Part shown: positions 1 through 64,000 of the stretch, in pieces
Position numbering within the stretch: the first letter of the stretch is position 1
How the letters are laid out: each line of letters opens with the position of its first letter
Origin: Amorphoplanes digitatis
GTDB lineage: Bacteria > Actinomycetota > Actinomycetes > Mycobacteriales > Micromonosporaceae
NCBI RefSeq assembly: GCF_014205335.1
Contig: NZ_JACHNH010000001.1
Location: 1,860,001 to 1,924,000, forward strand
DNA: 64,000 bases
Direction: 5' to 3'
The notes under the pieces: generated by a model
What the model saw: only the letters and a program-made list of their open reading frames with translations
Databases searched by the model: none
Told to the model about the DNA's origin: nothing
Program-made: the position numbers and the translations under genes

Positions 1-311
1 ACATCTTGGACACGGTGACCGGCGATCCGGCCCGCGACGTGCACGTGCGGCTGGAGCGGCGCGACTCCGACGGCTGGCGGCAGATCGCGGAGGGCCGCAC
101 CGACGACGACGGCCGCCTGCTGCACCGGGTGCCCCTGCACGACTGGCAGGCGGGCGGCTACCGGCTCGTCTTCTACGTGGAGCCCTACCTCGGCGGTGAC
201 GCGTTCTTCCCGGAGATCACCGTCGCGTTCCACGTGCACGATCCCGAGCGGCACTACCACGTGCCGCTGCTGCTGAGCCGCTACGGCTACACCACCTACC
301 GAGGGAGCTGA
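1..311 (+). CDS. uraH: 5-hydroxyisourate hydrolase, 3' part (runs off left edge)
   Basis: Hydrolyses 5-hydroxyisourate, the product of urate oxidase, to OHCU in purine breakdown. The reading frame is open from the first bases (frame begins at base 3) and the visible N-terminus corresponds to the family's H-I-L-D-T-x-x-G segment, so only a short N-terminal piece lies outside the window. The C-terminus ends in the diagnostic transthyretin-like tetrapeptide YRGS, preceded by HYHVPLLLSRYGYTTYRGS. An internal TTG at 6 is not a credible start because conserved residues precede it. The urate oxidase gene begins 3 bases after the stop, which indicates an operon. Confidence 0.93.
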   Translation, partial: ILDTVTGDPARDVHVRLERRDSDGWRQIAEGRTDDDGRLLHRVPLHDWQAGGYRLVFYVEPYLGGDAFFPEITVAFHVHDPERHYHVPLLLSRYGYTTYRGS

Positions 312-314
312 CGC

Positions 315-1175
315 GTGGCGATCGTGTTGGGTAGCAACCGCTACGGCAAGGCGGAGACACGGCTGGTCCGCGTGACCCGGGCCGGCGACACCCACGCTCT
401 GATCGACCTGAACGTGAGCGTGGCGCTTTCCGGCGAGCTCGCGGCGACCCACCTGACCGGCGACAACGCCGGCGTGCTGCCCACCGACACGATGAAGAAC
501 ACCGTGTACGCGTTCGCCCGCGAGCACGGCGTCGGCTCGCCCGAGGAGTTCGGGCTGCTGCTCGCCCGGCACTTCGTCGCCACCCAGCCGCAGGTCACCG
601 GCGCGGTGGTCGGCCTGGAGTCGTTCGGCTGGGAGCGGCTGGGCCCGCACTCGTTCCGGCGGGCCGGCGACTTCGTCCGGACGGCGACGGTCATCGTCTC
701 GCCGGCCGGTGAGCAGGTGGTGTCCGGGCTGAAGGACCTGGTGCTGCTCAACTCGACCGCCTCGGAGTTCCACGGCTACCCGCGCGACAGGTACACGACG
801 CTGCCGGAGACCACCGAGCGGATCCTGTCCACCGCGGTCGACGCCCGCTGGCGGCACCGGTCGACGGCCGCCGACTGGGACGAGTCGTTCGAGGGCGCGA
901 AGGACGCGATGGTCAACGCCTTCGTCAATACCTACAGCTACTCGCTGCAACAGACGCTGTTCTCGATGGGTTCCCGGGTGCTGGACAGCCGGTCCGAGAT
1001 CGCCGAGATCCGGCTCGCGCTGCCCAACAAGCACCATTACCTGGTTGATCTGTCCCCGTTCGAGCTGGAGAACCCGAATGAGGTGTTCATCGCCGGCGAC
1101 CGGCCGTACGGCCTCATCGAGGGGACGGTGACCAGGGACGACGTGCCGCCGGCCGCGATGGAGTGGTATCTGTGA
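315..1175 (+). CDS. Urate oxidase (uricase)
   Basis: Cofactor-independent oxidation of urate to 5-hydroxyisourate. The 286-residue length is normal for the family. Catalytic Lys12 (in YGKAETRL) and Thr57 (in LPTDTMKNTVY) match the Lys-Thr pair of fungal and bacterial uricases, and the His block near residue 240 (LPNKHHYLVDL) supplies the third catalytic residue. NPNEVFIAGDRPYGLIEGT near the C-terminus is typical. The GTG start at 315 has GAGGGAG 7 bases upstream. It follows the hydroxyisourate hydrolase gene at 3 bases, so the two consecutive enzymes are co-transcribed. The OHCU decarboxylase that completes this step is not visible here and may lie upstream. Confidence 0.95.
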   Translation: MAIVLGSNRYGKAETRLVRVTRAGDTHALIDLNVSVALSGELAATHLTGDNAGVLPTDTMKNTVYAFAREHGVGSPEEFGLLLARHFVATQPQVTGAVVGLESFGWERLGPHSFRRAGDFVRTATVIVSPAGEQVVSGLKDLVLLNSTASEFHGYPRDRYTTLPETTERILSTAVDARWRHRSTAADWDESFEGAKDAMVNAFVNTYSYSLQQTLFSMGSRVLDSRSEIAEIRLALPNKHHYLVDLSPFELENPNEVFIAGDRPYGLIEGTVTRDDVPPAAMEWYL

Positions 1176-1313
1176 TCGTTTACACAGCGCCAACGGCGGG
1201 AAGAATCGCAGAACTTTCCAGCCGCAAAAGGATAGTGAAAGTCCGTAAGGTGCGGAACACCCTGGGGCCGATACGGTAACCGGAGATTCGCGTATCGAGG
1301 GGAGTCGCAGACC
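1176..1313 (+). promoter_or_regulatory. Leader region of malate synthase with weak inverted repeat
   Basis: This 138-base gap separates urate oxidase from malate synthase. It contains the spaced inverted repeat ACTTTC (about 1213-1218) and GAAAGT (about 1237-1242), and is less GC-rich than its surroundings. Purine genes of this kind are often controlled by IclR-family regulators, but no regulator gene is in the window and the match to any known operator is unproven. A GAGGGGAG ribosome binding site lies just before the GTG at 1314. Confidence 0.3.
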
Positions 1314-2861
1314 GTGACCGAAATTCTGTCCGACGAGGCCGTGGCGTTCGTCGCCGATCTTAACCGGCGATTCCGGCCGCGCCGCAACGAGCTGCTCGCT
1401 GCCCGCGCCGCCCGCCGTGCCGAGATCGCCGCCGGCGGCACGCTCGGGTTCCTGCCCGAGACCGCCGACATCCGGGCCGGTGACTGGACGGTGCCCGCCG
1501 CGCCGGCCGACCTCACGGACCGGCGGGTGGAGATCACGGGACCGACCGAGCGCAAGATGACCATCAACGCGCTCAACTCCGGCGCCAAGGTGTGGCTCGC
1601 CGACCTCGAGGACGCGAACACCCCGCACTGGGCGAACGTGGTGGACGGCCAGCAGAACCTCTACGACGCGATCCGGCGCACCATCTCCCTGGAGACGCCG
1701 GCGAAGACCTACGAGCTCGGCGGCGGGCCCTACCCGACCATCGTGATGCGCCCGCGCGGCTGGCACCTCGACGAGCGGCACCTGCCGGTCGACGGCGAGC
1801 CGGCGGTCGGCGCGCTCGTCGACTTCGGGCTCTACTTCTTCCACAACGCCGCCGAGCTGCTCAGCCGCGGCAGCGGGCCGTACTTCTATCTGCCCAAGAT
1901 GGAGTCGCACCGCGAGGCCGCGCTCTGGAACGACGTCTTCACCTACGCGCAGGAGGCGCTCGGCATCCCGGTCGGCACGATCCGGGCCACCGTGCTCATC
2001 GAGACGATCCCGGCCGCGTTCGAGATGGACGAGATCCTGCACGCGCTGCGCCCGCACATCTCGGGCCTCAACGCCGGCCGCTGGGACTACCTGTTCAGCA
2101 TCATCAAGTACTTCCGGGACAACCCGGCGATGGTGCTGCCGGACCGTGCCGCGGTGACGATGACGGCGCCGTTCATGCGGGCATACAGCGAGCTGCTCGT
2201 CTCGACCTGCCACCGGCGCGGCGCCTTCGCGATGGGCGGCATGGCCGCGTTCATCCCGAGCCGCCGCGACCCCGCGGTCAACGAGATCGCCCTCGCCAAG
2301 GTCCGCGAGGACAAGGAGCGGGAGGCCGGCGACGGCTTCGACGGCTCCTGGGTCGCCCACCCCGACCTGGTGCCGGTCTGCCGGGAGATCTTCGACCGGG
2401 TGCTGGGCGATCGCCCCAACCAGCTCGACCGCCGGCGCGACGACGTGGCCGTCGACGGCGCGCAACTGCTCGACGTCGCCGCCACCGGCGGGGTGGTGAC
2501 CGAGGCCGGCCTGCGGAGCAATGTCTCGGTGGCGCTCCAGTACCTGGAGGCCTGGTTGCGCGGCAACGGCGCGGTCGCCATCTTCAACCTGATGGAGGAC
2601 GCGGCCACCGCGGAGATCTCCCGCTCCCAGGTCTGGCAGTGGATCCACAACGGGGTACGCCTCGACGACGGCACCGCTATCACCGCGGACCTGGTCGCGC
2701 GGATCGAGGACGAGGAGCTCGCCAAGATCCGTGAGGCGCTCGGCGAGCAGGCGTGGGCGGGCAGCCGCTTCGACGACGCCCGCAAGCTCTTCGAGCGGGT
2801 CGCCCTCGCCGACGACTTCGCGGACTTCCTGACGACGGCCGCCTACGACTCGATCGACTGA
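1314..2861 (+). CDS. aceB: Malate synthase A
   Basis: Condenses glyoxylate with acetyl-CoA to malate. The 515 residues fit the short A-type enzyme. The family signature [15 protein letters not shown] is seen at about residues 247-262, and the mid-region (about 85-95) has [13 protein letters not shown], which carries active-site residues. No isocitrate lyase is nearby. Instead the gene sits inside a urate/allantoin degradation cluster, so its likely job is to assimilate glyoxylate released from ureidoglycolate, as known for Streptomyces allantoin clusters. GTG start at 1314. The next gene starts 2 bases after the stop, so they are translationally close. Confidence 0.95.
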
Positions 2862-2863
2862 CG

Positions 2864-4012
2864 ATGCGGCTCGGTGACGACGACTACGCCGCCCTGGACG
2901 GCCGGCTCGCCGCACACGACGCGTTCCTGGCCTCGCGGTACCCGGGCGAGCGCCCGGGCCGGCAACCGGTGCACACGGTCTACATACCGGCCGACCGCAT
3001 CGCCGGCTTCCGGGACTGGGGCGCGATCGCGCTGGCGGCGCTGGACGAGCATCCGCCGCTGCCGTTCCCGGCCGCGCTCGCCGACCGGGTCCGGGCCAAA
3101 CTCGTCACCGAGCCCATCGAGGATCTGCGCGTCGACTTCGAGGACGGCTACGGCGTCCGCGACGACGACCAGGAGGACGCCGCGGTCAAGGCGGCCGTCG
3201 CCGTGCTCGCCGACGGCGCCCGGCCGCCGTTCGTCGGCATCCGGATCAAGTCGCTGGAGGCCGCGACCCGGCGCCGGGCGCTGCGCACCCTCGACCTGTT
3301 CCTGTCGCAGTATCAGGAGCCGTTCGTCGTCACGCTGCCCAAGGTCAGCGGCCCGGACCAGGTCGCGGCGATGGTCTCGCTCTGCGAGCGGCTGGAGCGC
3401 GGGTACGGGCTGGGCGCCGGCACGCTGCGTTTCGAGATCCAGATCGAGCTGCCGTCGGCGGTGCTGGGCGCCGACGGCACCGCGACGGTGGCCCGGCTCA
3501 TCACGGCGGCCGACGGCCGCTGCACCGGCCTGCACTACGGCACGTACGACTACAGCGCGGCGGCCGGGGTGGCGGCGGCGTACCAGGCGATGGACCACCC
3601 GGTCGCCGACTACGCCAAGGCGGTCATCCAGGCCGCCGCGGCCGGCACCGGGGTGCGGCTCTCCGACGGCTCGACCAACATCCTGCCGGTCGGCACGGAC
3701 GCGGCCGTGCACGACGCCTGGGCGCTGCACCACCGGCTCGTCCGCCGGTCCCTGGAACGCGGCTTCTACCAGGGCTGGGACCTGCACCCGGCGCAGCTGC
3801 CGACCCGCTTCGCAGCCACCTACGCGTTCTTCGCCGACGGCGCGGACGCGGCCGCGACGCGCCTGCGCCGCTATCTCGACCGCCAGTCGGGCGGCATCCT
3901 GGACGAGCCGGCGACGGCCCGGGCGCTGGCCGGCTTCCTGCTGCGCGGCCTGGACTGCGGCGCGCTCGACGACGCCGGCTTCACCCGCGAGGAGCTGTCC
4001 GCCTTCCGCTGA
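2864..4012 (+). CDS. Malate synthase/HpcH-aldolase-like TIM-barrel protein (DUF6986-type)
   Basis: A 382-residue protein beginning MRLGDDDYAALDGRL. Segments such as RFEIQIELPSAVLG, LHYGTYDYSAAAG and RVDFEDGYGVRDDDQEDA resemble the carboxylate- and metal-binding strands of malate synthase and the citrate-lyase/HpcH aldolase superfamily. The exact reaction is not known to me. The ATG at 2864 is 2 bases after the malate synthase stop and was chosen over longer in-frame alternatives that lie inside aceB. Its tight linkage to aceB suggests a role in glyoxylate or C4 chemistry during allantoin use, possibly a glyoxylate aldolase. That role is inferred from context only. Confidence 0.8.
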   Translation: MRLGDDDYAALDGRLAAHDAFLASRYPGERPGRQPVHTVYIPADRIAGFRDWGAIALAALDEHPPLPFPAALADRVRAKLVTEPIEDLRVDFEDGYGVRDDDQEDAAVKAAVAVLADGARPPFVGIRIKSLEAATRRRALRTLDLFLSQYQEPFVVTLPKVSGPDQVAAMVSLCERLERGYGLGAGTLRFEIQIELPSAVLGADGTATVARLITAADGRCTGLHYGTYDYSAAAGVAAAYQAMDHPVADYAKAVIQAAAAGTGVRLSDGSTNILPVGTDAAVHDAWALHHRLVRRSLERGFYQGWDLHPAQLPTRFAATYAFFADGADAAATRLRRYLDRQSGGILDEPATARALAGFLLRGLDCGALDDAGFTREELSAFR

Positions 4013-4047
4013 CCGGGTGCCGCGCGGGGATGGCATGATCGCGTGTC

Positions 4048-5976
4048 ATGGCCGGATCCGTGGATGTTCTCGACGGTCTCGACGAGGTGGCGTGGGAGTC
4101 GATGACCCACGCGTACGGCGCCGCGACCGACGTGCCGGCGGGCCTGCGCGGGCTCATCGACACCGATCCGGCCGTGCGCGAGGCGGCCCTGGACTTCATG
4201 TACGGCTCCGTCCACCACCAGGGCGACATCTACGACAGCACGCTGGCCGCCGTCCCGTTCCTGCTGCGCGTGGTGGCCGACCGGCGCCCTCCGGGACGCG
4301 CCGCCGTGGTGGAGCTGCTGGCCGGCATCGGCAACGCGGAACACGGCGGTGCGCTGACCCCGCGGGAGGCGCGGGCCAACGCGGCGGTCGGCGCGGCGTA
4401 CCCGATCTTCCTCGACCTGCTGACCGACCCCGAGCCGGCGGTCCGCGCGGCGACCTGCACCGCGCTGCTCGCCTGCCGGGACCGCCCCGCCGGGGCCCGC
4501 GCCGCGCTGCGGCAACGCTTCGACGAGGAGCCCGACGCCGGTGTCCGCACGGCCGTCGTCGCCGCGGCCGCGGAGCTCGCCCGCCGGGCGGGCGACGGCG
4601 CCGCGACCGGAACCTGGCTCGCCGAGGTGCTCCGCGACGACCCGGACCACGGGGTACGCGCCGCCGCGCTGACACAGGCGATCACGCTGACGGAACACGG
4701 CGGACCGCCGGTCGAGGTGGAGACCGCGCTCGCCCTGCTGGCACAGCACGGCACCGGCCCGCGGCGGCGCCGGGCCGACCTGGGCGAGCTGGTCATCGGC
4801 CTGAGCAACTCGATGGGTGACCGGCTCGGGCAGCGGATGGACCTGCTGGTCGCGCTGCTGCGCTCGCCCGACCGCAGGCGCCGCGAGAGCGGTGTTCCCG
4901 CCGCGGGATACCTGGTCAACTGCTGGCGTGCCGACTACGCGCCGCTGGCCGTGCTCGTCGCCGAGGAGGTGACCCGCGGCCGCGCGGCCGCCCGGGCCGG
5001 GGCGTACCAGGCGCTCGGGATGATGGACGTACACGCGGCGCCCGCGGCCGACGCGCTCGTCGCCGCGCTGACGGACTCCGACCGGATCGTTCGGGACTCC
5101 GCCCGGGACGGCAAGGCGCCGTGGGTCATCGCCTCGGACTCCGGTGCCGTCGTCGGCCCGGCGCTGTCCGCGCTGGCCGGCACCGGCGACCCACGCGCGC
5201 TGCCCATGCTCGCCTGGGTGCTCGAGACGGAGGCGGTGCCCCGCGGCATCGGCGCCCTGGTGGGCCGGTACGGCGCCCGCGCCGCCGACCTCGCCCCGCT
5301 GATCGTGCGACGCCGGCGGGAGCTGCCCGGCGCCGACCAGCGCCGGTCGGATCTGATCGGCGCGCTGATCCGGATCGGTCCGGCCGCCGCCGCGACCACC
5401 GACGACCTGCTCGCCGAGCCGCTGGACCGGGGCGCCATCCGGGCGCTGGGCGGTTTCGGCCCGGCGGCGCGGCGGGCGGAGCAGCGGCTCACGGAGAGCG
5501 TCGGCACCGGGCACCGGATCGAGGCGGCCTTCGCCGCCACCGCGATCTGGCGGGTGTGCGGCGACGACAGCGCGGCCCGGCACGTGCTCGACAGGTACGG
5601 CGACGACCAGTACGGCAAGCGCGACATGACGTCGCTCATCGCCGCGGTGGGCGCCCCGCTGGCCGACTTCGCGCCGTACCTGCGCGATCTGCTCCGGGAC
5701 GAGGACTTCTGGGTACGGATGGACGCCGCCCGCGCGCTGTGGTCCGCGGCCGGCGACGCCGAGGACACCCTGCCCGTGCTCGCGTACGGGTGGCGGGAGA
5801 GCGCGGACACTCGCCGGGCGACCGCCGAGGTGTTGGCGCGGATGGGACCGTCGGCGGCGCCGGCCCGGCCGCTGCTGCTGGCCGAGCTGCGAGAGCGCCG
5901 CCGATGCCTCACCCCGGTCCGCGACGACGAGGAACTTCTGAGCCTGTGCCGCACGGCCCTGGAGGCGAGCGGCTAG
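4048..5976 (+). CDS. HEAT-repeat protein
   Basis: A 642-residue protein made almost entirely of repeated alpha-helical pairs rich in Ala, Leu, Arg and Asp (for example AVREAALDFMYG, AVRAATCTALLACRD, GVRTAVVAAAAELA, WVRMDAARALWSAAG), the pattern of HEAT/PBS-lyase repeats. No signal peptide or membrane segment is seen, so it should be cytoplasmic. Such solenoids usually serve as protein-binding scaffolds and no catalytic motif is visible. It starts 35 bases after the aldolase-like gene and is co-directional with the purine genes, but function cannot be assigned. Its stop codon overlaps the stop of the opposing lipoprotein gene within a shared CTAG. Confidence 0.8.
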   Translation: MAGSVDVLDGLDEVAWESMTHAYGAATDVPAGLRGLIDTDPAVREAALDFMYGSVHHQGDIYDSTLAAVPFLLRVVADRRPPGRAAVVELLAGIGNAEHGGALTPREARANAAVGAAYPIFLDLLTDPEPAVRAATCTALLACRDRPAGARAALRQRFDEEPDAGVRTAVVAAAAELARRAGDGAATGTWLAEVLRDDPDHGVRAAALTQAITLTEHGGPPVEVETALALLAQHGTGPRRRRADLGELVIGLSNSMGDRLGQRMDLLVALLRSPDRRRRESGVPAAGYLVNCWRADYAPLAVLVAEEVTRGRAAARAGAYQALGMMDVHAAPAADALVAALTDSDRIVRDSARDGKAPWVIASDSGAVVGPALSALAGTGDPRALPMLAWVLETEAVPRGIGALVGRYGARAADLAPLIVRRRRELPGADQRRSDLIGALIRIGPAAAATTDDLLAEPLDRGAIRALGGFGPAARRAEQRLTESVGTGHRIEAAFAATAIWRVCGDDSAARHVLDRYGDDQYGKRDMTSLIAAVGAPLADFAPYLRDLLRDEDFWVRMDAARALWSAAGDAEDTLPVLAYGWRESADTRRATAEVLARMGPSAAPARPLLLAELRERRRCLTPVRDDEELLSLCRTALEASG

Positions 5977-6503
5977 CCGCCCGACGAGCTGGTGAGCCCG
6001 GAGCCGGTGCTGCCGCGGCCGACGACGTTGGTCTTGACGGTGCCGTTGGACACCTTGCCGGCCGACGGCAGCTTGAAGGCGCGCCGGGCCGCGCCGTCGT
6101 TCGCCGGGAAGTAGTCGCCACCGTCCAGCTGCTCGCCCGGCGACAGCCCTCTGGTGTAGTCGGGCGAATGCCAGAGGAAGTACGACGGGCTCCAATCGTT
6201 GTCCGCGCAGTACTCCTCGTCGACGATCGCCCCGTCCTCGTCGGCGCAGTAGAACACCTCGTCGGCCGGCTCCTCGTCGCCGGACTCCTCGACGTAGCCG
6301 TCGTCGTCGCCGCCGGAGGAGTCGGAGGAGCCGGAGTTGTCGTAGCCCGAGCCTTCGTAGTCGGAGCTGTAGGTATACGTCGGGCTGTCGTCGAAGTCCG
6401 AGTCGTCGGAGTACCCGGAGTCGCAGGCGGCTGCGCCACCGGCGGCGAGCGCGAGGAACGCGGCGGTCAGCGCCACGCTCCGGGAGGCCATCCGTCGGGT
6501 CAT
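5973..6503 (-). CDS. Predicted secreted lipoprotein with acidic Ser/Asp/Tyr-rich stretch
   Basis: A 176-residue protein. The N-terminus MTRRMASRSVALTAAFLA is basic then hydrophobic and ends in AAAC-D, a plausible lipobox, so it is probably anchored to the outer face of the membrane. The mature part begins with a low-complexity stretch of Ser, Asp, Gly and Tyr (about residues 30-75), followed by a short region with paired Cys (FYCADED and EEYCADND). No known domain is recognised. Start at 6503 was chosen because it gives the correct signal sequence; an ATG at 6488 is an alternative. It is divergent from allantoinase and converges on the HEAT gene. Confidence 0.65.
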   Translation of the reverse strand: MTRRMASRSVALTAAFLALAAGGAAACDSGYSDDSDFDDSPTYTYSSDYEGSGYDNSGSSDSSGGDDDGYVEESGDEEPADEVFYCADEDGAIVDEEYCADNDWSPSYFLWHSPDYTRGLSPGEQLDGGDYFPANDGAARRAFKLPSAGKVSNGTVKTNVVGRGSTGSGLTSSSGG

Positions 6504-6648
6504 GGCTCTTCGTGCTCCGCCCTCGTCCGTGCCGGGACCGCTCCTGCGGCCCACGATCTTGGCGCATCGTGCCACAGCGCGGCCAGCCGGTGGGGGCAGC
6601 TTCCTGCGACCCGGCCGCCCGGCGACGCGCGGCGGTTAGGCTCGGCCC

Positions 6649-7962
6649 ATGGTCGATCTCGTGCTGCGGTCCCGCCGCGTCGTCGCCGCGGGCGGGGAGC
6701 GCCCCGCCGCGGTCTCGATCAGCGGGGGCCGGATCGTCGCGGTCGACGACCACGGCGCGACCCTGGAGGCCGCCGAGGACGTCGACCTGGGCGAGCTGGC
6801 CCTGCTGCCCGGGCTGGTCGACACCCACGTGCACGTCAACGAGCCCGGCCGCACCGAGTGGGAGGGCTTCGACACGGCGACCCGGGCGGCGGCCGCGGGC
6901 GGGGTGACCGCCATCGTGGACATGCCGCTCAACAGCCTGCCGCCGACCGTCGACGCCGCCGCGCTGGCGGTCAAACAGGACGCCGCGCGCGGCCGGATCC
7001 ACGTCGACGTCGGCTTCTGGGGCGGCGCGATCCCCGGCAACGCCGCCGCGCTGCCGGCCCTGCACGCCGCAGGCGTGTACGGCTTCAAGGCGTTCCTCGC
7101 CGACTCCGGCGTCCCCGAGTTCCCGCCGCTGAGCCCCGACCAGCTGGGCGAGGCGCTCGCCGCGGTCGACGCGCAGTTCGTGGTGCACGCCGAGGACCCC
7201 GATCACCTGCACACCGCCGCGTCCTCGCCGGCGTACGCGGACTTCCTCGCCTCCCGGCCGCCGGACGCCGAGCACGCGGCGGTCGCGACCGCGATCGAGG
7301 CCGCCCGGGTGGCGGGCGCCCGGGTGCACATCCTGCACCTGTCCGCGGCCGGCGCGCTGCCGCTGATCGAGGCGGCCCGGGCCGACGGCCTGCGGGTCAC
7401 CGCCGAGACCTGCCCGCACTACCTGACCCTGGACGCCGCCGAGATCCCGTCCGGCGCGACCGAGTTCAAGTGCTGCCCGCCGATCCGCGACCGGGCCAAC
7501 GCCGACCGGCTCTGGGCCGCCCTCGCCGCCGGCCTCATCACCTGCGTCGTCAGCGACCACTCGCCCTGCACGCCCGAGCTCAAGCGCCGGGAGACCGGCG
7601 ACTTCGCGGCGGCCTGGGGCGGCATCGCGTCCGTGCAGCTCGGCCTGCCGGTGATCTGGACCGCGGCACGGGCCCGCGGGTACACCCTCGCCGACGTGGT
7701 GAACTGGATGGCCCGGCGCCCCGCCGACCTGGTCGGGCTCACCGGCAAGGGCCGGATCGCCGTGGGCGCCGACGCCGACCTGGTCGCCTTCGACCCCGAG
7801 GCGAGCTTCACCGTCGACCCCGCCGAGCTGCACCACCGCAACCCCGTCACGCCGTACGCGGGCAAGGTCCTGACGGGCGTGGTGCGCACGACCTGGCTGC
7901 GCGGACGGGCCGTGACCGGCGACGCGCCCCGCGGCGTCTTTCTGACCCGGGAGGTCTCCTGA
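6649..7962 (+). CDS. allB: Allantoinase
   Basis: Hydrolyses the allantoin ring to allantoate. It is a cyclic amidohydrolase of 437 residues with the metal-binding HxH at His60/His62 ([11 protein letters not shown]), a candidate carbamylated Lys147 in GFKAF, metal-binding His180 (VHAEDP), histidines at 227 and 230 (HILHLS) and catalytic Asp303 (VVSDHSPC). The [10 protein letters not shown] and FKCCPPIR segments are typical of allantoinase rather than dihydroorotase. Its stop overlaps the next gene's start in TGATG, giving translational coupling to allantoicase. Confidence 0.95.
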
Positions 7963-8963
7963 TGGAAGAGTTCACGCTCCTGCCCGACCTGGCGTCGCGG
8001 ACGTTCGGCGGCGGCGTGGTGTTCGCCAACGACGAGCTGTTCGCCGCCGCCGACCACCTGGTCGAGCCGGCCGCGCCGGTCTTCGCGCCGAAGACCTTCG
8101 GGCTCAAGGGCCAGGTGTACGACGGATGGGAGACCCGGCGGCGCCGCACACCCGGCCACGACACGGCGATCATCCGGCTCGGCGCGCCCGGCGTCGTGCA
8201 CGGCATCGACATCGACACGGCGTTCTTCACCGGCAACTTCCCGCCGCACGCCTCGGTCGACGGCACCGCGCTACAGGGCTATCCCGACCCGATCCAGCTC
8301 GCCGAGGCGCACTGGGTGCCGCTGGTGTCGCACTCGGCGCTCGCCGGCGACAGCCGCAACCTGTTCAACGTCGACTCCCGGCAGCGGTTCACCCACGTGC
8401 GGCTGAACATCTACCCGGACGGCGGGGTGGCCCGGCTGCGGGTGCACGGCGAGGTCGTGCCCGACCCGGACCTGCTGCCGAGCGTCTTCGACGTGGCCGC
8501 GGCCGAGCACGGCGGCCGGATCGCCGGTTGCAGCAACATGTTCTACGGCCACCCGCAGAACCTCATCCTGCCCGGCCTGGCCGGCTCGATGGGCGACGGC
8601 TGGGAGACGTCGCGGCGCCGCGACGACGGCAACGACTGGGTGCTCGTGCAGCTCGCCGTGCCGTCGGTGATCGAGCTGGCCGACCTGGACACCAGCCACT
8701 TCAAGGGCAACGCGCCCGGCAGCGCCACGCTGCGCGGCATCGACGCCCGGACCGGGCTGCTCGACGAACCGGGCGACTGGTTCGAGCTGCTGCCCCAGGT
8801 GCGGCTCTCGCCGGACACCCGGCACCGCTTCCCGATCCCGGCGGTTCCGACCGCGACCCACGTGCGGCTGGACATCTTCCCGGACGGCGGGATGGCCCGG
8901 CTGCGGCTGATCGGGCGCCCGGACGCCGGGGTCCTGCGGGCCCGGTACGAGGCGGTGACGTAG
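7962..8963 (+). CDS. alc: Allantoicase
   Basis: Hydrolyses allantoate to ureidoglycolate and urea. The 333-residue protein shows the two tandem jelly-roll repeats of the family: DGWETRRRR-x3-HD at about residues 49-62 and GDGWETSRRRDDGNDW at about 211-226. Each is followed by the conserved DxDTxxFxGN block (DIDTAFFTGNFPP and DLDTSHFKGNAPG). ATG at 7962 overlaps the allantoinase stop by one base. No ureidoglycolate lyase or urease is visible in the window, so release of glyoxylate must be encoded elsewhere. Confidence 0.95.
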   Translation: MEEFTLLPDLASRTFGGGVVFANDELFAAADHLVEPAAPVFAPKTFGLKGQVYDGWETRRRRTPGHDTAIIRLGAPGVVHGIDIDTAFFTGNFPPHASVDGTALQGYPDPIQLAEAHWVPLVSHSALAGDSRNLFNVDSRQRFTHVRLNIYPDGGVARLRVHGEVVPDPDLLPSVFDVAAAEHGGRIAGCSNMFYGHPQNLILPGLAGSMGDGWETSRRRDDGNDWVLVQLAVPSVIELADLDTSHFKGNAPGSATLRGIDARTGLLDEPGDWFELLPQVRLSPDTRHRFPIPAVPTATHVRLDIFPDGGMARLRLIGRPDAGVLRARYEAVT

Positions 8964-9030
8964 AGAACCGCCCGGCGGCTCCGACCACAGGGTGAAGCAT
9001 CAAACATCCACGGTGAAGGAGTTGAGGATC

Positions 9031-9621
9031 ATGGCCACGGTGGTCGCGGAGATGTCGATGTCGCTGGACGGGTTCATCGCGAGCCCGCTCGGCGAGGTCG
9101 ACGAGCTGTTCGGCTGGTACGGCAACGGGCCCGTCGAGGTGCCGACGGTGAACGAGCACCTGACCTTCCGGGTCTCCGAGGCGAGCGCCGGGCACCTGCG
9201 GCCGGCGTTCTCGGGTGCGGTCGGTGCCCTGCTCACGGGCCGGCGCAACTTCGACCAGTCGCAGGGCTGGGGCGGCACCCATCCGGTCGGCGCGCCGGTC
9301 TTCGTGGTCAGCCACTCGATCCCGGAGGGCTGGCCGCGCGCGGACTCGACGACGACGTTCTACGACGACGCGCTGCGCGCCCTGGAGGCCGCGAAGCGGG
9401 CCGCCGGCGACCGGATCGTCGCGGTCTCGACGCCGACGCTGACCCGGCAGTACCTCGACGCGGGCGAGCTGGACGCGATCGTGGTGTCGCTGGTGCCGGT
9501 GTTGCTCGGCGCGGGCATCCCGTTCTTCTCCGGCCTGTCGAAGACCCCGGTCCGCCTGGAGGACCCGCTGGTCGTCGAGGGCACCGGCGTCACGCACCTG
9601 ACCTACCGCGTGCGCAAGTAG
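9031..9621 (+). CDS. Dihydrofolate-reductase-like / RibD C-terminal domain protein
   Basis: A 196-residue member of the RibD-C/DHFR-like reductase superfamily common in actinomycetes. MATVVAEMSMSLDGFIAS is the usual N-terminal strand, GALLTGRRNFD gives the nucleotide-binding region, and the C-terminal half has the expected EL-D-AIVVSLVPVLLGAGIPFF signature. It probably uses NADPH, but the substrate is unknown. ATG at 9031 is preceded by AAGGAG about 10 bases upstream, so it is preferred over the in-frame start at 8992. It converges on the transglutaminase-like gene with 7 bases between stops. Confidence 0.85.
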   Translation: MATVVAEMSMSLDGFIASPLGEVDELFGWYGNGPVEVPTVNEHLTFRVSEASAGHLRPAFSGAVGALLTGRRNFDQSQGWGGTHPVGAPVFVVSHSIPEGWPRADSTTTFYDDALRALEAAKRAAGDRIVAVSTPTLTRQYLDAGELDAIVVSLVPVLLGAGIPFFSGLSKTPVRLEDPLVVEGTGVTHLTYRVRK

Positions 9622-9628
9622 CGGGCCC

Positions 9629-10414
9629 CTACGCCAGCTCGGCGAGCGAGACGTGATCGTCGGCCGGTAGGTCGCCGCCGGCCACCGCGGTGATGAGCAG
9701 CTCCGGCATGGTCAGCAGGCCGGACAGGGTCGTCTCCAGCGCGGTGTCGGCGGCGTCGCGGCCGGTGGCTATGCGGATCAGGCTCTGCCGGGGCGCGAGC
9801 CGGGTCGCGTCCCACACCGTCCAGCGGCCGTCCAGCGCCGCCTCGGCCACCAGGTGGAAGTCCATCGGGGACAGTCCGGGCGCGTAGACCGCGGCGACCC
9901 GGGCGGGCACGTTCAGCGCCCGGCAGAGCGTCGCCACGAGGTGTGCGTAGTCCCGGCAGACCCCGCGCCCGTCGAGCAGCGTCTCCGCCGCGTCGGTGGT
10001 CGGCCCGCTGCTGCCAGACTCGTAGCTCAGGTGCTCGAACACCCAGGTGGTGATCGCCCGGACGATGGCGGTGTCGTCGCCGGCCCGGCCGAACATGGCG
10101 GCCGCGAAGCCGCCCAGCCGGTCGGACGGGCAGTACCGGCTGGGCCGCAGCGCGACGATCCGCTCGACCTCGGTGACGCCGGCCGGCTCGGTGCCGGACG
10201 CGGCGACCTCGGCCGTGTACGTCACCGTCAGCCGGCCGCGGGGCGCCCGGACGAGGTGCAGCCGGCCCGGCAGCTCCACCACATCGACGGTCCCGGCGCC
10301 GCCGGTGACCGTGAGGGTCTCGGCGAGCGGCCGGGCGGCGGCGATCCGTAGGACGAGTTCGGCCGGCTCGGTGACGTCGAAGCCGAGGCTCGCGCCGACC
10401 TGGGAGTGGGTCAT
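9629..10414 (-). CDS. Transglutaminase-like superfamily protein
   Basis: A 261-residue cytoplasmic protein. An N-terminal beta-rich domain is followed by a papain-like core with Cys in GRGVCRDYAHLVATLCRAL, His in DFHLVAEAALDG and Asp in WTVWDATRLAP, so the Cys-His-Asp triad is intact. Bacterial members act as cysteine proteases or amidases more often than as cross-linking enzymes, and the substrate here is not predictable. Start at 10414 (MTHSQVGASLGF) was chosen because the longer frame runs into the oppositely oriented methyltransferase gene. The divergent gene starts 71 bases away. Confidence 0.85.
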   Translation of the reverse strand: MTHSQVGASLGFDVTEPAELVLRIAAARPLAETLTVTGGAGTVDVVELPGRLHLVRAPRGRLTVTYTAEVAASGTEPAGVTEVERIVALRPSRYCPSDRLGGFAAAMFGRAGDDTAIVRAITTWVFEHLSYESGSSGPTTDAAETLLDGRGVCRDYAHLVATLCRALNVPARVAAVYAPGLSPMDFHLVAEAALDGRWTVWDATRLAPRQSLIRIATGRDAADTALETTLSGLLTMPELLITAVAGGDLPADDHVSLAELA

Positions 10415-10484
10415 GGCCGCCACGGTATCCGTAGCGAACCGGCTCGGCACAGCGCCGCGGGCGCCGCGGCCGTACCGTGGACGC

Positions 10485-11582
10485 GTGAGCGACCTGCGCC
10501 GACGCTTCGTGGAGCAGATCCAGCGCCACGGCGCCCCGCTGACGCCCCGGCTCGCCGCGGCCTTCGCCGCCGTGGCGCGGGAGTCGTTCGTGCCCACCGG
10601 TTTCCAGCGCCGCGACGGGTCCTGGGCCCGGCCCGGCTCGGCCGGCTTCCTCGAGGCCGTCTACCGCGACGACGTGCTGATCACCAAGGTCGACGGCGGC
10701 ACGCCGGTCAGCTCGTCCAGCCAGCCCTCACTCATGGCCATCATGCTGGACGCGCTGGACGTGCACCCCGGCGACCGGGTCCTGGAGATCGGCGCCGGCA
10801 CCGGCTACAACGCCGCGCTGCTCACCGTCCTCGGCGCGCTCGTCACCAGCGTGGACGTGCAGGCCGACGTCGCGGACCGGGCCCGGTCCGCGCTGGCCGC
10901 GGCGGGGATCGACGGGGTACGGGTGATGGCCGGCGACGGCTACGCGGGCGCGCCGGGCGAGCGCTTCGACCGCGTGATCGTCACCGTCGGCGTCGCCGGG
11001 ATCTCTCCACACTGGCTGGAGCAGGCACAGCCCGGTCCCGTGGTGGCACCGGTCGAGCACGCCGGCACCCATCCCGTCCTGGCGGTCCGTGGACCGGCCG
11101 TCGGCCCGGTGACCGCGACGGTGATCTGCCCGTCCGGCTTCATGAGCGCCGCCGGGCCGCTCACCGCGGGGCATCCCCGCTCGCATCCGGCGCCGGCGCC
11201 GTCCGGTGCGCTGGCCGAGGTCGCCGAGGTCGCGCCGCCGCGCTGGGGCGCCGCGCTGGACACGATCGTCTACCGCGACCTCTGGTACGCGGCGGGGGTG
11301 TGGAGCGAGCGCGCCACCCACGCCGCGGTGCGCGGACGCGACCAGAGCTGCCTGGTGCTGCTGGACGAGACCGGCACCGGCGGCGCGGCGATCCTGCCCG
11401 ACGGCTCGGTGCTGGCCGGGGGAGCGCGGGCGGCGGAGTACGGTGCGCTGGCGGTGGAGATCGTCGACCGCTGGGAGGCGGCCGGGCGGCCGCCGATGCA
11501 GGCGTGGCGGATCGGCCTGCGGCTCACCGGCGAGGAATCGGCGCCGATCTGGGCGCCGGCGACCTGGACGCTGGGCGGCTAA
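10485..11582 (+). CDS. Protein-L-isoaspartate O-methyltransferase-like protein
   Basis: SAM-dependent methyltransferase of the PCMT type, 365 residues. The N-terminal RESFVPTGF region and the glycine-rich SAM motif VLEIGAGTGYNAALLTVLG are those of isoaspartyl methyltransferases, and GGTPVSSSSQPSLMAIMLD precedes it as in that family. The protein is about 150 residues longer than classical Pcm, with a C-terminal extension found in actinobacterial relatives, some of which act in peptide natural-product pathways. GTG at 10485 is the only start that fits the family N-terminus. Its TAA stop shares CTAA with the opposing response regulator's stop. Confidence 0.85.
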   Translation: MSDLRRRFVEQIQRHGAPLTPRLAAAFAAVARESFVPTGFQRRDGSWARPGSAGFLEAVYRDDVLITKVDGGTPVSSSSQPSLMAIMLDALDVHPGDRVLEIGAGTGYNAALLTVLGALVTSVDVQADVADRARSALAAAGIDGVRVMAGDGYAGAPGERFDRVIVTVGVAGISPHWLEQAQPGPVVAPVEHAGTHPVLAVRGPAVGPVTATVICPSGFMSAAGPLTAGHPRSHPAPAPSGALAEVAEVAPPRWGAALDTIVYRDLWYAAGVWSERATHAAVRGRDQSCLVLLDETGTGGAAILPDGSVLAGGARAAEYGALAVEIVDRWEAAGRPPMQAWRIGLRLTGEESAPIWAPATWTLGG

Positions 11583-12232
11583 CCGCGCAGGTAGGCAAGG
11601 ACCGCCAGGACGCGGCGGTTGGTGTCCTCGGCCGGCGGCAGGTCCAGCTTCGCCAGGATGCTGCCGACGTGCTTGCCGACCGCCGCCTCCGTCACGAAGA
11701 GCCGCGCGGCGATCGCCGAGTTCGAGTGGCCCTCCGCGACCAGCGCCAGCACCTCGCGCTCGCGGGCGGACAGCGCCGCCAGCGGGTCCCGCGTGCGGCG
11801 CAGCAGCCTGCGGACCACCTCCGGGTCGACGACCGTGCCGCCGCCGAGGACGGTGCGCAGGGCGGCCACGAAGTCCTGCACGTCGACGACGCGGTCCTTG
11901 AGCAGGTAGCCGACCCGCAGCCCGTCGCCGGTGTCCAGCAGGGCTCCCGCGTACTCCTCCTGCACGTACTGGCTCAGCACGACGACCGCGAGGCCGGGCC
12001 GCTCCCGGCGCAGGGTGACCGCCGCGCGCAGGCCCTCGTCGGTGTTGCCGGGCGGCATCCGGATGTCGGTGATCACCAGGTCCGGCCGGTGTTCCGCGGC
12101 GGCGGCCAGCAGGGCCGGGCCGTCGCCGACCGCGGCAACCACCTCGAAGCCGAAGCGGGACAGCACCCCGGTCAGGCCCTCGCGCAGCAGCACACCGTCC
12201 TCGGCGAGCACCACCCGGGTCAGCTGCGGCAC
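11579..12232 (-). CDS. NarL-family response regulator
   Basis: A 217-residue two-component regulator with a receiver domain (acidic pocket VVLAEDGVLLREG, phosphoacceptor Asp in LVITDIRMPP, conserved Lys in YLLKDRV) and a C-terminal LuxR-type HTH (LSAREREVLALVAEGHSNSAIAARL). The GTG start at 12232 lies inside the 3' end of the upstream kinase gene (13-base overlap), so the pair is translationally coupled. Targets are unknown. No obvious inverted-repeat operator was recognised near the pair. Confidence 0.93.
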   Translation of the reverse strand: MPQLTRVVLAEDGVLLREGLTGVLSRFGFEVVAAVGDGPALLAAAAEHRPDLVITDIRMPPGNTDEGLRAAVTLRRERPGLAVVVLSQYVQEEYAGALLDTGDGLRVGYLLKDRVVDVQDFVAALRTVLGGGTVVDPEVVRRLLRRTRDPLAALSAREREVLALVAEGHSNSAIAARLFVTEAAVGKHVGSILAKLDLPPAEDTNRRVLAVLAYLRG

Positions 12233-13515
12233 GGCAGCTCCGCCCGGATCAGCGTCGGGCCGCCCTCGGGACTGGCCAGCAGCACCCGCCCGCCGACCGC
12301 GGCCACCCGGTCGGCCAGCCCGGTCAGGCCGGTGCCGCCCGCCGGGTCGGCGCCGCCGTGGCCGTCGTCGCGGACCTCCAGCACCAGCATGCCGGCGGTC
12401 TGCGCGAGCAGCAGGTCGGCGCGGTTCGCCCCGCTGTGCCGGACCACGTTGGCCAGCGCCTCGGACGCCACGAAGTAGGCGCAGCCCTCGACGTGCGGCG
12501 CGGGGCGGGTCATCCCGTCCGCGACCGTGACCGTCACCGGCAGCGGCGACCGGCCGCCGAGCTCGCGCAGCGCGGCGGGCAGCCCCAGGTCGGCCAGCGA
12601 CTGCGGCCGGATGCCGTGAATCAGGTCCCGCAGCACCACCATCAGCTCCTTCGCCTCGTCGTGGGCCCGCGCCAGCGGTGCCGCCGCCGGCGAGTCTTCC
12701 GGCACGTCGAGGCGTGCCATGCCGATCTGCAGCGTAAGGCTGGTCAGCCGGTGCTGTGCGCCGTCGTGCAGGTCCCGTTCGATGCGGCGGCGCTCGGCCT
12801 CGAACGCGTCGGCCAGCCGGGCCCGCGACTGCGCCACCTCCCGCAGGGCGGCGCCGTCCCGGTCGCCGAGCAGGGCCCGGGCCGTCGCCGCCTGGCCGGC
12901 CGAGATCAGCCCGAGCAGGTGGGCGAGCACCGGGACGAACAGCAGCCCGAAGATCGACAGCGGGATCGCCTCGGCGGTCGAGTTCACCGTGAACACGCCG
13001 AACTGCCAGGAGTCGGTGCCGGTTGCCGCGAACAGCGGGCTCACGACGCAGGCGACGTCGATGAGCGCCAGCAGCGCGTACACGCCGTAGACGACCGGGA
13101 CGACCAGGCCGAGGATGACGGCGTAGAGCACCTCACGCCAGGTGGCCGCCTCGGTGTACCGCAGCCGCAGCCAGCTCACCGGGTTCGGCTCGGCGGCGCG
13201 GTGCCCCGAGCGCACCGGGCGCCGGTCGACGAGCGCCAGGCGGCCGCGCTCGACCGCCGCCAGGGGGATCGCGACCAGCGGGCCGAGCCCGGCGAACAGG
13301 GCGAGGGCGGTGACCATCAGGAACAGCAGCGGCCCCTCCAGCATCCGGCCGTCGTGCAGCCGCAGGACGGCCACCAGCCACGGCAGGATCAGCGTGCCCA
13401 CCGCCATCCCGGTCAGCGCGGCGAACGGGCAGGTGGTGATGACGTAGGCCAGCGCCCGCCACGGACCGGCGGTGAGCAGGTAGCGGGCCTGCCAGGGTTC
13501 CTCGTTTGTTGACAC
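12220..13515 (-). CDS. NarL-type sensor histidine kinase
   Basis: A 431-residue membrane kinase. The N-terminal half has several hydrophobic segments (for example the regions beginning ALAYVITTCPF and VLYAVILGLVVPVVYG) forming a multi-pass sensor without a large extracellular loop. It is followed by a HisKA_3 dimerisation domain with the phospho-acceptor His in RRIERDLHDGAQHRL and a HATPase domain (EALANVVRHS, DDGHGG, GTGLTGL). GTG at 13515 was chosen; longer versions add an unlikely basic tail. It sits 70 bases downstream of the phospholipase D gene and directly ahead of its response regulator. Confidence 0.92.
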   Translation of the reverse strand: MSTNEEPWQARYLLTAGPWRALAYVITTCPFAALTGMAVGTLILPWLVAVLRLHDGRMLEGPLLFLMVTALALFAGLGPLVAIPLAAVERGRLALVDRRPVRSGHRAAEPNPVSWLRLRYTEAATWREVLYAVILGLVVPVVYGVYALLALIDVACVVSPLFAATGTDSWQFGVFTVNSTAEAIPLSIFGLLFVPVLAHLLGLISAGQAATARALLGDRDGAALREVAQSRARLADAFEAERRRIERDLHDGAQHRLTSLTLQIGMARLDVPEDSPAAAPLARAHDEAKELMVVLRDLIHGIRPQSLADLGLPAALRELGGRSPLPVTVTVADGMTRPAPHVEGCAYFVASEALANVVRHSGANRADLLLAQTAGMLVLEVRDDGHGGADPAGGTGLTGLADRVAAVGGRVLLASPEGGPTLIRAELPCRS

Positions 13516-13585
13516 GGCGTCACGGTAGCCAGCACGAGGCGGTCGATCCCAGCCGTCCACGGCTAGTTCCGGGGTATGCCTGGCA

Positions 13586-15163
13586 CTACCATCCGCCGGC
13601 ACGCCGCTCCCGCCACGGCCGCCCGTCCGGGTCGTATATCAACCGGTATGCCGGCACCGCCCAGAATCGCTGGTACCAGGGCAGCCGCGTCGTGCGGTGC
13701 GGCACGAGCCGCCCCGGTGGGCGCGGTCCCCGTTCCCCGCCGTCGTGCCACTCCCGTACGGCCTCGGCGGTCTCGTCGATCACCCGCAGCGCCGCGGCCG
13801 GGTCGACCAGGTCCGTGTCGTCGGCCCTGTCCAGGTGCTCGCGCAGCAGCGCGAGCCGCAGGTCACGGGCGTAGGTGCGGGCGCCGTCGCCGAGCCCGGC
13901 CGGATCCGCCGGCGCCCGGTCGTCCGCGGTGCGGTCCAGCACGGCACAGGAGAGCTCGCTGTCGTGCGTCCACGAACGACGGTTGAAGTTGTCGCTGCCG
14001 GTGCTCGCCCACACGTCGTCGACGACGCAGACCTTGGCGTGCACGTAGACCGGGGTGCCCTCGCGGTTCTCCACGTCGAAGACGTGCACCCGCTCCGGCG
14101 CGGCCCGGCGGCACAGCTCGATGGCCTGCTCGCGGCCGACCTGGTTGGGCGGCAGCGCGAACCGGCCGTCCACGTCCGGGTGCCGGGGCACCACCGCGAC
14201 CAGGTGCAGCTCCGGGTTGTCGTTGAGCGCGTCCGCGAAGAGCCGGGCGACCTCCGTCGACCACAGGTACTGGTCCTCGAGGTAGATCAGCCTGCGTGCC
14301 CGCTTGATGGCCTTGGTGTAGCCGCGGGCGACGCTCCGCTCGCCGAGCCGGGCGAAGCCGTACGGCGGCCGCATCGCCGGGTAGGTGCGCAGCACCTGGA
14401 TGTCGTGCGGGCCGCACTCGGGCGGGTCCGGTGGCCGCGGCGGCAGGCGGTCGGCGTGCAGGTCGGCGTGGCGCAGCTTGTCCAGCGCCGTGGCGACCGG
14501 GCCGTGCTGGTCGAGCGGCACCCGGTCGGTCCAGCGCTCCCGGAACGACAGGTCCAGCGCGCCGACCACCGGGCCGCGCAGCATCAGCTGCACGTCGTGC
14601 CAGGGCGGATTCTCGCCGTACGCCGAGGCCATCGCGATCGGCTGGCGGTCGCCGCGGTGGTTCGCGTCGTCGCGCCGGCTGTGGCACAGGTCGATGCCGC
14701 CGGCGAAGGCGACGTCCCGCGCGGGCGCGCCGATGTGCCGCAGGACGACAAGCTTCTGGTGATGTGAGCCACCGCGCCGGACCCGCTGGTCGAGCAGCAC
14801 CTCCCCACCGGCGGCCGCGATGTCCTCGCCGAGGCTGCGGTTCTCCTCCTCGCTGTAGGCCAGCTTGTCGAGATGCGAGCGCCAGAGCAGGCCCTTGACC
14901 ACGACGCCGCGCCGGGCCGCGGCGGCGAACAGCGCGGCGACGGTCGGCCCGCCGTCGCGCATCTTCTCGTCCGGATCGCCCCGCCAGTCGGTGAAGAACA
15001 GGTGGTCGCCGTCGCCGAGCGCCTCCACCTCGGTCACCAGCCGGTCGAAGTACGCGCTGCCGTGGATGAGCGGCTCGACCGCGTTCGCGGGGCACCAGGC
15101 GGGTATCCGGGAGTCCGGGTTGCCGCGCTCGTCCGCGGACAGGAACCAGTCCTCCAGTGGCAC
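13586..15163 (-). CDS. Phospholipase D family protein
   Basis: A 525-residue protein with two HKD-type motifs, so probably a phosphodiesterase or transphosphatidylase. The second motif is complete: VYVHAKVCVVDDVWASTGSD near residue 375. The first reads GGSHHQKLVVLRH: His and Lys are present, but the Asp expected after the x4 spacer is Arg. AGGIDLCHSRRDDANHRGD follows as in actinobacterial relatives, so this looks like a subfamily trait rather than decay. No signal peptide is seen with the GTG start at 15163. It is divergent from the proline-rich membrane protein gene. Confidence 0.85.
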   Translation of the reverse strand: MPLEDWFLSADERGNPDSRIPAWCPANAVEPLIHGSAYFDRLVTEVEALGDGDHLFFTDWRGDPDEKMRDGGPTVAALFAAAARRGVVVKGLLWRSHLDKLAYSEEENRSLGEDIAAAGGEVLLDQRVRRGGSHHQKLVVLRHIGAPARDVAFAGGIDLCHSRRDDANHRGDRQPIAMASAYGENPPWHDVQLMLRGPVVGALDLSFRERWTDRVPLDQHGPVATALDKLRHADLHADRLPPRPPDPPECGPHDIQVLRTYPAMRPPYGFARLGERSVARGYTKAIKRARRLIYLEDQYLWSTEVARLFADALNDNPELHLVAVVPRHPDVDGRFALPPNQVGREQAIELCRRAAPERVHVFDVENREGTPVYVHAKVCVVDDVWASTGSDNFNRRSWTHDSELSCAVLDRTADDRAPADPAGLGDGARTYARDLRLALLREHLDRADDTDLVDPAAALRVIDETAEAVREWHDGGERGPRPPGRLVPHRTTRLPWYQRFWAVPAYRLIYDPDGRPWRERRAGGW

Positions 15164-15351
15164 GGGGCAGCCTCTCCGGGTCGCGGCCTTTCCGGGTCGT
15201 CGTAGCCTCACGGTAAGCCGCCCCACGGCCCGCCGCACCCGGAACGGAGCCGGGCCGGATCTCGCCGGTCCGCGGTCGATACCGATCTGTTGCCGCCGAG
15301 TGACGGATAGGGGGCAGCGGCGGCTCGATCGCCTCATCCATACTCGTCGTC

Positions 15352-16683
15352 ATGACGGGGGATCCGGGTTTCAGCAGCGCCATCATCGAGGTCCCGCAGG
15401 CCGAGGCGGCCGCCGGCACGACCAAGGTCGTCTGGTCGCCGACCCACGGTCCGCTCAACGTCGTGGTGCCGCCGGGCACCGTCGACGGCGCGGTCGTCTG
15501 GGTGCAGGGCCCGGCCGGCAACGTGGCGGTCACCGTCCGGGTCTCCTCGCCGTTCTCACCGCCGCCGCCCTTCGCCGGCGTCCCGGCCTCCGGCCCGCCC
15601 GCGCCGGGCTACCCGCCTCCCGGCCAGCCGTTCCCGGGCCAGCCCTACCCAGGTCAGCCCTACCCGGGCCAGCCCTATCCCGGTCAGCCGGTCCCGGGCC
15701 AGCCGCACACGTTCGCCGGGCCGCCGAAGGCCCCGTCGGGTAACGCCCGGCGCAACTCACTGATCGGCGGCACGCTCGCCGTCGTGCTGGTGCTGGGCTG
15801 CTGCGCGGGGGTCCGCTTGATCGGCGGCGGCGACGACGACCGGGCCGGCAAGCGCACCGGCGGCACCTCGACCACGACATCGGCACCCACCCCGGTCAAC
15901 CCGGAGCAGTACGTGCAGGCCCTGGCGTCCGCCGACACGGCGATCGGCGCGGCCTTCGGCACGCTCAAGACCGCCGACAACGCGGCCTTCGCCAAGGCCG
16001 CCCCGGCCGCCGCGGGCACCATCCGCGCCGAGTCCGAGAAGCTGCGCGCGATCGAGGCGCCGTCGGGCGCCGAGACGGCGCACGAGCAGTTGACGCTCGA
16101 ACTGGGCAGCATGGGCGACATGATCGAGGAGTCGGCCGCGGCGAAGCCGGACTGCCCGGCCGCCTCGCCGTGGAACACGATGCTCCAGTCCGGCTGGGCC
16201 GAGGGTGTCCGCGAGGACGCCCGGAAGCTCGCCGTCGCCGACCCGCGCTACGCGTTCGGCAAGTTCCTGCCGGCGGCGCCGAAGGAGACCAACCGGCGCC
16301 TGAAGACCGGCAAGATCCTCAAGCGCTCGGGCCCGGGTGGCCGCGGCCACCTGAAGATCAAGAATGGTGACGACGACGCCGCGATCAGCCTGGTGCCGGC
16401 CAAGGGCAAGAAGCCGGTCGTCACGGTCTACGTCCGCGGCGGCGGCAGCTACACGGTCAAGGGCGTCCGGGACGGGACCTACCGGATATACAAAGCGTCC
16501 GGTGCGGACTGGAACGCGGACAAGAAGGGCTTCACCCGGGACTGCTCGTTCAGCAGGATCGAGGACACGTTCAAATACACCACGACGTCCGTCGCGTACA
16601 CGATCTGGTCGGTCACGCTCACCCCGGTGCTCGGTGGCAACGCGAAGACGAGCGAGCTGGACCCGGACTCGTTCCCGAACTGA
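15352..16683 (+). CDS. Proline-rich single-pass membrane protein
   Basis: A 443-residue protein of unknown function. The cytoplasmic part has a small N-terminal region, then a Pro/Gly/Gln/Tyr-rich tract with about five YPGQP pentapeptides (residues 95-120), then basic residues and one membrane segment (SLIGGTLAVVLVLGCCAGV, about 140-160). The extracellular part has a Thr/Ser-rich stalk (about 165-185) and a domain with two Cys (DCPAASPW and RDCSFSRIED). It resembles many actinobacterial DUF4190-like or substrate-binding anchors, but no family is recognised. ATG at 15352. Confidence 0.75.
   Translation: MTGDPGFSSAIIEVPQAEAAAGTTKVVWSPTHGPLNVVVPPGTVDGAVVWVQGPAGNVAVTVRVSSPFSPPPPFAGVPASGPPAPGYPPPGQPFPGQPYPGQPYPGQPYPGQPVPGQPHTFAGPPKAPSGNARRNSLIGGTLAVVLVLGCCAGVRLIGGGDDDRAGKRTGGTSTTTSAPTPVNPEQYVQALASADTAIGAAFGTLKTADNAAFAKAAPAAAGTIRAESEKLRAIEAPSGAETAHEQLTLELGSMGDMIEESAAAKPDCPAASPWNTMLQSGWAEGVREDARKLAVADPRYAFGKFLPAAPKETNRRLKTGKILKRSGPGGRGHLKIKNGDDDAAISLVPAKGKKPVVTVYVRGGGSYTVKGVRDGTYRIYKASGADWNADKKGFTRDCSFSRIEDTFKYTTTSVAYTIWSVTLTPVLGGNAKTSELDPDSFPN
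15634..15708 (+). repeat. 15-base tandem repeat encoding YPGQP
   Basis: About five imperfect copies of a 15-base unit encode consecutive (Y/V)PGQP pentapeptides inside the proline-rich membrane protein. Synonymous differences between the copies show the protein repeat is being kept. Such tracts are common cytoplasmic extensions in actinobacterial membrane proteins. Confidence 0.75.
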
Positions 16684-16717
16684 ATCTGTCGTTCGCCCTA
16701 TCCCGGTCGCGGGCCGC

Positions 16718-16743
16718 CGCCGCTAGCCTTTCCGCTAGCGGCG
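16718..16743. terminator. Hairpin after the proline-rich membrane protein gene
   Basis: Perfect 10-base inverted repeat CGCCGCTAGC (16718-16727) and GCTAGCGGCG (16734-16743) with loop CTTTCC, 35 bases after the stop of the gene ending at 16683. There is no T-run, as is usual for many high-GC actinobacterial terminators. Confidence 0.55.
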
Positions 16744-16758
16744 CCGTGATCGCCGGCC

Positions 16759-16850
16759 CACGTACGTGTGCGCGAATGCGTGTACTTACGGATGTGCGTA
16801 CCCCTGCCCGCCTGACAGCGTGATCAACGGACCGCGCCGGGCGGTCCGTT
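16759..16850 (+). promoter_or_regulatory. Palindromes and hairpin ahead of the MalT/LuxR regulator
   Basis: The region holds the 10-base palindrome CACGTACGTG (16759-16768), two related decamers ATGCGTGTAC and ATGTGCGTAC a short distance downstream, and a perfect 10-base hairpin AACGGACCGC (16826-16835), loop GCCGG, GCGGTCCGTT (16841-16850). The hairpin ends 16 bases before the ATG at 16867, just upstream of a GGGGGA ribosome binding site. The arrangement suggests transcriptional and possibly translational control of the regulator gene. No experimental motif is matched. Confidence 0.45.
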
Positions 16851-16866
16851 CGGTGGCGGGGGACAG

Positions 16867-19629
16867 ATGACCTGGAACGGGTCCGACGAGAAGCACGATC
16901 GCACCGCGATCCGGGAGATCGAGATGGGCGCGCTGCGCCGGGCGCTGTCCCGTTGCGCGCCCGACGCTCGCTGGGTCGTCGCCGAGGTCACGGGCGATCC
17001 GGGTATGGGCAAGTCGACGCTCCTGGCCCGCTTCGGTCGGTACGCGGCCGACGCCGGATGGCAGGTCCTGCCCTGGCGGTACGGGCCGGCCGGGCACCCG
17101 CAGTCCTGGCAGCCGATCTCCGAGTCCGAACCGCCGGTCGAGCCGTTCGCCGAGGTGCTGCGCTCGGCGGCCGGGCAGCGCCACGTGCTGATCGTCGACG
17201 ACGTGCACCGGGCCGACCCGGCGTCCGCGCGGCTGCTCGCCGGCCTGCTGCGGCACCCGCCGCTCGGCCCGGTGCTGCTCGTCCTCGCGCACCGGCCGCG
17301 GCAGCTCACCGGCGACCTCGCCGCGGCGCTGGCCACGGCAACGGACGCCGGGGTGGTGCGGCGGGTCGCCCTGCGGCCGCTGACCCCGGCCGAGTCGGCG
17401 GCCCTGCTGCCGTCGGCGCCGCCGCACCGGCGCTCCGAGCTGCACGAGGCGGCCGCGGGCAACCCGCTCTACCTGCTCGGCTCGGCCGGTACGCCGGGAG
17501 CCGTGCCCAAACGCGTCCGGGCCGCCCTCGAGCCGGAGCTGCTCGCCGGCTCGCCGACCGAGCGCCTGGTGGTGTGGGCCGCCGCGGTCGCCGGCGACCC
17601 GGCCGACCCGGAACTGATCGCCGCGGTCGCGGAGTGCGAGCCGGCCGCCGTCTACCGCGCGCTGGACCGGATCGCCGCGGACGACCTGCTGCGCCCGGCA
17701 CCCGCCGGCGCCGGGTTCCGGTTCCGGCACGAGGTGGTGCGCGCCGCCGCCTACGAGTCCGCACCCTCGGGCTGGCGGCTGGCCGCGCACGGCCGGGCCG
17801 CCGCGGCGCTGCGCGACCGCGGCGCCGCCGCGGCCGACCGGGCCGGGCACCTCGAGCGCTGCGCCGCGCCGGGCGACGAGGACGCCGTCGCGACGCTGAG
17901 CCGGGCCGCCTCCGGCGCGGCCGACCGGGCACCCGCCGACGCGGCACGCTGGCTCACCGTCGCCCTGCGGCTGCTGCCGGCCGGGCCGGCGACCGAGGAG
18001 CGGCGGGCCGCCTTGAACCTGCGGTGCGCGCGGGCGCTGGGGCTGGCCGGCCGCCCGGACGAGAGCCGCGCCCGGCTGCACCGGCTGCTCGCCGAGCTGC
18101 CGGCCGCCGATGCCGGGCGCCGCGCCGAGGCGGTCGTGCTCGCGGCCCGTGCCGAGCAGCTGCTGGGCCGGCACGCCGAGGCCGACGCGCTGCTGCGCAG
18201 CGAACTCCGGGCGACGCGCCCGGAACCGCTCGCCCCGCACCCGGAACCGCACGCCCCCCACGCCGAGCCGTCCGTCAACGCCGAGCCGTCCGGCGGGGCT
18301 GAGCCGTCCGGTGCGGCCGAGCCGTCCAGCGAGGCCGAGCCGTCCGGTGTGGCCGGACCGGAAGTGGGGTTGGCCGGGGCCCTCGCCGCGGGCGCGATGC
18401 TGCGCGGCGACGCCGTGGCGGCACGGCGCTGGTCCGCCGAGGTCCTCGACCGGGCCGTCGGCGGCGCGCCCCGCGTCGCGGCGTCGGCGATTCACGTGCT
18501 GGCCGGCCGCATGACCGGCCCGGCGGACGCCGCCGGCGTGGATGACGCGGCCGCGGCCGGCGCCCTGCTCGACGAGGCGGCCGACCTGGTCGACGCCATG
18601 CTCGACGACCGGCTCGTCGCCGTGCTGGAGGCCGCCCGCTGGCTGGCCGAGGCCGAGCTGGTGGCCGGCCGGGCCGGCGACGCCCTGCGGCACGCCGAGC
18701 GGATGCTGGCCCTCGCCCGGGGCTCGAACCGGTACGACGTGCTCGCCACGCTGCACGGGATCGCGGGGCGGGCGCGGCTGCTCAGCGGCGACCTGCCGAG
18801 CGCCGTCGAGAGCCTGGACCGGGCGGCCGCGGACGCCGGGCGCAGCGGCAGCCCGGCGTGCCGCGCCGAGGCGACGGCCTGCCTCGCCTGGTCGTCGATG
18901 TGGCAGGGTGACGCCGCCGCGGCGGCGCGGCTCGCGGCGCGGGCACACGAGCAGGACGGCCCGGTCGCCTCCCGCCTGGTCGGCGGCGGCGCCGCGCTGC
19001 GGGCCTGGCGGCTGCTCGGCGACGACGCGAGCGCCGCACACCGCCTCTGCCGCGCCCTCGACTCCGCCGGCGGCGATCCGCTGGTGCGGGTCCGCTGGCT
19101 CGAACTGGCCGCACTGACCTGCGCGGAGCGGGGACTCCCGGCGTCCGCCTCGGCCTGCGCCGCGTCGGCCCGGCAGCTCGCGGCGGGGACGCCGGACCAC
19201 CGGATCCGGGGGTACGCGGCGCTGGCCGAGGCGCGTGCGCTGCACGGCACGGATCCGCAGGCCGCGGCCGACGCGGCCCGGCTCGCCGCCGACCTGCTCG
19301 CCGGTGCGGGCGACGCGCTCGGCGCCCGCGAGGCCCGGCTGCGGCTGGACGCCGCCCTGTCGGAGGTGGGCGACGGCGCCAAGGACGGTGGGCTGGCCGC
19401 GCTGACCGCGCGGGAGACCGAGGTCGTCACCCTGGTCGCCGAGGGGCTGACCAACAAGGAGATCGCCCACCGGCTCTTCCTCAGCCCCGGCACGGTGTCG
19501 ATACACGTCGGCCGGGTCTACGCCAAGCTCGGCGTCACGCGCCGCGCCGCGGCCGCCGCCCGGCTGGTCGGTGCCGGACTCGCCGGGCCGGCCCGGACAC
19601 CCGGGCGCGAGCCGGTGCGGCCCGGGTGA
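16867..19629 (+). CDS. Large ATP-binding LuxR family regulator (MalT/LAL type)
   Basis: A 920-residue signal-transduction ATPase. Walker A is GDPGMGKSTLLARF (about residues 43-56) and Walker B HVLIVDDVHRADP (about 111-123). A winged-helix and a long TPR-like helical region follow. A LuxR HTH lies at the C-terminus (LTARETEVVTLVAEGLTNK and IAHRLFLSPGTVSIHV). An AEPS repeat linker interrupts the helical part near residues 466-497. Such regulators activate target operons on binding a small inducer with ATP. No specific target is evident. The next gene converges from the right with only 15 bases between stops. ATG at 16867 has GGGGGA upstream. Confidence 0.9.
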   Translation: MTWNGSDEKHDRTAIREIEMGALRRALSRCAPDARWVVAEVTGDPGMGKSTLLARFGRYAADAGWQVLPWRYGPAGHPQSWQPISESEPPVEPFAEVLRSAAGQRHVLIVDDVHRADPASARLLAGLLRHPPLGPVLLVLAHRPRQLTGDLAAALATATDAGVVRRVALRPLTPAESAALLPSAPPHRRSELHEAAAGNPLYLLGSAGTPGAVPKRVRAALEPELLAGSPTERLVVWAAAVAGDPADPELIAAVAECEPAAVYRALDRIAADDLLRPAPAGAGFRFRHEVVRAAAYESAPSGWRLAAHGRAAAALRDRGAAAADRAGHLERCAAPGDEDAVATLSRAASGAADRAPADAARWLTVALRLLPAGPATEERRAALNLRCARALGLAGRPDESRARLHRLLAELPAADAGRRAEAVVLAARAEQLLGRHAEADALLRSELRATRPEPLAPHPEPHAPHAEPSVNAEPSGGAEPSGAAEPSSEAEPSGVAGPEVGLAGALAAGAMLRGDAVAARRWSAEVLDRAVGGAPRVAASAIHVLAGRMTGPADAAGVDDAAAAGALLDEAADLVDAMLDDRLVAVLEAARWLAEAELVAGRAGDALRHAERMLALARGSNRYDVLATLHGIAGRARLLSGDLPSAVESLDRAAADAGRSGSPACRAEATACLAWSSMWQGDAAAAARLAARAHEQDGPVASRLVGGGAALRAWRLLGDDASAAHRLCRALDSAGGDPLVRVRWLELAALTCAERGLPASASACAASARQLAAGTPDHRIRGYAALAEARALHGTDPQAAADAARLAADLLAGAGDALGAREARLRLDAALSEVGDGAKDGGLAALTARETEVVTLVAEGLTNKEIAHRLFLSPGTVSIHVGRVYAKLGVTRRAAAAARLVGAGLAGPARTPGREPVRPG
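18262..18355 (+). repeat. 18-base tandem repeat encoding AEPSxx
   Basis: Five copies of an approximately 18-base unit, each starting GCCGAGCCGTCC or a near variant, encode AEPS followed by two variable residues inside the LuxR regulator (about residues 466-497). Just upstream lie PEPLAPHPEPHAPH-like residues. This is a low-complexity linker within the helical domain and probably recently expanded. Confidence 0.75.
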
Positions 19630-19644
19630 TCCGCCGGCGCGGTG

Positions 19645-20616
19645 TCAGTCGGTGTGCGGGAGCCGGTCCGCCGGGATGACGCCCAGGCGGCCCTTCTGGT
19701 AGTCCTCGAACGCCTGCATGAGCTCCTCGCGGGTGTTCATCACGAACGGGCCGTACTGCGCGACCGGCTCGCGGATCGGCCGGCCGCCCATGATGAACAG
19801 CTCCATCGCGGGGACGTTCGAGTCCTGCGATTTCGCGGCGGCGACCCGGATGGTGTCGCCGGCGCCGTGCGCGGCGAGCTGGCCGATCTGGATGGGGCGT
19901 GCCTCCACCCCGACCGTTCCCCGCCCGGCGAGCACGTAGACCAGCGCGTTGTAGTCGGGCTGCCAGGGCAGGTCGAGCTCGGCGCCCGGCTGGAGCGTGA
20001 CGTGTGCGAGGTTGATCGGGGTGTGCGTCGACCCGGGACCGGCATGCCCGGCGATCTCGCCCGCGATCACCCGGATCAGGGCGCCGCCGTCGGGGGTGGT
20101 CAGCAGCGCCGCCTGCCTGCCGCGGATGTCCTGGTATCGCGGCGCGATCATCTTCGCCGCCCGGGGCAGGTTCACCCAGAGCTGCAGGCCGTGGAAGAGT
20201 CCGCCGCTGGTGACCAGCTGCTCCGGCGGGGCCTCGATGTGCAGGATGCCGCCGCCCGCGGTCATCCACTGGGTGTCGCCGTTGGTGATCGAGCCGCCGC
20301 CACCGTTGGAGTCCTGGTGGTCCATCTGGCCGTCGATCATGTAGGTGACGGTCTCGAAGCCCCGGTGCGGGTGCCACGAGGTGCCCTTGGGCTCGCCCGG
20401 CGCGTAGTCGACCTCGCCCATCTGGTCGAGGTGGATGAAAGGGTCCAGCTCGTTGGTCGGCACCCCGGCGAAGGCGCGCCGGACGGGGAAGCCCTCGCCC
20501 TCGTAGCCCGACGGCGCGGTGGTGAGCCGGTGCACGGGCCGGTACTTGCTGGTGGCCGGGTCGAGCCGCGGCAGGCGCGGCAGGACCAGGACGTCGTCGA
20601 CGGTGATCGCGGGCAT
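19645..20616 (-). CDS. Pirin family bicupin
   Basis: A 323-residue metal-binding bicupin. The first cupin has the pirin iron-site pattern DPFIHLDQMG then WHPHRGFETVTYMIDG, and the second has LPWQPDYNALVYVLAGRG. Bacterial pirins act as quercetin-2,3-dioxygenase-like enzymes or redox-sensitive regulators, and either is possible. The ATG at 20616 is 9 bases downstream of the MarR stop, so the two form one leftward operon and the pirin is likely under MarR control. Confidence 0.9.
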   Translation of the reverse strand: MPAITVDDVLVLPRLPRLDPATSKYRPVHRLTTAPSGYEGEGFPVRRAFAGVPTNELDPFIHLDQMGEVDYAPGEPKGTSWHPHRGFETVTYMIDGQMDHQDSNGGGGSITNGDTQWMTAGGGILHIEAPPEQLVTSGGLFHGLQLWVNLPRAAKMIAPRYQDIRGRQAALLTTPDGGALIRVIAGEIAGHAGPGSTHTPINLAHVTLQPGAELDLPWQPDYNALVYVLAGRGTVGVEARPIQIGQLAAHGAGDTIRVAAAKSQDSNVPAMELFIMGGRPIREPVAQYGPFVMNTREELMQAFEDYQKGRLGVIPADRLPHTD

Positions 20617-20625
20617 TTCTCTCCC

Positions 20626-21090
20626 TCAGGCTGTGACCGGCAGCGAGCGCAGTCGCGGACCCAGGCGTCCGAAGACGCGGGTGATGGCGGCGATCTCGGC
20701 GTCGTCGAGGTCGTCGATGAACGTTTCCCGCACGGTGGCGAGGTGCAGCGGCGCGGCGGCGGTGAGCGCCGCCATGCCGGCGTCGGTCAGGACGGCCTCC
20801 TGGCCGCGCCCGTCGTCGGAACAGCTCTGCCTGCTGACCAGGCCGCGCTTGACCATCGAGGTGATCTGGTATGTGCACCGGCTCGGCGAGAAGACAAGCC
20901 GGCTGGCGAGCTCGCCCATCCGGACCCGGTGGCCGGGCGCCTCGGAGAGCGCGACCATGACGTGGAAATCCGCCATGCTCAGCCCGGTGGTGGCGCGCAG
21001 GTCCTCCTCCAGGCGGGTGTGCAGCGCCCAGCTGCTCTCCACGAAGGCCCGCCAGGCTTGCTGCTGGCTGTCGCTGAGCGGTCGCGTCAT
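20626..21090 (-). CDS. MarR family transcriptional regulator
   Basis: A 154-residue winged-helix regulator. HTH core in GLSMADFHVMVALSEAPG and RMGELASRLVFSPSRCTYQ, with the wing DDGRGQEAVLTDAG. Cys in the wing-proximal RQSCSDDG could sense thiol oxidants, as in OhrR-like relatives, but only this one obvious Cys is seen. It precedes the pirin gene in the same operon. A short inverted repeat lies just upstream of its start. Confidence 0.9.
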   Translation of the reverse strand: MTRPLSDSQQQAWRAFVESSWALHTRLEEDLRATTGLSMADFHVMVALSEAPGHRVRMGELASRLVFSPSRCTYQITSMVKRGLVSRQSCSDDGRGQEAVLTDAGMAALTAAAPLHLATVRETFIDDLDDAEIAAITRVFGRLGPRLRSLPVTA

Positions 21091-21106
21091 GGTGCGACCA
21101 TAACTC

Positions 21107-21120
21107 TTTCAAATCTGAAA
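21107..21120. promoter_or_regulatory. Possible MarR operator
   Basis: Inverted repeat TTTCA-AATC-TGAAA at 21107-21120, 17 bases upstream of the MarR start, in an AT-rich island within otherwise GC-rich sequence. Size, symmetry and position fit autoregulation by the MarR protein. No test of binding exists here. Confidence 0.5.
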
Positions 21121-21146
21121 TACCACCGGTACGGCGGTAACGGCCG

Positions 21147-21752
21147 TCACGGCCCCAGCAGCCGGTGCAGCCCGCCGAGGTCCTCGATGCGCAGGTCGCC
21201 GTCGACGCCCTTGAGCGCGGCGACCCGGGCGCCGGCCGCCCGGCCCGCGGCGACACCGACCTCCGCGTCCTCGACGACCAGGCAGTGCCGCGCCGCGACG
21301 CCGAGCAGTTCGGCCGCGCGCAGGTAGCCCTCCGGGTCCGGCTTGCCGGCCCGGACGTCCTCGACCGTGACCAGCACGGGCGCCTCGATGCCGGCCGCGC
21401 CCAGCCGGGCCCGGGCCAGCCGCAGGTCGGCGCTGGTCACGACCGCCCAGGGCAGGCGCAGGCTCGCCAGCAGCCCGAGCGCGCCCGGGGTGGCCACGAC
21501 GTCGGAGAGGTCGTCGTACTGGAGCTCGAGCTGGCGGGCCGCGACGCTCGCCACCTCACCCTCGGGCAGGCCGGGCAGGGTCAGCCGGACGGTGCGCTCG
21601 GCCGGCGCGCCGTGCGCGACCGCGAGCACCGCGTCCGGGTCGGCGTCGAACTCGGCGGCCCAGGCGCGCCAGGCGCGCTCGACGGCCGCGTCGGAGTCGA
21701 CAAGGGTGCCGTCCATGTCGAAGAGCACCGCCGCGATGGAACTCGGATCCAC
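21147..21752 (-). CDS. HAD-superfamily phosphatase/phosphomutase
   Basis: A 201-residue HAD hydrolase. Motif I is VLFDMDGTLVDSDAA near the N-terminus (nucleophile and acid Asp), motif II the Ser/Thr region AVVTSADLRLARARLG, motif III Lys in VRAGKPDPEGYL, and motif IV CLVVEDAEVGVAAG. An alpha-helical cap follows motif I, as in the beta-phosphoglucomutase/phosphatase subgroup, so it acts on a small sugar phosphate or similar metabolite. GTG at 21752 is preceded by GGAGGA 4-5 bases upstream. A perfect 12-base hairpin lies right behind that ribosome binding site. Confidence 0.88.
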   Translation of the reverse strand: MDPSSIAAVLFDMDGTLVDSDAAVERAWRAWAAEFDADPDAVLAVAHGAPAERTVRLTLPGLPEGEVASVAARQLELQYDDLSDVVATPGALGLLASLRLPWAVVTSADLRLARARLGAAGIEAPVLVTVEDVRAGKPDPEGYLRAAELLGVAARHCLVVEDAEVGVAAGRAAGARVAALKGVDGDLRIEDLGGLHRLLGP

Positions 21753-21760
21753 GTCGTCCT

Positions 21761-21789
21761 CCAATATCCTCGTTCGACGAGGATATTGG
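21761..21789. promoter_or_regulatory. Perfect 12-base inverted repeat between two genes
   Basis: CCAATATCCTCG (21761-21772), loop TTCGA, CGAGGATATTGG (21778-21789). It fills the gap between the stop of the conserved small gene (21791) and the ribosome binding site of the HAD phosphatase, both on the minus strand. It could be a processing or attenuation hairpin, or an operator giving the HAD gene its own control. It is AT-richer than both neighbours, and no T-run follows. Confidence 0.6.
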
Positions 21790-21790
21790 G

Positions 21791-22213
21791 TCAGGCGCGG
21801 TAGTAGAGGCGCAGCTCGAAGCCGTCGGTGCGGGTCCGCCAGCCCAGATCGTCGACGGCGCGCACCTCGGGCCGCCCGGCGAGCCAGTTCGCGGCCATGG
21901 CGAGCACGTCGGCGGGGGTGCCGCCGGTGAAGACCCGCCGGCGGGCGTGATCGTCGGCCGGCGCCGGCGCGTGCCGCGGGTAGCTTCGCGCGGTGAGCGT
22001 CGGCTCCGGTCCGGTGATCACGGCGGTGGAGCCGACGGCCTCGCCGTCGACCACGCCCTGAATGAACCAGTCGTTGATCGACTCGTCGTGCTCGACGCTC
22101 CACCCGCTGATCGTCCCGAGGTCCGAGGCGATGGCACGCTTGGCGTTGTCGAGCGCGGAATCCAGCGTGGGTAGATCGATGTCGTCGCCGTTGTACTCGA
22201 CGCGGTAGTTCAT
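21791..22213 (-). CDS. Conserved hypothetical protein (140 aa)
   Basis: A small soluble protein starting MNYRVEYNGDDIDLPTLD. It looks like an alpha/beta domain with an acidic N-terminal half, a GWSVEHDESINDWFIQG strand-turn-strand and a C-terminal half ending GFELRLYYRA. No family recognised, no signal peptide. ATG at 22213 has GGAGGG 4-5 bases upstream. It follows the Clp-N gene by 61 bases on the same strand and precedes the HAD gene, so it may belong to the HTH/Clp-N transcript. Confidence 0.6.
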   Translation of the reverse strand: MNYRVEYNGDDIDLPTLDSALDNAKRAIASDLGTISGWSVEHDESINDWFIQGVVDGEAVGSTAVITGPEPTLTARSYPRHAPAPADDHARRRVFTGGTPADVLAMAANWLAGRPEVRAVDDLGWRTRTDGFELRLYYRA

Positions 22214-22274
22214 CGTGCCCTCCAGCGGTCGCCCAGGTCGGCGGGTAATACCCAGGCGGCCGCCGGAGTAGGCA

Positions 22275-22895
22275 TCAGGCCGCCTGGTCCCGCAGCGAGC
22301 GGGTCACGTCCTCGCGCAGCCGGGCGAGGTCGACGCCCGCCTCTGTCAGGATCTGCACGGCCAGGCCCTCACCCTCGCGCAGGATTCCGAGCATGAGGTG
22401 CTCCGGCGCGATGAAGTTGTGCTTGAGGCGGATCGCCTCGCGCAGGGAGAGCTCCAGGACCTTCTTGCTGCGCGGCGAGAACGGCGTGTGCCCGCTGCCG
22501 TAGAAGCGGCGCAGCAGGCCCCGGCGCTTGGGCGCGGTGTCCCGCGGCAGGCGCAGCGCGCCGGGGCCGAAGTTCTCCTCGATGGCCCGGCGGACCGCGT
22601 CCAGGTCGATGCCGATCGCCTTGAGGGCCGCCGCGTCCTCCGCGTCCGCCTCCGCCAGCGCGTCCCGGTAGGGCGTCGCGCCACCGTCGACGCGGCGAAT
22701 GATCTCGGCCCGGGCGTAGGCGGCGTCGACGTGGCGGTCCCGCAGGGCCGGCGCCGAGGCCACCGGGCCGTCCGCGTCCGCCAGCAGCGACAGGAGCACG
22801 TGCTGCGTCCCGATCGGTTCCTGCCGCAGGTCGCGGGCCTCCTCCTGTGCGCGTACGACGACGGTTCGTGCCGCATGGGTGAATCGCTCGAACAT
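22275..22895 (-). CDS. Clp N-terminal-domain protein without ATPase
   Basis: A 206-residue protein with two copies of the Clp repeat (about residues 1-75 and 125-200): MFERFTHAARTVVVRAQEEA with IGTQHVLLSLL, then FSPRSKKVLELSLREAIR with IAPEHLMLGILREGEG. ClpA/ClpC use this domain to bind substrates and adaptors, but no AAA+ ATPase domain follows, so the protein may act as an adaptor, a decoy or a chaperone-like binder. Its ATG follows the HTH gene's stop by one base, so they are one operon. Confidence 0.85.
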   Translation of the reverse strand: MFERFTHAARTVVVRAQEEARDLRQEPIGTQHVLLSLLADADGPVASAPALRDRHVDAAYARAEIIRRVDGGATPYRDALAEADAEDAAALKAIGIDLDAVRRAIEENFGPGALRLPRDTAPKRRGLLRRFYGSGHTPFSPRSKKVLELSLREAIRLKHNFIAPEHLMLGILREGEGLAVQILTEAGVDLARLREDVTRSLRDQAA

Positions 22896-22896
22896 C

Positions 22897-23133
22897 TCAG
22901 CCCTCCCGTGGGTCCTGCATCGGCACGCGGCCGGCGTGCTTCTTGTGGACGCCCTGGCGGGTCACCTCGAGGGCGTCCGCGATCTCCTGCCAGGACCAGC
23001 CCTTGCGGCGGGCGTTGGCCACCTGGAGATGCTCGAGGCCCTCCAGGAGGCGGCGCAGCGCCACCACCGCGCGCAGGCCGACCCGGGGGTCGGCGCTGCC
23101 CGCGGCCGCGGCGAGATCGGTTGCTTCGGTCAT
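22897..23133 (-). CDS. Small HTH DNA-binding protein paired with Clp-N protein
   Basis: A 78-residue protein starting MTEATDLAAAAG. Its C-terminal half contains a clear helix-turn-helix (RRKGWSWQEIADALEVTRQG) followed by VHKKHAGR. ATG at 23133 is favoured over a TTG at 23142: a -35/-10 pair would start transcription at or next to the ATG, so the mRNA may be leaderless. The promoter lies inside two matching inverted repeats, which suggests autoregulation of this gene and the downstream Clp-N gene. Confidence 0.75.
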   Translation of the reverse strand: MTEATDLAAAAGSADPRVGLRAVVALRRLLEGLEHLQVANARRKGWSWQEIADALEVTRQGVHKKHAGRVPMQDPREG

Positions 23134-23136
23134 GGC

Positions 23137-23154
23137 TGTCAACTTACGTTGACA
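23137..23154. promoter_or_regulatory. Operator copy 1 (overlaps -10 of HTH/Clp-N operon)
   Basis: Perfect inverted repeat TGTCAAC-TTAC-GTTGACA (7-base arms, 4-base spacer). The -10-like TAAGTT (minus strand, 23146-23141) lies inside it, 8 bases before the ATG at 23133. It shares its arms exactly with operator copy 2. Confidence 0.75.
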
Positions 23155-23164
23155 CGGCCCGATC

Positions 23165-23182
23165 TGTCAACCCTGGTTGACA
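23165..23182. promoter_or_regulatory. Operator copy 2 (overlaps -35 of HTH/Clp-N operon)
   Basis: Perfect inverted repeat TGTCAAC-CCTG-GTTGACA with the same arms and spacer length as copy 1, centre-to-centre 28 bases. Read on the minus strand it supplies a consensus TTGACA -35 element (23170-23165), 18 bases from the TAAGTT -10 in copy 1. Binding here would block the promoter completely. Confidence 0.75.
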
Positions 23183-23201
23183 TCGACCGTCGCGCACGAA
23201 G

Positions 23202-23228
23202 AAGGCGCCGGACCCGGTCCGGCGCCTT
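23202..23228. terminator. Strong hairpin terminator after the VOC gene
   Basis: AAGGCGCCGGACC (23202-23214) pairs with GGTCCGGCGCCTT (216-228 of the same thousand). On the minus strand it is followed by CTTCG, and on the plus strand by TCGTTGTT. It lies 24 bases downstream of the VOC stop at 23252 and isolates the VOC gene from the HTH/Clp-N operon. Confidence 0.75.
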
Positions 23229-23251
23229 TCGTTGTTCGATCCGACCTGCTG

Positions 23252-24034
23252 CTACACCCCGAACGTCATCTCCATGCCCGCCGTCGGGGTGAACGACATG
23301 CTGAGCTCGACCGGCAGGGCCGCCGGCGCCGCCACCGAGAACGGCACGCCCCACGGGTCGAGCAGCTCCGCGTAGCTGCCGAAGCCCATGTCCGTCGGGC
23401 CCGCGATGACGCCGCCGCCGAGGCTGCGGCACAGCTCGATCGTCTCGGCGCAGTCCGCGACCTGGAAGGCCGCGCGCCACCAGCTGCCGCCCCGGCTCGG
23501 CGCGAGGCCGGCCATCGCGTCGTGCGCGGTGGTGATCCACTCGCCCCGGGTGCCGTCGCTGCCGTACTCGTCGCGCAGCAGCCAGCCGAAGGCGCGGCCG
23601 TAGAAGCCCGCCGCCGCGACCGCGTCGTCGGTGAGCAGCTCCGGGAAGGTCATCGTGCCCGGCTCGCCGCCCACCTGCGCGCCGGTGAAGTCGCCGGTCT
23701 CCCAGAGGCCGAGCAGCGCGCCGGCCGGATCGGCGATCAGCGCCGAGCGCCCGCCGTGCCCGTCGGTGGGCGGGGTGACCAGCCGGCCGCCGGCCTCGCG
23801 GACCCGGGTGATCGACGCCTCGAGGTTGTGCTCGGTGAGGTAGGTGAGCCAGCCGACCGGCCGGTCGGCGCGCGCCCGGGTCAGGCCGGCCGCGGCGCGC
23901 CCGCCCAGTTTGAAACGGTCGCCGGCCGGTTCCCAGCCAAAAAGACCGGCATAGAATTCCGCCGCCCGTGCGGGATCCGCACTCGCCAGTTCGACCCAGC
24001 AGGGGGTCGCCGGCGCAAAGCCCCGAATTCGCAT
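23252..24034 (-). CDS. Double VOC (glyoxalase/bleomycin-resistance fold) protein
   Basis: A 260-residue protein with two VOC domains: CWVELASADPARAAEFYAGL opens the first (about residues 12-120) and MTFPELLTDDAVAAAGFYG the second (about 135-255). Each has the beta-alpha-beta-beta-beta pattern. Members act as metal-dependent lyases, isomerases or drug-binding proteins, and the substrate is unknown. ATG at 24034 was chosen because AAAGG lies 8-9 bases upstream; the GTG at 24043 would be too close to it. A strong hairpin follows the stop. Confidence 0.85.
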   Translation of the reverse strand: MRIRGFAPATPCWVELASADPARAAEFYAGLFGWEPAGDRFKLGGRAAAGLTRARADRPVGWLTYLTEHNLEASITRVREAGGRLVTPPTDGHGGRSALIADPAGALLGLWETGDFTGAQVGGEPGTMTFPELLTDDAVAAAGFYGRAFGWLLRDEYGSDGTRGEWITTAHDAMAGLAPSRGGSWWRAAFQVADCAETIELCRSLGGGVIAGPTDMGFGSYAELLDPWGVPFSVAAPAALPVELSMSFTPTAGMEMTFGV

Positions 24035-24167
24035 CGGCCGCACCTTTCCTGTCGTTCCATCGTGGAATCTCGGCCTGGGAGGTGCCGACCACCTTACAGG
24101 TATGAATACGCTCTGCCACCATGCTGGGGTTCAATGTCCTAAATAAACTACGAGTTCGCGGGGCAAG

Positions 24168-24203
24168 CATTACTCAGAGTTGCGATCATTACTGAGAGTG
24201 GCG
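24168..24203. repeat. Two imperfect 17-base direct repeats at the antiporter gene end
   Basis: CATTACTCAGAGTTGCG (24168-24184) and CATTACTGAGAGTGGCG (24187-24203) differ at two positions and are offset by 19 bases. The second copy contains the last codons and the stop of the antiporter gene, so this looks like a small duplication of its 3' end. Confidence 0.6.
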
Positions 24204-25457
24204 CTCTTCCGGGGTCCGGGATCGTTCGTTGGACCTATCCAAAAGCCGCATCACAGGCGTGGCCGCAACGCCGTGCAACACCACGCTCACGACCACGACT
24301 AATGCCACTGTCGCCCATATGACATCCACGTTCGGGAACGTCGCAAGGCTCATCGCATAGGCGAGGTAATAAAACGAACCAATGCCGCGGATCCCGAACG
24401 CGGCGATCACCCAGTGCTCGGCGGTACGGCCCGGCGCGCCGCGCAGCGACAGGAAGCCGGCCACCGGGCGGATCACGAGGATCAGCGCGAGGCCGGCGAG
24501 GGCGGCCGGCCAGGTCAGCGGCGCCAGCAGGCCGCCGACGACGGCACCGCCGAGCAGCAGGAGCAGCAACACCGTCAGCAGCCGCTCGATCTGCTCCGCG
24601 AAGTCGTGCAGCACCTGGTGGTACTCGTGCGAGCGCTGCGCCGAGCGGATGGCGCGCGCCGCGATGAACACCGCCAGGAAGCCGTACCCGCCCGCCACCT
24701 CGACCAGCCCGTAGGCGAGGAACGTCGCGGCAAGGGCGAGGAAGCCCTCCGCGTGCCGGGCCAGGCGCAGCTCGTGGCGGGGCGCCCGGAAGAAGAGCTT
24801 GCCGAGCAGCCGGCCGATGACCAGCCCGCCGACCACCCCGACCACGCCCTTGTAGAGCACGTCGACCAGCAGCCACTCGGCCAGCGGACTCCCGTGTGCC
24901 GAGGCGGCGCCGGCCACCGCGATCGCCGCGTACACGAACGGGAGGGCCAGCCCGTCGTTGAGGCCCGCCTCCGAGGTCAGCGCGAACCGCACCTCGTCCT
25001 CGGAGTCCTCCTCGTCGGTCGGCTCGCCGACCTGTACCTCCGCGGCCAGCACCGGGTCGGTCGGCGCGAGGGCCGCGCCGAGCAGCAGCGCCGACGCCGG
25101 CACCAGCCCGGCCCACCACCAGCCGAGCAGCGCCATCGCCGCGATGGTGACCGGCATCGCGACGGCAAGCAGCCGCCACGTCGACGACCAGCGGCGGCCT
25201 GCCAGCGGGCGGTCGATCTTCAGGCCGGCGCCCATCAGCGCGACGATCACGCACACCTCGGTGAGGTGCTGGGTCAGCTCCGGCCGGGCGATCGGGTCGA
25301 TCTCCGGCAGCCCGATCGGCAGCGCGAAGACGAGCATCCCGAGGGCGAGGAACGCGATCGGCATGGACAGCGGGCGGCGTTCCAGGACCCGCGGCAGGAT
25401 GCCGGCCAGCAGGGCCGCGACGCCGAACAGGGCGAACAGAAGATCGGACAGCTCCAC
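24189..25457 (-). CDS. Cation/proton antiporter
   Basis: A 422-residue polytopic membrane protein of the CPA (NhaP/KefB-like) family with about 12 hydrophobic segments. ALAPTDPVLAAEVQVG and LTSEAGLNDGLALPF match the two discontinuous helices, including the Asn-Asp pair that binds the ion. It should exchange Na+ or K+ for protons at the cell membrane. GTG at 25457 (VELSDLLFALFGV) is chosen, with a TTG three codons upstream as an alternative. The much longer open frame runs into the SpoIIE gene and is spurious. The gene has no regulatory NAD-binding domain. Confidence 0.9.
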   Translation of the reverse strand: MELSDLLFALFGVAALLAGILPRVLERRPLSMPIAFLALGMLVFALPIGLPEIDPIARPELTQHLTEVCVIVALMGAGLKIDRPLAGRRWSSTWRLLAVAMPVTIAAMALLGWWWAGLVPASALLLGAALAPTDPVLAAEVQVGEPTDEEDSEDEVRFALTSEAGLNDGLALPFVYAAIAVAGAASAHGSPLAEWLLVDVLYKGVVGVVGGLVIGRLLGKLFFRAPRHELRLARHAEGFLALAATFLAYGLVEVAGGYGFLAVFIAARAIRSAQRSHEYHQVLHDFAEQIERLLTVLLLLLLGGAVVGGLLAPLTWPAALAGLALILVIRPVAGFLSLRGAPGRTAEHWVIAAFGIRGIGSFYYLAYAMSLATFPNVDVIWATVALVVVVSVVLHGVAATPVMRLLDRSNERSRTPEERHSQ

Positions 25458-25498
25458 GGTCCTCAAACTGCCCCGCGACAGGCCAAAACATGCCGCGC

Positions 25499-27610
25499 TC
25501 AGCGCGGCGGGATCAGCATCTCGAACCAGACCGTCGAGCCGCGCACCGTCGGGTCGGTGCCCCAGGCGTCGGTCAGCTCCTCGATCAGCCCCAGGCCGCG
25601 GCCCCGGCTGCTCAGCGTGTCGGTGCGGGCCCGGGTGACGCTGCCCCGCGTACCCGTGTCGGCCACCGACACCAGCAGGCGCTCCGCGCTCAGGTCGATG
25701 TGCACCTGCGCCGGGGTGCCCGCGTGCAGCAGGGCGTTCGTGGTCAGCTCGCTCGTGCACAGGATCGCGGCGCCGATCACCGGCTCCGGGACCGCCCACT
25801 CGCGCAGGCGGGCCGACATCCACTGGCGTACCCGGCTCGGGCCCGTCGGCTCGGCCGGCACCAGCATCGTCGCCGAGCGGCTCAGCGCCACCGCCCGCTC
25901 CACGGCCAGCACGGCCACGTCGTCGTCGGTGCGCCCGGCCACCGCCGCCGTCGCCAGCGAGCACAGGTTGCGCGGGTCGCCGCTGTTGGCCGCCGCGGCC
26001 GCGGCGACCAGGTCCGCGAGTCCCTCGCTCAGCGGCCGGTGGCGGCGCTCCACCACGCCGTCGCTGAACAGCAGGATCGAGTCGCCCGGCTCGAGGCGCA
26101 GGGACGCCGTGTGCCACTGCCCGCCAAGGCCCAGCGGCGCGCCCGGCGGCACCCCGACGAGCTCCGCGGTCGCCGGCCCGCCGTCGGTGCCCGGGCGGCG
26201 CACCACCGGCGGCGGGTGGCCGGCGCTGGCCACGGTGAGCGTGCCGTCGGCGAGGTCGAGCACGCCGTAGACGACGGTCACGAAGATCTCCTCGTTGCGC
26301 GACTCCGCGCCCAGCGAGGTGACCAGCCGGTCCAGCCCGGTGAGGACCGTGCCGGGCGCCGGGTCGGTCAGCGCCAGCGCACGCAGCGCGGCCCGGACCT
26401 GCCCCATCACGGCGGCCGCGCGGACGTCGTGGCCGGCCACGTCGCCCAGCACGATCGCCAGGCGGCCGTCGGTGAGCTCGAAGGCGTCGTAGAAGTCACC
26501 GCCGGCGGCGTTGCCGTCCACCCCGACGTCGTAGCGGGCCGCGATCCGGAACCGCTCCAGCTCCGGCAGGTGCTCGGGCAGCATGCTGCGCTGGAGGAGC
26601 TGGGCCGTGCCGTGCTGCGCCTCGAAGCGGCGGGCGCGCTCGGCGGCCTGCGCGACGAGCTCGGCGGCGGCGTAGAGCAGCGCGCGCTCGGCCGGCAGCC
26701 ACGTGTGCGCCGTGCGGTAGCCCATGGTGAGGGCGCCGACCAGCGAGGCGGTGCGCAGCGGCATGGCCGCCAGGGCCCGGATGCGGCGCTCGTGCCGGTC
26801 GGTAGCGATCTTGGCGAGGGGCGACCCGTCCGGCTGGAACAGGGGCCGGCCGGTCTGTGCCGCGGCGACCAGGGGCGACGCCGGGTCGTTGCCGATGCGC
26901 TTCCACAGCGGCGGCAGGCGCTCGTCGGCCTCGTCCATCATCTCGCCGCGGATGCGCCGCACGTAGCGGAACGCCGGCCCGTCGTCGACGGCGAAGACGC
27001 AGTGGTCCACGTCGAACGAGGTCATCGCGTAGGCCAGGACGACGCGCGCGACGTCGTCGATGGTCAGCGCCGCCGCCAGCTTGGCGGTCAGGTCGCCGAG
27101 GCTCTGCAGCCGGCGGGTCACCTGGGTGGTCTCGGCCGCGACGGTCAGCACGCCGACGACGGCGCCGTGCGCGTCGCGGACCACCGAGTGGCCGCGGGTG
27201 AACGAGGCCTGCTCGACCTGGCCGGCGCTGCCGCGGGCCACCGCGACCTGCGTCTCGGCCTCGAGGAACGGCTGGCCGGTTCGGTAGACGTCCTCGATGA
27301 CGCCGCCGACGCCGGGCGCCTGCCACTGCTCGCCGAAGACCTCGGCGCCGGGGCGGCCCAGCGCGGCGGGGTGCCGGTCGCCGAGCAGCTCCGCGTACGC
27401 GTCGTTGTAGACAAGCACGTGGTCGTCGCCGTAGGCCAGCGCCATCGGCACGGGGGAGGCGAGGAGCACGTCGACCGTCGCGCGGACGACCGGATCCCAC
27501 GCCTCGGCCGACCCCAGCGAGGTGGCGGCCCAGGGGTGGACGCGGACCCGTGCGGCGCAGTCGACGGCGGGCGCCGCCGGAGCACCGGTCTGGTTGGGCA
27601 GCGTGGTCAT
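25499..27610 (-). CDS. PAS-GAF-SpoIIE phosphatase with C-terminal HATPase (anti-sigma-like) domain
   Basis: A 703-residue soluble regulator of the partner-switching type. Order: PAS (about 30-150), GAF (about 165-325), PP2C-type SpoIIE phosphatase (about 345-545, metal-binding Asp in AGGDFYDAFE and LGDVAGHD, then DSILLFSDGVVERR), and RsbW-like HATPase (about 570-700, CTSELTTNALLHAG, VADTG and GLGLIEELTDAWG). It can both dephosphorylate an anti-sigma antagonist and bind or phosphorylate one. ATG at 27610 (MTTLPNQTG) has GGGGAG 10 bases upstream; 27628 and 27637 are alternatives. The antiporter gene follows 41 bases downstream on the same strand. Confidence 0.9.
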   Translation of the reverse strand: MTTLPNQTGAPAAPAVDCAARVRVHPWAATSLGSAEAWDPVVRATVDVLLASPVPMALAYGDDHVLVYNDAYAELLGDRHPAALGRPGAEVFGEQWQAPGVGGVIEDVYRTGQPFLEAETQVAVARGSAGQVEQASFTRGHSVVRDAHGAVVGVLTVAAETTQVTRRLQSLGDLTAKLAAALTIDDVARVVLAYAMTSFDVDHCVFAVDDGPAFRYVRRIRGEMMDEADERLPPLWKRIGNDPASPLVAAAQTGRPLFQPDGSPLAKIATDRHERRIRALAAMPLRTASLVGALTMGYRTAHTWLPAERALLYAAAELVAQAAERARRFEAQHGTAQLLQRSMLPEHLPELERFRIAARYDVGVDGNAAGGDFYDAFELTDGRLAIVLGDVAGHDVRAAAVMGQVRAALRALALTDPAPGTVLTGLDRLVTSLGAESRNEEIFVTVVYGVLDLADGTLTVASAGHPPPVVRRPGTDGGPATAELVGVPPGAPLGLGGQWHTASLRLEPGDSILLFSDGVVERRHRPLSEGLADLVAAAAAANSGDPRNLCSLATAAVAGRTDDDVAVLAVERAVALSRSATMLVPAEPTGPSRVRQWMSARLREWAVPEPVIGAAILCTSELTTNALLHAGTPAQVHIDLSAERLLVSVADTGTRGSVTRARTDTLSSRGRGLGLIEELTDAWGTDPTVRGSTVWFEMLIPPR

Positions 27611-28165
27611 CGCTGAAGGGCTCCCCATGCCGACCATGAGATGAGCGTAGCCCGCCTCGGCCGTTCGGACGATGGGGGCACCATACGGTCGTCCGATTAT
27701 GGCCGGTACGCGTAGGTGGACCGGGTGTGTCGCTCGGGACCCGTCCCGGCGAGATCTTACGATGCGTGGTCCGGGTGCGCGGGATCCGGCCCCGGTGCGC
27801 TCGTCCTGCTCCCGTCCTGCGGCCGGCCGCATCGAACCCGGGCGACGTGGGGCACGTCGCTGAGCTGCGGCGATCCGGCCGCTCTTCGGCAGGCGTCCGG
27901 GAACCGTCGCCGCAGGCGGGGTTTCTCGCGCGACCACTCTCCGCAGCGCCGGTGCGGTGGACCCATTCGCCCGCGGGTGTCGCATATTCGACAAGGGCCG
28001 TCATGCCGCCCGCGGACCGGAATCCATGATCGACTGTCCCGCCGCGCGCCCGGCCGGGTCCGGAGAACATCGCCGCGCCGAGCTGCGGTACGGCCCGGGG
28101 CGACCTATGGTCAGCACAGGCCGGGCGTCGATGCCGGGCGGGTAGCGGGCGTTGAAGGAGAGCGG
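27611..28165. other. Long gene-free region between divergent genes
   Basis: About 555 bases between the SpoIIE gene (leftward) and the TM-helix channel gene (rightward). Open frames here lack family resemblance, ribosome binding sites and codon structure. It should contain both promoters, but I see no convincing -35/-10 pair and no long inverted repeat. GAAGGAG at 28154-28160 is the ribosome binding site of the rightward gene. Confidence 0.5.
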
Positions 28166-29614
28166 ATGACCGGGCCCGATCTGAGCGATGCGCTGAGTGA
28201 CATGTGGAGTTCCGTGCTGCTGTTCGTGCCGATCGCGCTGGCGTTCATCGCCATCCTGATCATCGGCTACGTGCTGGCCCGGATCGCGCGCACGGTGGTC
28301 GGCAAGACCCTGCGCCGGGTCGGCTTCGACCGTGGGGTCGAACGCGGCGCCATCGGCCGGGCACTGGGCGGCCGGGTCGAGCCGAGCGACCTGTGCGCCA
28401 AGATCGCCTTCTACGCCGTGCTGCTCTTCGCGTTGCAGCTGGCCTTCGGCGTCTGGGGACCGAATGCGGTCAGCGACCTGCTCACCGCGCTCGTCGCCTG
28501 GCTGCCCCGTGCGTTCGTGTCGATCGTCATCATCGTGGTCGCCGCGGCGATCGGCGGCGCCGTCCGCGACCTCATCGGCAGCGTGCTCGGCGGGCTGCCC
28601 TACGGCCGGGTGCTGGCGCAGGCGGCGTACTGGCTGATCGTGGCGCTCGGCGTCATCGCCGCGCTGGAGCAGGTGCAGATCGCCACGGCGGTCACCCAGC
28701 CGATCCTCATCGCCGTGCTGGCCACCGTCGCGGGCGTGCTCATCGTCGGCGTCGGCGGCGGGCTGATCCGGCCGATGCAGCAGCGGTGGGAGCTCTGGCT
28801 GGAGCGGGCCGGCGCCGAGTCGGCGGCGATCCGCGAACACGCCCGCAACTACGCCGACGAGCGGGCCCGGGCGGCCGCCGGGAAGAAGGCGGCCGAGGAG
28901 GCCGCGGCGGCGCGGGCGGCGGAGGAGGCGCGGGCGGCCGAGCAGGCGCGCGTCGCCGAACAGGAGCGGATCGCCCGGGAGGCGGCGCTCGCCGAGACCG
29001 CCCGGGTGGAGGCGGAGCGCGCGGCGGCCGAGGCCGCCCGGCTGGAGGCGGAGCGCGTGGCGGCCGAGGCCGAGCGGCAGCGGGCAGCGCGGGCGGCGGC
29101 CGCGGAGGCGACGCAGGTCATCCCCCTGCCGCGCAGCGGCGACGAGGACGATCGGCCGCATCCGGTACCGGGATTCGGCGAACCCCGGCCGCCGGTGGCC
29201 GAAGCCGCCGGCGCGGAGACCACGACCCGGCTGACGATGGACACCTCGGCCGAGCCCGGCCCGGCGGCGGAGCCGGACAGCGAGCCGGACACCGAGCCGA
29301 ATGTCGGTGGCGGCCGGGCGCGACCCGCCGATGACCCGGACGCGACGGCGGACACCGGTGGCGGCCCGGCCCGGCCCGCCGAGGATCCGGACGGCACCGA
29401 CAAGGGCGGGACGCCGGAAACGGACGACTCCGACAAGGGCGGGACGCCAGAGACGGACGACTCCGACACCACCGTCGACATCGCCTCGGACCCGGATACG
29501 ACGGCGATCATTCCGGTGACGGAGCGACGCCAGGTGATTCCCCGGCAGGGTGGATCGGCCGACGCGGACAGGACCCAGGTGATCCCGGCCCGGAAGCCCG
29601 GCGACGAGACCTGA
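28166..29614 (+). CDS. TM-helix (MscS-like) membrane protein with long charged C-terminal tail
   Basis: A 482-residue protein. Residues 1-205 have about four membrane segments with the conserved TM-helix repeats seen in MscS-like proteins (IALAFIAILIIGYVLARIAR, WLPRAFVSIVIIVVAAAIGG and ILIAVLATVAGVLIVGVGGG), but no beta MscS domain follows. Instead an Ala/Glu/Arg coiled coil runs from about 215 to 315, then an acidic, Pro/Thr-rich tail with an 11-residue tandem repeat, ending RTQVIPARKPGDET. VIP motifs recur (TQVIPLPRSG, RRQVIPRQGG and TQVIPARKPG). ATG at 28166 has GAAGGAG 5 bases upstream. Probably a membrane sensor or scaffold. Confidence 0.75.
   Translation: MTGPDLSDALSDMWSSVLLFVPIALAFIAILIIGYVLARIARTVVGKTLRRVGFDRGVERGAIGRALGGRVEPSDLCAKIAFYAVLLFALQLAFGVWGPNAVSDLLTALVAWLPRAFVSIVIIVVAAAIGGAVRDLIGSVLGGLPYGRVLAQAAYWLIVALGVIAALEQVQIATAVTQPILIAVLATVAGVLIVGVGGGLIRPMQQRWELWLERAGAESAAIREHARNYADERARAAAGKKAAEEAAAARAAEEARAAEQARVAEQERIAREAALAETARVEAERAAAEAARLEAERVAAEAERQRAARAAAAEATQVIPLPRSGDEDDRPHPVPGFGEPRPPVAEAAGAETTTRLTMDTSAEPGPAAEPDSEPDTEPNVGGGRARPADDPDATADTGGGPARPAEDPDGTDKGGTPETDDSDKGGTPETDDSDTTVDIASDPDTTAIIPVTERRQVIPRQGGSADADRTQVIPARKPGDET
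29399..29464 (+). repeat. 33-base tandem duplication encoding DKGGTPETDDS
   Basis: Two adjacent copies (29399-29431 and 29432-29464) differ by two synonymous bases. They lie in the acidic tail of the TM-helix protein. Upstream residues (RPADDPDATADTGGG and RPAEDPDGTDKGG) look like a second, older repeat. Confidence 0.75.
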
Positions 29615-29648
29615 GCGAAGGGGCCGGCTTCGCCGCCGGCCCCGAACG

Positions 29649-30005
29649 TCAGCGGTTGCCGGGCAGCGTCCTGGCGAGCGAGCAGACCGCCAGCAGGCGG
29701 TGCAGCACCCAGTCCTGCTCGGTCCAGTCGACCGGGCCGAGCGGCGGCTCCCAGCCGTGCTTGAAGGCGGCGTCGCGGACGCCCTCGGCGTACGCGGCGA
29801 GGATGACGGCCGTGAGCGGGCGCACGTCCGACGACAGGCTGTCGCGGATGCCCGCGATGTGCTGGTCGAGGGTGGCGAGCAGGCCCGGTGACTCCGCCGC
29901 GGCCGCGAGGCCGGAATCGCCGACGGACCTCATCAGCTCCTCGAGGCAGGCTTGGGCAGAACGCAGGGCAGCACGAGCGGCAGCGCCGCTGAACAGGCCA
30001 TTCAT
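29649..30005 (-). CDS. Small conserved protein (DUF6401-like)
   Basis: A 118-residue helical protein, MNGLFSGAAARAALRSAQ at the N-terminus and DWTEQDWVLHRLLAVCSLA near the C-terminus. It resembles small actinobacterial proteins grouped as DUF6401, some found near natural-product genes, but the assignment is from memory of the pattern and is tentative. ATG at 30005, no signal peptide. It is divergent from the small soluble protein at 30122, with the promoter region between them. Confidence 0.6.
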   Translation of the reverse strand: MNGLFSGAAARAALRSAQACLEELMRSVGDSGLAAAAESPGLLATLDQHIAGIRDSLSSDVRPLTAVILAAYAEGVRDAAFKHGWEPPLGPVDWTEQDWVLHRLLAVCSLARTLPGNR

Positions 30006-30121
30006 GGGAGGAACGTTAGGGATCCTGGGGTAGTCAACGGGTTCCCGCGACCGGTGCAGAACGGTTGAACTTCGGCCGGCGCGGAGCCGGAAACCGGACC
30101 CCGGCGACCACGGAGGCGGTT

Positions 30122-30550
30122 GTGAACCATGACGGACCCGACGACGCCCACCGGCGCCCGGAGGGGATGAGTGACGCGACGGTCGAGGCGCTGGGCAAGC
30201 TCAGCGAGGCGCTGGAGGTGATCGAGCGGGTCCGTGGGTGCCTGTACGAGGTGCACCAGCTGACCGGGCAGGCCGACTTCAAGCTCGACGAGGCGGTGTC
30301 GCTGTTCATGCAGGCCGGGCACGCCGGGATCGCCCAGCGGATCCAGCGGGAGCTCATCGGCCGCAACATCGTGCCGGGCCACTGGACGTTCCAGCTCGTC
30401 GAGGAGTTCGACGACGGCTACTACGACGAATTCCGCACCGTGGAGCGGGACGTCCGCGGCGAGCTGGCCGGCGGCCGGCGGCACCTCTACGAGGCCGAGC
30501 TCAAGGAGCGGCGCCGCACACACGGCCGCGAGGGCCACGAGGCCCGCTGA
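30122..30550 (+). CDS. Conserved hypothetical protein (142 aa)
   Basis: A cytoplasmic, mostly helical protein. EALEVIERVRGCLYEVHQLTG and DEAVSLFMQAGHAGIAQRIQ look like a pair of long helices, followed by a conserved LIGRNIVPGHWTFQLVEEFDD segment shared by actinobacterial proteins of unknown role. GTG at 30122 is preferred because GGAGG sits 5 bases upstream. The ATG at 30167 has a ribosome binding site too close to it. Stop is 2 bases from the opposing small membrane gene. Confidence 0.7.
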   Translation: MNHDGPDDAHRRPEGMSDATVEALGKLSEALEVIERVRGCLYEVHQLTGQADFKLDEAVSLFMQAGHAGIAQRIQRELIGRNIVPGHWTFQLVEEFDDGYYDEFRTVERDVRGELAGGRRHLYEAELKERRRTHGREGHEAR

Positions 30551-30551
30551 C

Positions 30552-30761
30552 CTACTCCGCCTCCGCCTCGGTCTCCGGGCGGCGGCGCTGCGCGTCGTCC
30601 GCCAGGATCACGGTGGCGACCAGGACGGCGACGACGACGGCGAAGAGCCAGGAGGCGTCGTGCATCAGCCGGGCCGCGATCGGGGCCTGGACGGCGGAGA
30701 GCAGGAAGCCCAGCCAGGCGATGTCGCGCTGGCGCTCGGACAGGAAACCGGCAGAACGCAT
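30552..30761 (-). CDS. Small two-helix membrane protein
   Basis: A 69-residue protein with two hydrophobic segments (AWLGFLLSAVQAPIAARL and WLFAVVVAVLVATVILA) flanked by basic N-terminal residues and an acidic tail ending ETEAEAE. The longer open frame upstream is the complement of the lipoprotein gene and lacks support. Function unknown. Confidence 0.55.
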   Translation of the reverse strand: MRSAGFLSERQRDIAWLGFLLSAVQAPIAARLMHDASWLFAVVVAVLVATVILADDAQRRRPETEAEAE

Positions 30762-30825
30762 TGGGAAAGTCTGACCGGAATTGGATGCTTCGCCGTCACC
30801 CTTTCGGCCGATCCCGGGTTGTCCG

Positions 30826-31587
30826 GTGGTGCACACTGCGCCACGTAGCCGCCGCTCAACGGCCGGTTCGCGATCCCTGTTCCTGCTGGTCGCGGGCCTG
30901 CTTGCGGGCTGCGCCCTGGCCGGTTGCGCTCCGGTGTCGACGCTCGGCGCGCGGCAGATGCCGGCCGGGGACGGCCCGCAGCAACACGTCCTCGCGGGCG
31001 CCCTGCACGGCCGCAGGGGCGCCTTCCTGGTCGTCCGGGACGCCGCGTCCCGGGTCGAGGTGCGCCTCGCGGACCTGCCGGGGCTGCTGTACCGGATCAG
31101 CACGCCCGCCGACTCCGGGCTGGCGCCGGCCGTCACCGGCACGCCCGGCCGGGTGCGGCTGGGCCTGCGGCCGACCGGCGCGGACGGCCCCGACACGGTC
31201 GAGATCCTGCTCAACCGGGCCGTGCGCTGGGACATCCGGCTGCCGGCCGGCGCGGGGGAGCAGCACCTGGATCTGGCCGCCGGGCGGATCCGCCGGGTCG
31301 AGCTCGGCTCCGGGACCGGGCTGGTGAGCATGCGGCTGCCGCCGCCGCGCGGTACGGTCCCGATCAAGCTGACCGGTGGCGTCGGCGAGATCGCGGTGGC
31401 GATTCCGCCGGGTACCCCGCTGGGCCTGCGCCTGCGCGGCGGCGCGGCGCTGGTGGCCGTGCCCTGGACCCGGCGGGCGCGGGCGGCGGCGGGGGTGCTG
31501 GTCGCCCCGGCCGGCTGGCTCACCGCCCGCAACAGGTACGCGGTGGACGTGGAGTCCGAGGTGGGCACCGTGACCGTCTGGGGCTGA
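30826..31587 (+). CDS. Predicted lipoprotein with beta-rich domain
   Basis: About 253 residues. The N-terminus has Arg-rich residues then SLFLLVAGLLAGCALAGC, with two candidate lipobox cysteines (LLAGC and ALAGC). The mature part is rich in Val, Leu, Gly and Arg with alternating patterns (VEILLNRAVRWDIRLPAG, HLDLAAGRIRRVELGSG, GLVSMRLPPPRGTVPIKL), like the DUF4097/adhesin beta-helix found in envelope-stress proteins. Start is uncertain: GTG at 30826 or 30829 is likeliest, with TTG at 30781 longer but without a better ribosome binding site. Confidence 0.6.
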   Translation: MVHTAPRSRRSTAGSRSLFLLVAGLLAGCALAGCAPVSTLGARQMPAGDGPQQHVLAGALHGRRGAFLVVRDAASRVEVRLADLPGLLYRISTPADSGLAPAVTGTPGRVRLGLRPTGADGPDTVEILLNRAVRWDIRLPAGAGEQHLDLAAGRIRRVELGSGTGLVSMRLPPPRGTVPIKLTGGVGEIAVAIPPGTPLGLRLRGGAALVAVPWTRRARAAAGVLVAPAGWLTARNRYAVDVESEVGTVTVWG

Positions 31588-31606
31588 CGACAGAGAGGCG
31601 GCCGGC

Positions 31607-33196
31607 GTGGAAGCCGTTGACGCGATAGTCATCGGGGCGGGGCACAACGGCCTGGTCGCGGCGAACCTGCTCGCCGACGCCGGCTGGAGCGTCGAGGTCG
31701 TCGAGGCGACACCGCAGGCGGGCGGCGCGGTCCGCTCCGGACACGTCACCGCGCCGGGCTACCTCAGCGACCTGTTCAGCTCCTTCTACCCGCTCGGCTA
31801 CGCCTCGCCGGTGCTCAAGGCGCTGGATCTGCGGGAGCACGGGCTGGAGTGGACGCATGCCCCGGACGTGTTCACCCATCTGCTCCCGGACGGCCGGGCG
31901 GCGACGGTCAGCCGCGACCTGGAAACCACGATGGCCTCGATGGAGCGGTTCGCGGCGGGCGACGGTGAGCGCTGGCGGCACGCGTACGAGGAGTGGCGCG
32001 CGGTCTCCCCGCAGCTGCTGGAGGCGTTGTTCCGGCCGTTCCCTCCGGTGCGGGCGGGTCTGGACCTGGCCCGGCGGCTGCGGGCCGGCGGCTCGCTGCG
32101 GCTGGCCCGCCGCCTGATGCTGTCGGTGCGCGACCTCGGCTCGGAGCTGTTCCGGGGCGAGGGTGCGACGCTGGCGCTGGCGGGTTGCGCGCTGCACACC
32201 GACCTGTCGCCGGAGGACGCCGGCGGCGGCGTGTACGGCTGGCTGCTGGCGATGCTCGGCCAGGAGGTCGGCTGGCCGGTGCCGGTCGGCGGCGCCCAGC
32301 AGATCACCTCGGCGCTGGTCCGGCGCCTCTCGGAGCGCGGCGGCCGGATCACCTACGGGACCCCGGTGACGCGCGTCCTGGTCGCGCGGGGCCGGGCCAT
32401 GGGTGTGCGTACGGCGGACGGGCGCGCCCGGCGCGCCCGCCGCGCGGTGCTCGCCGACGTCCCGGCGCCGGCGCTCTATCTCGACCTGGTCGGCGCCCGG
32501 TGGCTGCCGCCGCGTGTCGTGCAGGACCTGGAGTTCTTCCGCTGGGACGGCGCGACGGTCAAGGTCGACTGGGCGGTGAACGGCAGGATCCCGTGGCGCA
32601 ACCCGGCCGCGGCGGGTTCCGGGACCGTGCACCTCGGCGCCGACCTGAACGGGCTGACCCGGTACGCCGCCCACCTGGCCACCGGTGAGCCGCCGCCGGA
32701 TCCGTTCCTGCTGATGGGCCAGATGACCACGGCGGACGGGTCCCGCTCGCCGGCGGGCACGGAGTCGGCCTGGGCGTACACCCACCTGCCGCACCGCCGG
32801 CACTGGACGGCGGACGAGATCGCCGCCCGGGTGGCCCGGATGGAGGCGGTGATGGAGGAGTACGCGCCGGGCTTCGGCGCGATGGTCGTCGGCCGCAATG
32901 TGTTCTCGCCGGCCGGCCTGGAGCGGGAGAACCCGTCCCTGGTGGGCGGTGCGCTGGGCGGCGGGACGGCGGCGGCGTTCCAGCAGCTGTTCCTGCGGCC
33001 GATACCGGGCCTCGGCCGGGCGGACACCCCGGTGGAGCGGCTGTTTCTGGCGAGCGCGTCGGCGCATCCGGGCGGCGGGGTGCACGGCGTGCCGGGTGCC
33101 AACGCGGCCCGGGCGGCGCTGGCCAGGGACCGGGCGCTGACCGGACGGCTCTACCAGGCCGCGGTCGGCGCGGCGCACCGGGCCGTGTACCGCTGA
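31607..33196 (+). CDS. FAD-dependent oxidoreductase, phytoene-desaturase-like
   Basis: A 529-residue flavoprotein. The Rossmann motif IVIGAGHNGLVAANLLADAG (about residues 7-26) and EVVEATPQAGGAVRS are those of the phytoene dehydrogenase/NAD(P)-FAD amine-oxidase superfamily. GGAQQITSALVRRLSERGG and the C-terminal LASASAHPGGGVHGVPGAN are the conserved substrate/FAD segments of the CrtI-like subgroup. It could act on a carotenoid, lipid or unrelated substrate, and no other carotenoid gene is nearby. GTG at 31607 has AGAGAGG upstream. A GC hairpin lies directly after its stop. Confidence 0.85.
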   Translation: MEAVDAIVIGAGHNGLVAANLLADAGWSVEVVEATPQAGGAVRSGHVTAPGYLSDLFSSFYPLGYASPVLKALDLREHGLEWTHAPDVFTHLLPDGRAATVSRDLETTMASMERFAAGDGERWRHAYEEWRAVSPQLLEALFRPFPPVRAGLDLARRLRAGGSLRLARRLMLSVRDLGSELFRGEGATLALAGCALHTDLSPEDAGGGVYGWLLAMLGQEVGWPVPVGGAQQITSALVRRLSERGGRITYGTPVTRVLVARGRAMGVRTADGRARRARRAVLADVPAPALYLDLVGARWLPPRVVQDLEFFRWDGATVKVDWAVNGRIPWRNPAAAGSGTVHLGADLNGLTRYAAHLATGEPPPDPFLLMGQMTTADGSRSPAGTESAWAYTHLPHRRHWTADEIAARVARMEAVMEEYAPGFGAMVVGRNVFSPAGLERENPSLVGGALGGGTAAAFQQLFLRPIPGLGRADTPVERLFLASASAHPGGGVHGVPGANAARAALARDRALTGRLYQAAVGAAHRAVYR

Positions 33197-33235
33197 GCTC
33201 CGGCGCGGACGGCACCCGGGCCGGTGCCGGAGCGG
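33197..33235 (+). terminator. GC-rich hairpin after the FAD oxidoreductase gene
   Basis: GCTCCGGC immediately after the stop can pair with GCCGGAGC about 22 bases on, and an alternative inner helix GGCACC/GGTGCC is possible. No T-run. It probably ends transcription before the glycosyltransferase promoter. Confidence 0.45.
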
Positions 33236-33375
33236 TAGGCTGGACGATAGCCGCAAGGCTGGACATACCTGGCGCCCCGCGATGTTTACGGTTTCGGGGG
33301 TAGGGCATGACTCGCCGGGTGACGCAGCCTCGAATCCGGTCTTCTCCCGGAACCAAGCTGTCGGAGGAGGACCCT

Positions 33376-34569
33376 GTGCGCATCGCCATGATCTCCGAGC
33401 AGGCGAGCCCACTGCCCACCGCTGCCGCCGGTGCGCAGCAGCGTCATGTCGCCGACCTGTCCACCGCGCTGGCCGCCGCCGGCCACGACGTGCGGGTGTA
33501 CACCCGCCGGGACGCGCCCGGCCTGCCCGGTGTCGTGCCGATGGGCGAGGGCGTCCACGTCGTGCACGTGCCCGCCGGGCCACCGCGGGCGCTGCCGCCC
33601 GAACGGATGCTGTCGCACATGGGCGACTTCGCGCAGTGGCTGCGTACCGAATGGCGGGAGGCCGACTGGGTCCCCGAGGTCGCGCACGCGCACTTCTGGA
33701 CCAGCGGCCTTGCCGCGGTCACCGCGGCCCGGCGGGTCGGTATCCCGGTCGTGCAGTCGTTCCACGAGCTCGGCGGCGCCGCCGGCGGCGCCGCCCGGGA
33801 CGGGCCGTCGCGCAACGGCTACGAGCGCGCCCTGGGCCGCGCCGTCGACCGGGTGGTGGCACAGAGCCACGACGAGGCGCGCGGCCTGGTGCGCATCGGC
33901 GTTCCCCGAACCCAGCTGACCGTGGTCCCCGCTGGCGTCGACAGCGAACGCTTCACCCCCGAGGGGCCGGCCGCCGAGCGTGACCCGGAGCGGACCCGCA
34001 TCCTGTCCGTCGGACCGCTTGTCGAGCGCAAGGGCCATGGCGACGTCATCCAGGCCATGCGATACGTCCCCGGCGCCGAGTACGTCGTCGTCGGCGGTCC
34101 GCCCGCCGATCGGCTCGCCACCGACCCGCAGGCCAAGCGGCTGCGTGCCCTCGCCGAGCACTACCGGGTCGCCGACCGGGTCCGCCTGGTCGGCGGCGTG
34201 CCGGGCGCCGAGATGCCGGGCTGGTACCGCTCCGCCGACCTGCTCGTCGCGGCGCCCTGGCACGAGCAGTCCGCGCTGGCCTCGCTGGAGGCGATGGCCT
34301 GCGGCCTGCCGGTGATCGGCACCGCCGTCGGCGGCCTCAACGAGACCGTCGTGGACGGCCTCACCGGAGACCTGGTGCCGGCCCGCGACCCCCGCGCGCT
34401 GGGCGGCGCCCTGCGGCGGCTGGTCAACGACAAGGTCCGCCGGTTCGCGTACGCGACGGCGGCGCTGGACCGGGCCCGGCAGGCGTACTCGTGGAAGCGC
34501 GTCGCCTCCCAGCTGGGCTCGGTGTACCTGACCGTCGCCGGGCGCCGGTCCGGCGAGGCGATCGCCTAG
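33376..34569 (+). CDS. Glycosyltransferase family 4
   Basis: A 397-residue GT-B glycosyltransferase that retains the anomeric configuration. N-terminal VRIAMISEQASPL with AGAQQRHVADLSTALAAAG binds the acceptor side. The C-terminal half has ILSVGPLVERKGHGDVIQAM and the nucleotide-sugar E-x7-E motif in ASLEAMACGLPVIGT. It likely transfers a hexose to a lipid, wall polymer or metabolite, and the donor is unknown. GTG at 33376 has GGAGGAGG a few bases upstream, ruling out the ATG at 33307. Two GGCTGGAC copies 19 bases apart lie upstream near 33240-33270. Confidence 0.9.
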   Translation: MRIAMISEQASPLPTAAAGAQQRHVADLSTALAAAGHDVRVYTRRDAPGLPGVVPMGEGVHVVHVPAGPPRALPPERMLSHMGDFAQWLRTEWREADWVPEVAHAHFWTSGLAAVTAARRVGIPVVQSFHELGGAAGGAARDGPSRNGYERALGRAVDRVVAQSHDEARGLVRIGVPRTQLTVVPAGVDSERFTPEGPAAERDPERTRILSVGPLVERKGHGDVIQAMRYVPGAEYVVVGGPPADRLATDPQAKRLRALAEHYRVADRVRLVGGVPGAEMPGWYRSADLLVAAPWHEQSALASLEAMACGLPVIGTAVGGLNETVVDGLTGDLVPARDPRALGGALRRLVNDKVRRFAYATAALDRARQAYSWKRVASQLGSVYLTVAGRRSGEAIA

Positions 34570-34577
34570 GACAGGCC

Positions 34578-34994
34578 CTAAGGCGTGCGCGGCTCGCCGC
34601 GATAGGTGCCGAACGACCACAGGTTGCCCTCCGGGTCGCGGGCGGCGAAGTCCCGCGAGCCGTAGTCGGTGTCCGCCGGCGCCCTGACGATGGTCGCACC
34701 GCACTTGCTCGCCCGGTCGTGCAGCCCGTCCGGGTCGTCGGTGACCACGTACGCGCCGAAGGTGCCGGGCGGCAGCGCCCAAATGTCGTCCGGGTCGTCG
34801 CGGTGCGAGCCGAGCATGATGCCGCCGCCGGGCGGCCAGGCCAGCTCGGCGTGGTCGACGCGGTCGCCCTCGCCGTGCACGGCGGTCTCGATGAAGCCGA
34901 ACGCGTCGACCAGGAACCGGATCAGGGCGCGCGCGTCGCGGGCCCGCAGCGTGGGCCACACCTGGGGTGGCGGGGTCGTGTTCATGTCAGCCAT
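34578..34994 (-). CDS. VOC (glyoxalase-like) protein
   Basis: A 138-residue single-domain VOC protein. WPTLRARDARALIRFLVDAFGF opens the first half, and FAARDPEGNLWSFGTYRGE carries the C-terminal metal-ligand strand with Glu. The likely role is a metal-dependent resistance or isomerase activity, substrate unknown. ATG at 34994 lies inside the end of the AraC gene (8-base overlap), with MNTT at 34985 as an alternative; either way it is translationally coupled to AraC. Confidence 0.85.
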   Translation of the reverse strand: MADMNTTPPPQVWPTLRARDARALIRFLVDAFGFIETAVHGEGDRVDHAELAWPPGGGIMLGSHRDDPDDIWALPPGTFGAYVVTDDPDGLHDRASKCGATIVRAPADTDYGSRDFAARDPEGNLWSFGTYRGEPRTP

Positions 34995-35826
34995 CGTCGC
35001 CGCGCGCGGCGGCCGCGTCTTGGACGAAAGTGAACTCGTCGGCGAGCCAGCGCGACGGCGAGCAGCCGGCCATCGCCCGGAACTCGCGGTTCAGGTGTGC
35101 CTGGTCGTAGTAGCCGGTGTCGGCGGCGAGGTCGGCCAGCCGGGTACGCGGGGTGAGCCGGCGCCGGGCCCGGTCGAAGCGGACCACCCGGGCGGCCTCC
35201 TTGAGCCCCAGCCCGGTCTCGACCCGGAACCGGTCGGTGAGGTGGCGGGCGCTCCAGCCGACCTCGCCGGCCAGCGCCCGGACACCCAGGTTGCCGCCGG
35301 TCGCCAGCAGCCGCCCGAAGGCGTGCGTCACGTCCGGGTGCACCTCGGCGGCGCCGCGCCGGGCGAGCGCGAGCAGCGCGGCGTCCACCGCCGCGAACCG
35401 GCCCGGCCAGCTCGGCGCGGCCCGCAGGAGCTCGCGGACCTCCTCGGCGCCGGGCGCGCCGAGCACGTCCGCCAGGTCGAGGTCGAGGCCGGCCAGCTCG
35501 CCCGCGGGCAGGCCGAACAGGGCGCGGCACCCCAGCGGGTGCACGGCGACCTGCACCCCGGACTGCCGGCCGCCGTGCGCGATCAGGGTCGGGGTCAGGT
35601 GCAGGCCGCCGACCAGCGCGTCGTAGCGCCGCGCCGCCCGCCCCCGATCGGGGTCGGCGCACACGACGAGCGGGTCGTCGAGGGTCAGGACCAGCGTCAG
35701 GTACGGCGACGGCAGCCCGCGGTGTGTGACGCTCGGCACGCCGACCTGCCGCCAGCCCGAGTAGTGCGCGACGTACGGCCGCAGCGCCGCGCACGGCCGT
35801 GCCCACGCGGACTCGTCCACCACCAT
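34987..35826 (-). CDS. AraC family transcriptional regulator
   Basis: A 279-residue regulator. The C-terminal two-HTH DNA-binding domain spans about residues 170-270, with [20 protein letters not shown] and [20 protein letters not shown]. The N-terminal effector domain has [17 protein letters not shown], common in AraC proteins with an unclassified ligand pocket. It is in an operon with the VOC gene, whose start overlaps its stop, so the pair may sense and remove a small toxic molecule. Confidence 0.9.
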
Positions 35827-35897
35827 CTTCCGAGCATCTCACCCGCACGGGGTGCGGCGGAGCGACAAAAACCTCACGTGCCTCCCCGGCCGGTCGA

Positions 35898-35909
35898 CCT
35901 ACCGGTAGG
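35898..35909. promoter_or_regulatory. 12-base palindrome between AraC and chemoreceptor genes
   Basis: CCTACCGGTAGG is a perfect palindrome in the 122-base divergent region, 40 bases before the chemoreceptor start. It could be a regulator site for either gene. No canonical flagellar sigma (FliA/WhiG-type) promoter was recognised. Confidence 0.4.
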
Positions 35910-35948
35910 GCCACCGTCGGCCCGCAACCCGCTGCCGAAGGTGATCAG

Positions 35949-37145
35949 GTGAAGTTTTCGTACCTCAAGGTCGGACGCAGGCTCGGTGCCGGCTTCCTCG
36001 TGGTGATTCTCAGCATGGTCGCGCTCACCGCGATCGCGATCTTCCAGGTAGGCAGGATCAGCGACGGGCTGACCGGCGTCGACAACGCCGGGGCGGCGCA
36101 GGCCCGTGACATCGCCGACGGCCTGGTGACCACCATGGCGGTCGTCTGCCTGCTGGCGGCCGCCGTCGCGGCCGTGGTCGCCTGGCTGATCACCCGCAGC
36201 ATCACCGGGCCGATCAACGACGCGGCGAGCGTGCTGGCCGCGGTGGCGGACGGGGACCTGACCCGCCGGGTGAACGTGACCTCCACCGACGAGGTCGGCC
36301 AGCTGGGCCTGTCGGCGAACGCCGCCCTGACCTCGATCAGCACGGTCATCACGGAGCTGACGCACAGCGCCGAGGGGCTGGCGGACACCAGCCGCCGCAT
36401 CGGCGGCCTGTCCGGGCAGATCGCCAAGGGCGCCGCGGAGTCCTCGGCGCAGGCGAACGTCGTGGCCGGCGCCGCGCAGGAGGTCTCCCTCAACGTGCAG
36501 ACCGTCGCCGCCGGCGCCGGGGAGATGGGCGCGTCGATCAGCGAGATCTCGCACAACGCACACGAGGCGGCCACCGTCGCGGCCGGCGCCGTCGACACGG
36601 TCCGGACCACCACCGACACCGTGTCCCGCCTCGGCGACTCGAGCCGCATGATCGGCGACGTGGTCAAGGCGATCACCAACATCGCCGAGCAGACCAACCT
36701 GCTCGCCCTCAACGCCACCATCGAGGCGGCCCGGGCCGGCGAGGCCGGCAAGGGCTTCGCCGTGGTCGCCGGCGAGGTCAAGGACCTGGCGCAGGAGACA
36801 GCACGGGCGACCGAGGACATCTCCCGGCGGGTCGAGGCGATCCAGGCCGACACCGCGAGCGCCGTCGCCGCCATCGCCGACGTCTCCGAGGTCATCACCC
36901 GGATCAGTGACTACCAGACCACGATCGCCTCGGCCGTCGAGGAGCAGACCGCGACGACGAACGAGATGAACCGCAGCGTCGGCGACGCGGCCGCCGCCTC
37001 CGAGCAGATCGCGGTGAACATCGGCAGCGTGGCCGACGCCGCCCGGGACACGACGTCCTCGGTCGACGAGTCCCGGCGCGCGGCCGGCGAGCTCGACGAG
37101 CTGAGCCGCTCGCTCCAGAACCTGGCCGCCGGCTTCCGAGTCTGA
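35949..37145 (+). CDS. Methyl-accepting chemotaxis protein with minimal extracellular loop
   Basis: A 398-residue chemoreceptor. TM1 (about 13-33), TM2 (about 60-82), HAMP (about 83-135) and a full signalling domain with the hairpin tip [20 protein letters not shown]. Only about 25 residues lie between the two membrane segments, so there is no room for a ligand domain. Sensing must be in the membrane, in HAMP or through a partner. GTG at 35949 has GAAGG 6-7 bases upstream; the open frame before it is without support. Its presence implies a motile stage. Confidence 0.9.
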
Positions 37146-37151
37146 GACGGC

Positions 37152-37182
37152 ACCGCGCCGGCGCCTAGGGCGCCGGCGCGGT
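37152..37182. terminator. 14-base hairpin between convergent genes
   Basis: ACCGCGCCGGCGCC (37152-37165), loop TAG, GGCGCCGGCGCGGT (37169-37182). It lies 6 bases after the chemoreceptor stop and 13 bases after the stop of the leftward gene ending at 37196, so it can serve both strands. No T-run is present on either side. Confidence 0.75.
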
Positions 37183-37195
37183 CAGGGCGCGGGTG

Positions 37196-37699
37196 TCAGC
37201 CCGCCAGGGTCTTCGCCAGCTCGTCGCGGAACGTGCGCTCGTCCTCGGTGACGGTGTCGCCGCCGATGCCGAGGACGCCGCCGGTCGACGCAGCGCCGAC
37301 CACGCTCTCCGCGATCTCCACCAGCCAGTGCTTGTAGGTCTCCGCGTCCGCCGCCGCGACCTTGCCGGCCAGCAGGGCCGCCGCCTGCGCGGCGCGCTCC
37401 AGCACGTCCTGCGCGTAGCCCACCGGGTCGGCCGGCTCGATCGCCGGCAGCACCTCGCCGCGCTCCGGGTCACCGGTCAGGTCGAGGACGGCCCCGGCGA
37501 CGGCGGCGACCAGGGCGCTCGCCGAGGCGCGCGCGTCGGCGATCTCGTCGAGGCCCGCGGCCGTCTCGGCGCGGGTCTTGCGGGCGCTGTCGTGCGTCGC
37601 CACGCTCGCGGCGGTCAGTACCGACTGCGGCAGGCCGACGAGCAGCCCCCACTCGCTGTCGGTGAAGCCGAACTCGGCGTACTGCGGTGCGTCCGTCAC
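37196..37699 (-). CDS. Conserved hypothetical protein (167 aa)
   Basis: A soluble, Ala-rich helical protein beginning MTDAPQYAEFGFTDSEWGLL, with helix-forming stretches VLERAAQAAALLAGKVAA and ETYKHWLVEIAESVVGAAS and a Gly-rich turn GGVLGIGGDT. Not recognised. It resembles small actinobacterial stress or tellurium-resistance-associated helical proteins only in general form. ATG at 37699. It lies between the chemoreceptor and RecQ genes, co-directional with RecQ. Confidence 0.6.
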   Translation of the reverse strand: MTDAPQYAEFGFTDSEWGLLVGLPQSVLTAASVATHDSARKTRAETAAGLDEIADARASASALVAAVAGAVLDLTGDPERGEVLPAIEPADPVGYAQDVLERAAQAAALLAGKVAAADAETYKHWLVEIAESVVGAASTGGVLGIGGDTVTEDERTFRDELAKTLAG

Positions 37700-37765
37700 T
37701 GATCCTCGCTTCTCTCGGCTGTCGGAGACAGTCGACGTTACCCAGAACCCGGGGCGGGGAATCGC

Positions 37766-39403
37766 CTACCCGGCCGTGAGGAGCCGCTGCTCGGTCACGA
37801 CCGGCACGGAGAGTGTCTTGTAGCCGACGGTCTCGAAGAGGACCGTCATGCGCTCCGCCTCGTAGCCCATCACCATGCCGGGGCCCCAGTCGGCGTGCCG
37901 GACCGTGCTGTGCACGGCGAACGGCTCGGGGCCGGAGGCGCGCTCGGTCCGCGCCGCCGTGCCGCCGGCGCAGTTGTCGCAGTGTCCGCAGGGCTTGGCG
38001 AGGTTCTCGCCGAAGTAGGCGAGCAGGGTCTGGGTGCGGCACGCGGTGGTCTGCGCGAAGGCGCGCATCATGTCGTTGCGGGACCGCTGCACGACCTGCC
38101 GTCGCTCGTGCTCGGCGGCGGCGGCCTCGGCCGCGGCGGCCGGCAGCGGCGCGAAGACCGGGACCGTCCACTTGTTGCCGTGGCCGGCGACGGCCGCGCC
38201 GACCTGCTCGAGCAGGCCGAGCAGCGCGCCGAGCCGGCGGGTGCCGAGGCCCGTCTTCTGCCCGAGCGCCGTCTTGGTTGCCGGGCCGGCGCGCAGCGCG
38301 GCGGCCAGCTCGCGGATCTCCACCGGGTCGGGGGCGCCGCCGTTGAAGAACCGTTGGATCGCCTCGTCCTCGGCGCGCCAGAGCAGCAGCGCGCGGCCCG
38401 GCTCGCCGTCGCGGCCCATCCGGCCGATCTCCTGGAAGTAGCTGTCCGGCGAGTCCGGCAGCGCGACGTGCGCCACCCAGCGGATGTTGGCCTTGTCGAT
38501 GCCCATGCCGAACGCCGACGTGGCGACCATGATGTCGATCTTGTCGGCGGTGAAGTCCTCGTGTCGCTGCTCGCGGGCGCCCGAGGCCATGCCGCCGTGG
38601 TAGAAGTCGGCCCGGTAGCCGGCATCGGTGAGGCGCTCGGCCAGCTCCTCGGCGGCGCGGCGGGTGGCGACGTAGATGATGCCGGGGCGCGGCGAGGAGT
38701 CGAGCAGCGCGGTGAGGCGGCGCCAGCGGTAGTCCTCGTCGGGGCAGTGCGCCACCTCGAGGAAGAGGTTGCGCCGGTCCAGGCCGGAGACGTGGATCTC
38801 GGGCCGGTGCAGGTCCAGCCGGGCGATGATGTCGTCGCGCACCGGCGGCGACGCGGTGGCGGTGAGCGCCAGCACGGGCGGGCGGCCGATGCCCTTGATC
38901 AGGTGCCCGAGCGACAGGTAGTCGGGCCGGAAGTCGTGACCCCAGGCGGAGATGCAGTGCGCCTCGTCGATCGCGACGAGCCCGGGCCGCAGCGCGCGCA
39001 CCTCGGCCGTCCACTCCGGATTGCTGAGCTGCTCCGGGGTGATGAAGAGGAACTCCGCCCGGCCCTCGGCGACCTCCCGGATCGCCTCGCGCCGCTGGCG
39101 GGGCGTCTCGGCCGAGCTGACCCGCACCGCGCGGACCCGGGGGTCGGCTCGCTCGTTGAGCGCGGCGATCTGGTCCTGCTGAAGGGCGAGCAGCGGCGAG
39201 ATCACCACCGTCGGCCCGGGCAGCAGCACCGCCGGGATCTGATAGATCGCCGACTTGCCGGCGCCGGTGGGCAGCACGACGAGCGCGTCGCGGCGGCGCA
39301 GCACGGCCCGCATGGGCTTGAACTGGCCGGGGCGCAGTGCGGGCCAGCCGAAGTGCCGGCGGGCGACCCTGCGCAGGCGGGGGCCGTATATGGGTAGCTT
39401 CAT
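37766..39403 (-). CDS. RecQ-family DNA helicase with PcrA-like C-terminal module
   Basis: A 545-residue SF2 helicase. Walker A LPTGAGKSAIYQIP (Lys50), DEAH box AIDEAHCISAWGHDFRP (about 145-161), motif VI region SYFQEIGRMGRDGEPG, and a zinc cluster near 454-478 (CRTQTLLAYFGENLAKPCG, then HCDNC). In place of an HRDC domain, the last 50 residues have VRHADWGPGMVMGYEAERM and VLFETVGYKTLSV, the H-x-x-[WF]-G-x-G-V pattern of the Tudor-like domain that ends PcrA/UvrD and binds RNA polymerase. ATG at 39403 fits the family start. Confidence 0.92.
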   Translation of the reverse strand: MKLPIYGPRLRRVARRHFGWPALRPGQFKPMRAVLRRRDALVVLPTGAGKSAIYQIPAVLLPGPTVVISPLLALQQDQIAALNERADPRVRAVRVSSAETPRQRREAIREVAEGRAEFLFITPEQLSNPEWTAEVRALRPGLVAIDEAHCISAWGHDFRPDYLSLGHLIKGIGRPPVLALTATASPPVRDDIIARLDLHRPEIHVSGLDRRNLFLEVAHCPDEDYRWRRLTALLDSSPRPGIIYVATRRAAEELAERLTDAGYRADFYHGGMASGAREQRHEDFTADKIDIMVATSAFGMGIDKANIRWVAHVALPDSPDSYFQEIGRMGRDGEPGRALLLWRAEDEAIQRFFNGGAPDPVEIRELAAALRAGPATKTALGQKTGLGTRRLGALLGLLEQVGAAVAGHGNKWTVPVFAPLPAAAAEAAAAEHERRQVVQRSRNDMMRAFAQTTACRTQTLLAYFGENLAKPCGHCDNCAGGTAARTERASGPEPFAVHSTVRHADWGPGMVMGYEAERMTVLFETVGYKTLSVPVVTEQRLLTAG

Positions 39404-39446
39404 CGAGCGGCCATTGTGCCCCAGGGGTGCGACAGGCAAACGCCGG

Positions 39447-39587
39447 TTATTTGCCGCCGAACATCCGGCGAATCGCCCAAAACAGGACTAATGCCCCCAA
39501 CGCGACGCCGAGCAGGCGCACGGCGTGCACCTCGGACCAGTCCACTCCGGAGGCGGCCAGGACCGGGGGAATCGCGTCGTTCAGCAC
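39447..39587 (-). CDS. Small single-helix membrane protein (46 aa)
   Basis: A short frame from GTG at 39587: VLNDAIPPVLAASGVDW, then a hydrophobic helix LLGVALGALVLFWAIRRMF, ending FGGK. The charge pattern and helix suggest a real inner-membrane miniprotein. The start has only a weak TAGG-type ribosome binding site. It is directly upstream of recQ on the same strand (43 bases). Function unknown. Confidence 0.45.
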   Translation of the reverse strand: MLNDAIPPVLAASGVDWSEVHAVRLLGVALGALVLFWAIRRMFGGK

Positions 39588-39773
39588 GCATCGCAGCCTA
39601 ACCGGACGAGCGATGGACCGAACACTTTAAGTAGGCTTAATAGAAAGGTTTGTTGACTGAAACCCGGAAGTGGGTGACCATAAGTCGTCGCCGCGCCCAT
39701 GACGGTCCCGGCCGATCACGTTGGGGGACGTGCTCGCTGAGCGCGTATGTCGTCACCGGAGGTACGCGGACTT
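39588..39773 (+). promoter_or_regulatory. AT-rich promoter region of the NagZ gene
   Basis: A short low-GC island at about 39624-39665 (TTTAAGTAGGCTTAATAGAA, then AGGTTTGTTGACTGAAACC) stands out in this genome and includes an imperfect inverted repeat around AGAAAGGTTT. It likely holds the promoter, and perhaps an operator for a sugar-responsive regulator. No DasR-type site was found. Confidence 0.45.
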
Positions 39774-41351
39774 ATGCCGAATCATGGGGAACTGCCGGAG
39801 CTGGCGGCGACGGTTCTTCAGCCGGGATTCGTCGGCACCACGGTGCCCGACTGGGTCCGTCGCGCGCTCGGCGAGGGGCTGGGCGGCGTCGCGCTGTTCG
39901 CCCGCAACGTCGAGACGCCGGCGCAGGTCGCCGCCCTGACCGCGCAGCTGCGCGCGGAGCGCCCGGACGTCATCGTCGCCATCGACGAGGAGGCCGGCGA
40001 CGTCACCCGCCTCGAGTCGCGGCACGGCAGCTCCCGCCCCGGCAACCTGGGCCTCGGCGCGATCGACGACACCGAGCTGACCAGCGCCGTCGCCCGGGAT
40101 CTCGGCCTCGAGCTGGCACACGCGGGCATCACGCTCGACTACGCGCCGGACACCGACGTCAACAGCAACCCCGACAATCCGATCATCGGGGTACGGGCGT
40201 TCGGCGCCGAGCCCGACCTCGTCGCCCGGCACGGCGCGGCGTGGATCCGCGGCCTCCAGGAGGCCGGCGTGGCCGCCTGCGCCAAGCACTTCCCGGGCCA
40301 CGGCGACACCGCCGTCGACTCGCACCACGCCGTACCGCTCATCGACCGCAGCCGGGCGCGCCTCGCCGAGGTCGAGCTCGTGCCGTTCCGGGCGGCCATC
40401 GCCGCCGGCGTGCAATCGGTGATGACCGGCCACCTGCTGGTGCCCGCCTACGACCCCGACCTGCCCGCGACGCTGAGCCGGCGCATCCTCACCGGGCTGC
40501 TCCGCGAGGAGCTGGGCTTCGACGGGCTGATCGTCACCGACGGCATCGAGATGCAGGGCGTGCGCCGCACCTTCGGGCTCGAGGGCGCCACGGTGCGGGC
40601 CCTGGCCGCCGGCGCCGACGCCATCTGCGTCGGCGGCGACCACGCCGACGAGCACACCGCGATCCGGCTGCGGGACGCGATCGTCGCCGCCGTGCGCAGC
40701 GGCGAGCTGACCGAGGCGCGGCTGCGCGACGCCGCCGCCCGGGTACGCCGGCTTGCCGCGTGGACGCAGCAGACGCAGACCGCGATCGGCGCCCGCGCCG
40801 TCGCCGACGCCGCCGGCTCCGCCACGCACGAGGTGGCGGTCATCGGCGGCTCGGCCGTCGGCCAGGCCGCCGCCCGCCGCGCGGTCCGGGTCACCGCCGC
40901 CGCGGCCGCACCCGAGCTGCCGCTCACCCGGGCGCCGCACGTCGTCGAGTTCGCGCCGGAGCGCAACATCGCCATCGGCGCCGAGACGCCGTGGGGCGTC
41001 GGCGCGCCGCTGAGCACGCTGCTGCCGGGCACGACCTCGGTGCGGCTGAGCGCCGAGGACCTGGCGGGCGTCGCCGATGTCGCGGGGCTGATCCTGGCCG
41101 GGGTCGGCGCGCGCCCGCTGGTGCTTGTCGTGCGGGACGCGCACCGGCACCCGTGGATCGCCGCCGCGCTCGAGCACGCCCTCGCCGTGCGGCCCGACGC
41201 GATCGTGGTGGAGATGGGCGTGCCGGTCGCGATCAGCGGCGGCATACACCTGGCGACGTTCGGTGCGACAAGGGCCTGTGGCCAGGCGGCCGCCGAGATC
41301 ATCGCCGGCACCTCGGTTCCGCACCCGTCCCGGCAGGCGCTCGCGGCCTGA
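39774..41351 (+). CDS. nagZ: Beta-N-acetylhexosaminidase, glycoside hydrolase family 3
   Basis: A 525-residue GH3 enzyme with the NagZ-specific KHFPGHGDT (about 171-179) and DSHH motif supplying the catalytic His/Asp dyad, and nucleophile Asp256 in VTDGIEMQG. It removes GlcNAc from peptidoglycan fragments or chitin oligosaccharides. No signal peptide, so it is intracellular and serves wall recycling or imported sugars. A C-terminal domain follows the barrel. ATG at 39774 has GGAGG about 11 bases upstream, and ATG at 39747 is an alternative with a poorer site. Confidence 0.9.
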   Translation: MPNHGELPELAATVLQPGFVGTTVPDWVRRALGEGLGGVALFARNVETPAQVAALTAQLRAERPDVIVAIDEEAGDVTRLESRHGSSRPGNLGLGAIDDTELTSAVARDLGLELAHAGITLDYAPDTDVNSNPDNPIIGVRAFGAEPDLVARHGAAWIRGLQEAGVAACAKHFPGHGDTAVDSHHAVPLIDRSRARLAEVELVPFRAAIAAGVQSVMTGHLLVPAYDPDLPATLSRRILTGLLREELGFDGLIVTDGIEMQGVRRTFGLEGATVRALAAGADAICVGGDHADEHTAIRLRDAIVAAVRSGELTEARLRDAAARVRRLAAWTQQTQTAIGARAVADAAGSATHEVAVIGGSAVGQAAARRAVRVTAAAAAPELPLTRAPHVVEFAPERNIAIGAETPWGVGAPLSTLLPGTTSVRLSAEDLAGVADVAGLILAGVGARPLVLVVRDAHRHPWIAAALEHALAVRPDAIVVEMGVPVAISGGIHLATFGATRACGQAAAEIIAGTSVPHPSRQALAA

Positions 41352-41387
41352 GTGCTCCGGCTGGCGGGCGGCCCGTACCCTGGTCCC

Positions 41388-41717
41388 GTGACAAACCCCC
41401 CGGTACGCCGCCTCGCCGCCCTGCTCGCCTCCGCAGCCCTCGGGCTGACGCTGCTCGCCGGGTGCAGCAGCGACAACGTCGATTGCAGCCTGGACCAGTG
41501 CACCGTCACGCTGGAGCGCAGCACCAGCGCGAGCGCCAGCGTCCTCGGCGTGGAGGCCAAGTTCGTCAGCGCCGACGCCGGCACGGTGACCCTCGAGGTG
41601 GCCGGGGAGCAGATCCAGCTGAGCAAGGGCCAGCAGGCCGTCGACGTCGGTGGCCTCCAGGTCTCGCTGAACAGCATCACCGCCGACAACATCAGCTTCG
41701 TGGTGGCCCGCCAGTAG
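41388..41717 (+). CDS. Small lipoprotein
   Basis: A 109-residue protein. VTNPPVRRLAALLASAAL, then GLTLLAGC, is a typical lipoprotein signal with the lipobox LAGC, giving Cys as the first mature residue. The mature part has two Cys (DCSLDQC) and a beta-rich domain with VTLEVAGEQIQLSKGQQ. GTG at 41388 is 36 bases after the NagZ stop and fits the signal. Function unknown. Possibly co-transcribed with nagZ. Confidence 0.7.
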   Translation: MTNPPVRRLAALLASAALGLTLLAGCSSDNVDCSLDQCTVTLERSTSASASVLGVEAKFVSADAGTVTLEVAGEQIQLSKGQQAVDVGGLQVSLNSITADNISFVVARQ

Positions 41718-41756
41718 CAGGTTTCAACATTCGCGGCGCGGGTCAAACCAAGTCGC

Positions 41757-42575
41757 ATGTCTGCCACCGAGCACGTCCGAGGCACGGCCTCACGCGCCGC
41801 CGACAGCAAGCCCCTCGAGCTGGTCGCCCGTGGTGGTTTCGTCATGTACGGCGTCATCCATCTGCTCTTCGCCTGGCTCGCGCTCCAGGTCGCGTTCGGC
41901 AACTCGGCCGAGAGCGACCAGTCCGGCGCGATCCAGCACCTCGCCGCTCAGCCGTTCGGCAAGTTCCTCGTTGTCGTCTCCGTCATCGGGATGATCGGCC
42001 TGGCCGTCTGGCAGGCCTTCGAGGCCGCGATCGGGGAGAGCGGCGTGCGGGGCCGGACGGCGCTCGTCGAGCGGGTCGTCTCCGGCTTCCGGGCGGTGCT
42101 GTACCTCTACTTCGCCTGGATCGGCGTCAAGGTGCTGCAAGGCGTGAACGCCTCGACCGGGGACAGCCAGGAGAAGAACGCGTCGACCATGATGGACGGT
42201 TCCGGCGGCCGCCTGCTCATCGGCATCGTCGGTATCGCGGTCGCCGCCATCGGCATCGGCCTGGTGGTGTACGGCGTCACCGGCAAGTTCGAGAAGCACC
42301 TCAACACCCACCAGATGAACGCCACCGTGCGCCGGACGACCCGGCGGCTCGGCGTCGCCGGCTACTCGGCCAAGGGCGTCGCCTACACGATCGCCGGCGC
42401 CCTGATCGTGGCCGCCGCGGTCACCTACGACCCGGAGAAGGCGCGCGGCCTCGACGCCGCGCTCAAGCTGCTGGCCGGCCAGCCGTACGGGCCGTGGCTG
42501 CTGGGCCTGGTGGCGCTGGGCATCGCGGCGTACGGCGTCTACTGCTTCTCGCAGTCGCGCTACCGCAAGGTGTGA
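41757..42575 (+). CDS. DUF1206 membrane protein
   Basis: A 272-residue polytopic protein with three repeats of about 70-90 residues, each carrying an RxGFxxYGVxHL-like start: ARGGFVMYGVIHLLFAWLAL, VSGFRAVLYLYFAWIGVKV and VAGYSAKGVAYTIAGALIV. This pattern defines DUF1206, an actinobacterial membrane family of unknown function often near stress genes. ATG at 41757. The MscS gene starts 16 bases after its stop. Confidence 0.88.
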   Translation: MSATEHVRGTASRAADSKPLELVARGGFVMYGVIHLLFAWLALQVAFGNSAESDQSGAIQHLAAQPFGKFLVVVSVIGMIGLAVWQAFEAAIGESGVRGRTALVERVVSGFRAVLYLYFAWIGVKVLQGVNASTGDSQEKNASTMMDGSGGRLLIGIVGIAVAAIGIGLVVYGVTGKFEKHLNTHQMNATVRRTTRRLGVAGYSAKGVAYTIAGALIVAAAVTYDPEKARGLDAALKLLAGQPYGPWLLGLVALGIAAYGVYCFSQSRYRKV

Positions 42576-42590
42576 CGTATACCTAGCCCT

Positions 42591-43778
42591 GTGACCAGCA
42601 TCCTGACCGCCCTGCTCGCCGTCGTCATCGCGGCGGGCTCGGCGCTTCTGCTCGCCGAGGCCGTGCACTGGATCGTCAAGCGCCTCGGCCGGCGATCGAC
42701 CCTGCTGAGCGAGCTGGCGGCGACGGCGCACCGGCCCTTCCTCGCCGTGCTCACCGCGTTCGCGGTGCAGCAGGCGGTCCGCGGCTTCGCCGGGGACTTC
42801 CCCGGCCGCGAGCTCGTGCTGCACGGCCTGGTGCTCCTCGTGGTCGCGTCGGCGGCGTGGCTGGTCGGCGCGCTCCTGCTGGTGCTCGAGGACGTCGCGC
42901 TGGCGCGCTGGCGGGTCGACGTGCCGGACAACCTGAAGGCCCGGCGGCTCAGGACCCAGGTGGTGATGCTGCGCCGGGTCACCGTGGCCGGCATCGTGGT
43001 GGTCACCGTCGGGGTGATGCTGATGACCTTCCCCGAGGTGCGCGCGCTCGGCGTGAGCGTGCTCGCCTCGGCGGGCCTGATCAGCGTCATCGCCGCGCTG
43101 GCGGCGCAGAGCACGCTGGGCAACCTGATCGCCGGCCTCCAGCTCGCCTTCAGCGACGCGGTGCGCATCGACGACGTGGTGGTCGTCGAGAACGAGTGGG
43201 GCCGCATCGAGGAGATGACGCTCACCTACGTCGCCGTGCAGATCTGGGACGACCGGCGCCTCATCCTGCCCACCTCCTACTTCACCACCAAGCCGTTCCA
43301 GAACTGGACGCGTACCGACTCCGCCGTGCTGGGCACCGCCGAGATCGACGTGGACTGGTCGGCACCGGTCGAGCCCCTGCGTGCCGAGCTGCGCGCGGTC
43401 TGCGAGGGCACCGAGCTGTGGGACGGCCGGGTCTGCGTTCTCCAGGTGACCGACGCGGTCGGCGGTATGATCCGGTTACGGGCGCTGGTCAGCGCCGGCG
43501 ACGCCGGTTCGCTGTGGGACCTGCGCTGCCTGGTCCGCGAGCGGCTGGTCGCCTGGGTGTTCGAGCACCGGCGCGACGCGCTGCCGCGGCTGCGCGCCGA
43601 CGTGGCGAACGAGGAGCCCGTGGCGCCCGACCGGCCCGCGGTGCCGGCGCAGGCCGGTTCGGATGCTCCCGACGACGGCCGGGTCTTCGGCGGCGCGGGC
43701 GACGGCGACGAGCGGGCCGCCACCTTCGGTGGACCCGAAGAGCCCTCGAGAGCCTCCACGTCCGGTATGCGGCAGTAA
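42591..43778 (+). CDS. MscS-family mechanosensitive channel
   Basis: A 395-residue channel. Several N-terminal membrane helices are followed by the pore-lining helix region LASAGLISVIAALAAQSTLG and the beta domain DAVRIDDVVVVENEWGRIEE with LILPTSYFTTKPFQNWTR. It should release osmolytes on hypo-osmotic shock. The C-terminal tail after about 345 is charged and disordered. GTG at 42591. It is next to DUF1206 and upstream of the small envelope genes. Confidence 0.9.
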   Translation: MTSILTALLAVVIAAGSALLLAEAVHWIVKRLGRRSTLLSELAATAHRPFLAVLTAFAVQQAVRGFAGDFPGRELVLHGLVLLVVASAAWLVGALLLVLEDVALARWRVDVPDNLKARRLRTQVVMLRRVTVAGIVVVTVGVMLMTFPEVRALGVSVLASAGLISVIAALAAQSTLGNLIAGLQLAFSDAVRIDDVVVVENEWGRIEEMTLTYVAVQIWDDRRLILPTSYFTTKPFQNWTRTDSAVLGTAEIDVDWSAPVEPLRAELRAVCEGTELWDGRVCVLQVTDAVGGMIRLRALVSAGDAGSLWDLRCLVRERLVAWVFEHRRDALPRLRADVANEEPVAPDRPAVPAQAGSDAPDDGRVFGGAGDGDERAATFGGPEEPSRASTSGMRQ

Positions 43779-43809
43779 TTCCGGGCCTCGGTTTGCGAGG
43801 ATTGACCCG

Positions 43810-43823
43810 GCCCTGCGCAGGGC
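43810..43823. terminator. 14-base palindrome after the MscS gene
   Basis: GCCCTGCGCAGGGC lies 31 bases after the MscS stop and before the holin-X gene's AAGGAGG ribosome binding site. It can form a tight hairpin, followed by ATTAAG. It may be a terminator or an operator for the following trio. Confidence 0.45.
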
Positions 43824-43852
43824 ATTAAGCCGTCATTGGGAAGGAGGACACC

Positions 43853-44287
43853 ATGGCCGATGTCCTGAACGGAAGCCCGGCCCGTCCGGTGACCGACCAG
43901 TCCACCTCGGAGTTGGTGCAGCAGGCGACCGAGCAGCTGTCTCGCCTGGTGCGGGACGAGATCACCCTTGCGAAGGCGGAGCTCGCGGAGAAGGCTAAGC
44001 ACGCCGGAATCGGTGCGGGCCTGTTCGGCGGGGGTGCGGCGTTCGCGTTCTACGGCGTCGGCGCGCTGTTCGCCACGCTGATCATCGTCCTCGACCTGTT
44101 CCTGCCGCTGTGGCTGGCCGCGCTGATCGTGACCGTGGTGCTGTTCGCCACGGCCGCTGTCCTGGCGCTGCTCGGCAAGCGGCAGGTGAGCAAGGCGGTC
44201 CCGCCGGAGCCCTCGGCCGCGATGGCCAGCGCGAAGGCGGACGTCGACGAGGTCAAGCACGCGATCAAGACCAGGAGCCTGGCATGA
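43853..44287 (+). CDS. Actinobacterial holin-X / phage-holin-like membrane protein
   Basis: A 144-residue protein with an amphipathic N-terminal helix (LVQQATEQLSRLVRDEITLA), two membrane helices (ALFATLIIVLDLFLPLWLAA and LIVTVVLFATAAVLALLG) and a charged tail. This is the 'Actinobacterial Holin-X' family, which is not phage-encoded and appears in envelope stress modules. ATG at 43853 has AAGGAGG upstream. Its stop overlaps the next ATG in ATGA. Confidence 0.85.
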   Translation: MADVLNGSPARPVTDQSTSELVQQATEQLSRLVRDEITLAKAELAEKAKHAGIGAGLFGGGAAFAFYGVGALFATLIIVLDLFLPLWLAALIVTVVLFATAAVLALLGKRQVSKAVPPEPSAAMASAKADVDEVKHAIKTRSLA

Positions 44288-44574
44288 GCAACGTGAACGG
44301 ATCGGCTGGTGGGCGGCCCGATGTGACGGCCCTCCGCGAGGAAATCAGGCAGACTCGCGCCGATCTCGGCGAGACCGTGCAGGCCCTGGCGGCCAAGGCG
44401 GACGTGAAGGCGAGAGCGCGGGAGCAGGTCGCGCAGACCAAGCAGCGGGCGCGGGTGCGGGTGCACGACGCGTCCGTGAAGGTGCGGAGCAACCCGGTGC
44501 CGTTCGCCGCCGCGCTGGTGGCGGGCGCCGCCCTGGTCGGCGTCATCCTGATCGTGCGGGGGAGGCTCAAGTGA
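44284..44574 (+). CDS. DUF3618 protein
   Basis: A 96-residue protein with the DUF3618 signature LREEIRQTRADLGETVQALA, a basic coiled coil (VKARAREQVAQTKQRARVR) and a C-terminal membrane helix (FAAALVAGAALVGVILIV). The family is usually found with holin-X and DUF4235, as here. ATG at 44284 overlaps the upstream stop by 4 bases. Confidence 0.85.
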   Translation: MSNVNGSAGGRPDVTALREEIRQTRADLGETVQALAAKADVKARAREQVAQTKQRARVRVHDASVKVRSNPVPFAAALVAGAALVGVILIVRGRLK

Positions 44575-44843
44575 GCCACATGCTGCGCAAGGTGGCGTAC
44601 AAGCCCGTCGGACTGCTGCTCGGCGTCGCCGCCGGCGCGGTGGCGGGCTTCGTCTTCAAGGAGGTCTGGAGGCTCGCCTCCGGCGACGACGACGCACCGA
44701 ACGCCACGGACGAGGATCGGGGCTGGGGCGAGATCATCGCCGCGGCGGCGCTACAAGGCGCGATCTTCGCAACGGTAAAGGCGCTCGTCGATCGCGGTGG
44801 CGCGGCCGGTATCCGTCGTATCACCGGCGAGTGGCCGGACTGA
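44571..44843 (+). CDS. DUF4235 membrane protein
   Basis: A 90-residue protein with two hydrophobic segments (VGLLLGVAAGAVAGFVFKE and IIAAAALQGAIFATVKALV) and conserved RGWGEII, typical of DUF4235. GTG at 44571 overlaps the upstream stop in GTGA. Role unknown; the three-gene string suggests a membrane complex. Confidence 0.85.
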   Translation: MSHMLRKVAYKPVGLLLGVAAGAVAGFVFKEVWRLASGDDDAPNATDEDRGWGEIIAAAALQGAIFATVKALVDRGGAAGIRRITGEWPD

Positions 44844-45005
44844 CATTTCGCCACGCATAGACCGTGGCCGGGGCGCCGCCCGGACTCGGCATAGACCTCG
44901 GTCGAGGCTTCAGGTGCCCGTCTGAGCGCTGCTGAAGGCCTATTCAGGCGTTGGCGGGCCCGACTGGATTCGTCCAGGGGGCAGCCTTCGGACTGCTTCT
45001 TCGGG

Positions 45006-45141
45006 TACAGTGTGGCCAGTTTTTGTGTAAGTGGTTCAGGGGCTCGTCCTTCTGAAAAGCCGCCCCCTCGCGGTGCCGCTGCTCGAAAACGACCATCGGC
45101 CCCGCATCACCGGGCCGGCATTTTCAGAAGGAGAGTTCAGC
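45006..45141 (+). promoter_or_regulatory. cspA leader with perfect anti-ribosome-binding-site helix
   Basis: TCCTTCTGAAAA at 45047-45058 is perfectly complementary (12 of 12) to TTTTCAGAAGGA at 45121-45132, which contains most of the cspA ribosome binding site. Between them are 62 bases including a GC hairpin (CGGCCC at about 45097 pairs with GGGCCG near 45118). A -10-like TACAGT at 45006-45011 would place the mRNA start near 45018. The leader can hide the ribosome binding site and open by another fold, like a thermosensor. This is a structural reading only. Confidence 0.6.
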
Positions 45142-45345
45142 ATGGCGCAAGGAACCGTGAAGTGGTTCAACGCAGACAAGGGCTTCGGCTTCATCACCGT
45201 CGACGGCGGGGGTGCTGACGTGTTCGTCCACTTCTCGGCCATCCAGACGAGCGGCTACCGCACTCTGGAAGAGAACCAGCGGGTCGAGTTCGAGATCGCC
45301 CAGGGCCAGAAGGGCCCGCAGGCGGAGCAGGTTCGCCCGCTCTGA
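45142..45345 (+). CDS. Cold-shock protein
   Basis: A 67-residue single-stranded nucleic acid binding protein. It has both RNA-binding motifs, KGFGFIT (RNP1) and DVFVHFS (RNP2), plus the usual start [14 protein letters not shown]. It acts as an RNA chaperone and melts structures at low temperature. The ATG at 45142 is set by GGAG 8 bases upstream. That site is also the right arm of a 12-base helix with the leader. A strong terminator follows 60 bases after the stop. Confidence 0.97.
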
Positions 45346-45405
45346 GACCAACCTGCCGGCGTCGCCGCCGGCCGTCGATCGCCTGGCGGAGATCGGCTTG
45401 AGTGA

Positions 45406-45439
45406 CCCCGCATCCCCCCTCAGGGGGTGCGGGGTTTTT
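45406..45439 (+). terminator. Strong factor-independent terminator after cspA
   Basis: Stem CCCCGCA (45406-45412)/TGCGGGG (45428-45434) extended by CCCCC/GGGGG with one bulged T, loop around TCA, followed by TTTTT (45435-45439). It is one of the few classical U-tract terminators in this window. Confidence 0.92.
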
Positions 45440-45448
45440 CTGTGCCCG

Positions 45449-45655
45449 TCAGGGCTGCTGCTTGCTCCGCGCGCGGACCCGGATGCCGGTGACGATCATC
45501 AAGAGCCCGGCGATCACGACGATCGGCCCGATGACGGCCCAGAGCGTGACGCCGCTCATCACGCTGCCGCCGAGCAGGTCGAGGCCCTGAGCCGTCCAGA
45601 GCCCGCCCACCACGACGCAGAGCAGGCCCGCGGTGAGCCAGGTCCAACCCTTCAT
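45449..45655 (-). CDS. Small two-helix membrane protein
   Basis: A 68-residue protein with two membrane segments (WLTAGLLCVVVGGLWTAQGL and VIGPIVVIAGLLMIVTGI) and a basic tail (RVRARSKQQP). ATG at 45655 is preceded by GGGAG 5-6 bases upstream and is better than the start at 45679. It begins 10 bases after the aldo/keto reductase stop on the same strand. Function unknown. Confidence 0.7.
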   Translation of the reverse strand: MKGWTWLTAGLLCVVVGGLWTAQGLDLLGGSVMSGVTLWAVIGPIVVIAGLLMIVTGIRVRARSKQQP

Positions 45656-45665
45656 CGGCACTCCC

Positions 45666-46643
45666 TCACCAGCGGTCATGGACCTGCGGCCTGATCAACT
45701 CGTCGTACACGGCGCGGACCGCCTCGTGCGTCGCGGCGTCCAGCGGCGCCAGCGCGGCGGCCGACGCGTTGCCGCGCGCCTGCTCCGGGTTGCGCGCGCC
45801 GGGGATGACCACCGTGACCCCGTCCTGGTCGGCGATCCAGCGCAGCGCGAACTGCGCCATCGTCGCGCCCGCCGGCACGTGCGGCCGCAGCCGGCGCACG
45901 GCCTCGAGCCCGGTGCCGAAGTCCACACCGGAGAAGGTCTCGCCGACGTCGAAGGCCTCGCCGTGCCGGTTGTAGTTGCGGTGGTCGTCGGCGCCGAACG
46001 TGGTCTGCTCGTCGTAGCGGCCGGAGAGCAGGCCGCTGGCCAGCGGCACCCGGGCGATGATGCCGACGCCCGCCGCCGCGGCGGCGGGCAGCACCCGCTC
46101 GAGGGGCTTGAGCCGCAGCGCGTTCAGGATGATCTGGACGCTCGCGGTGCCGGGGCGCTCGATCGCCGCGAGCGCCTCGTCGACCCGCTCGACGCTCACG
46201 CCGTATGCCGCGATGCGCTTCTCCTGGACCAGCGTGTCCAGGGCGTCGTAGACCGCGCCGGTGGAGAAGACCGGGGTCGGCGGGCAGTGCAGCTGCACCA
46301 GGTCGAGGGTGTCGACGCCGAGGTTGGCGCGGGAGCGGTCGGTCCAGGCCCGGAAGTTGTCGAGCGAGTAGTTCTCCGGCTCCTGCGGCATCCGGCGGCC
46401 CATCTTGGTCGCCACGGTCAGCTGCGGCCGGCCCTTGATGAACTGCCCGATGACCTGCTCGCTGCGGCCGTCGCCGTAGACGTCGGCGGTGTCGATGAAG
46501 GTTACGCCGGCGTCCACCGCCGCGGCGAGCGTCGCGTGCGCGTCGTCCTCGCTGACGGTGCCCCAGTCGGCGCCGAGCTGCCAGGCGCCGAGCCCGATGA
46601 CGCCGACGGTGCGGCCCATCCGGTCGAAGGTGCGATTCTCCAC
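45666..46643 (-). CDS. Aldo/keto reductase
   Basis: A 325-residue NADPH-dependent TIM-barrel oxidoreductase. The catalytic tetrad is visible: Asp51 (DTADVYGDG), Tyr56, Lys80 (VATKMGRR) and His119 (LVQLHCPP). The C-terminal GARNPEQARGNASAA binds the cofactor phosphate. The substrate is an aldehyde or ketone, not predictable further. GTG at 46643. It is divergent from the methyltransferase gene. Confidence 0.92.
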   Translation of the reverse strand: MENRTFDRMGRTVGVIGLGAWQLGADWGTVSEDDAHATLAAAVDAGVTFIDTADVYGDGRSEQVIGQFIKGRPQLTVATKMGRRMPQEPENYSLDNFRAWTDRSRANLGVDTLDLVQLHCPPTPVFSTGAVYDALDTLVQEKRIAAYGVSVERVDEALAAIERPGTASVQIILNALRLKPLERVLPAAAAAGVGIIARVPLASGLLSGRYDEQTTFGADDHRNYNRHGEAFDVGETFSGVDFGTGLEAVRRLRPHVPAGATMAQFALRWIADQDGVTVVIPGARNPEQARGNASAAALAPLDAATHEAVRAVYDELIRPQVHDRW

Positions 46644-46707
46644 CTCGTGACCCTATCCGTCCGGTGGTACGGTGCAAAAAAGACGTACGTACGGTTTGGA
46701 GGCGCGC
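46644..46707. promoter_or_regulatory. Divergent promoter region with CGTACGTACG palindrome
   Basis: 64 bases between the aldo/keto reductase (leftward) and the methyltransferase (rightward). It contains a run of A (46676-46681) followed by the 10-base palindrome CGTACGTACG (46684-46693). The larger CAAAAAA...GGTTTG arrangement is a weak inverted repeat. A regulator may control both genes here. Confidence 0.4.
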
Positions 46708-47475
46708 ATGTGGGATCCCGCCGTCTATCACCGCTTCGGCAACGAGCGCTCACGCCCGTTCTTCGACCTCCTGGCCCGGGTCGGCGCCGAGCGGCCGCGG
46801 GCCGTCACCGACCTCGGCTGCGGTTCCGGCGAGCTCACCGCGACCCTCGCGGCGCGCTGGCCCGGAGCCCGGGTCACCGGGCTGGACTCCTCGCCCGAGA
46901 TGATCGCCAAGGCGCGGGGCCTGGACACGCCGGTGGAGTTCGCCGTCGCAGACCTGCGCGACTGGCGGCCCGGACCGGACACCGACGTGGTCGTCACCAA
47001 CGCCGCGCTCCAGTGGGTGCCCGGCCACCGAGACCTGATCGGCCGATGGGCCCGGGCGCTGCCGTCCGGCGCCTGCCTCGCCATGCAGGTGCCCGGCAAC
47101 TTCGCCGCGCCGTCGCACCGCGCCCTCCAGGAGCTCGCCCGCGGCGAGCCGTACCGGGCGGCGATCGGCGAGATCGTGCGGGAGGCGCCGGTGGACGATC
47201 CGAGCGGCTACGCCGCGCTGCTGACCGGCGCCGGTGCGGCCGTCGACGCCTGGGAGACCACCTACGTGCACCTGCTGCCGGAGACGGGCGCGGACCACCC
47301 GGTCCTGCGCTGGATGGAGGGCACCGCGCTGCGCCCGGTGAAGGCGGCGCTGGACGACACGCGGTGGCGCGATCTCCGTGCCGCGCTCGGCGCCCGGCTG
47401 GCGGCCGAATACCCTGCGCACAACGGATTTGTGGCGTTCCCGTTCCGCCGAATCTTCGTGGTTGCAGAACTTTAG
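46708..47475 (+). CDS. tam: Trans-aconitate 2-methyltransferase
   Basis: A 255-residue SAM-dependent methyltransferase. MWDPAVYHRFGNERSRPFFD is the diagnostic Tam N-terminus, and VTDLGCGSGELTATLAARWP is the SAM-binding loop, with GLDSSPEMI as the acidic loop. It methylates trans-aconitate, the toxic isomer of the TCA intermediate. ATG at 46708 has GGAGG 5-6 bases upstream, which is better than TTG at 46672. The deaminase gene begins 9 bases after its stop. Confidence 0.92.
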   Translation: MWDPAVYHRFGNERSRPFFDLLARVGAERPRAVTDLGCGSGELTATLAARWPGARVTGLDSSPEMIAKARGLDTPVEFAVADLRDWRPGPDTDVVVTNAALQWVPGHRDLIGRWARALPSGACLAMQVPGNFAAPSHRALQELARGEPYRAAIGEIVREAPVDDPSGYAALLTGAGAAVDAWETTYVHLLPETGADHPVLRWMEGTALRPVKAALDDTRWRDLRAALGARLAAEYPAHNGFVAFPFRRIFVVAEL

Positions 47476-47484
47476 GGGGAGAAG

Positions 47485-48501
47485 TTGACCGATCTGACCT
47501 CGTTCATCGCCGGGCTGCCCAAGGCCGAGCTGCACGTGCACCACGTCGGATCCGCCTCGCCGCGCATCGTCGCCGAGCTGGCGGCCCGGCACGAGGGCGC
47601 GAGCCCGGTGCCGGCCGACCCGGCGGCGCTCGCCGACTACTTCGCGTTCCGCGACTTCGGCCACTTCATCGAGGTCTACCTCAGCGTGGTCGATCTGATC
47701 CGTGACGACGAGGACGTCCGGACGCTCACCTACGAGGTGGCCCGGGAGCTGGCCCGTCAGCAGGTCCGGTACGCCGAGCTGACCATCACGCCGTACTCGC
47801 ACGTGCGGCGGGGCATCCCGGCGGCGGAGTTCTGCGCGGCCATCGAGGACGCCCGCAGGAGCGCCGCCGCCGACTTCGGGATCGACCTGCGCTGGTGCTT
47901 CGACATCCCGGGCGAGGCGGGGCTGCCGGCCGCCGAGGAGACGCTGCGGATCGCGCTCGAGGAGCGGCCCGACGGGCTGATCAGCTTCGGACTGGGCGGC
48001 CCGGAGGTCGGCGTGCCGCGGCCGCAGTTCAAGCCGTACTTCGACAAGGCCCGCGCGGCCGGGCTGCGCAGCGTCCCGCACGCGGGTGAGACCACCGGGC
48101 CGGAGACGATCTGGTCCGCGCTGCGCGACCTGGGCGCCGAGCGCATCGGGCACGGCGTCTCCGCCGCCGGCGACCCGGAGCTGATGGCCTACCTGGCCGA
48201 CAACCAGGTGCCGCTGGAGGTCTGCCCGACCTCGAACGTGCGGACCCGTGCCGTGCCGAGCCTCGACGAGCATCCGCTGCCGGCCCTGGTCGCCGCGGGC
48301 GTGCCCGTGACGATCAACTCCGACGACCCGCCGATGTTCGGCACCACCCTGGAGGAGGAGTACGCGGTGGCCGCGCGACTGCTCGGCCTCGACACGGCCG
48401 GGGTGGCCGAGCTGGCCCGCGCGGCGGTGCGCGCCTCGTTCCTCCCGGCCGGCGGCAAGTCCGCCCTACTTGCCGAGATCGACGGCTACGCCGCCGGCTA
48501 G
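47485..48501 (+). CDS. Adenosine-deaminase-family enzyme
   Basis: A 338-residue zinc aminohydrolase. Zinc His17/His19 (KAELHVHHVGS), His199 (PHAGET) and Asp280/Asp281 (NSDDPPMF) are present, plus the catalytic Glu in HAGET. The common HxHLDG(S/T) motif reads HVHHVGS, typical of an actinobacterial subgroup. Some members deaminate aminodeoxyfutalosine in menaquinone synthesis, so that activity is an alternative to adenosine. TTG at 47485 follows GGGGGAG, 9 bases after tam. Its stop shares CTAG with the opposing small gene. Confidence 0.85.
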   Translation: MTDLTSFIAGLPKAELHVHHVGSASPRIVAELAARHEGASPVPADPAALADYFAFRDFGHFIEVYLSVVDLIRDDEDVRTLTYEVARELARQQVRYAELTITPYSHVRRGIPAAEFCAAIEDARRSAAADFGIDLRWCFDIPGEAGLPAAEETLRIALEERPDGLISFGLGGPEVGVPRPQFKPYFDKARAAGLRSVPHAGETTGPETIWSALRDLGAERIGHGVSAAGDPELMAYLADNQVPLEVCPTSNVRTRAVPSLDEHPLPALVAAGVPVTINSDDPPMFGTTLEEEYAVAARLLGLDTAGVAELARAAVRASFLPAGGKSALLAEIDGYAAG

Positions 48502-48662
48502 CGGCCGAAGCCGGCGTAGAGGGGGTCCTGCCAGATCGCGAGCACCGCGAGGATGCCCAGCGTCAGGATCGTGACCACCCGTACGACCCGGCGCCGGTTG
48601 AACCGGCCCGGGTCGTCGTCCGGCTCGAGCTCCGGGTCGGTCCGTACGTCCGTGTCCAGCAT
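48498..48662 (-). CDS. Small single-helix membrane protein (54 aa)
   Basis: MLDTDVRTDPELEPDDDPG is an acidic cytoplasmic part, then RRRVV and one membrane helix VTILTLGILAVLAIW with a short exterior tail ending YAGFGR. ATG at 48662 is preceded by GGGGAG 5-6 bases upstream. It starts 22 bases after the large surface protein, so it is probably co-expressed. Function unknown. Confidence 0.65.
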   Translation of the reverse strand: MLDTDVRTDPELEPDDDPGRFNRRRVVRVVTILTLGILAVLAIWQDPLYAGFGR

Positions 48663-48684
48663 CGTGACTCCCCTCGCCCGGACC

Positions 48685-50895
48685 TCAGCCGGGAACCGCC
48701 GTCCAACTCTGGTGCCGGGCCTTGTCCGGCTGTTGCAGGACGAGCAGCCGGGCGGCGCCGAAGCGCTGACTGCCCACGCCGGCGACCAGGTCACCGACGG
48801 TGGTACGCAGGCTGAATCCGTGGTCGGTGGCGAACAGCGACCACCGGCCGGCGACGGCGCTCGCGCAGTCTCCCTGCACCAGCGGCGCGCCCGCCACCGG
48901 GTTGCCGCCCAGCGGCACCACGCACTTGCCGGTGGCCCGGGACTGGAGGCTGTAGCCGCCCCCGCCGGCCGGCACGAGCCGCCACTGCTGCTGCGAGTCG
49001 CCGTCCACCCCGCCGAGCGAGAGCGGCGTGCCGTTCGCGGTCCTTGCCGCGTACAGGTCCGCGGCGCCGCCGGTGAGCGAGTTCGTCAGCACGAACCACG
49101 CGTTCGCCGCCGGCCGTGCCGCGGGCGCCGACTGCGCCGTTGCCCGGGCGAGGTAGCCGTTCGCGGTGCTGCGGATGCTCACCTGGTACTTGGCGTCCGG
49201 GCGCAGCCCGATGAGCCGGGCCCGGGTGGCGACCGTCGTCGCGACCTTCACCCCGTCGACCTGCACCTCGTACGTGGCACCCGGCGCGGCGGCGCCCCAG
49301 GTGAGCCGGACGGAGGTGCTCGTCGGGTCACGTACCTCGAGGAAGGCCTGCGCCGGCGCGGCGGCCGGGTCCGTGGCGACGACCTCCGGTGGCGGCCCGG
49401 TGGCCTCCTCGACGGGCGCGCCCGTCGTCGGCGCCGGCAGGCCGGGCACCGGAACCACCGGTCCGCCGGGCGGCGGGCCGTCGCCGCCGCCGTCGGACAC
49501 GTCGCCGCCGCTCGCGCCCGGCACGGGCACGCCCGGCGCCTGCGTCGGCGCGGTGGGCGGGGTGGCCCGCGGTGTCACGGAGGGCTTCGCGTCCGGCTGG
49601 TTCGGTGCGTCCGGCGCCTCGTCGCCGCCGTCGCCGCCCAGCAGGAACTCGCTCTGCGCGACGTTCCAGTTCTTCGCCAGGTAGCTGCCCGGCGCCGGGT
49701 CGGTGCTGAAGTAGTCGTCGTGACCGCAGTCGAGGCGGTTCTCGTGCTTCTTCGGGCAGACCGTGCGCAGCGCGGTGCCCGAGCGGTCGCCGGAGCAGAG
49801 CAGGTCGTGGTCGTCGGTGCAGCTGCCGGCGCCGGTGGAGTTGGGCGAGTCCTGTAGCAGGGCGCCCAGCATCTGGGTGGTCTGCTGCGCGGCGACCGCC
49901 GAGCTCCAGCAGCCCGAGTCGACCCGGCCGTACGACGGACCGCCGTTGTTGCGGTTGCCCAGCCCCGGCCGGCTATCGGCGATGAACGTGCCGATGCCGC
50001 AGTACACGTTGGTGTCCGCGAAGATCAGGTACTTTCGGTCGGTCCGGTTGTAGCCGAGCGTCTGCAACGCGGCGATGTTGCCGGTGAACGACTCGAGCGC
50101 GCCCTCCGGAAGCTGCACCTCGGCGACGTCGACCCGGCACTGCGGCGTGGTCACGAAGCGGATGTGGCGCGAGCCGCCGGTCTCGGCCGCGCTCGCGTCG
50201 AAGATCTGGTCGACGCCCGCGGACCAGGTGCGGATCGAGCCGACGAAGCCGGTGAAGCGGCTCGGCGTGCCGAACTCGTGCAGGTAGAGCACCTGGACCC
50301 GCTTGCCGGTCCGGCCGTCGCCCTCGCAGGCGACGTCGTGCGCGCCCATGATGAAGTCCGCCTCGCCGGGCGCGGCGTCCGGGATCAGCGCGGGCGCGCC
50401 CGGCGACAGGGAGCTGCCGCCCTGGTCGCGGACGATCTCGGCGTCCGGCGGCACCGTCGCGGCCTCGCGCCTCGGCTCCTCCGGCTCCGGCGCCTTCACG
50501 GTCACCGGCGGCACGTCGCGGCTCACCGCGAGCCCGGCCGGTGCCGTGTCCGGGCCGTGCGTGCAGGTCTCCTCGTCGAGCTCGTACATGCCCGCGCAGA
50601 GCGAGCCCTTGCCGGCCGGCACCAGTCCGTCGTAGACCAGGCCCTGGCCGGGGTCGTCCTCCGGCAGGGACGCGTAGGTGATCCGCTCGCGGTCGCCGCC
50701 GCCGTCCGGGCTCCAGGCGTCGCCGACGACGCTCGGCCCGACCACGCCGCCGATGCCCAGCACGGCGACGCCCAGCACCACCGGCAGCAGCCGGTGCGGT
50801 CGGTGGGTCGCGCGACGCCGTCCGCGCTCGGGGACCGGGCGCCGCCGGCCCGGCAGCGCCTCCCCACGCAGCGCGGACTGTCGGTGGCTGGACAA
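48685..50895 (-). CDS. Surface protein: inactive metalloprotease-like domain, FnIII, ricin-B lectin
   Basis: A 736-residue protein. Basic N-terminus then one membrane helix (about 36-57). Residues about 95-415 look like the ectodomain of actinobacterial zinc proteases: CRVDVAEVQLPEG, CGIGTFIADSRPGLGN, CTDDHDLLC and DCGHDDYFSTDPAPGSYLA match those enzymes, but the HExxH position holds QQTTQ (residues 337-341). A Pro-rich linker (about 418-512), FnIII (about 517-588) and a ricin-B lectin domain with QQQW (about 595-735) follow. Probably a binding protein rather than a protease. TTG at 50895 with GAGGAG 5 bases before it; the frame has no better start. Confidence 0.8.
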   Translation of the reverse strand: MSSHRQSALRGEALPGRRRPVPERGRRRATHRPHRLLPVVLGVAVLGIGGVVGPSVVGDAWSPDGGGDRERITYASLPEDDPGQGLVYDGLVPAGKGSLCAGMYELDEETCTHGPDTAPAGLAVSRDVPPVTVKAPEPEEPRREAATVPPDAEIVRDQGGSSLSPGAPALIPDAAPGEADFIMGAHDVACEGDGRTGKRVQVLYLHEFGTPSRFTGFVGSIRTWSAGVDQIFDASAAETGGSRHIRFVTTPQCRVDVAEVQLPEGALESFTGNIAALQTLGYNRTDRKYLIFADTNVYCGIGTFIADSRPGLGNRNNGGPSYGRVDSGCWSSAVAAQQTTQMLGALLQDSPNSTGAGSCTDDHDLLCSGDRSGTALRTVCPKKHENRLDCGHDDYFSTDPAPGSYLAKNWNVAQSEFLLGGDGGDEAPDAPNQPDAKPSVTPRATPPTAPTQAPGVPVPGASGGDVSDGGGDGPPPGGPVVPVPGLPAPTTGAPVEEATGPPPEVVATDPAAAPAQAFLEVRDPTSTSVRLTWGAAAPGATYEVQVDGVKVATTVATRARLIGLRPDAKYQVSIRSTANGYLARATAQSAPAARPAANAWFVLTNSLTGGAADLYAARTANGTPLSLGGVDGDSQQQWRLVPAGGGGYSLQSRATGKCVVPLGGNPVAGAPLVQGDCASAVAGRWSLFATDHGFSLRTTVGDLVAGVGSQRFGAARLLVLQQPDKARHQSWTAVPG

Positions 50896-51045
50896 ACCAT
50901 CTCCTCGTGCTGCGGGGGCGCGGTGGGAGGGGGTTATGGGGTGACCACCTCCCACCGCTGATCGGCTCGTCCGGCCCAGAGTGTGGGGTCGTGCCGTGGG
51001 ACGCGGACCGGAAAGCCGGATGGGACCGGGATAGAGCGTGTCAGT

Positions 51046-51059
51046 CCTGGCGCGCCAGG
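51046..51059. promoter_or_regulatory. 14-base palindrome upstream of the surface protein gene
   Basis: CCTGGCGCGCCAGG is perfectly palindromic. On the minus strand, TATTAA, a fair -10, lies just upstream, within an AT-rich stretch (about 51065-51095). Its position after the promoter suggests a repressor site. The OmpR regulator next door is a candidate, but OmpR-type boxes are direct rather than inverted repeats. Confidence 0.45.
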
Positions 51060-51137
51060 GGAACGCCTTTAATACAGATCTAAGCAATTGTTGTACCGTC
51101 CGGGTGTTTCGCGCGTGCGGTGCTCCGCGGCCGGCGT

Positions 51138-52559
51138 TCACGTCTCGTCCGTGCGCTGATGCGGCCACATGCGCTTCACCGGATCGCGTTCCCGGGCCAG
51201 CCGCCCGACCAGCCCGAACCGGCTCGCCTGTTTCGGCAGGGCCTCGGCGTCGGCAAGCAGCATCACCACGCTGGCACCGCCCATCGCGGCCCGGTCGATG
51301 CTCACCGAGCCGCCGGTTGCCTGCGCGGCCCGCCGCGCGATGTCCAGGCCGAGGCCGGTCGAGCCCTGCTCGCTCTCGCCGCGGCGCAAAGCCTTCTCCG
51401 GGTCGTCGATGCCCGGCCCCGCGTCGTCGACCCGGACCGCCGCCCATCCGTCGCGACGGGTGATGCCCACCTCGAACGCCGTGCCCTGCGGGGTGTAGCG
51501 GAACACGTTGCCGAGCACGGCGTCGAGCGCCGCGGCCAGCTCCGCCCGCGCCACCGGCACGGGGATGCGCAGGTGCGCGCCGACCACCCGGTACTGCCGG
51601 TTCTGGTCGCCGGCGAGCGCCGACCAGAAGACCATCCGGTCGCGGACCACCTCGCTCGCGTCGCAGACGCCCTCCTCGGGCGCGGCGACCTGTGCGGCGA
51701 CCGCCTGGCGGGTGGTGTTGATCAGCTGGTCGACCTCGGCCTCGAGGGTGACGATCGCCTGCCTGATCCGCCGTATCCCGCGCCGCCGGTCCAGCTCGGC
51801 CGCGGAGTACTCGCCGATGTGCGTGTCGTCGGGGTCCAGCGCCTCGGCGTCCAGGCGCAGCACCGTCAGCGGGGTCCGCAACCGGTGCGACAGGTCGGCG
51901 ACCAGCTCCCGCTCGCTGGTGCGCGAGGTGACCAGCCGGTCGGCCATGCGGTTGAACGCGTACCCGGCCTCGGCCAGCTCGCGCGGGCCGGACGGGTGGA
52001 TGCGCACGCCCAGGTCGCCGCCGCCGACGGCCATCGCGGCGTGCACCAGGCCGCGCACCGAGGTGACCGCGCCGCGGGCGAGCCGGTCCACCACGATCAC
52101 CGAGCCGAGGACCAGGCCCAGCATGATGCCGAGCAGGATCCACAGGTCGCGGGCGGTGCCCGCGCTCAGCTCGTCGTCGCTGACGAAGACCTCGACGACC
52201 GACGTCTTGTTGCCGGTCCGGGCGGGCTCCAGCACCACCAGGCCGCCGTCCACATCGATCACGAGGGGCTCGGTGCCCTTGGCCGCGTCGAGCACGTCGT
52301 CGGCGCCGGCGCGGGTGTTACCGGTCGCGCCCGGCGGGTGCACGATCAGGCCGCCGCCCGCGCCCGCGACGGCGGCGTCGAGCGCCTTGGCGTTCGCGCC
52401 GGACACGACGGCGCCCGCGACCTTGGCGCTGCGCTGCTCGGCGGCGGAGATGGCCTGTTCACGGTGGTCCTGACGCAGCTCCCAGCCCAGCGGGACCAGG
52501 AACGCGAGTGCGGCGATGGCGGTGGTGGCGGCGCTGACGTAGGCCAGCCGCGCCCTCAG
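51138..52559 (-). CDS. OmpR-type sensor histidine kinase (CTG start)
   Basis: A 473-residue membrane kinase. TM1 right at the N-terminus (AYVSAATTAIAALAFLVP), extracellular part (about 30-150), TM2 (ILLGIMLGLVLGSVIVV), HAMP, phospho-acceptor His in LVADLSHRLRTPLTVLR, and HATPase with DAVLGNVFRYTP, VDDAGPGI and GSTGLGLDIARR. No ATG, GTG or TTG precedes TM1 without overlapping the regulator by more than 100 bases, whereas CTG at 52559 overlaps the regulator's stop (CTGA). A CTG start is inferred. Confidence 0.85.
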   Translation of the reverse strand: MRARLAYVSAATTAIAALAFLVPLGWELRQDHREQAISAAEQRSAKVAGAVVSGANAKALDAAVAGAGGGLIVHPPGATGNTRAGADDVLDAAKGTEPLVIDVDGGLVVLEPARTGNKTSVVEVFVSDDELSAGTARDLWILLGIMLGLVLGSVIVVDRLARGAVTSVRGLVHAAMAVGGGDLGVRIHPSGPRELAEAGYAFNRMADRLVTSRTSERELVADLSHRLRTPLTVLRLDAEALDPDDTHIGEYSAAELDRRRGIRRIRQAIVTLEAEVDQLINTTRQAVAAQVAAPEEGVCDASEVVRDRMVFWSALAGDQNRQYRVVGAHLRIPVPVARAELAAALDAVLGNVFRYTPQGTAFEVGITRRDGWAAVRVDDAGPGIDDPEKALRRGESEQGSTGLGLDIARRAAQATGGSVSIDRAAMGGASVVMLLADAEALPKQASRFGLVGRLARERDPVKRMWPHQRTDET

Positions 52560-53245
52560 TCCGGCGCCACCAACCGGAATCCGACCCCCCGCACGGTGCG
52601 CAGGTAACGAGGCTTCGCCGCGGACTCGCCCAGTTTCCGACGTAGCCAGTACAGATGCACGTCGATCGTCTGGTCCTCGCCGACTGACGGCTGTCGCCAT
52701 ACCTCCTCCAACAGCTCACGACGCGAGACGACCCGGCCCGGTCGGGCGGCCAGGTAAGCCAGCAGGTCGAACTCCTTGCGGGTCAGTGCCAGCGGCTGCT
52801 CCGCCAGGCTGGCGCTGCGTTCGCCGATGTCCACCCGCAGGTCGCCGACCTCGTGCACGGCGGGCTGGGTGGTCCGGCTGGCCCGGCCGACGCGGCGCAG
52901 CACGGTGGTGATGCGCGCGTCCAGGTGGGCGCCGGTGAACGGCTTGACCATGTAGTCGTCGGCACCGGCCCGGAGCAGGCGGACGACCGTCTGCTCATCG
53001 TCACGCGCCGTAGCGATGATGATCGGGATGTCGGTGATGCCGCGCAGCATCCGCAGCGCGTCCGAGCCGTCCAGGTCGGGCAGGCCCAGGTCGAGCACCA
53101 CCAGGTCAGGGGTCTCCGCGGCGACTCGGCGCAGTGCGTCGAGAGCCGTACCGACGGCGTGCACGGCGTGTCCCCGGTCGGCCAGCGACCGGAGCATCGC
53201 ACCGCGCACGACGTGGTCGTCTTCGACGAGCAACACCGTGGCCAT
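52556..53245 (-). CDS. OmpR-family response regulator
   Basis: A 229-residue regulator: receiver with LLVEDDHVVRGAM, phosphoacceptor Asp in LVVLDLGLPDLDG, Lys in YMVKPF, and a winged-helix effector domain (LTRKEFDLLAYLAARPGRVV, then HLYWLRRKLG). ATG at 53245. It is the first gene of a leftward operon with the kinase, followed after 242 bases by the surface protein gene, so it may control that gene. Confidence 0.95.
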   Translation of the reverse strand: MATVLLVEDDHVVRGAMLRSLADRGHAVHAVGTALDALRRVAAETPDLVVLDLGLPDLDGSDALRMLRGITDIPIIIATARDDEQTVVRLLRAGADDYMVKPFTGAHLDARITTVLRRVGRASRTTQPAVHEVGDLRVDIGERSASLAEQPLALTRKEFDLLAYLAARPGRVVSRRELLEEVWRQPSVGEDQTIDVHLYWLRRKLGESAAKPRYLRTVRGVGFRLVAPD

Positions 53246-53579
53246 GCGAAGAAGGTACTGCCCTTGGCAAGCCAGGCCGAATTTGTCATTGAGAGGCAGC
53301 TATCAAGCACGGAGCGTAGTCACATTACGGATTATTCGGGCGGATGGCGGTGAGGCGGCTCGCCCTCTCCCCGCCGTCCTGACCGACAGTGACGGTCTCG
53401 ATCTCCATCCGGGCCGCCCCGCCGGCCGGTCCGGTACCCATTTCGGGGTATACCGCGGCCGCGGGCCGGGTGCCTCGCGCCCCGTCGCGGAAACGGGTGG
53501 CCGCGTCGGGCGAAGGATGAGCAAATGGACCTACTAGCATCGTTGTCGACCCCGCAATTCCAGTGAATGGAGAATCACC
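53246..53579. other. Divergent intergenic region, OmpR regulator / thrS
   Basis: 334 bases without a gene. An AT-rich patch at about 53280-53340 may hold the promoter of the response regulator. GGAGA about 6 bases before GTG 53580 is the thrS ribosome binding site. I looked for a T-box leader (specifier loop and antiterminator with TGGN) and saw none. Confidence 0.5.
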
Positions 53580-55574
53580 GTGTCTGCACCCCGTACCCAA
53601 GTCGTGGCCGACGCCCTAGTCGTCCCGGCCGGGACTACGGCGGCCGACGCGGTGGCCGCCGCCGGCCTTCCCGCCGCGGGCCCGAAGGCGATCGTCGTCG
53701 TGCGCGATCCGGCCGGCCGGCTCCGCGACCTGAACTGGGCGCCGGAGCTGGACACCGAGGTCACCCCGGTGCCGCTCGACTCGCCCGACGGGCTCAACGT
53801 GCTGCGCCACTCGACCGCGCACGTGCTCGCCCAGGCCGTGCAGGACGTCTTCCCGGAGGCGAAGCTCGGCATCGGGCCGCCGATCGAGAACGGCTTCTAC
53901 TACGACTTCGACGTCGCCAAGCCGTTCGTGCCCGAGGATCTGGCGAAGCTCGAGAAGCGGATGCAGGAGATCGTCAAGTCCGGACAGACCTTCCGGCGCC
54001 GCGAGTACGGCTCGCTGGACGAGGCCAAGGTCGAGCTGGCGAACGAGCCGTACAAGCTGGAGCTCGTCGACATCAAGGGCGACATCGACGACGCCGAGGT
54101 CATGGAGGTGGGCGGCGGCGAGCTGACCCACTACGACAACATCAACAAGGACGGCGAGCGCGTCTGGGGCGACCTGTGCCGCGGGCCGCACCTGCCCAGC
54201 ACCCGGCTGATCGGCGCGTTCAAGCTGATGCGCAGCGCGGCCGCGTACTGGCGGGGCAGCGAGAAGAACCCCCAGCTACAGCGGATCTACGGCACCGCGT
54301 GGCCGACCCGCGACGAGCTGAAGGCGTACCAGAAGCTGCTGGAGGAGGCCGCCCGCCGCGACCACCGCAAGCTCGGCGCCGACCTCGACCTGTTCTCCTT
54401 CCCGGAGGAGCTGGGTTCCGGTCTGCCGGTCTTCCACCCCAAGGGCGGCATCATCCGCCGCGAGATGGAGAACTACTCGCGGCAGAAGCACGAGGAGGCC
54501 GGCTACTCCTTCGTGAACACCCCGCACATCACCAAGGGGCACCTGTTCGAGACCTCCGGGCACCTCGACTGGTACGCGGACGGCATGTTCCCGCCCATGG
54601 AGATGGAGGGCGCGAACTACTACCTCAAGCCGATGAACTGCCCGTTCCACGACCTGATCTTCCGGTCCCGGGGACGGTCCTACCGCGAGCTGCCGCTGCG
54701 CATGTTCGAGTTCGGCACCGTCTACCGCTACGAGAAGTCCGGCGTCGTGCACGGCCTCACCCGGGTCCGCGGCATGACCCAGGACGACGCGCACATCTTC
54801 TGCTCCGACGACCAGCTCGAGGCCGAGCTGACCTCGCTGCTCACCTTCGTGTTGCAGCTGCTCAAGGACTACGGCCTCGACGACTTCTACCTGGAGCTGT
54901 CCACCCGCAACCCGGAGAAGTCGGTCGGCACCGAGGAGAACTGGGAGATCGCCACCGAGACCCTGCGCCGGGTCGCCACCGAGTCCGGCCTGGACCTGGT
55001 GCCGGACCCGGGCGGCGCGGCGTTCTACGGCCCGAAGATCAGCGTGCAGGCCAAGGACGCGATCGGCCGGACCTGGCAGATGTCGACGATCCAGCTCGAC
55101 TTCAACCTGCCGGAGCGCTTCGAGCTCGAGTACTCGGCGGCGGACGGCACCCGCAAGCGGCCGATCATGATCCACCGGGCGCTGTTCGGCTCGATCGAGC
55201 GCTTCTTCGGCGTGCTCACCGAGCACTACGCGGGCGCGTTCCCGGCCTGGCTGGCGCCGGTGCAGGTGGTCGGCATCCCGATCCGCGACGACCACGCGGA
55301 CTACCTGGGCGAGTTCGTGGCCCGGCTCCGCAAGGAGGGCATCCGCGCGGAGGTGGACTACTCCGACGACCGGATGCAGAAGAAGATCCGCACCGCGCAG
55401 CAGCAGAAGATCCCGTTCATGGCGATCGCCGGCGACGACGACGTGAACGGTGGGACCGTCTCGTTCCGCTACCGCGACGGCTCCCAGCGCAACGGGGTGC
55501 CGCTGGACGAGGCGGTGGCGCACGTCGTCGAGGTCGTGCGCTCGCGGGTCAACACCGGGCCGTCCGCGGCCTGA
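53580..55574 (+). CDS. thrS: Threonyl-tRNA synthetase
   Basis: A 664-residue class II synthetase. TGS domain (about 1-65), editing domain with [11 protein letters not shown] and the zinc-like HxxxH, catalytic core with [10 protein letters not shown] (zinc Cys), motif 2 region [17 protein letters not shown] with [14 protein letters not shown], motif 3 [17 protein letters not shown], and an anticodon-binding C-terminus (about 570-664). Charges tRNA-Thr. GTG at 53580. In mycobacteria thrS is followed by a HIT gene and pgsA; here the order is broken by inserted genes. Confidence 0.97.
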
Positions 55575-55626
55575 CGGACCACGGCGACAGGGGTGGGTGC
55601 GCGGCCGCGTACCTGCCCCTGTTCCG

Positions 55627-56613
55627 CTATACCGGCGGGATCCAGGAGTCCGGGTCGGCGCAGTCCCCGATGGTCATCCGCTCGACCAGGCGGTCCAGCT
55701 CCGCGCGCGGCAGCGCCGCGTCGATCGTGACGACGCAGCGTTCCGCCTGGACGGTGAGTCGCCTGCTCCCGTCGTACCAGGCCTCGAACCCGGCGCTTCT
55801 GGTCGTGCCCGCGAGCGCGGCGCGGCGCTCGTTCCATGCGGCGTCGCGGGGTGCGATCAGGACGGTGAGGTCGAGGCCGGGCGGCGCCTGCGCGTACACG
55901 CCCGCGGCCGCCGGGCCGCGGGTGGCCGCGCTCAGGCCGATCGCCGCCGGGCCCCGGTCGAGCCGCTGGTCGGGGGAGCGCACGTAGGTCAGTTGCAGCC
56001 CGGCCGGGAGGACGGTGCCGAGGCGCAGCGGCATCCGCAGGTCACGGGGCGCGCCGACGCGGACGGCCGCGGCCAGCCGGAGCAGGTCGTCACGGTCGAC
56101 GGCCGCGCCGCCGGTGGCGCGGGCCGGGTCGGCGTAGACGACCACCCAGACGCCGGACGGGTCCGGCCGGCCAACCGCCGCCGTGCGCCACGGCCTCGCG
56201 TCGCCGGCGGTGTGCTCGGGGAAGACGAAGGCCGGCAGGTAGTACGCGCCGTTGATCGGCTCGCCGGCGCCGAACTGGCCCTCGTCAAGGGTGCCCGGCG
56301 GGAACGCGGTCACCTCGCCGCCGTAGACGCCGTCCGGCCGGCTGCCGAAGGCGACGTCCTGCACGGTCAGGCTCTGCCGCCCGCCGTCGGCGACCGCGGC
56401 GGTCACCAGGTAACCCGCGGCGGCGTCCAGGCCGAGCGTGAGCTGCCAGGGCTGCCGCACGACGGCGACGGCCGCCGACGGCGCCGTCGCCTCGTCGTCG
56501 TCGCGCATCCGGAGCACGCCGATCGCCACCGCCGCGGCGCAGACGACGAGTGCCACCACGGCCACCGCCGTCGGCGAGACCTCCCGCCGGGGCCGGGTAT
56601 GCGTCCCACGCAT
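55627..56613 (-). CDS. Membrane-anchored conserved protein (328 aa)
   Basis: One N-terminal membrane helix (PTAVAVVALVVCAAAVAIGV, about 14-33) with basic residues before it, then a long extracellular domain rich in beta-type segments (SLTVQDVAFGSRPDGVYG, TAFPPGTLDEGQFG, GAYYLPAFVFPEH). Two Cys near the C-terminus (ERCVVTID and TIGDCADPDSW) could form a disulfide. No family recognised. ATG at 56613 has GAGGTGG about 6 bases upstream. It sits between thrS and the HIT gene on the opposite strand, one of the insertions in the PIM neighbourhood. Confidence 0.7.
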   Translation of the reverse strand: MRGTHTRPRREVSPTAVAVVALVVCAAAVAIGVLRMRDDDEATAPSAAVAVVRQPWQLTLGLDAAAGYLVTAAVADGGRQSLTVQDVAFGSRPDGVYGGEVTAFPPGTLDEGQFGAGEPINGAYYLPAFVFPEHTAGDARPWRTAAVGRPDPSGVWVVVYADPARATGGAAVDRDDLLRLAAAVRVGAPRDLRMPLRLGTVLPAGLQLTYVRSPDQRLDRGPAAIGLSAATRGPAAAGVYAQAPPGLDLTVLIAPRDAAWNERRAALAGTTRSAGFEAWYDGSRRLTVQAERCVVTIDAALPRAELDRLVERMTIGDCADPDSWIPPV

Positions 56614-56710
56614 TGTCGTCCACCTCGCATCGATCGCCGCCACTCTATGACGTACGTCGATGTCTCCCGCGCGCGGGCGGTCCGATGGGTACCTGGCCTA
56701 GGGTGGGAGG

Positions 56711-57259
56711 GTGAGTGACGCTGGGGAAGGCGCTGGGGAGGCGGACGGCCTCGACCGTCTCTGGACACCGCACCGGATGGCGTACATCACCGGCGAGGGC
56801 CGCCCCGAGGGCGGCTACGAGAAGCCGGCCGGATGCCCGTTCTGCGTCGCGCCGGGCCTGCCCGAGGGCGAGAGCCTGGTGGTGGCGCGCGGCCTGCTGG
56901 TGTACGCGGTGCTCAACCTCTATCCGTACAACCCCGGGCACCTGCTCGTCTGCCCTTACCGGCACGTCGCCGACTACACCGAGCTGACCGATCAGGAGAC
57001 CGCCGAGGTGGCCGCGTTCACCCGGCGGGCGATGCGGGTGATCCGGCATGCGAGCAGCCCGCACGGCTTCAACCTCGGCATGAACCAGGGTGCGGTGGCC
57101 GGCGCCGGGATCGCCGCGCACCTGCACCAGCACGTGGTGCCGCGCTGGGGCGGCGACGGCAACTTCATGCCGGTGATCGGGCGGACCAAGGTGCTGCCGC
57201 AGCTGCTCGGCGACACCCGGGCCCTACTGGTGAAGTCCTGGGCCGAGGTCACCGACTAG
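56711..57259 (+). CDS. HIT-family protein, Ap4A phosphorylase-like
   Basis: A 182-residue HIT protein with the triad HLHQHVVPRWGG (about 136-147), FNLGMNQGAVAGAGIAAH before it, and an N-terminal CPFCVAPG Cys pair that may bind zinc. It resembles mycobacterial Rv2613c, an Ap4A phosphorylase located in the same thrS-to-pimA neighbourhood. It cleaves dinucleoside polyphosphates. GTG at 56711. Its end overlaps the convergent TetR gene by 36 bases. Confidence 0.9.
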   Translation: MSDAGEGAGEADGLDRLWTPHRMAYITGEGRPEGGYEKPAGCPFCVAPGLPEGESLVVARGLLVYAVLNLYPYNPGHLLVCPYRHVADYTELTDQETAEVAAFTRRAMRVIRHASSPHGFNLGMNQGAVAGAGIAAHLHQHVVPRWGGDGNFMPVIGRTKVLPQLLGDTRALLVKSWAEVTD

Positions 57260-57838
57260 ACCGGGCACGCCGGCCAGGGCGCGGACCCCGGCGGCGATCT
57301 GCTCGGCCGACGGCGCGTGCTCGGGGTCCGTCAGCCACTGGGTCATCACGCCCGACATCAGCGCCAGCGACACCGATCCGACCGTGCGTACCGTCGGCTC
57401 GTCGAGGCTGTCCTCGTCGCGGGCCGTGAGCAGCGCGGCCAGGCCGCGCCGGCCCTGCTCCATGCCGGCGGCGATCTGGGCCTTGAGCTCGGGGGAGTGC
57501 TCGCTCTGGAGCATCGCCTCGACGCTGGCCAGCCAGAGCTCGCGATGGGTGCCGAGGGTGCCGATCACCCGCCGCCAGTAGCGCACCAGCGGATCGTCGG
57601 TCCCGTCGTCGGCCCCGGTGGCCAGGGCCGCACCGATCGCCTCGCCCCACTCCTCGATCGCGCTGAGCATCGCCGCGTTCATCAGGCTCCGCGTCGAGCC
57701 GTAGTGGTAGCCGATCGAGCCGAGGTTGGTGCCGGAGGCCGCGACGATGTCCCGCGCGGTGGTGCGCGCGTAGCCCTTCTCGTACAGGCAGCGCTTGGCT
57801 CCGGCGAGCAGGTCTTCGCGGTGTCCCATGGCCGACAT
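57224..57838 (-). CDS. TetR family regulator
   Basis: A 204-residue repressor. N-terminal HTH (REDLLAGAKRCLYEKGYA, then TTARDIVAASGTNLGSIGYH) and a helical ligand-binding domain. ATG at 57838 is 7 bases after a -10 (TATAGA) on the minus strand, so the transcript may be leaderless; ATG 57829 has AGGA 8 bases before it and is an alternative. It faces the monooxygenase gene across a perfect 29-base palindrome, so it should repress both genes and respond to the enzyme's substrate. Confidence 0.9.
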   Translation of the reverse strand: MSAMGHREDLLAGAKRCLYEKGYARTTARDIVAASGTNLGSIGYHYGSTRSLMNAAMLSAIEEWGEAIGAALATGADDGTDDPLVRYWRRVIGTLGTHRELWLASVEAMLQSEHSPELKAQIAAGMEQGRRGLAALLTARDEDSLDEPTVRTVGSVSLALMSGVMTQWLTDPEHAPSAEQIAAGVRALAGVPGLVGDLGPGLHQ

Positions 57839-57846
57839 CCTAAGTT

Positions 57847-57875
57847 CTATACAAACGTATAAGACGTTTGTATAG
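57847..57875. promoter_or_regulatory. TetR operator overlapping two back-to-back promoters
   Basis: Perfect inverted repeat CTATACAAACGT (57847-57858), ATAAG, ACGTTTGTATAG (57864-57875). On the plus strand TATACA (57848-57853) and TATAGT (57871-57876) are spaced 17 bases, starting RNA near the ATG at 57883. On the minus strand TATACA and TATAGA are spaced 17 bases, starting near the TetR ATG at 57838. One bound regulator would close both. Confidence 0.85.
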
Positions 57876-57882
57876 TAGCCAC

Positions 57883-59073
57883 ATGACGAATCGCGAGGTA
57901 CTGATCTCCGGTGCCGGCCTCGCCGGCCCCGCCCTGGCACACCAGCTGCACCGCAACGGCTTCGTGCCGACGGTCGTCGAGCGGGCGCCGGCCCTGCGCG
58001 ACGGCGGCTACAAGGTGGACATCCGGGGCGCCGCCACCGAGGTGCTCAAGCGGATGGGGCTGTTCGAGGCCGCCCGCGCCGCCGACACCGGCATGCGGCA
58101 CGTCACCTACGTCCGGCGCGACGGCCGGCAGCTCGCGCGGCTCGACGCCGACCTGCTGATGGGCCGGCGCGGCGACGACCTCGAGGTCATGCGCACGGAC
58201 CTCACCCGGATCCTGCACGACGCGACCGCCGCCGACGTCGAGTACGTCTTCGGCGACGCCGTCGCCGCGATGGCCGAGGACGCCGACGGCGTCGAGGTGA
58301 CCTTCGCGAGCGGCACCGTCCGGCGCTTCGCCCTCGTCGTCGGCGCGGACGGGCTGCACTCGGCCACCCGCAGGATGGCCATAGGCGAGGTGCCGCTACG
58401 CCACCTCGGCGCGCACATCTCGATCTTCGACGTGCCGGACGACCTCGGCCTGGACCGCGAGGAGGTCTTCTACACCGAGCCCGGCCGGATGGTCTTCGCC
58501 TACAGCACCGGCAGCGGGGCACCGACCAAGGTCGGGCTGGTGTTCGGGTCCGAATCGCCGGTGCTGGACCGGTCGGTGATCGAGGAGCGGTTCGCCGGGA
58601 TGGGCTGGCAGGTGCCGCGCTTCCTTGAGGTGCTGCGCGGCACCCGCGACGTCTACTTCGACTCGCTGAGCCAGATCGAGCTGCCGCGCTGGTCCGCCGG
58701 CCGGGTCGTCCTGCTCGGCGACGCGGCGTACTGCCCCTCGCCGGCCGCGGGACAGGGCACCAGCATGGCGCTGGTCGGCGCCTATGTGCTGGCCGGCGAG
58801 CTGGCGGCGGCCGCGGGCGAGCACCGGGCCGCGTTCGGCTCCTACGAGGCGGCGCTGCGGCCGTACGTGGAACGCAATCTCGCCTTCGGCCGCAAGATGG
58901 CCGGCGACATGGTCCCCGGCGGCCGGCTGTCGCTGGCCGTGCGCAACTACGGCATGCGGACGCTGAAGTACCACCCGCTCCGGCACCAGCTCATCGAGCG
59001 GATCACCCGGCCGCTGCACGAGGCGGCCAACGCCATCGAGCTGCCTTCCCACCCGATGGCGCCGGCCGTCTGA
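57883..59073 (+). CDS. FAD-dependent aromatic-type monooxygenase
   Basis: A 396-residue flavoprotein of the PHBH/UbiH fold: Rossmann VLISGAGLAGPALAHQLHRN at the N-terminus, a DG-like motif ALVVGADGLHSATRR (about 148-162), and GDAAYCPSPAAGQGTSMALV (about 281-300) binding FAD. It likely hydroxylates an aromatic compound or a polyketide/antibiotic (TetX-like enzymes share this fold). ATG at 57883 is 6 bases after the -10, so the mRNA is probably leaderless. Under control of the adjacent TetR protein. Confidence 0.9.
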   Translation: MTNREVLISGAGLAGPALAHQLHRNGFVPTVVERAPALRDGGYKVDIRGAATEVLKRMGLFEAARAADTGMRHVTYVRRDGRQLARLDADLLMGRRGDDLEVMRTDLTRILHDATAADVEYVFGDAVAAMAEDADGVEVTFASGTVRRFALVVGADGLHSATRRMAIGEVPLRHLGAHISIFDVPDDLGLDREEVFYTEPGRMVFAYSTGSGAPTKVGLVFGSESPVLDRSVIEERFAGMGWQVPRFLEVLRGTRDVYFDSLSQIELPRWSAGRVVLLGDAAYCPSPAAGQGTSMALVGAYVLAGELAAAAGEHRAAFGSYEAALRPYVERNLAFGRKMAGDMVPGGRLSLAVRNYGMRTLKYHPLRHQLIERITRPLHEAANAIELPSHPMAPAV

Positions 59074-59082
59074 GTCACCAGA

Positions 59083-61233
59083 TCACCTGGCGGCGTGCTC
59101 CTTGCGGACCGCGTCGGCCAGGTGCGCCGGCATCGGCTCGTGCCGGGCGTAGGTCCGGGTGAAGGTGCCCGTGCCCGAGGTCAGGGCCCGCAGCTCTACC
59201 GCGTAGCGGACCAGCTCGGTGGCGGGCACCTCGGCCCGGACCAGGCTGTGCTCGCCGTTCTCCTCGGACTCGGTGCCCAGCGGGCGGCCGCGGCGGCCGG
59301 ACAGGTCGCTCATCACCGCGCCCACGTAGGTGTCCGGCACCCGCACCACGATCTCGTCCACCGGCTCGAGCAGCGCGATCTGGCCCTGCTCGGCCGCGGT
59401 GCGCAGGGCCAGCGCCCCGGCGGTCTGGAACGCCGCGTCGGAGGAGTCGACGCTGTGCGCCTTGCCGTCCACCAGGGTCACCCGCAGGTCGACGACGGGG
59501 TATCCGGCGACGATGCCCCGCTCGAGCTGCGCGCGTACGCCCTTCTCCACCGACGGGATGTAGTTGTGCGGCACCGCGCCGCCCACCACCCGGTCCACGA
59601 ACTCGAAGCCGGTGCCCCGGGGCAGCGGCTCGACCTCGATGGAGCAGACGGCGTACTGGCCGTGGCCGCCGGACTGCTTGACGTGCCGGCCGTGGCCCTT
59701 CGCCGCCGCGCCGAACGTCTCGCGCAGCGAGACCTTCACCGGCTCGGTGTCCAGCTCGACGCCGCCCGAGCGGAGCCGGTCCAGGACGACGTCGGCGTGC
59801 GACTCGCCCATGCACCAGAGCACCAGCTGGTGGGTGTCCGGGTTGCGCTCCAGCCGCAGCGTCGGGTCACCGGCCACGAGCCGGGCCAGGTTCCTGGCCA
59901 TGGCGTCCTCGTCGGAGCGGGACTTCGCCACGACCGCGATCGGCAGCAGCGGCTCGGGCATCGTCCAGGGCTCCATCAGCAGCGGCCTGTCCTTGCCGGA
60001 GAGGGTGTCGCCGGTCTCGGCGCTGCCGGACTTGGTGATCGCGCAGATGTCGCCGGCGACGCAGGAGCCCACCTCGCGCAGCTGGGAGCCGAGCGGGGAG
60101 TAGACGTGCGCGATGCGCTCGTCGGCGTCGTGGTCGGCGTGGCCGCGCTCGGCCAGGCCGTGCCCGGAGACGTGCACGACCAGCTCGGGGCGCAGCGTGC
60201 CGGAGAAGACCCGGACCAGCGAGACCCGGCCGACGTGCCGGTCGATCGTCGTCTTGACCACCTCGGCGACCAGCGGGCCGTCCGGGTCGCAGACCAGCGG
60301 CGGCCGCGGGGTGCCGTCGACGCCGGTGACCACCGGCAGCTCGTGTTCGAGCGGCGACGGGGCGCTGCTGACCATGCCGTCCAGGAGCGCGTCCAGCCCG
60401 ACGCCGGTCTCCGCGCAGACCGGGATGACCGGGTAGAAGTTGCCCCGGGCCACGGCCTTCTCCAGGTCGGGCACGAGCGTGTCGGTGCTGATCAGCTCGC
60501 CGGCCACGTACCGGTCCATCAGGGTCTCGTCCTCGCTCTCGGCGATGATCCCCTCGATGAGCAGGTCGCGGTCGTCCTTGATGGGGTTCAGGTGCTCGGG
60601 CTCGGCGTCGCGGGCCTGCGGCGGGTAGCCGGCCGAGTAGTCCAGCACCCGCAGGCTGACCAGCCCGAGCAGGCCGACGACGGACTGGCCGTCGTCGCCG
60701 AGCATGGGCTGGTAGATGGGCATGACGTTCTCGCCGAACGCCTCCTGGCAGTCCTGGAGGGTGCCCTCGTAGTCGGCGCGCGGGTGGTCCAGCCGGGTGA
60801 TCGTCACAGCCCGGGGCATGCCGATCGCGGCGCACTCCTCCCAGAGCACGACGGTGGCCTCGTCCACGCCGTCGACGGCCGACACCACGAAGACGGCGGC
60901 GTCCGCCGCGCGCAGACCGGCGCGCAGTTCGCCGACGAAGTCGGCGTAGCCGGGGGTGTCGAGCAGATTGATCTTCACTCCGTCGTGCACCAGCGGGGCG
61001 CACGAGAGGGAGACGGACCGCTGCTGGCGTACGGCCGCAGGGTCGTGGTCGGTCACCGTGGTGCCGTCGACCACCGTGCCCGCGCGCGAGATCGTGCCGG
61101 TCGCGGCGAGCAGTGCCTCGATCAGCGTCGTCTTGCCCGCGCCGGAGTGGCCTACCAGCACCACGTTGCGTACCCTGCCGGGCTCGGTCACCACCGCCGC
61201 GGTGAGCCCCTTCTCCTGGATCTTCTGCGTCAT
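59083..61233 (-). CDS. EF-G-like translational GTPase (EF-G2 type)
   Basis: A 716-residue protein with the full EF-G architecture. G1 GHSGAGKTT (28-36) and G3 DTPGYADF (92-99) are normal, but the G4 NKxD position reads TRLD (146-149) and the switch I region has RQQRSVSLS instead of RGITI, as in the EF-G-like branch of actinobacteria. It ends in domains III-V (GGHGQYAVCSIEVEPLPRG, then PHNYIPSVEKG). The role is unclear (not the main EF-G). ATG at 61233 has AGGAGGG 9 bases upstream. It is divergent from pgsA. Confidence 0.92.
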   Translation of the reverse strand: MTQKIQEKGLTAAVVTEPGRVRNVVLVGHSGAGKTTLIEALLAATGTISRAGTVVDGTTVTDHDPAAVRQQRSVSLSCAPLVHDGVKINLLDTPGYADFVGELRAGLRAADAAVFVVSAVDGVDEATVVLWEECAAIGMPRAVTITRLDHPRADYEGTLQDCQEAFGENVMPIYQPMLGDDGQSVVGLLGLVSLRVLDYSAGYPPQARDAEPEHLNPIKDDRDLLIEGIIAESEDETLMDRYVAGELISTDTLVPDLEKAVARGNFYPVIPVCAETGVGLDALLDGMVSSAPSPLEHELPVVTGVDGTPRPPLVCDPDGPLVAEVVKTTIDRHVGRVSLVRVFSGTLRPELVVHVSGHGLAERGHADHDADERIAHVYSPLGSQLREVGSCVAGDICAITKSGSAETGDTLSGKDRPLLMEPWTMPEPLLPIAVVAKSRSDEDAMARNLARLVAGDPTLRLERNPDTHQLVLWCMGESHADVVLDRLRSGGVELDTEPVKVSLRETFGAAAKGHGRHVKQSGGHGQYAVCSIEVEPLPRGTGFEFVDRVVGGAVPHNYIPSVEKGVRAQLERGIVAGYPVVDLRVTLVDGKAHSVDSSDAAFQTAGALALRTAAEQGQIALLEPVDEIVVRVPDTYVGAVMSDLSGRRGRPLGTESEENGEHSLVRAEVPATELVRYAVELRALTSGTGTFTRTYARHEPMPAHLADAVRKEHAAR

Positions 61234-61475
61234 GCTGTGACGCCCTCCTGTCGGCAGCCGGTCGGCGCCCATTCTCCCGGACCCGGCACTCGGCCGTGCC
61301 CAGGGCGGGCAGCCCTCAGTGTTCCCTGGCTGTTACGTCCCCGTCCTTGGATCTGACACCCAGCGCAGTCGCCGCCGCAACCCTTTGTAGTTACGAACCG
61401 GCCTTTGTGACGATCCGGCGACGCGTGACGCAGGCCGTACCCGTTGTGGTCGGGCGCCGTTATGGTGGGACGGCC

Positions 61476-62108
61476 ATGGCAAAGATCGTCAGCGTGCCCG
61501 CGCGCGCACTCGTGTCGTACGTCCTCAATCCCGCCGCCCGATTCCTGCTCCGCCTCGGTGTCACCCCCAACATGGTCACCGTCGCCGGCACCGTCGGCGT
61601 CCTGATCGGCGCGCTGGGCTTCGGCGCGCGCGGCGAGCTCTTCTGGGGCACGGTGATCGTCACCGCGTTCGCGCTCACCGACGCCCTCGACGGGACGATG
61701 GCCCGCATGCGCGGCCCGTCCGGCAAGTTCGGCGCGCTGCTCGACTCGTCGATGGACCGGCTCGCCGACGCCGCCGTGTTCGGCGCCGTCGCCTACTACC
61801 TGGCCGGCCTGGGCAATCCGTACGGTGGCCTGGTCGCCGCGCTGATCTGCCTCGCCGCGGGACAGGTCGTCTCCTACGTCAAGGCCCGCGCGCAGAGCCT
61901 CGGCCTGGACGCGGACGTCGGCATCGCCGAGCGCCTCGAGCGGCTGCTCATCGTCGGCGTCGGCGGCCTGCTCGGCGCCGCCGGCCTGGAGTGGGGCCTG
62001 CCGGCCACGCTATGGTTCCTCGCCGTGCTGTCACTCATCACGGTCCTTCAGCGACTGGTCCACGCCGCGAAGTCGGACAAGGCTCCCGCCGCGGGTGACC
62101 CGGCGTGA
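61476..62108 (+). CDS. pgsA: CDP-alcohol phosphatidyltransferase, probable PIP synthase
   Basis: A 210-residue membrane enzyme with about six helices and the CDP-alcohol motif DALDGTMAR-x8-GALLDSSMD (Asp69, Asp72, Asp90, Asp94). In actinobacteria with this gene order (acyltransferase and pimA following) it makes phosphatidylinositol phosphate from CDP-diacylglycerol and inositol phosphate, the base of PIM lipids. ATG at 61476. Its stop overlaps the next start in GTGA. Confidence 0.93.
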   Translation: MAKIVSVPARALVSYVLNPAARFLLRLGVTPNMVTVAGTVGVLIGALGFGARGELFWGTVIVTAFALTDALDGTMARMRGPSGKFGALLDSSMDRLADAAVFGAVAYYLAGLGNPYGGLVAALICLAAGQVVSYVKARAQSLGLDADVGIAERLERLLIVGVGGLLGAAGLEWGLPATLWFLAVLSLITVLQRLVHAAKSDKAPAAGDPA

Positions 62109-63010
62109 GCTCCGGGCGCGATCGGCTGACCGAGCTGGGCTACGCCGCCGGCTGGCGGCTGACCCGGACGCTGCCGCTGCCCGCGGCCCGGGCGCTGTTC
62201 AACGCCGGCGCCGACCGGGCGGCACGCGGCAACGGCCCGGGCACCCAGCGGCTGCGCCGCAACCTGCGCACGGTCGTCGGCCCCGACCTGCCGGAGGCCG
62301 AGCTGGACGAGCTGGTCCGGGCCGGCCTGCGCTCGTACGCGCGGTACTGGATGGAGGCCTTCCGGCTGCCCTCGCAGCGCAAGGAGGACTTCCTCACCGA
62401 CTTCCACCTCGAGGACGCCGACGAGTTCAACGCCGTGCTCAAGGAGGGCAACGGTGTCGTGCTCGCCCTGCCGCACGTCGCCAACTGGGACGCCGCGGCC
62501 GCCTGGGTGGTCTCCAACGGCTGGAACCTGATCACCGTCGCCGAGCGGCTCAAGCCCGAGGGCGTCTTCGAGCGCTTCGTGGCGTACCGGGAGAAGCTCG
62601 GCATGGAGGTGGTCCCGCTCACCGGCGGCGAGCGCGCGCCGCTCGACGTGCTCGCGGAGCGGGCCCAGCAGGGTTACGCGGTGGCGCTGCTCGCCGATCG
62701 CGACCTGTCCGCGCGCGGCGTCGAGGTGCGGTTCTTCGGCGGCCGCACCCGGATGCCCGCCGGGCCGGCCCTGCTGGCGCTGCGGACCGGCGCGCCGCTC
62801 TACGCGGTCGACCTGTGGTTCACGCCGGACCGCACGGTCGGCAAGATGCGCCGCATCGCGCTGCCGGACCCGGCCGAGGGCGCGCTCGACCACCGGGTGC
62901 AGGTGACCACCCAGCGGCTGGCCGACGCGTTCGCGCTCGGCATCGCCGACCATCCGCAGGACTGGCACATGCTCCAGAAGATGTGGCTCGACCAGAAGCC
63001 CCGGGGCTGA
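62105..63010 (+). CDS. PIM acyltransferase (LpxL/HtrB family)
   Basis: A 301-residue membrane-associated acyltransferase. LALPHVANWDAAAAWV holds the catalytic His in H-x4-D (HVANWD), and VALLADRDLSARGVEV plus FFGGRTRMPAGPALLALRTG are the conserved acyl-CoA/acceptor segments. Homologue of mycobacterial PatA (Rv2611c), which acylates the mannose of PIM. GTG at 62105 overlaps pgsA by 4 bases, so the two are coupled. pimA begins 13 bases after it. Confidence 0.92.
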   Translation: MSSGRDRLTELGYAAGWRLTRTLPLPAARALFNAGADRAARGNGPGTQRLRRNLRTVVGPDLPEAELDELVRAGLRSYARYWMEAFRLPSQRKEDFLTDFHLEDADEFNAVLKEGNGVVLALPHVANWDAAAAWVVSNGWNLITVAERLKPEGVFERFVAYREKLGMEVVPLTGGERAPLDVLAERAQQGYAVALLADRDLSARGVEVRFFGGRTRMPAGPALLALRTGAPLYAVDLWFTPDRTVGKMRRIALPDPAEGALDHRVQVTTQRLADAFALGIADHPQDWHMLQKMWLDQKPRG

Positions 63011-63023
63011 GGGGCGGGCCGGC

Positions 63024-64000
63024 GTGCGGATCGGGATCGTCTCGCCGTACTCGTTCGACGTGCCGGGCGGCGTGCAGAACCACATCGTCGACCTGGCCGA
63101 GGCCCTGATCGGTCTCGGACACGAGGTCAGCGTGCTGGCGCCCGCCGACGAGGACGCGGACCTGCCGCCGTACGTGGTCGCCGCCGGCCGGGCGCTGCCG
63201 CTGCCCTACAACGGCTCGGTGGCCCGGGTCTCGTTCGGCCCGCTGTCCACCGCGCGGGTCCGGCGCTGGCTGGCCCGCGGCAGGTTCGACGTGCTGCACG
63301 TGCACGAGCCGCTGACGCCGAGCATCGCCCTGCTCGCGGTGCTCTCCGCCCGCGGCCCGGTCGTGGCGACGTTCCACACGGCGATGATCCGCTCCCGCGC
63401 GCTGTCGGCGGCACAGGGCATGCTCCAGCTGGTGGTCGAGAAGATCACCGCGCGCATCGCGGTCAGCGAGCTGGCCCGCAAGGTGCAGGTCGAGCACCTG
63501 GGCGGCGGCGCGGTGGAGATTCCCAACGGCGTCGCGGTGGCGAAGTTCGCCGCGGCCGAGCCCCTGCCGGGATGGCCCGGCGACGGCGGGGCGCTGGGCT
63601 TCCTCGGCCGCTTCACCGAGCCGCGCAAGGGCTTCGACCTGCTGCGTACGGCGTTCGTCACGCTGGCACGGGAACGGCCCGGCCTGCGGCTGCTGGTGGC
63701 CGGGCCGGGCGACCGCGACGAGCTCTTCGACGGCATCCCGGCGGAGCTGCACGGCCGGGTCGAGTTCCTGGGCCTGGTCAGCGAGGCCGACAAGGCCCGG
63801 ATGCTGCGCAGCGTCGACCTCTACGTGGCGCCGAACACGGGCGGCGAGAGCTTCGGCATGATCCTCACCGAGGCGATGGCCGCCGGCGCGGCGATCGTGG
63901 CGAGCGACCTGGACGCCTTCCGCCGGGTGCTCGACGGCGGCCGCGCCGGCGCGCTCTTCCCGACCGGCGACGTGGCGGCGCTGACGACGCTGCTCGGCGA
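63024..64000 (+). CDS. pimA: Phosphatidylinositol mannosyltransferase, 5' part (runs off right edge)
   Basis: Adds the first mannose from GDP-mannose to phosphatidylinositol at the inner face of the membrane. The visible 325 codons hold the GT-B fold: VRIGIVSPYSFDVPGGVQNH (N-terminal Gly-rich acceptor loop), FDVLHVHEPLTPSIALLA, GFLGRFTEPRKGFDLLRTA and ESFGMILTEAMAAGAAIVA with the E-x7-E motif. GTG at 63024 lies 13 bases after the acyltransferase stop. The C-terminal part is beyond the window. Confidence 0.95.
   Translation, partial: MRIGIVSPYSFDVPGGVQNHIVDLAEALIGLGHEVSVLAPADEDADLPPYVVAAGRALPLPYNGSVARVSFGPLSTARVRRWLARGRFDVLHVHEPLTPSIALLAVLSARGPVVATFHTAMIRSRALSAAQGMLQLVVEKITARIAVSELARKVQVEHLGGGAVEIPNGVAVAKFAAAEPLPGWPGDGGALGFLGRFTEPRKGFDLLRTAFVTLARERPGLRLLVAGPGDRDELFDGIPAELHGRVEFLGLVSEADKARMLRSVDLYVAPNTGGESFGMILTEAMAAGAAIVASDLDAFRRVLDGGRAGALFPTGDVAALTTLLG

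Follow-up and report, generated by a model that had tools for sequence, protein, structure and literature searches.

Does a bacterial protein that is shaped like a metalloprotease, and that reads QQTTQ where its relatives read HExxH, still cut, or has it been kept to bind? The question is raised by a gene in a 64,000-nucleotide stretch of the Amorphoplanes digitatis genome (herein the window, meaning the whole stretch that was analyzed). An earlier note, made from the sequence alone, had proposed a pseudo-protease recruited for binding, carried on the surface with a lectin domain and placed next to an OmpR-type two-component system. Our analysis makes it probable that the gene encodes a membrane-anchored, catalytically dead metzincin fused to a fibronectin type III (FnIII) domain and a β-trefoil lectin, fixed genus-wide and binding rather than cutting. 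The features discussed are collected in Table 1.

Table 1. Features of the locus, in window coordinates
Feature	Position	Strand	Basis or remark
Pseudo-metzincin / FnIII / ricin-B gene	48685..50895	(-)	TTG start, 736 aa
N-terminal hydrophobic segment (residues 36-57)	50725..50790	(-)	Hydropathy script; possible uncleaved membrane anchor
Ectodomain N-terminal Cys-pair segment (CAGMY...CTHGPD)	50479..50700	(-)	Alignments; HExxH relatives have the segment too
Putative pseudo-metzincin domain (residues about 180-423)	49627..50358	(-)	AlphaFold2 model and structural matches
QQTTQ replacing HExxH (residues 337-341)	49873..49887	(-)	Alignment to HExxH relatives
Ser358, column of the relatives' invariant His (putative third zinc ligand)	49822..49824	(-)	Residue table
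Leu366-Cys-Ser368 replacing Met-Cys-Tyr	49792..49800	(-)	Residue table
Fibronectin type III domain	49156..49341	(-)	Pfam PF00041
Ricin-B type β-trefoil lectin domain	48703..49098	(-)	Pfam PF14200 and PF00652
54-aa single-span membrane protein gene, downstream neighbor	48498..48662	(-)	No Pfam match
Sensor histidine kinase, upstream neighbor	51138..52700	(-)	Pfam HAMP, HisKA, HATPase_c
OmpR-type response regulator	52556..53245	(-)	Pfam Response_reg, Trans_reg_C
Conserved 28-bp element, 11-bp-spaced repeat CTTAG-N7-TTAA	51058..51085	(-)	Lies some 160 nt before the start codon, just after the kinase
Leader inverted repeat, 35 nt, just upstream of the start	50922..50956	(-)	62/67 genus loci and L173

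Domain architecture and predicted fold

An open frame runs from a TTG codon at 50895, preceded by AGGAG as read from the sequence, to the stop at 48685; residues are numbered with this TTG as 1. An Arg-rich tail of 35 residues precedes the 22-residue hydrophobic segment, which may hold the protein in the membrane. A strict A-x-A motif beyond this segment was found by script in 4 of 67 members of the genus, as against 25 of 40 others; its absence is a weak sign of anchoring, because the HExxH copies L187-L191 likewise go without A-x-A by the same script. A Pro-rich linker stands between the protease-like domain and FnIII. The FnIII and ricin-B domains named in the earlier note both have Pfam matches: fn3 scores 24.9 against a cut-off of 25 in the whole protein and 26.7, above the cut-off, in the C-terminal part alone, and RicinB_lectin_2 (PF14200) reaches 67.1 bits against a cut-off of 25.6. 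PF14200 and PF00652 are found in 74 of 74 scanned members (E 0.01). By its profile matches the lectin domain belongs to the ricin-B family, and sugar binding is predicted for it.

An AlphaFold2 model of the ectodomain built from 52 sequences (pLDDT 81.8, pTM 0.82), in which the Cys-pair segment is modeled with high confidence as far as query residue 70 or so, bears out the proposed protease-like fold. VIA-align places the model closest to Amuc_1438 (8df2; Z 11.5, 173 residues, 3.1 Å, 10% identity), with further matches to OgpA (Z 11.3), ADAM17 (Z 9.6) and the dead ADAM22 (Z 8.8), and Z is at least 8 for 103 of 999 chains. The 50 entries listed consist of Akkermansia glycopeptidases, ADAM and ADAMTS proteins, enzymes from snake venom and an enterotoxin of Bacteroides, all of which we take to be metzincins. 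The model of the HExxH relative L083 yields a similar list (best Z 11.7), and for both models the best matches are Akkermansia OgpA (6z2o, 6z2d) and Amuc_1438 (8df2, 8dek), at Z 11.1-11.7. On this similarity to solved metzincins the modeled domain is assigned to the metzincin fold, though Foldseek TM-scores are low (at most 0.47 among the matches listed, with a single match, at 9.6e-4, that reaches E 0.001). Pfam gives no protease match for the window protein, single and profile searches of PDB sequences returned nothing at E 10 and E 1, and among four HExxH relatives scanned L083, L106 and L102 pass a Pfam Reprolysin cut-off and L094 has no match.

Catalytic-site residues in the genus and its relatives

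Every genome examined from the GTDB genus to which the window belongs (Actinoplanes sensu lato, 67/67) has an orthologue, the other 66 being 61-89% identical; many of these genomes are represented twice, by a G locus and by a named one, and counts out of 67 cover the G loci and the window only, and the family sample comprises 300 genomes. For comparison we used 54 relatives outside the orthologue group, 50 from other genera and four second copies in genus genomes (L187, L193, L194 and L195); the linked copies of Catenuloplanes, L173, L204 and L077 (same contig as L186) were excluded from this set.

The cysteine-rich blocks CTDDHDLLC and DCGHDDYF align with those of HExxH-bearing relatives. In the residue table H337, E338, H341, the downstream His358, Met366 and Tyr368 are all present in 54 of 54 relatives, so that QQTTQ at the columns of His-Glu-His is a replacement beyond chance. 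We read the six residues as a metzincin-type catalytic set, with His358, on the strength of its conservation, as the probable third zinc ligand; at the classical metzincin position +10 the aligned relatives have neither His nor Asp, apart perhaps from a few rows that align poorly. Their Met-x-Tyr resembles, on our assumption, the Met-turn of astacins and serralysins. All six residues are missing in the window protein, and a search for a true HExxH elsewhere in it found no HE..H. Judged by its residues, the protein lacks every mark of an active metzincin, namely HExxH with its Glu, the third ligand and the Met-turn Met. OgpA, as described in PMC7518263, joins a metzincin fold to a β-sandwich domain similar to FnIII and has an intact H205/H209/H215 triad and Glu206. 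Neither triad nor Glu has a counterpart in the window protein, which would thus be without a three-His zinc site of the OgpA type.

The full catalytic set is found in none of the 67 genus members, as against 54 of 54 relatives, and its residues have fared unequally: His358 remains in 0/67, Met and Tyr in 2/67 each, and Glu in 53/67, while the H-E-H triplet, and with it the spelling HExxH, persists in 22/67. Four members (the window, L128, L144 and L160) have none of H, E and H. That QQTTQ might be the motif of a clade is rejected by the family alignment, where the Q-Q-Q triplet occurs in the window alone among the 67; across the genus, His at columns 337 and 341 has given way to R, Q, L, I, V, T, M, K, Y and D. 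Such scattered substitutions would fit a site under little constraint rather than a new binding motif. The cysteine framework, as the earlier note had it, was kept as the zinc site was lost. Among 22 columns with ≥97% fixation across the 54 relatives, 15 are still fixed in the genus and seven are released (337, 338, 341, 346, 358, 366 and 368), all except 346 belonging to the catalytic set; the retained columns include the four cysteines among the 22, unchanged in the genus, together with Gly344, Pro351, Asp364 and Asp393-394.

The further claim, that all ligands and the catalytic Glu went together, did not hold; the losses were stepwise. The fewest changes on a tree are one for His358, two for Met, five for Glu, 14 for H341 and 13 for H337. 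This tree was a quick one, with site columns omitted and long-branch warnings; it holds 106 of 133 aligned rows, L195, L204, L206 and most named non-genus rows being absent. Read on it, the probable third ligand His358 was lost first, once, at the base of the genus, and HExxH decayed later, piecemeal and many times. Ranked by change among 237 core columns in the genus, H337 stands at percentile 97.0, H341 at 95.8 and the Glu column at 59.9.

Streptomyces sp. SKN60 (L083) may still show the ancestral state, a secreted metzincin-like peptidase with an FnIII-lectin tail. Its ectodomain and tail are homologous to those of the window protein (about 45% ectodomain identity) and the order of FnIII and ricin-B is the same; it differs in having HELGH, the His before Cys and MCY intact, as well as a signal-peptide-like start with A-Y-A, and its locus has no homologue of the window kinase or regulator. 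From such an ancestor, H358 would have been lost at the base of the genus, the Met-turn Met and the Tyr after it at roughly the same point; the HExxH residues would then have drifted lineage by lineage, with fold, disulfides and lectin held by purifying selection.

Catalytic residues are also missing outside the genus. Catenuloplanes (group g7) reads HQLVH in 5 of 5 copies, with only the Glu lost, to Gln, and His358, Met and Tyr kept, whereas most genus members kept the Glu and none the His. L204 (g30; 1965-3959), which lies beside a related kinase pair, reads RQLDR, the remaining catalytic region being deleted; its frame is open and, by eye, an FnIII-lectin-like tail is kept. L173, a sister genome, has HELTH with His358 and Met kept and Trp for Tyr. 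An AU test did not reject a joint clade of the genus and Catenuloplanes (p 0.108), and unordered parsimony with regain allowed gives two dead/intact changes on a 45-row tree. The independence of the two losses is therefore argued from the different residues lost together with the intact-type sister L173, and not from the tree alone.

A second family copy (E 0.001) occurs in only 4 of the 67 genus genomes, and those four copies have HExxH. With 63 of 67 genomes lacking one, the protein would not in general serve to regulate an active paralogue within its own cell. The second copies L187, L188, L193 and L194 are not beside the kinase and retain the whole of HExxH, His and Met; each shares its genome with a linked copy. 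A plasmid search gave 2 distant records.

The two-component neighbors and the upstream repeat

The adjacency of the gene to an OmpR-type pair and to a 54-aa membrane gene, remarked on in the earlier note, is conserved across the genus in the order regulator, kinase, gene, 54-aa gene. The kinase is beside the gene in 67/67 genus loci (in L133 as a partial match only), the regulator is present in 66/67 (L171 reaches the contig end), and the 54-aa gene adjoins in 66/67 (it was not found in L143). Taken at its longest, from 52700, the kinase frame shares 145 bp (52556-52700) with the regulator gene, and the true start may lie downstream. A functional link to the pair is less secure than this synteny suggests: outside the genus the kinase (E 1e-100; 235/300 family genomes in all) is present in 168/233 genomes and the ectodomain family (114/300 in all) in 47/233, partly at other loci.

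Eleven kinase loci were picked from genomes without an adjacent copy to see, in a filtered ORF list, what occupies the slot. Behind the kinase in L209, L210 and L214, which are genomes without the protease-like gene, there are membrane genes like the 54-aa one. L213 (group g19) has a different, secreted-looking protein of 202 aa in the slot after the kinase (2661-3269, in kinase orientation, the reverse of the strand on record).

The 28-bp element is found in 62/67 genus loci at no more than 7 substitutions (9 allowed) and in L173; the remaining 5 genus loci carry a variant with 10-11 mismatches, as against 13-16 on the reverse-strand control. A degenerate longer form has its sole match in its own genome, at ≤3 mismatches, at this site. 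The core pattern CTTA[G/T]-N7-TTA[A/G], scanned over 1000 nt upstream, is present in 67/67 genus loci and 9/14 further family copies (L173, five of Catenuloplanes in a diverged form, L180, L181 and L186), one site per locus, and a reverse-strand scan of all 81 gave none. The scan did not detect the pattern in L179, L182-L185, L213 or L217. Nine of the 11 kinase loci without the gene also have it, at 37-240 nt past the kinase match, and so the element travels with the kinase locus and not with the gene; its use as a mark of the protease-like gene alone was rejected on the same ground. Loci in the series L207-L216, which have no protease-like gene, show CTTAG-N7-TTAA just after the kinase. OmpR/PhoB-type regulators often use two half-sites one helical turn apart, and CTTAG-N7-TTAA is a candidate operator of the response regulator.

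The leader inverted repeat is likewise the sole genome match of its degenerate pattern at ≤3 mismatches. A hairpin acting as RNA was considered for it and set aside: it shows only weak covariation (two-sided changes occur in 3 pairs, a figure reached in 3/500 shuffles, with 27/500 for the covariation score and 97/500 for cells paired), and three Rfam matches on the leader all fall below gathering scores, leaving no family above threshold.

Two ways of tying the protein to its neighbors follow from these observations. In the first, the two-component system controls the protein as one of its outputs, a surface adhesin or receptor whose gene is expressed from a predicted regulator site behind the kinase gene, and we judge the case for and against it to be about evenly balanced. 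It accommodates the repeat upstream of every genus copy and most further ones, the repeat behind kinases that have no such gene, and the persistence of the kinase without it. Weighing against it, the repeat consensus was derived from the window and its relatives and only afterward tested on the loci, the repeat is missing from the seven loci named above, and at loci lacking the gene it may act on the 54-aa gene or on some other target. Expression of the gene would then possibly be switched by the neighboring regulator.

The second, in our judgment unlikely, makes the protein a ligand-binding input subunit of the kinase, its lectin and pseudo-protease parts sensing an extracellular glycan or peptide and relaying the bound state to the kinase. 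The regulator-kinase-gene order is kept in the genus, Catenuloplanes (5), g29 (1), g44 (6), g26 (1) and g30 (1), and every catalytic loss among the fetched loci sits beside such a pair; yet H-E-H, His and Met are all intact in eight linked copies (g29 1, g44 6, g26 1), G128, a seventh genome of g44, carries the kinase with nothing that matches the family, and the kinase is far more widespread outside the genus than the ectodomain family, as counted above. Taken as the accessory sensor of a three-component system, the protein has the expected adjacency and, outside the genus, lacks the expected co-occurrence with the kinase; an obligate sensor subunit is weakened by the kinases that do without the gene.

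Probable binding without cutting, and a parallel among animal pseudoproteases

Could the protein nonetheless be an enzyme, one that binds metal in a different geometry or has its active site elsewhere? We think this very improbable. The HExxH spelling kept by a third of the genus speaks for it, as do Asp361, Asp364, Asp389 and Asp393-394, which are kept in the genus; however, these Asp residues look structural because they are equally fixed in the HExxH relatives (Asp364, 389, 393 and 394; Asp361 in 46/54), columns 337 and 341 drift, the window protein has lost the whole metzincin set, and four genus members retain none of H, E and H. In the 22 of 67 members that spell HExxH, metal binding by two His is conceivable. 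A decaying pseudogene, to which the lost active-site residues might point, is scarcely credible, given 0/67 orthologues with internal stops in the matched part, dN/dS of 0.055-0.338 for the aligned segment in 15 pairs of close genus members selected by hand, 128 columns that are ≥97% fixed, and conserved upstream elements.

By these sequence measures the remainder of the protein is under purifying selection. Homology to an enzyme family, loss of the key residues and maintenance of the gene by selection together make it a pseudopeptidase, whose inactivity, like the absence of zinc, is predicted. The most likely reading of the whole is a surface binding protein with a peptidase shape and a lectin tail, which would act as a receptor or adhesin through the lectin and the conserved remainder of the ectodomain.

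Pseudoproteases are best known from animals. The pseudopeptidase ADAMs (ADAM11, ADAM22, ADAM23 and ADAM7; MEROPS M12), as treated in the review PMC11266112, resemble the window protein in their metzincin fold, lost zinc site, membrane anchoring (probable for the window protein) and additional ectodomains. Their dead motifs in Table 2 of that review (QTLGQ, QSLAH, QSLAQ and HQLGH) are of the same kind as QQTTQ, and ADAM22 is among the structural matches of the window model. The ADAMs differ in being animal proteins with disintegrin and EGF modules, as against a bacterial one with FnIII and ricin-B at about 10% identity, and they keep, in the same table, the Met-turn Met that the window protein has lost. 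ADAM22 binds LGI1 by its surface and not by its pseudoactive site (PMC11266112, figure legend). Since the dead site drifts, binding by the window protein would likewise be expected away from it, in parallel to the ADAM22-LGI1 surface.

Where the consulted passages of the review touch on bacteria and prokaryotes, they mention only M16-type prokaryotic homologues, besides reference entries. An earlier description of such a bacterial pseudo-metzincin was not among the matches listed in a partial coverage of the literature on bacterial and actinobacterial pseudoproteases and on Actinoplanes metalloproteases, and a search for Actinoplanes surface proteins or a lectin metalloprotease gave nothing useful. 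The parallel may be carried further, to a bacterial receptor of the ADAM22 type: a secreted metzincin, encoded beside a two-component system, turned into a membrane-anchored lectin receptor that gave this system a new extracellular input in the genus, with at least two independent conversions (through Glu to Gln in Catenuloplanes and through the lost third ligand in Actinoplanes) and a third lineage by deletion. We offer this extension tentatively and consider it rather doubtful.

For the surface binding protein that we favor, the genus and its neighbors provide a series from an apparently complete site (L173) through HELTH without the third ligand to QQTTQ, along which fold and tail are conserved. 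Because such a series, from intact to QQTTQ, exists in one genus and its neighbors, the steps by which the enzyme died, in their order, and likewise its new function would be directly testable in culturable soil bacteria.
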